Assembly (NCBI GenBank): GCA_903922535.1
Contig: CAIXUF010000899.1
Location: 1-13,849 of the forward strand
Length of the DNA stretch: 13,849 nt
Source: Candidatus Hydrogenedentota bacterium
GTDB taxonomy: Bacteria; Hydrogenedentota; Hydrogenedentia; Hydrogenedentiales; CAITNO01
Direction of reading: 5' to 3'
Below the pieces are notes generated by a model. The model was not told the DNA's origin and did no database searches. It saw only the letters and a list, made by a program, of their open reading frames with translations. Every line of letters begins with the position of its first letter. Within the stretch, counting starts at the first letter, position 1. A program made the position numbers and the translations under genes. Below are positions 1 through 13,849 of this stretch, one piece after another.

Positions 1-2433
1 GACTACCTGCGCAGCATAGCCCCCGACACGCTTGCCCAGTATCCCCAAGTGCTGCCCATATTGAGAATGGCGTGTGCGCCCCCGATAGCCCGTGATCGCC
101 TGATGGGACTTGCCCGGACCAGCAAGAGCCTGATCCAGTCGATGGAGGGAACGCCCGAAACGCCTTCCAGAATACCGCCGCGCATGCCCAAGCGGGATTT
201 GCAGGAACATCTCAAGCGGATATCCGAGACCATACAGGAACTTGCGGACAGGGACCTGCTGACATGGCTGGAGTCCAATGCAGAGCCTGAGTGGGAGGAA
301 ATAGAACGGGCATCGCTGGTTGTCGCCGACAGGTTGTGCGGGGCAACTTCAGATCCGATCATCCGAAACGCCCAGGAGCAGCGCCAGTTGGCGAGTCTCA
401 AGGCATGGTTGGATGCGCGGGGATATGCCCAAGTGGCACCCAAGGAGATCGCCAGCCTGCGGGAAATGGTGCCGGGCACTTATGCATTCCGGTTGAACGT
501 GGTGGTGGGAGCGGCCTCACAGAAGGTCAATATTCCTGTGGATTGCACCATCAAGCCCCACGGGGCGACCAGTGAAGCATTGCCCATATTGATTGAAGCC
601 AAGTCTGCCGGCGATGTGACAAACACCAACAAACGGCGCAAGGAGGAGGCCCAAAAATACCACCAGCTTGTGGCGACCTATGGCCGGGACGTCACGTTTC
701 TTCTCTTACTTTGCGGATACTTTGAGCCTGGATATCTCGGCTATGAGGCCTCCGAAGGAATTGATTGGGTCTGGGAGCATCGGCTGAACGACCTGAACTC
801 CCTTATCAGCGGACCGGCGGATAGAAAACGAAAGGGTCGTGTTCAGGAAGACGCGGCTCTTTACAAGACTTTGGAATCCGAGAAGGAGTCGATACGCTCC
901 AAGAAGCAACTCTGTGTTGACGGGCAGAAGACTCAAGAGCAGCGAAACTGCATGGGGCAGTTCTCCACCCCATTTGTGCTTGCGCGTCAAATTGTGGAAG
1001 AAACGCTTTCCCTAAAGTCAGACTTGCCGCACCAGTCGTTTGTCGAGCCGGCATTGGGAAGCGGCGTGTTCTTCTCCGCCTTGGAGGACGCGGCAAAGAA
1101 CGGGATGATTGCCGACGCGGTCGGAGTTGAAATTGATCCCGCTTATGGGGCGATAGCGGAAGAACTGTGGAAGAGCCCGCCTTGGCATGTGGTATCGGGC
1201 AACTTCATCGACTTCTCCGCGGACAAAACGAACGCATGCCGGTTCAGTCTTCTTTGCACAAATCCTCCCTACGTCCGTCATCATCATCTTTCCCCGGAGC
1301 TTAAACAGGAACTTCAGGCCCGGATTGCCGGGGAACTTGGTCTCAAGATTAGCGGGCTTTCAGGTTTGTATGTCTATTTTATGTTGCTCGCCCACTCCAT
1401 ATTGCAGGACGGTGCAGCGGCGGCGTGGCTTGTGCCGAGCGAGTTCTTGTACGTGAATTATGGCAAACCCCTGCGGGACTACCTTCTGAACCATGTGACA
1501 TTGACAAGAATCCACCAGTTTGATCCGGGCGACGTGCAGTTTGACGATGCACTGGTCTCGTCTTGTGTTGTTGTGTACAAGAAGAGTCCACCCGAAAGTG
1601 ACGAGCCGCTGCGTTATACGTTTGGCGGGGGATTTTCGGACCCCAGGGAAGAAACCATGATCCCCCGTGATGCCGGCATTCTTCAGGGGAAATGGGCGCT
1701 CAGAAACTGTGATCTTGGCAAGGCTTCTGACGTGTACACACTCCGGGTGTCCGATCTTTTTGACGTCACGCGCGGCATAGCCACCGGCGCCAATGACTTC
1801 TTCATTGTGGACGGGGACCAGGCAAGAACACTACGCCTGCCCGCTGCCTTCTTGAAGCCGATACTTCCCAGCCCCCGAATGCTTCTCGACACAATCATAG
1901 ACTCGGACGAGGAGGGATGTCCCCTCCTTGCCGACAGCAAAAGATTCTACCTGCTCGATTGCAGGCTTCCTTACGAAGTGGTTGCAGACAGGCATCCTGA
2001 CTTGTGCGCTTATCTGAGGCAGGGCGAGGAAAAGGGAATATCCGCCTCGTATCTTTGCTCAAGACGCAAGCCATGGTACCTGCAGGAGCGGCGGGAACCG
2101 GCCCCTTTCCTGGTCACCTATATGACCCGAAGAGACACGGAGGCGCATCCGTTTCGTTTCTTCCTGAACCGCTCCAAAGCGCTGGCGACAAACGTCTTTA
2201 TTCTGCTCTATCCGAAGCAGCCGCTTCGAAGGCTGCTTGCCGACGAGCCGGACCGGATGATCGATTTACTCGACATTCTCAACGGACTTGAGCGCAATAT
2301 GGTGATAGCCGGTGGGAGGACCTACGGTGGCGGTCTTCATAAACTTGAGCCTGGCGAACTGGCAAATCTGCCGCTGCCCCCTGAGGCCCACTGGTTGCTC
2401 GATGTAGTGGAGCCGAATCTATTGACCGTATGA
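1..2433 (+). CDS. XamI-family restriction endonuclease fused to N6-adenine DNA methyltransferase (5' partial)
   Basis: This is a single-chain restriction-modification enzyme. The frame is open from base 1 and the upstream residues look coding, so the gene very likely begins outside the window; the first GTG is at 49. Residue numbers here count from that GTG. The N-terminal part (to about 285) resembles the XamI restriction endonuclease family and carries a PD-(D/E)xK-type arrangement: D165, then E183-A-K185 in ILIEAKSAGD. The second half is an N6-adenine methyltransferase. It has a motif X-like GQFSTPFVLARQIV (303-316), SAM-binding motif I FVEPALGSGVFF (331-342), and catalytic motif IV NPPY (405-408). 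The last ~230 residues look like the target-recognition region of Eco57I/TaqI-type enzymes, ending in GGGLHKLEPGELANLPLP. XamI itself recognises GTCGAC (family knowledge); the specificity here is unknown. The gene is visibly less GC-rich than the operon downstream, which fits horizontal acquisition. The methyltransferase call is firm and the nuclease family good. Confidence 0.88.
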   Translation, partial: DYLRSIAPDTLAQYPQVLPILRMACAPPIARDRLMGLARTSKSLIQSMEGTPETPSRIPPRMPKRDLQEHLKRISETIQELADRDLLTWLESNAEPEWEEIERASLVVADRLCGATSDPIIRNAQEQRQLASLKAWLDARGYAQVAPKEIASLREMVPGTYAFRLNVVVGAASQKVNIPVDCTIKPHGATSEALPILIEAKSAGDVTNTNKRRKEEAQKYHQLVATYGRDVTFLLLLCGYFEPGYLGYEASEGIDWVWEHRLNDLNSLISGPADRKRKGRVQEDAALYKTLESEKESIRSKKQLCVDGQKTQEQRNCMGQFSTPFVLARQIVEETLSLKSDLPHQSFVEPALGSGVFFSALEDAAKNGMIADAVGVEIDPAYGAIAEELWKSPPWHVVSGNFIDFSADKTNACRFSLLCTNPPYVRHHHLSPELKQELQARIAGELGLKISGLSGLYVYFMLLAHSILQDGAAAAWLVPSEFLYVNYGKPLRDYLLNHVTLTRIHQFDPGDVQFDDALVSSCVVVYKKSPPESDEPLRYTFGGGFSDPREETMIPRDAGILQGKWALRNCDLGKASDVYTLRVSDLFDVTRGIATGANDFFIVDGDQARTLRLPAAFLKPILPSPRMLLDTIIDSDEEGCPLLADSKRFYLLDCRLPYEVVADRHPDLCAYLRQGEEKGISASYLCSRRKPWYLQERREPAPFLVTYMTRRDTEAHPFRFFLNRSKALATNVFILLYPKQPLRRLLADEPDRMIDLLDILNGLERNMVIAGGRTYGGGLHKLEPGELANLPLPPEAHWLLDVVEPNLLTV

Positions 2434-2465
2434 TGCGGAACCCCGGCGCACTCTCGCCAAGTGCT

Positions 2466-3509
2466 TCATTTCAGCCCGAGCCGAACGGCCACATCCTCAT
2501 AGTCGGCATCTTCGGCGTAGAGCGTCTCCAGATCTTTTCGCGCGCGGCCCTGCTGCCCCAGCCCGTCATAGACCAATGCCCGTTCGTAACGCAGGGCGCG
2601 CACCAGTTCAGGCGCATATTTCTTGGTCTTCTTCAGCGCCGCTAACAGCGTCTCCCGGGCGGCGTCCGGCAGGCCGAGCGTGCGCATGGCACGGGCGCGG
2701 TAGAGCAGCAGCGCGGCGTGCAGGGGGGAATCGTTTGTGACGGAGTCCGTGAGATTTAGTATCTGGCGGTTCGTGTCTTTGTCGTTCGTGCGGGCATCCA
2801 TGTAGAGTTCGACCAGGGACAGTGTCACCACGGGGTCTTTGGCGTCCACTTCCCACAGCCGCTTGAGACAGGCGATGGCTTCGGCCCACTTTTTCAAGCG
2901 TTGCAGCACCTCCACGTAGGCCAGACCGGCCCCGCGAATGTCCGGGTGCAGCGGCACCGTCATTTCTTTGGTGATGGAAAAGGTCAGGTTTACCGCGATG
3001 CCGTACTTGTTGAAGTAGGTGCCCAACTGGTTTGCGCCGATGAATGCCGTTTGGAGGAATCCTTCCGCGGCGTTCAGGTCTCCCTTGTTGATGGCAATCA
3101 CCCCCGCGACGAAGGCGGCATCGGGAAGATGGGCCGCCTGCTGCAAATGCGCCAGTGCGGTGTCTGAATTGCCTGCCACGAAGTCGTGCATGCCGTCCAC
3201 CAGTGCCTGTTCTTCCGCCGGAACCACCAAGCGCTTGAAGAACCCCAAGGTCAGTTTATCTTCCGGGTTGGGCGCGGGCAGGGGCGGGGGGACCGACGAT
3301 GCTGCGTGCCGAACCGACGCCTTGGGCGTGTGGGAAGTCTCTGTGTAGTAGAGCCCGGTGCCGGGGATGCCCACGGTGGTGCGGACGCCGCGCGGGCCCA
3401 CGGTGAATTTCGCGCCCCGTGGCCCCGCCGAGAAGGACATGCCGGATTTGCTGAAATTCAGGGAAAGCCCCGGCGCAATCTTGACCCGCCGAAAGAACCG
3501 AAAACCCAT
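2466..3509 (-). CDS. DUF4236 domain protein with TPR-like repeats
   Basis: A 347-residue protein of unknown function. Residues 1-56 match the DUF4236 pattern: MGFRFFRRVKIAPGLSLNFS followed by glycine-rich strands (GPRGAKFTVGPRG, GIPGTGLYY). A proline-rich linker (73-81) follows, then about 240 helical residues with TPR-like pairs, for example DTALAHLQQAAHLPDAAF, DLNAAEGFLQTAF, KWAEAIACLKRLWE and GRARKDLETLYAEDADYEDV. The frame is open for 25 more codons upstream, but those codons run through a dispersed hairpin repeat (the GRHSCLP stretch), and only the ATG at 3509 has a good ribosome site (GGGAGGT). I therefore chose this start. There is no signal peptide or obvious transmembrane segment. 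The gene converges on the restriction-modification gene, with 32 bp between the stops and no clear terminator. The TPR part suggests a scaffolding or protein-binding role, which is inference. Confidence 0.85.
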   Translation of the reverse strand: MGFRFFRRVKIAPGLSLNFSKSGMSFSAGPRGAKFTVGPRGVRTTVGIPGTGLYYTETSHTPKASVRHAASSVPPPLPAPNPEDKLTLGFFKRLVVPAEEQALVDGMHDFVAGNSDTALAHLQQAAHLPDAAFVAGVIAINKGDLNAAEGFLQTAFIGANQLGTYFNKYGIAVNLTFSITKEMTVPLHPDIRGAGLAYVEVLQRLKKWAEAIACLKRLWEVDAKDPVVTLSLVELYMDARTNDKDTNRQILNLTDSVTNDSPLHAALLLYRARAMRTLGLPDAARETLLAALKKTKKYAPELVRALRYERALVYDGLGQQGRARKDLETLYAEDADYEDVAVRLGLK

Positions 3510-3515
3510 GGCAAT

Positions 3516-3522
3516 ACCTCCC
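3516..3522 (-). promoter_or_regulatory. Shine-Dalgarno site of the DUF4236 gene
   Basis: On the minus strand GGGAGGT lies 6 nt before the ATG at 3509. It decides the start of the DUF4236 gene against the longer open frame, whose extra codons come from repeat sequence. Confidence 0.7.
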
Positions 3523-3558
3523 AGGAATGAGAATTCAGAAGACAGAAGACAGAAAAAC

Positions 3559-3578
3559 GGCAGACAAGAATGTCTGCC
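3559..3578. repeat. Perfect hairpin repeat, GGCAGACA-AGAA-TGTCTGCC
   Basis: This is a perfect inverted repeat with 8-bp arms and a 4-base loop, followed by CCAC. A degenerate copy sits about 230 bp to the right at 3787-3812. It lies about 50 bp upstream of the DUF4236 start and would form a strong hairpin in that gene's leader RNA if transcription starts further out. There is no T-run, so it is not an obvious intrinsic terminator. The translated form (GRHSCLP / GRQECLPH) is familiar to me from spurious proteins of PVC-type genomes, which suggests a dispersed REP-like element. Confidence 0.65.
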
Positions 3579-3688
3579 CCACATTAGTACGTGTCAACTT
3601 ATCGCCTGGACGAGACAATAGAAGAGTCAGAAAAGAAAGACGCTTAACCACGGAACTCCTGGAGCAGCAGAGCCGCAACCAAAAAGAA

Positions 3689-3723
3689 GGGTCTAGGGTC
3701 TAGGGTCTGGGGTCTTGGGTCTA
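3689..3723. repeat. Tandem heptamer array, 5 x GGGTCTN
   Basis: Five consecutive 7-bp units: GGGTCTA, GGGTCTA, GGGTCTG, GGGTCTT, GGGTCTA. One base varies between units. It is a short non-coding tandem repeat; because the unit is not a multiple of three bases it would shift frame on expansion. Confidence 0.85.
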
Positions 3724-3786
3724 GGAGGGCATAGAATGAGCCGGGTGAGGCAATTATTCCTGCTGATTTGCGTTCATTACGAGAAA

Positions 3787-3812
3787 GGCGGACAGAAGAA
3801 TTCTGCCCCCAC
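3787..3812. repeat. Degenerate second copy of the GGCAGACA-type hairpin
   Basis: GGCGGACAGAAGAATTCTGCCCCCAC resembles the element at 3559-3582 in order and sequence: GGC(G)GACA, AGAA, TTCTG/TGTCTG, then GCCCC(C)AC. The inner stem is CAGAA/TTCTG around GAA (3793-3805), with interrupted pairing outside it. It is weaker than the first copy, as expected for an ageing repeat. Confidence 0.5.
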
Positions 3813-3868
3813 GCTGCACGAAATGATCGCAGTTTGCGACGATTCTGAGACATAGTAGTACGGAAAAC

Positions 3869-3900
3869 GACAGAGAACGGATTATTGACCGCAGAGATCG
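3869..3900. repeat. Dispersed repeat, copy 1 (GACAGAGAACGG...GCAGAGATCG)
   Basis: It begins GACAGAGAACGG and runs through a short variable stretch to ACCGCAGAGATCG. The same order of blocks recurs at 4213-4245, sharing the first 12 bases and most of the rest. No coding role is apparent. Confidence 0.45.
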
Positions 3901-4212
3901 CAAAGAACGCATAGAAGAGAAAAGCCCTTTACCATGACCATAACGTATTCCTTGACATAGAAAAAGGCCCCAACTTCCAGCCAGTTCCCATTACTATTGG
4001 GGTGGAGTCCAGAAGGGACCTTTCTCAAAAGGGATTATACCGGTGGTTTCATGAAAATGTCAACGGCCCGGAGCCAGGGGACGCGGAAAACAGAGGATCT
4101 GGCATGGTTCGTTATCTTGTTTGCACAGAACGACTTGCAGACGGGGTGTCATGAACCTTTTCGACAGAATGCACGAAGTTGACGGACAGTTGCACGGATC
4201 GACACGGAAGAA

Positions 4213-4245
4213 GACAGAGAACGGGTCATGGAACCACAAAGATCG
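4213..4245. repeat. Dispersed repeat, copy 2 (GACAGAGAACGG...ACAAAGATCG)
   Basis: This is the second copy of the element at 3869-3900: an identical GACAGAGAACGG start, a variable middle with a one-base length difference, then ACCACAAAGATCG in place of ACCGCAGAGATCG. The two copies are in the same orientation, about 340 bp apart. Confidence 0.45.
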
Positions 4246-4341
4246 AGTCCGGCACCGACTTTGGCATAGAATCAACAGGGGAAGATGATGGGTTGGCGTG
4301 GGGCAAATCGCAGTTATGGTGTTCGAAATCCCACGAAAAAA

Positions 4342-4371
4342 TTGATTTTCGCACTGAAAAAGGCGTAATAT
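4342..4371 (+). promoter_or_regulatory. Candidate sigma-70-type promoter of the HTH-EIIA/Ehr operon
   Basis: TTGATT (4342-4347) and TAATAT (4366-4371) are separated by 18 bp. Each matches 4 of 6 consensus bases. It sits in an AT-rich patch within otherwise GC-richer DNA, about 50 bp before the first gene of the operon. No better candidate is visible between here and the start codon. Transcription would start at about 4378, inside the first arm of the leader hairpin or just before it. Confidence 0.4.
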
Positions 4372-4373
4372 TC

Positions 4374-4396
4374 TCTCGGAGGGGCGCATTCCGAGA
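4374..4396 (+). promoter_or_regulatory. Leader inverted repeat, TCTCGGA/TCCGAGA
   Basis: A perfect 7-bp inverted repeat around a 9-base loop (GGGGCGCAT) lies immediately after the candidate -10 box. The core of the right arm, CCGAGA, is repeated at 4409-4414, five bases before the ATG at 4420. The left arm could therefore pair with either copy. It could be a protein operator at the transcription start or an RNA element affecting translation. The function is inference. Confidence 0.4.
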
Positions 4397-4419
4397 AATT
4401 TGAGACTGCCGAGAGCCAT

Positions 4420-5112
4420 ATGCAACTTAAGATCCGAGAAGTCGCCGCCCTGCTGGGCGTTTCTGATAAGACCGTCTATCGCTGGATTAAGGCTGGCGCT
4501 ATTCCCGCCTACCGCGTCCACGACCAGTACCGTGTGAACCGCATGGAACTGCTGGAGTGGGTCACTTCACAGAAGATGCCCGTCTCGGAGGAGATCTTCA
4601 ACGAGCCGGCCGAGTCCGAGGAGACGGTGAGCCTTGCCCGCGCCCTTGACGCGGGCGGGGTGTTCTACCGGGTGGAGGGGACCGACACGCCGTCGGTGCT
4701 TCGGGCCATTGTGGACACGATGCGGCTGCCGGAGGGGGTGGACCGTGAGTTTCTTTTCCGGGTGCTGCTGAGCCGGGAAAAGGTGTGCTCGACGGCGATT
4801 GGCGGGGGGGTGGCCATTCCCCATCCGCGCAACCCCATCGTGCTGCATGTGACCCAGCCCTCTATCACCCTGTGTTTCCTGGAACATCCCGTTGAGTTTG
4901 GCGCGATGGACGGCCAGCCGGTGCAGGCGCTGTTCACGCTGGTCAGTCCGATGGTGCGCCACCATCTTCAACTGTTGTCGCGCCTCAGCTTTGCGCTGCA
5001 TGACGCGGGCTTCAAATCCGTCATAACCCATCCGGGCACACGCGAGGTAATCCTCGGCGAAGCCCGCAGGCTGGACCGTCTGCTCGATGAGCGGAACCGG
5101 GTCCTCGCCTGA
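4420..5112 (+). CDS. Excisionase-type HTH protein with PTS EIIA (PtsN-like) domain
   Basis: A 230-residue two-domain protein, probably a regulator. Residues 1-48 form an excisionase/MerR-type winged HTH (KIREVAALLGVSDKTVYRWIKAGAIPAYRV, then a short wing and MELLEWV). Residues about 68-228 form a PTS EIIA type-2 domain of the fructose/nitrogen (PtsN) class. The phosphorylatable histidine is H135 in GGGVAIPHPRNP, matching the family motif around PtsN His73. No transporter EIIB/EIIC or HPr lies nearby, so a regulatory rather than transport role is likely. The gene ends 18 nt before the HyfB-like gene and runs in the same direction, so it is probably cotranscribed and may couple PTS phosphorylation or metabolic state to the complex (inference). 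The ribosome site is weak (GAGAG, 4411-4415). Domain calls are firm; the regulatory target is unknown. Confidence 0.88.
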   Translation: MQLKIREVAALLGVSDKTVYRWIKAGAIPAYRVHDQYRVNRMELLEWVTSQKMPVSEEIFNEPAESEETVSLARALDAGGVFYRVEGTDTPSVLRAIVDTMRLPEGVDREFLFRVLLSREKVCSTAIGGGVAIPHPRNPIVLHVTQPSITLCFLEHPVEFGAMDGQPVQALFTLVSPMVRHHLQLLSRLSFALHDAGFKSVITHPGTREVILGEARRLDRLLDERNRVLA

Positions 5113-5130
5113 TAGGACACCCGAGCAGTA

Positions 5131-7121
5131 ATGTCGTTGATAGTTGCATCCCTGGCCGTGTTCGCGGTCGCCGCCCTGTTTGCGGCGCTTCCGGCGCACC
5201 GGCCTGTCTGGTGCGTTCGTGGGGGCATTTTCGGCGCCTGCCTGGGCGGGGTGCTGGGTCTCTTGGGCGCGGTGCAGGGGCTGTTCGGCGGGGCCATTGA
5301 ATCGTGGCGCATTCCCTGGTCGATTCCCGGCGGCGAACTTCATCTGGCCATGGATCCGCTCTCGGCGTTCTTTCTGCTGCCGATTACGGGGCTGGGCCTG
5401 CTGGGCGCGGTGTACGGCGCGGGTTACCAGCGCGGCGGCGACGAAAAGAAACTGGGGGTGGGCTGGTTCAACTACAACCTGCTGCTGGCCAGCATGGTGA
5501 CCGTGGTCACGGCGCGCAACGCAATCCTCTTTCTCATTGCGTGGGAGGTCATGGCGCTGTCCTCGTTCTTCCTCGTGACGCACGAGCACGACAAGCCCCA
5601 TGTGCGCACGGCCGGCTGGATCTATATGGTGGCGACCCATTGGGCACGGCGTTTCTGCTGGCGCTGTTTGTGATTCTCGGCGAGAAGGCGGGCTCCTACG
5701 AGTTCTCCGCCTTCGCCAAGGTGGGTGGCACGCTGTCCCCGGTGCTGGCCATGGTGGCCTTCTTCTTTGCGCTGATCGGCTTTGGCACCAAGGCGGGGTT
5801 TATTCCACTTCATGTGTGGCTGCCCGAGGCGCATCCCGCGGCACCGAGCCATGTGTCCGCGCTCATGTCGGGCGTGATGATCAAGACGGGCATTTACGGC
5901 CTGATACGGCTGCTGGCCTGCCTGGGCGCACCGCCCGCGTGGTGGGGGGGCTGCCTGCTGGCGGTGGGGCTGATGTCGGGCATCATGGGCGTGCTGCTGG
6001 CGCTGGCCCAGCATGACATCAAGCGGCTGCTTGCCTATCACAGTGTCGAGAACATCGGCATCATCGCGCTGGGGCTGGGCGTGGGCTATCTCGGCCTGAG
6101 CCACGGTTCCACGACGATGGCCGTGATGGGCTTTGCCGGGGCGCTGCTGCATGTGCTCAATCATGCGATCTTCAAGGGGCTGCTGTTCCTTGGGGCGGGT
6201 TCGGTGCTGCACGGCACGGGCATGGGCGACATTGACCACCTGGGCGGGCTGTACAAGCGCATGCCCTGGACGGGCACCACCTTTCTCATCGGCGCGGCGG
6301 CCATCAGCGGGCTTCCGCCGCTCAACGGATTTGTGAGCGAGTTTCTCATCTACTTCGGCGCGTTCAGCGGCGTTGTTTCCGCGCCTGCCGTCGTGGTGGT
6401 TTCGGGACTGGCGGTCATCGTTGGGCTGGCGCTGATCGGCGGCCTTGCGGCCGCGTGCTTCGCCAAGGCCTTCGGCATCATCTTCCTGGGCGAGCCGCGC
6501 AGCGACCACGCCCGGCACGCGCATGAGGCCAACGGCCTGATGCGGGGGCCGATGGTTGCGCTGGCGGCCTGCTGCGTGCTCATCGGATTTCTCGCACCGC
6601 TGGCGGTGCGCGCCGTGATGCCCGCCGTGGGCATGCTCATGCCCCACTCCTCCTCCACCATGCTGAACGCGGACATTGCCCCGGTCCTGGCCCCCTTGGG
6701 CTGGATCAGCGCCGGGTGCGCGGCTTTCGCCTTGCTGGTGGCGTTGTTGGCGTTGCTGCGCATACGGTTGCTTGCAGGCCGCACCACGGGGGAAACGGGC
6801 ACGTGGGACTGCGGCTATGCCCAGCCCACGGCGCGCATGCAGTACACGGCGTCGTCCTTCGCACAGCCGCTTTTGGCCGTGTTCGCGGGTCTTTTGGGCA
6901 CGCGCAACATGGGCGCGAAGCCGCAGGGGGCTTTTCCAAAAGCCGCGTCCTTTGCGTCGGAGACCCCTGATCCGTTCCGCCGCTGCTTCTATGACCCGCT
7001 GTTCACGCGCACGCTCGGACTGCTGGCCCATCTGCGCGGGGCGCAGCATGGCCGCGTCCAGATGTATGTGCTCTATGTCGCGCTCACGCTGATCGCTTTC
7101 CTGATATTCAGTCTCGGATAA
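5131..7121 (+). CDS. hyfB: HyfB/NuoL-like antiporter subunit of Ehr complex, frameshifted
   Basis: This is a proton- or sodium-translocating antiporter-like membrane subunit. The gene is read in two frames. From the ATG at 5131, 170 codons run to H170 (VATH) and then the frame fails, ending at 5673. The family continues in the next frame from 5640 (LGTAFLLALF) to 7121. Restoring one base after 5640 gives about 663 residues, close to E. coli HyfB. Frame 1 holds the conserved Glu139 (AWEVMALSS). Frame 2 holds GTKAGFIPLHVWLPEAH with the channel lysine, QHDIKRLLAYHSVENIG, NHAIFKGLLFLG, ISGLPPLNGFVSE, and the HyfB-type tail WDCGYAQPTARMQYTASS. Many hydrophobic segments span the protein. Both halves keep full family conservation, so either a one-base sequencing or assembly error or a recent inactivation explains the break. 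The ribosome site is weak. The next gene starts 7 nt after the stop. Confidence 0.88.
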
Positions 7122-7128
7122 CGCACCC

Positions 7129-8040
7129 ATGACGCTGTTTTCCATCATAAACTTCCTGCTCGCGCTGCTTTCCGCACCGCTGCTGCTGGGTGTCATCAAC
7201 CGGACCAAGGCAGTTTTCGCGGGCCGCCGGGGACAGCCGTTGCTTCAGGCCTACTTTGACCTGTGGAAGCTGTTGCACAAGGGCGCGGTGTACAGCCGCA
7301 CCACGACTTGGGTGTTCCGTGCCGGTCCGATGGTCGGGCTCGCCTGCGTGCTTGTTGCGGCGGCCATTACCCCGTTTGGCGGCGCGCGCGCGCTGATGGG
7401 TTTCTCGGGCGATCTGATTCTGCTGGCCTATTTGCTGGGGCTCATGCGGTTCTTCACCGTGCTGGCGGCGCTTGACACCGGCTCCCCCTTTGAGGGCATG
7501 GGCGCCAGCCGCGAGGTGCAGTTCTCCGCGCTGGCCGAACCGGCGCTGCTGCTGGGTTTGGCGGCGGTGGCGCGCACCACGGGTTCGTTCTCCCTCTCCG
7601 TGATGTTCCCGGCGCTGGACGCCGCCGACTGGACGCAGGCCGGTCCGGCGCTGCTGCTGGTGGCCGCGGCGCTGTTTGTCGTGTTTCTGGCCGAGAACGC
7701 GCGCATTCCGGTGGACGACCCGACCACCCATCTTGAACTCACGATGATCCATGAGGTCATGGTGCTCGACCATAGTGGGCCCGATTTTGCGTTTATCCTG
7801 TACGGCGCGGCGTTGAAGCTGTGGGTGCTCGGCGCGTTTCTCGCGGGCATCCTGCTGCCGGTCCGCACCGGGTTTGGTGCGCTCGACACGGGGATTGCGT
7901 GGTGCGCCATGCTGGCGCTTGCCGTGGCGGTTGGTGTGGTGGAGTCCAGCATGGCCCGGCTGCGGCTTTTGCGCGTGCCGCGCCTGCTTGTGGCGGCGGT
8001 GCTGTTGTCCGGTCTGGCCTTTGTGCTGCTGCTGAGGTGA
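7129..8040 (+). CDS. hyfC: HyfC/NuoH-like membrane connector subunit of Ehr complex
   Basis: A 303-residue NuoH-family membrane protein, close in length to E. coli HyfC/HycD. In group 4 complexes and complex I this subunit anchors the peripheral arm and couples its redox chemistry to the antiporter subunits. Conserved stretches include GRRGQPLLQAYFDLWKLLHK (32-51), ALDTGSPFEGMGASRE (114-129), and the acidic ENARIPVDDPTTHLE (189-203) followed by MIHE (206-209). It has about eight hydrophobic segments, starting with the N-terminal helix FSIINFLLALLSAPLLLGV. It starts 7 nt after hyfB and stops 4 nt before hyfE, so translational coupling is likely. No strong Shine-Dalgarno site precedes it. The family call is firm; Hyf-type hydrogenase, formate hydrogenlyase and Ehr cannot be told apart from this subunit alone. 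Confidence 0.92.
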   Translation: MTLFSIINFLLALLSAPLLLGVINRTKAVFAGRRGQPLLQAYFDLWKLLHKGAVYSRTTTWVFRAGPMVGLACVLVAAAITPFGGARALMGFSGDLILLAYLLGLMRFFTVLAALDTGSPFEGMGASREVQFSALAEPALLLGLAAVARTTGSFSLSVMFPALDAADWTQAGPALLLVAAALFVVFLAENARIPVDDPTTHLELTMIHEVMVLDHSGPDFAFILYGAALKLWVLGAFLAGILLPVRTGFGALDTGIAWCAMLALAVAVGVVESSMARLRLLRVPRLLVAAVLLSGLAFVLLLR

Positions 8041-8044
8041 ACGA

Positions 8045-8689
8045 ATGAATCTTCCGATAGACAGCGTGATGCTTGTTCTTGTGGTGACCAACCTGCTGCT
8101 GCTGGGGCTGAGCCAGTTGCGGTCCTGCGTGCATGCCGTGGCCGTCCAGGGTTTTGCCCTTGGCCTGCTGCCGCTGCTCGCCCGCCAGGGCGGGCTGACC
8201 GCGTGGACTGTCCTGCTGGCGCTGGTGACCATCGGGCTGAAAGGCGTGGTCTTCCCGCGGCTGATGCTGTCCGCGCTGCGCGATGCCGATGTGCGCCGTG
8301 AAAAGAAGCCCCATGTGGGGTACACCATGTCGATGCTGGTGGGGTTCATTGCGCTTGCGGGCGCGGCATGGCTGTCCTCGCGGCTGCCTGCCTTTGCCGG
8401 TTCACCGTCCACGCTTGCCGCGCCGGTGTCCTTCTTCATGATCTTCGTGGGCCTGTTCATCATCGTGAGCCGCAACCATGCGGTGAACCAGATCGTGGGC
8501 TATCTCGTGCTGGAAAACGGCATTTACGTTTTCGGGGTGGTGCTGCTGCACGAACTGCCGTTGCTGGTGGAACTGGGCGTGCTGCTGGACGCCTTCGCCG
8601 CGGTGTTTGTGATGGGCGTGGCCGTGTACCACATCAACAGCGAGTTTGACCACATGGACGTGGACCAACTGGACATGCTGAAAGGCTGA
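8045..8689 (+). CDS. hyfE: HyfE-like membrane subunit (NuoK-related) of Ehr complex
   Basis: A 214-residue membrane protein, nearly the length of E. coli HyfE. The C-terminal half is NuoK-like, with RNHAVNQIVGYLVLENGIYV (143-162) including the conserved membrane Glu157. In complex I this Glu belongs to the chain of charged residues linking redox arm and pump. About seven hydrophobic segments are visible. The acidic tail (EFDHMDVDQLDMLKG) should face the cytoplasm. Its Shine-Dalgarno site GAGGTGA overlaps the last codons of hyfC, and the next gene begins 3 nt after the stop. The family call is good; the role is transferred from homologues. Confidence 0.92.
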   Translation: MNLPIDSVMLVLVVTNLLLLGLSQLRSCVHAVAVQGFALGLLPLLARQGGLTAWTVLLALVTIGLKGVVFPRLMLSALRDADVRREKKPHVGYTMSMLVGFIALAGAAWLSSRLPAFAGSPSTLAAPVSFFMIFVGLFIIVSRNHAVNQIVGYLVLENGIYVFGVVLLHELPLLVELGVLLDAFAAVFVMGVAVYHINSEFDHMDVDQLDMLKG

Positions 8690-8692
8690 GTT

Positions 8693-10177
8693 GTGACCCT
8701 TGTTCCCATACTTTTATGGAGCGTGCTGCTGCTGCCGTTGACCGGCGCGGTGCTCAGTCTGGTCTGCCCGTCGGCGCGGGCGGTGATGTGGGCTGTGCGC
8801 GCGGGCGTGTTGATGACGGCGGCCGCCGCGCTGGGCTGCGTCTGGGCGGTGCATGACCGGTCGGTGGTGGAGACGGCCTGGTCCTGGCTGCGCCTGGACG
8901 TGCTGTCGGCGTACCACCTTGCCATAATGATGCTCGTGTTCACGCTCTCGTCGCTGTACCTGCCCGGGTATTTCGACGCGGAGGCAAAGGCCGGCCATTT
9001 CCCGAGGGCAACCGCGCGGCGTTTTGGCGCGCTCTGGTTTGGCGCGCTGGCCGCCATGGGGCTGGTGCTGCTGTCGAACAACATCGGTATTATGTGGGTG
9101 GGCATTGAGGCGACCACGCTGGTGACGGCGTTCCTGATTTGCATCCACCGCTCGCCCGCCTCGCTGGAGGCCATGTGGAAATACCTGATCATCTGCTCGG
9201 TCGGCGTGGCCTTTGCCTTCATGGGCACGCTGCTGGCCGGCGCGGCCGCGGAGCACCTGCACCTGGAGGGGACGCGGATGCTGCTCTGGAGCCGTCTGCG
9301 GGACAACGCCGCACACCTGGATCCCGCGCTGATGAAGGTCGCGTTCCTGTTCCTGCTGGTGGGCTACGGCACCAAGGCGGGCCTGGCGCCCATGCACAGT
9401 TGGCTGCCGGACGCGCACAGCCAGGCCCCCGGGCCGGTTTCGGCGCTGTTCTCCGGATTCATGCTCAACGCGTCGCTGTACTGCATCATGCGCTATCTGC
9501 CGCTGGTGGACGCCGCCACGGGACACACGGGCTGGGGGCCGCGGCTGGTGCTCCTGCTGGGCCTGGTTTCCATCGTTGTCGCCGCCGTCTTTATTCTTTT
9601 TCAGACGGACCTCAAGCGGCTGCTTGCGTACAGCAGTGTCGAGCACATGGGCATCATCGCCGTGGGGCTCGGCCTGGGAGGGCCGGGCATTGTGGCGGCG
9701 CTGTTCCACACATTGAACCATTCGCTGTGCAAGCCGTTGGCCTTTTTCGCGGCGGGCCGTCTCGGCCAAATGTACGGCACCCATGACACGGCCCGGCTTT
9801 CGGGCTGCATGCGCGGCGCGCCCGTGTGGGGCCGCGCGCTCTTCGGCAGCCTGCTTGCGGTGATTGGCGTAGCGCCCTTCGCGGTGTTCATGAGCGAGTT
9901 CATGATCCTGCGCGCCGCGGCGCGCAATGGCGCGTGGTGGACGCTGGGCATCTTTTTGGTGGGCGTGGGCATCGTGTTCATCGGCGTGCTGCGGCAGGCC
10001 ATCAACATGGCCTGGGGCGAGCCCGTTGCCGTGCCGAAACAGGAACAGGCGGGTCCCATTGACAAAGTGATGATTGTCGCCGCACTGGGCGCGCTGCTGG
10101 CTTTGGGCCTGTGTTTTCCCGGTGGGTTGGCGCAAATGCTGGGCCAGGCATCGAGCATCGTGGAGGGGACGCCATGA
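8693..10177 (+). CDS. hyfF: HyfF/NuoN-like antiporter subunit of Ehr complex
   Basis: A 494-residue antiporter-like subunit, the second ion-pumping module of the complex. It has the family landmarks in order: Glu139 in WVGIEATTL (equivalent of NuoM Glu144), K228 and H235 in GTKAGLAPMHSWLPDAH, K308 in DLKRLLAYSSVEHMG, and H343 and K347 in LNHSLCKPLAFF. About fourteen hydrophobic segments are visible. The start is GTG, only 3 nt after the hyfE stop, with AAAGG seven bases upstream. Its last codons overlap the large-subunit start in an ATGA junction (10174-10177). Together with hyfB this gives two antiporter-like subunits; a third (HyfD-like), present in E. coli Hyf, is absent from the window. 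Confidence 0.92.
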   Translation: MTLVPILLWSVLLLPLTGAVLSLVCPSARAVMWAVRAGVLMTAAAALGCVWAVHDRSVVETAWSWLRLDVLSAYHLAIMMLVFTLSSLYLPGYFDAEAKAGHFPRATARRFGALWFGALAAMGLVLLSNNIGIMWVGIEATTLVTAFLICIHRSPASLEAMWKYLIICSVGVAFAFMGTLLAGAAAEHLHLEGTRMLLWSRLRDNAAHLDPALMKVAFLFLLVGYGTKAGLAPMHSWLPDAHSQAPGPVSALFSGFMLNASLYCIMRYLPLVDAATGHTGWGPRLVLLLGLVSIVVAAVFILFQTDLKRLLAYSSVEHMGIIAVGLGLGGPGIVAALFHTLNHSLCKPLAFFAAGRLGQMYGTHDTARLSGCMRGAPVWGRALFGSLLAVIGVAPFAVFMSEFMILRAAARNGAWWTLGIFLVGVGIVFIGVLRQAINMAWGEPVAVPKQEQAGPIDKVMIVAALGALLALGLCFPGGLAQMLGQASSIVEGTP

Positions 10178-11700
10178 GTCCCTGCAAGGACCGGCTGCTG
10201 TTTAACGGTGAGACCGCAGGGCTGGACGACGTCCCCGTGACGGACATGGATGATTTCCGCGAGACCGTGCTGATGACCACGGAGGGCGGCGGGCGTCTGC
10301 TCAGTCTCTTTGGTTGTTCCACGCGGGATGCAAAGACGGTGCGTCTGTATGCGGTGCTGAGCGCCGCCGATTCGGGCGGCTATGCGCTGGTGGCCACGGA
10401 GGTGGCGGAATGGTATCCCGCGCTTACGCCCGAATGTCCGCAGGCCCACTGGTTTGAGCGCGAGATTGCCGAGCAGTGGGGCGTCCGGCCCGAGGGGCAC
10501 CCGTGGCTCAAGCCGGTTCGTTATCATCGATCCTATCGCGCCGGTGCGGACGCATGGGGGCGCGGCCCGGCCGATCCCATTCAGCCGTGTGTGACGGATT
10601 TCTTCGAAGTTGAGGGCGAAGAGGTGCATGAGGTGGCCGTGGGGCCGGTGCATGCCGGGATCATCGAACCCGGCCATTTCCGTTTTCAGTGCCATGGCGA
10701 AAACGTGATGCACCTGGAAATCGCGCTCGGCTACCAGCATCGCGGCATTGAGCGGGCGCTGCCCGGCGGGCCGAATGCGCGGACCGTGCATTTCATGGAA
10801 ACCCTTGCCGGGGACACGACCATCGGCCACACGCTGGCCTATTGCCAGGCGATGGAGTCGCTTGCGGGCGGGGCTGTGTCGGTGCGCGCGGAGGAGATTC
10901 GCGGCATCGCCCTGGAGCTGGAACGGCTGGCGAACCACACGGGCGATCTGGGTGCGTTGGCGGGCGATGTGGGCTATCTGCCGACGGCCTCCTTCTGCGG
11001 AAGGCTGCGCGGCGACTGGCTGAACATGACGGCGATGGCCTGCGGCAGCCGCTTTGGCCGCGGCTGGGTCCGGCCCGGCGGGCTGGGCTTTGACCTGGAC
11101 CCGCTTCGCTGCGGAGATCTGCTTGAACGGGTGGAGAAGTGCTTTCGCGACGTGAAGGGTGCGGTGGAACTGCTTTGGGACACGCCGTCCGTGATGGCCC
11201 GTTTGGAGGAAACCGGCGTGCTGACGCCGGAACTGTGCGAGAGCCTGGGTCTGGTGGGGCCGCCCGCGCGGGCCTGCGGGATCAAGCGCGACGTCCGCTT
11301 TGAATACCCCTCCGGCATCTTCCGGTTTTTCAACATGCCGGTGGCCACGTGGCACACGGGCGACGTGTTTGCCCGGGCCTATGTGCGCTGGGAGGAGATC
11401 AACCATTCCGTCGCGTTCATCCGCGAGCGGCTGTCCAACCTTTCCGCCGGTCCCGCGCGAAACGACCTCGGACCGCTTGCGCCGAATGCTATCACCGTGT
11501 CGCTGGTTGAGGGATGGCGCGGCGAGATCTGCCACACGGTGATCACCGACGGCGAAGGCCGGATTGCGGCGTACAAGGTGGTCGATCCGTCCTTCCACAA
11601 CTGGATGGGGCTGGCGATGGCGCTGCGCGATCAGCAGATTTCCGATTTTCCGCTGTGCAACAAGAGTTTTAACCTGTCCTATTGCGGCCATGACCTCTGA
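10174..11700 (+). CDS. HyfG/NuoCD-like large subunit lacking all Ni-Fe cysteines (Ehr type)
   Basis: A 508-residue fusion of a NuoC (30 kDa) domain (about 25-118, with FEREIAEQWGVRPEGHP) and a NuoD/[NiFe]-hydrogenase large-subunit domain (about 155-508, with NVMHLEIALGYQHRGIE). In true hydrogenases four cysteines hold the Ni-Fe centre: CGIC near the start of the domain and DPCxxC at the end. Here the first motif position reads FMETLAGDTTIGH (207-219), with A212 and T215 in place of the cysteines. The end reads KSFNLSYCGHDL (497-508), with S502 and G505 at the cysteine positions; C504 is displaced by one. The protein ends there, with no tail for a maturation protease to remove. It should not evolve H2 and fits the Ehr group. 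The ATG at 10174, with GGAGGGG at 10162-10168 and an ATGA overlap with hyfF, is preferred to the in-frame GTG at 10111. Confidence 0.93.
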   Translation: MSPCKDRLLFNGETAGLDDVPVTDMDDFRETVLMTTEGGGRLLSLFGCSTRDAKTVRLYAVLSAADSGGYALVATEVAEWYPALTPECPQAHWFEREIAEQWGVRPEGHPWLKPVRYHRSYRAGADAWGRGPADPIQPCVTDFFEVEGEEVHEVAVGPVHAGIIEPGHFRFQCHGENVMHLEIALGYQHRGIERALPGGPNARTVHFMETLAGDTTIGHTLAYCQAMESLAGGAVSVRAEEIRGIALELERLANHTGDLGALAGDVGYLPTASFCGRLRGDWLNMTAMACGSRFGRGWVRPGGLGFDLDPLRCGDLLERVEKCFRDVKGAVELLWDTPSVMARLEETGVLTPELCESLGLVGPPARACGIKRDVRFEYPSGIFRFFNMPVATWHTGDVFARAYVRWEEINHSVAFIRERLSNLSAGPARNDLGPLAPNAITVSLVEGWRGEICHTVITDGEGRIAAYKVVDPSFHNWMGLAMALRDQQISDFPLCNKSFNLSYCGHDL

Positions 11701-11712
11701 GGAGGCGCGTGC

Positions 11713-12474
11713 ATGAGAGCCCTTATTGAACGATTGCGGCAGGGATACCGCACCCACGCCTTTCCCAAGGTTCCGCCCACGCTTTCCGAGCGTTTTCGCG
11801 GCCGTCCCGTCGTGGGCGACGAGGCCTGCAAGGCGGGCTGCAAGGGCTGTGTCAGCGCATGTCCTGCCGAGGCCATTCAGGTCACTGCCCAGCACGCGAG
11901 CATCGACCTAGGCCGGTGCATTTTCTGCGGCGACTGCGTCATGGCCTGTCCCCAGGGGCTGCTGAGCTTCTCACAGGACTACCGGCTGGCTGCGCGCACG
12001 CGCGAGGGGCTTGTTGTTGCCGCGGGAAGGGAAACGGAGTTGTGCGCGGCGCTGGCGCGTGAGACACAGCGGCTGTTCAAGCGCTCGCTGCGCCTGCGCG
12101 AGGTGAGTGCGGGGGGGTGCAATGCCTGTGAGGCCGACACCAACGTGCTGAACACGCTGGTCTTTGATTTGGGGCGCTTCGGGATACAGTTCGTTGCGGC
12201 GCCGCGCCATGCCGATGGATTGTTGATCACGGGGCCTGTGACGGAGAACATGCGGCTCGCGCTGCAAAAGACGTACGATGCGACGCCGTCGCCGAAGATA
12301 GTTATCGCCGTGGGTGCTTGCGCCATCTCCGGGGGCATCTACCGGACCCATCCCGAGGCCGGAACGGGCGCGGACGCGCTGCTGCCCGTGGATCTCTATG
12401 TGCCGGGCTGCCCGCCCCACCCGTATACCATTCTGGACGGGCTGCTGCGTTTGCTGGGGCGCATGCCGGGGTGA
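11713..12474 (+). CDS. 2x[4Fe-4S] ferredoxin fused to NuoB/HyfI-like small subunit (Ehr complex)
   Basis: A 253-residue electron-transfer subunit. Residues about 35-88 form a NuoI/ferredoxin-like domain with two [4Fe-4S] sites: C39, C43, C46, C50-P and C69, C72, C75, C79-P. The first site has a three-residue gap (C-x3-C) where the usual pattern is C-x2-C. Residues about 125-253 are a NuoB/hydrogenase small-subunit domain with the proximal (N2-type) cluster ligands C136 and C139 (GGCNACEAD), C203 (GACAISGG) and C233 (PGCPPHP). Combining NuoI and NuoB roles in one chain gives a direct path from a soluble ferredoxin to the large subunit. It starts 12 nt after the large-subunit stop, with GAGGAGG seven bases before the ATG. 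It is the last gene of the operon. All eight ferredoxin and four small-subunit cysteines are present, so this arm should be redox-active. Confidence 0.93.
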   Translation: MRALIERLRQGYRTHAFPKVPPTLSERFRGRPVVGDEACKAGCKGCVSACPAEAIQVTAQHASIDLGRCIFCGDCVMACPQGLLSFSQDYRLAARTREGLVVAAGRETELCAALARETQRLFKRSLRLREVSAGGCNACEADTNVLNTLVFDLGRFGIQFVAAPRHADGLLITGPVTENMRLALQKTYDATPSPKIVIAVGACAISGGIYRTHPEAGTGADALLPVDLYVPGCPPHPYTILDGLLRLLGRMPG

Positions 12475-12499
12475 AGCGCGGCGACGCCTTAATCGCTTG

Positions 12500-12544
12500 T
12501 ATGGACGATATGGACGGAATGGACGATATGGACTGTATGGACGT
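12500..12544. repeat. Tandem nonamer array, 5 x TATGGACGN
   Basis: Five 9-bp units: TATGGACGA, TATGGACGG, AATGGACGA, TATGGACTG, TATGGACGT. They lie 25 bp after the operon's last stop. Because the unit is a multiple of three bases, all frames stay open through it (MDDMDGMDDMDCMDV in one), but no gene of normal composition contains it. It is a short intergenic tandem repeat. Confidence 0.85.
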
Positions 12545-12607
12545 TGGGGGCGGTGGGGACATTGTGCGGCCTGACCTGGTGGGCGGGAAGAATCAGGTTC
12601 ACGGCGG

Positions 12608-12636
12608 TTGATATTTGGGGCGGGGGTGCCTAAGAT
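12608..12636 (+). promoter_or_regulatory. Candidate sigma-70-type promoter of the aminotransferase-like gene
   Basis: TTGATA (12608-12613, 5 of 6 consensus bases) and TAAGAT (12631-12636, 4 of 6) are separated by 17 bp. They lie about 50 bp before the next start codon, in a spacer separating the gene from the Ehr operon. This supports independent transcription of the downstream gene. Confidence 0.45.
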
Positions 12637-12670
12637 GATGGGGTTTGAACGGACCGCTTTCAACACGATC

Positions 12671-12676
12671 AGGAGG
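12671..12676 (+). promoter_or_regulatory. Shine-Dalgarno site AGGAGG of the aminotransferase-like gene
   Basis: A consensus AGGAGG lies 8 nt before the ATG at 12685. It fixes the start so that the twin-arginine signal is included in the protein. Confidence 0.75.
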
Positions 12677-12684
12677 TCTTTTCC

Positions 12685-13849
12685 ATGCAGCAGTCGCATT
12701 CTTCCGGCAACCATCCCACACGGCGTGATTTTCTTGTGTCCACCGGGGCTGTGGCCGCCGGATTGTCGCTTGCTTCGACGCCGGCTGCGCGGGGCGCGGT
12801 GGAGAAGCTGGCGGTGAGCGGGGGACCCAAGGCGGTGACCGCGCCGCATGAGGAGGCGTGCAAGTGGCCGCGCTATGGCAAGACGGAGGAGAAGGCCATT
12901 GTTGACCTGCTCTACAAGCCGAACTATGACCCGCTGGTCACGCTGGAAAAGGAATGGGCCGAGTTTGTCGGCGTGCCGCACACGAAGGCGCATTACAACG
13001 GCACGAGCGCGCTGGCTGCGATGTTCTTTGCGCTCAACCTGCCGCCGGGCAGCGAGATCATGGTGCCGTCGTACACCTTTTTCGCCACCATTGCGCCGAT
13101 GCGCTTCTTTGGGCTGGTGCCGGTGTTTGTGGACATCAACCCGCGCACGTTGAACTTTGACCTTGAGGATGCGAAGAAGCGGTTGACGAAAAACACGAAG
13201 GCCGTGCTTCCGGTACACTGGATCGGCCTGCCGGCCGACATGGACCACATCAGCGAGTGGGCGAAGGAGCAGGGACTCATTGTGCTCGAAGACTGCGCGC
13301 ATGCGCACGGCGCGAAGCTGAAGGGCAAACGCATGGGTTCGTGGGGCCGCATGGGTATTTTCAGCTACCAGATGAGCAAGCCGCTGCCCGCGATCGAGGG
13401 CGGCATGGGCGTTTATCAGGACGCCAATGACTGGGGCCGCGCCGTGGCGCTGGGCGACTACCAGTTGAAGGGCGTGGACAAGGACAACCCGTACATGAAA
13501 TACGCGGGGTCGGGGCTGGGCATGAAGTTTCGCATGCATCCGATGGCCGCGGCGCTGGCGAGCTGCCAGTTGAAGGGGCTGGACGAGCGCAACGCCGCCG
13601 GGGCGGCCCAGGTGCGGAGGCTAAACGACCGGATCACGCAGTTGCCGGGGCTGTATGAGCAGGGCAGCGGACGCACGGATGTCACGCGGCTGTATTATGC
13701 GTGGAACATGCTGTTTATCGACGAGGCGAAGGCGGGGATGAGCCGGGCCAAAGCGGTCGGGGCGCTCAAGGCGGAGGGTGTGCACGCGGACGCGCGCCAT
13801 TATCAGCCGCAGCATGAGCTGCCGCTGTACGCGGAGGACGAGTGGTGGC
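12685..13849 (+). CDS. Tat-exported DegT/DnrJ/EryC1/StrS-family PLP aminotransferase-like protein (3' partial)
   Basis: 388 codons are visible before the window ends. The protein starts with a twin-arginine signal (RRDFLVSTGAVAAGLSLAS, 13-31), ending near an ARGA-type cleavage region around 34-37. The mature part is a DegT/DnrJ/EryC1/StrS fold-type I PLP protein. It shows HYNGTSAL (101-108, cofactor phosphate loop), PSYTFFATIAPMRFFGLVPV (126-145), VHWIGLPADMD (175-185), D203 in VLEDCAHAHGA (contacts the pyridine nitrogen), and K232 in FSYQMSKPL, the Schiff-base lysine position. Key residues are kept, so it could bind PLP. Cytoplasmic relatives transaminate keto-sugar nucleotides; the substrate of exported members is not known to me. 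The gene has its own candidate promoter and appears unrelated to the upstream operon. The fold and the Tat signal are clear; the reaction is inference. Confidence 0.88.
   Translation, partial: MQQSHSSGNHPTRRDFLVSTGAVAAGLSLASTPAARGAVEKLAVSGGPKAVTAPHEEACKWPRYGKTEEKAIVDLLYKPNYDPLVTLEKEWAEFVGVPHTKAHYNGTSALAAMFFALNLPPGSEIMVPSYTFFATIAPMRFFGLVPVFVDINPRTLNFDLEDAKKRLTKNTKAVLPVHWIGLPADMDHISEWAKEQGLIVLEDCAHAHGAKLKGKRMGSWGRMGIFSYQMSKPLPAIEGGMGVYQDANDWGRAVALGDYQLKGVDKDNPYMKYAGSGLGMKFRMHPMAAALASCQLKGLDERNAAGAAQVRRLNDRITQLPGLYEQGSGRTDVTRLYYAWNMLFIDEAKAGMSRAKAVGALKAEGVHADARHYQPQHELPLYAEDEWW

Follow-up and report, generated by a model that had tools for sequence, protein, structure and literature searches.

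Organization of the ehr locus

The window, by which we mean the whole 13,849-nucleotide stretch of DNA that was analysed, contains a six-subunit operon with the gene order ehrA-B-C-D-L-S and, ahead of it, a regulator gene; all are encoded on the forward strand. The regulator (4420-5112) is a fusion of an excisionase/MerR-type helix-turn-helix domain (Pfam HTH_17, 4e-16) with a PTS EIIA domain of the PtsN/Fru type (PTS_EIIA_2, 2.6e-20). The ehrA gene encodes a HyfB/NuoL-like antiporter subunit whose reading frame is broken at about 5639/5640: its N-terminal part (5131-5639, frame 1) was located with tblastn, and its C-terminal part (5640-7121, frame 3) was recognized by its 90% identity to a piece of locus L001 and by the NCBIfam profile for hydrogenase 4 subunit B, which it matches at 507.8 bits, under the cut-off of 667. 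Tblastn matches to the relatives at L011, L014 and L028 lie in frame 1 before the break and switch to frame 3 at 5640; if the break is real, the copy in the window may not pump. The operon continues with ehrB (7129-8040), a HyfC/NuoH-like membrane subunit (Pfam NADHdh, 2.4e-31), and ehrC (8045-8689), a HyfE-like membrane subunit with a NuoK-like domain (Oxidored_q2, 5.4e-8) that scores 90.4 bits against the hydrogenase 4 membrane subunit profile, under the cut-off of 136. These are followed by ehrD (8693-10177), a HyfF/NuoN-like antiporter subunit (Proton_antipo_M, 4.1e-49), ehrL (10174-11700), a fused 30 kDa and 49 kDa subunit that constitutes a Cys-less hydrogenase-like large subunit, and ehrS (11713-12474), in which a ferredoxin-type domain for two [4Fe-4S] clusters is fused to a NuoB-like domain (Oxidored_q6, 1e-28, and Fer4 matches). 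The EhrL reading frame starts with the ATG at 10174 and its stop codon ends at 11700, giving 508 amino acids, a length shared by many relatives; the in-frame GTG at 10111 is an alternative start that would lengthen it to 529. By domain searches, antiporter-like, NuoH-like, HyfE-like, NuoB-like and NuoI-like subunits are thus all present in one operon.

Among the window genes examined the NADH module (NuoEFG) is absent, and no gene for HyfA/HycB or HyfJ was found in the window. Clustering of the open reading frames of 80 related loci and the window, many of the loci ending at contig edges, revealed no further conserved enzyme that is widely shared beside the operon; clusters were judged by the strand of their examples and not by per-cluster annotation, and the other shared families were discounted, as their printed examples are antisense and high GC content mimics families on the antisense strand. 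Rfam scans gave no match in the window, with none upstream of the operon within the window at E values up to 1, leaving no sign here of a fluoride riboswitch or of any other known RNA element; in the 13 of the 80 Ehr loci that were scanned at the gathering score, there were no riboswitches and only two tRNAs and one SRP RNA. At one locus, labelled Methylococcaceae (L040), EhrL and EhrS occur without EhrA-D on the contig, and the gene that precedes them matches an acetyltransferase only weakly, below the cut-off; this contig is perhaps chimeric.

EhrL lacks the Ni-Fe ligands of hydrogenases

EhrL is homologous to the large subunits of group-4 hydrogenases and to NuoD, as judged by domain, sequence and fold matches. 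The preliminary description of this DNA held that all four cysteines that ligate Ni-Fe in hydrogenases are replaced, and our alignments bear this out. The ligand positions are occupied by A212 and T215 in the former first motif (A212-G-D214-T215-T-I-G-H219, 10807-10830) and by S502 and G505 in the former second motif (S502-Y503-C504-G505-H506-D507-L508, 11677-11697), which is C-terminal and runs directly into the stop codon, whereas HycE and HyfG of E. coli have Cys at all four positions. These two proteins anchor the comparison; the 21 intact references were chosen for having four Cys, and their 21/21 agreement is not independent. In the 80 loci, position 212 is Ala in 71, Ser in 4, Cys in 4 and Val in 1, position 215 is Thr in 76 and Ser in 4, and positions 502 and 505 are always Ser and Gly. 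Among the best 120 of 8,000 scored database proteins, one of which is the query, 119 lack Cys at all four positions and none has a full pair. The opposite outcome, an intact CxxC, was also sought: EhrL has no such motif anywhere, and elsewhere it occurs only in P0023 among the 120 listed proteins and in the 49-kDa part at 2 of the 80 loci. Realignment does not recover it, as a one-residue shift that moves C504 onto the second ligand position gives at most one of the four ligands.

The Ser, Tyr, Cys, Gly and Asp residues of the former second motif are each conserved in 80/80 loci and 120/120 listed proteins, and ehrL of the window differs from that of L001 with dN 0.055 and dS 0.70 (for ehrB, dN 0.046 and dS 0.57). 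Together, the conserved replacement residues and these substitution rates argue that loss of the cysteines is beyond chance. A decaying hydrogenase or pseudogene is excluded by the dN/dS of ehrL, which indicates purifying selection.

The framework surrounding the lost ligands had been described as kept, and here the picture is mixed. An F-x-E motif with that spacing was not observed, the actual residues being F171 and E176. His219, the equivalent of MbhL His75, never varies across the 80 nearest loci, yet of 36 more distant Ehr proteins just 12 keep it. D507 and the HRGxE motif are indeed present; however, they are not specific to hydrogenases, as D507, H189, R190 and E193 are common to NuoD and are therefore features of the superfamily. 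Likewise, EhrL has no C-terminal extension, ending at the point where many group-4 hydrogenases continue into a tail, but this is not diagnostic, as 6 of the 21 intact-Cys references are also tail-less.

Phylogenetic placement of EhrL

A tree was built with the four motif stretches excluded, from rows that do not include the published, named Ehr proteins. The query belongs to a 21-row clade, all of it Cys-less (support 95/82), and to a narrower clade supported at 100/99. The 21-row clade lies inside a superclade (100/100) that joins the Hyc/Hyf-type hydrogenases at 96/90, while NuoD forms a separate clade (100/100); rooted on NuoD, the tree nests the Ehr superclade among the group-4 hydrogenases. 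The data reject a tree that unites all intact-Cys rows (p-AU 0.0004) but do not reject the Cys-less state having arisen only once (p-AU 0.142). One protein with intact Cys (L070, 17222-18526) is positioned inside the superclade (94/75) and outside the query's clade. The Cys-less clade, together with the Ehr-type gene content, upholds the initial assignment of the cluster to Ehr and not to Hyf, Hyc or Ech, and the window complex is almost certainly an Ehr complex, not a hydrogenase. Complexes of this type are already known and are described as missing the Ni-Fe ligands and having no known function (PMC6349859, PMC10284858, PMC12342949, PMC7304191); with its Cys-less large subunit and its set of subunits, the window complex is assigned to this published family. 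The predicted misannotation is also evident, as relatives are called 'Ni,Fe-hydrogenase III large subunit', 'NADH-quinone oxidoreductase subunit C', 'hydrogenase 4 subunit B' or 'formate hydrogenlyase'. This matters because Ehr is widespread and databases label it as hydrogenases, formate hydrogenlyases or complex I subunits.

That Ehr is nevertheless a true hydrogenase, making or using H2 with unusual Ni-Fe ligands, is extremely unlikely. Its nested position in the tree, the hydrogenase-type framework (E165, G213, R449), the presence of the maturation protein HypD in 38 of 50 Ehr genomes and the suggestion that Geobacter makes H2 from formate (PMC7894505) would fit this idea, but the thiolate pairs are missing at 80/80 loci and in all 120 listed proteins, and expression of the N. 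moscoviensis Ehr is stated not to have risen with H2 (PMC12342949). In addition, among 194 genomes of the phylum of G025, mostly metagenome-assembled and without completeness figures, so that counts of absence are upper bounds, HypD over the cut-off is lacking in 30 of the 54 with an Ehr-type match, including 11 of the 27 with a query-like Ehr. HypD is commoner alongside query-like Ehr (16/27 versus 47/167 genomes, p 0.003) and hence is not independent of it.

A candidate pocket in place of the Ni-Fe site

Four residues of EhrL stand out as candidates for a pocket at the former active site. E165 (10666-10668) aligns with Glu21 of MbhL (6cfw_L), which is described as the proton donor to the NiFe site (Glu21L, PMC11228991); it is conserved in at least 95% of the 80 loci, in 119 of the 120 listed proteins (the other having a gap) and in 36/36 distant Ehr proteins. 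C173 (10690-10692) and C495 (11656-11658) are invariant in the query's Ehr clade, C173 being present in 80/80 loci and 119/120 listed proteins, again with one gap, and C495 in 80/80 and 120/120. C173 and C504 go together in the 45 wider rows: 29 have both, 16 have neither, and none has one without the other. E165, C173, C495 and C504 are an invariant set in the query's clade that is newly reported here, although the three cysteines could instead have a structural role.

A thiol site formed by C173, C495 and C504 that acts as a reductase of sulfur compounds (polysulfide or a disulfide, for example), after the fashion of the archaeal MBS complex, is an improbable alternative. The invariance of the new cysteines speaks for it, as does the fact that MBS pairs loss of NiFe ligands with sulfane sulfur reductase activity (PMC7684303). 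Against it, MBS has a three-Cys proximal cluster and no Glu21 equivalent, whereas Ehr has four ligands and E165; according to PMC7684303, the two cysteines left in MbsL play no part in catalysis; and C173 and C504 are both missing in 16 of the 45 other Ehr rows.

We consider it rather unlikely that EhrL, like complex I, reduces (or, in reverse, oxidises) a membrane quinone, but at a site of a different kind, making Ehr a ferredoxin:quinone pump. The column of Nqo4 Tyr87 is Tyr in 29/29 NuoD references and G213 in 80/80 Ehr proteins, and that of Nqo4 His38 is His in 29/29 NuoD references and I164 in 79/80 Ehr proteins, so that both of these residues are replaced. Moreover, the proximal cluster of EhrS (ligands C136, C139, C203 and C233, kept in 74 or 75 of 76 rows) has the C-x2-C spacing that is the rule for hydrogenases (PMC7684303) and lacks the adjacent CC found in complex I. 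The quinone-pathway marker UbiE/MenG exceeds its cut-off in 36 of 50 Ehr genomes and is missing at that level in 14, an upper bound for these mostly metagenome-assembled genomes.

The same 50 genomes bear on the electron donor. A match to POR_N (2-oxoacid:ferredoxin oxidoreductase) was found in 49, in 47 at E below 1e-40, making ferredoxin a candidate for a shared donor; POR_N is also common in controls (10 of 14 genomes), which renders this weak evidence. The alpha subunit of formate dehydrogenase (Fdh-alpha) has some match in 31 of the 50 genomes, over the cut-off in only 7, and none in 19 (again an upper bound); the closest genome, G001, has nothing better than a match at 1e-14. With Fdh-alpha and UbiE/MenG both patchy, neither formate dehydrogenase nor a quinone looks universal. 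A formate-linked Ehr, put forward for Margulisbacteria and Saganbacteria (PMC6349859), is therefore very improbable here: the tree does join Ehr to the Hyc/Hyf type, and all Ehr subunits of G. sulfurreducens were higher with formate than under hydrogen-containing conditions (PMC7894505), but these Fdh-alpha counts argue against it, and so does the window, in which the genes examined include neither a formate dehydrogenase nor anything like HycB. Ehr genomes in which a Hyp maturase, formate dehydrogenase or quinone-pathway marker was not detected narrow the range of possible partners.

A working model for Ehr and its regulator

The Ehr machine very likely pumps ions by some non-hydrogenase reaction. 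In the model that we favor, Ehr is a membrane complex, related to formate hydrogenlyase and complex I, that has lost the NiFe site and retained the rest of the machinery. Electrons would most likely come from reduced ferredoxin and be received by the two [4Fe-4S] clusters in EhrS, whose eight ferredoxin-type cysteines are present in 71 to 76 of 76 rows; conserved ligands and homology suggest that they then pass through the proximal cluster to the old active-site pocket of EhrL. There, Glu165 and the invariant C173, C495 and C504, which may cluster in space where Ni-Fe once sat, could support a proton-coupled reaction on a small acceptor. The resulting changes would move H+ or Na+ through EhrA and EhrD, both of which conserve Glu and Lys residues (in EhrD, E140, K229 and K348, each 72/72). 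Expression is probably set by the HTH-EIIA protein in response to how far a PTS relay is phosphorylated. For this scheme as a whole, from ferredoxin through EhrS and the EhrL pocket to regulator-controlled ion movement, we judge the chances to be slightly better than even.

The regulator's linkage to the operon is observed. Of the 52 testable loci among the 80, 42 have a homologue on the same strand upstream of ehrA and 10 have none there. The regulator's H135, which we take to be the EIIA phospho-acceptor, is conserved in 44 of 45 aligned rows and falls in a gap in the remaining one. In the sample of 194 genomes, the regulator is present in 19 of the 27 with a query-like Ehr and in 2 of the 167 others (Fisher p 4e-18). 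This HTH/PTS-EIIA regulator ahead of an Ehr operon is newly described here, and in the open-access literature we found nothing that ties PTS EIIA regulators to Ehr. The locus offers defined candidate pocket residues to mutate and, in the linked regulator, a phosphorylation input that can be traced.

A sister Cys-less branch is located behind fluoride riboswitches (RF01734) in 3/3 loci inspected, a link that is also new. The 'formate hydrogenlyase' of fluoride-riboswitch operons is Cys-less in the cases examined and falls in the same superclade, where three rows group at 90/58. Its replacement residues, mostly S-G-V/I-G/D and T-I-A/S-G, are unlike those of the query, its gene order in L141 is B-C-D-L-S-A, and a fluoride riboswitch stands where the query has the HTH-EIIA gene. 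Should these proteins prove generally Cys-less, the published reading in terms of formate metabolism would need revising. We put forward only tentatively, and as a rather unlikely whole, the broader proposal that E165, C173, C495 and C504 form a non-hydrogenase active site under a PTS-HTH-EIIA switch, that the superclade comprises pumps recruited for ion and energy stress with one fluoride-responsive branch, and that the 'formate hydrogenlyase' label in fluoride operons is wrong.

Comparison with known systems

The Ehr complexes of Geobacter, Nitrospira, Methylacidiphilum, Margulisbacteria and CPR resemble that of the window, as compared by their descriptions and not by sequence; these include NuoL-like, HyfE-like, large and small subunits (PMC7894505) and the gene set ehrABCDLS (PMC6688271). 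In Geobacter sulfurreducens PCA the ehr genes are GSU0739-0745 (PMC7894505). In the passages of these reports that were consulted, there is no mention of an HTH-EIIA companion or of the C173/C495/C504 set. A survey of 179 Hydrogenedentota genomes lists [NiFe] groups including 4g, and a term search of it does not return the word Ehr (PMC11406978). The closest solved relative of EhrL by both sequence and fold is HycE of E. coli formate hydrogenlyase (7z0s), and the hyf gene order of E. coli hydrogenase-4 resembles that of the window; HycE and HyfG possess all four Cys and a 32-residue tail, both of which are absent from EhrL. Complex I (NuoCD, NuoB, NuoI, NuoH, L/M/N and K) has the same fold and types of membrane subunits as Ehr, whereas the window operon is without the NADH module, Tyr87 and His38. 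The Pyrococcus MBH and MBS complexes share with Ehr an Fe-S chain into a NuoD/NuoB-like pocket and antiporter modules. However, MBH contains NiFe, and MBS keeps two of the four Cys, with a three-Cys proximal cluster and no equivalent of Glu21 (PMC7684303), whereas in the window complex all four Cys are absent, the proximal ligands number four and E165 is retained.

The Ehr operon and its flanks

The gene ehrL (10174..11700) lies in an operon-like run on the plus strand, 4420 to 12474, in which an HTH-EIIA regulator (4420..5112) is followed in order by ehrA (HyfB-like), ehrB (NuoH-like), ehrC (HyfE-like), ehrD (HyfF-like), ehrL (a fused 30+49 kDa subunit) and ehrS (fused Fer4+NuoB), and the ehrD stop overlaps the ehrL start (10174/10177). 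Among the NCBIfam matches listed for the window proteins (for ehrA, its C-terminal part), none to a model for hydrogenase, formate hydrogenlyase or NuoD reaches the curated cut-off, and a general NuoB model was barely passed by ehrS (116.8 bits, cut-off 116). EhrL shares 91% identity with a large subunit of a Hydrogenedentes bin (L001), which assigns the window to a relative of Candidatus Hydrogenedentes, and is under purifying selection (dN 0.055, dS 0.70 versus L001, with similar values for ehrB, ehrC and ehrD). The ehrA reading shifts from frame 1 to frame 3 at 5639/5640 (window 5637-5642); because both parts are still conserved, the shift is probably due either to a sequencing error or to a change that happened recently.

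The flanks encode one protein with a XamI-type restriction endonuclease domain (2.6e-91) and an Eco57I-type methylase domain (6.6e-12) at 49-2433, whose true start may precede the window; a DUF4236 protein with TPR-like repeats at 2466-3584 on the minus strand; and a DegT/DnrJ-type aminotransferase (12685-13848, 3.2e-69) that continues past the window's end and has a twin-arginine signal match below cut-off. Tandem repeats occur 5' of the regulator (intergenic, 7-base AGGGTCT units, 3688-3725) and just 3' of ehrS (short, 18-base units, 12500-12543).

Loss of the Ni-Fe ligands

When EhrL is aligned with other family members, among them HycE, HyfG and NuoCD of E. coli, the four positions of the Ni-Fe ligands are occupied by A212, T215, S502 and G505, confirming the preliminary description's claim that all four ligand cysteines are replaced; its interpretation of the cluster as an Ehr complex rather than a hydrogenase was also right. 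The replacing residues are conserved: across 80 genome loci the four positions hold Ala (71), Ser (4), Cys (4) or Val (1); Thr (76) or Ser (4); Ser (80); and Gly (80), respectively. The same positions are D/N/E, S/A/G/N, V/I and E/D in 29 NuoD references, and 21 intact references were selected for cysteine at all four. Among 120 listed database proteins (query included; 8,000 scored), 119 lack cysteine at all four positions, and a full cysteine pair occurs in none. Nor does cysteine occur at any of them in 36 further Ehr proteins (32-55% identical) from 33 genomes that belong to the same phylum as G025 (a bin with the title Verrucomicrobia); these are 36 of 59 listed matches, mainly weaker ones.

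Ehr is a published kind of complex in which this ligand loss is already known. New here are the invariant E165/C173/C495/C504 set, the linked PTS-type regulator, the partner statistics, the fluoride-linked sister branch and the limits of the marks used in the preliminary description. At locus L070, a second operon (12299-19332) adjoins the Ehr operon; its large subunit has intact cysteine pairs, lacks the C-terminal tail and is placed by the tree within the Ehr superclade, so that it may connect hydrogenases with Ehr. A contig titled Methylococcaceae (L040) carries EhrL and EhrS (8947-11365) and no membrane subunits; it is perhaps chimeric.

Each of the eight ferredoxin-type cysteines of EhrS is conserved in 71-76 of 76 sequences, and each of its four proximal-cluster ligands, which have hydrogenase spacing, in 74-75. 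The membrane Glu and Lys residues of EhrA and EhrD, which we take to be the pumping residues of NuoL/M/N, are kept almost without exception.

Linked regulator and candidate partners

An HTH_17-EIIA fusion lies 5' of ehrA on the same strand at 42 of the 52 testable loci (28 of the 80 fall outside this set) and is absent there in 10, one of which (L047) has a fragment where the locus ends. The conserved His of the fusion is present in 44/45 aligned sequences. Strong homologues (E up to 1e-40; two partial) occur somewhere in 45/50 Ehr genomes, for example on a contig separate from the Ehr operon in G032, G044, G049 and G050. A second sample comprised 194 genomes of the G025 phylum, 54 of which have an Ehr-type large subunit (E up to 1e-50), 27 of these being query-like (E up to 1e-160). 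Here the regulator (E up to 1e-50) was found in 19/27 query-like Ehr genomes vs 2/167 others (Fisher p 4e-18, kinship ignored), and in none of the 27 having only weaker Ehr matches; in 17 of the 19, coordinates place it upstream of Ehr on the same contig and strand, within about 10 kb. We found no paper on this link in the open-access collection searched.

Partner genes were sought in 50 genomes, those behind the first 50 loci in the set of 80; most are MAGs whose completeness is not given. HypD was found in 38/50, HPr in 46/50 and POR_N in 49/50 (47 with E below 1e-40). UbiE/MenG exceeded the cut-off in 36/50, and since all 50 gave some match, lesser matches tell little. In the second sample, HypD above cut-off is absent from 30/54 Ehr-type and 11/27 query-like genomes, so Ehr seems not to need it; the two do not avoid each other, as HypD is more frequent in genomes that have Ehr (p 0.003 for query-like genomes, p 0.04 for the full 54). 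A formate dehydrogenase partner is proposed for Ehr of other lineages in an excerpt of PMC6349859. The alpha subunit had some match in 31 of the 50 Ehr genomes, above cut-off in 7, and a general formate dehydrogenase partner was not supported for the query's clade.

A fluoride-linked sister branch

A different Cys-less complex, grouping together in the large-subunit tree (90/58), occurs on a Burkholderia cenocepacia plasmid stretch (L135) and in genomes G014 and G017, which additionally hold query-like Ehr. A fluoride riboswitch (RF01734) stands directly 5' of it at 3/3 loci: L135 (riboswitch 4966-5036, Ehr-like complex 5276-12692), L141 (4962-5042, 5222-13600) and L142 (4932-5011, 5195-13486). 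All three large subunits lack every Ni-Fe ligand, and of the 120 listed among 2,149 relatives of the plasmid protein, 119 have no cysteine at the four positions, with all four in none. The small subunits of L141 (10298-11062) and L142 (10566-11330), read by eye, have lost several Fe-S ligands, the fourth proximal-cluster Cys being Asn, whereas the Burkholderia subunit keeps them. Fluoride-linked Cys-less genes carry a formate hydrogenlyase label in databases and papers; formate hydrogen lyase is named as a common fluoride-riboswitch enzyme, read as formate metabolism, in part of PMC11139923, and is among such enzymes in a portion of PMC8004769. The cases examined here do not fit that label.

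Pocket residues compared with known complexes

Three cysteines, C173, C495 and C504, each occur at 80/80 loci in the query's clade, whereas almost no hydrogenase or NuoD reference has them (Cys at 504 in 1/21 hydrogenase references). The 120 listed proteins contain them in 119 (one gap), 120 and 120 cases, respectively. In a wider set of 45 Ehr rows, 29 have both C173 and C504, 16 have neither and no row has one without the other; C495 accompanies them in 29/29 and is present in 6/16 rows without them. Because these rows form clades, the joint pattern may reflect one ancestral change, but that the residues stay invariant down to 38% identity speaks for a function. On a Variovorax plasmid (L134, 10457-11914 and 21188-22738), two Ehr operons lie within a few kb of each other, one large subunit having all three cysteines and the other none.

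H219, which aligns with MbhL His75, had been described as a kept framework residue; this holds at the 80/80 nearest loci but not further out, where 12/36 distant Ehr proteins have it, so it is no family feature. E165 aligns with MbhL Glu21, which computations presented in part of PMC11228991 show donating protons to the NiFe site. Its column is Glu in Ehr (36/36 distant proteins) and in hydrogenases, and Gly in 28/29 NuoD references. Complex I has Tyr87 and His38 in 29/29 NuoD references, where EhrL has G213 and I164. MBS has lost two of the four cysteines and, according to a section of PMC7684303, lacks equivalents of Glu21, His38 and Tyr87. With E165 kept, Tyr87 and His38 absent, and MBS without Glu21, the Ehr pocket is a third arrangement.
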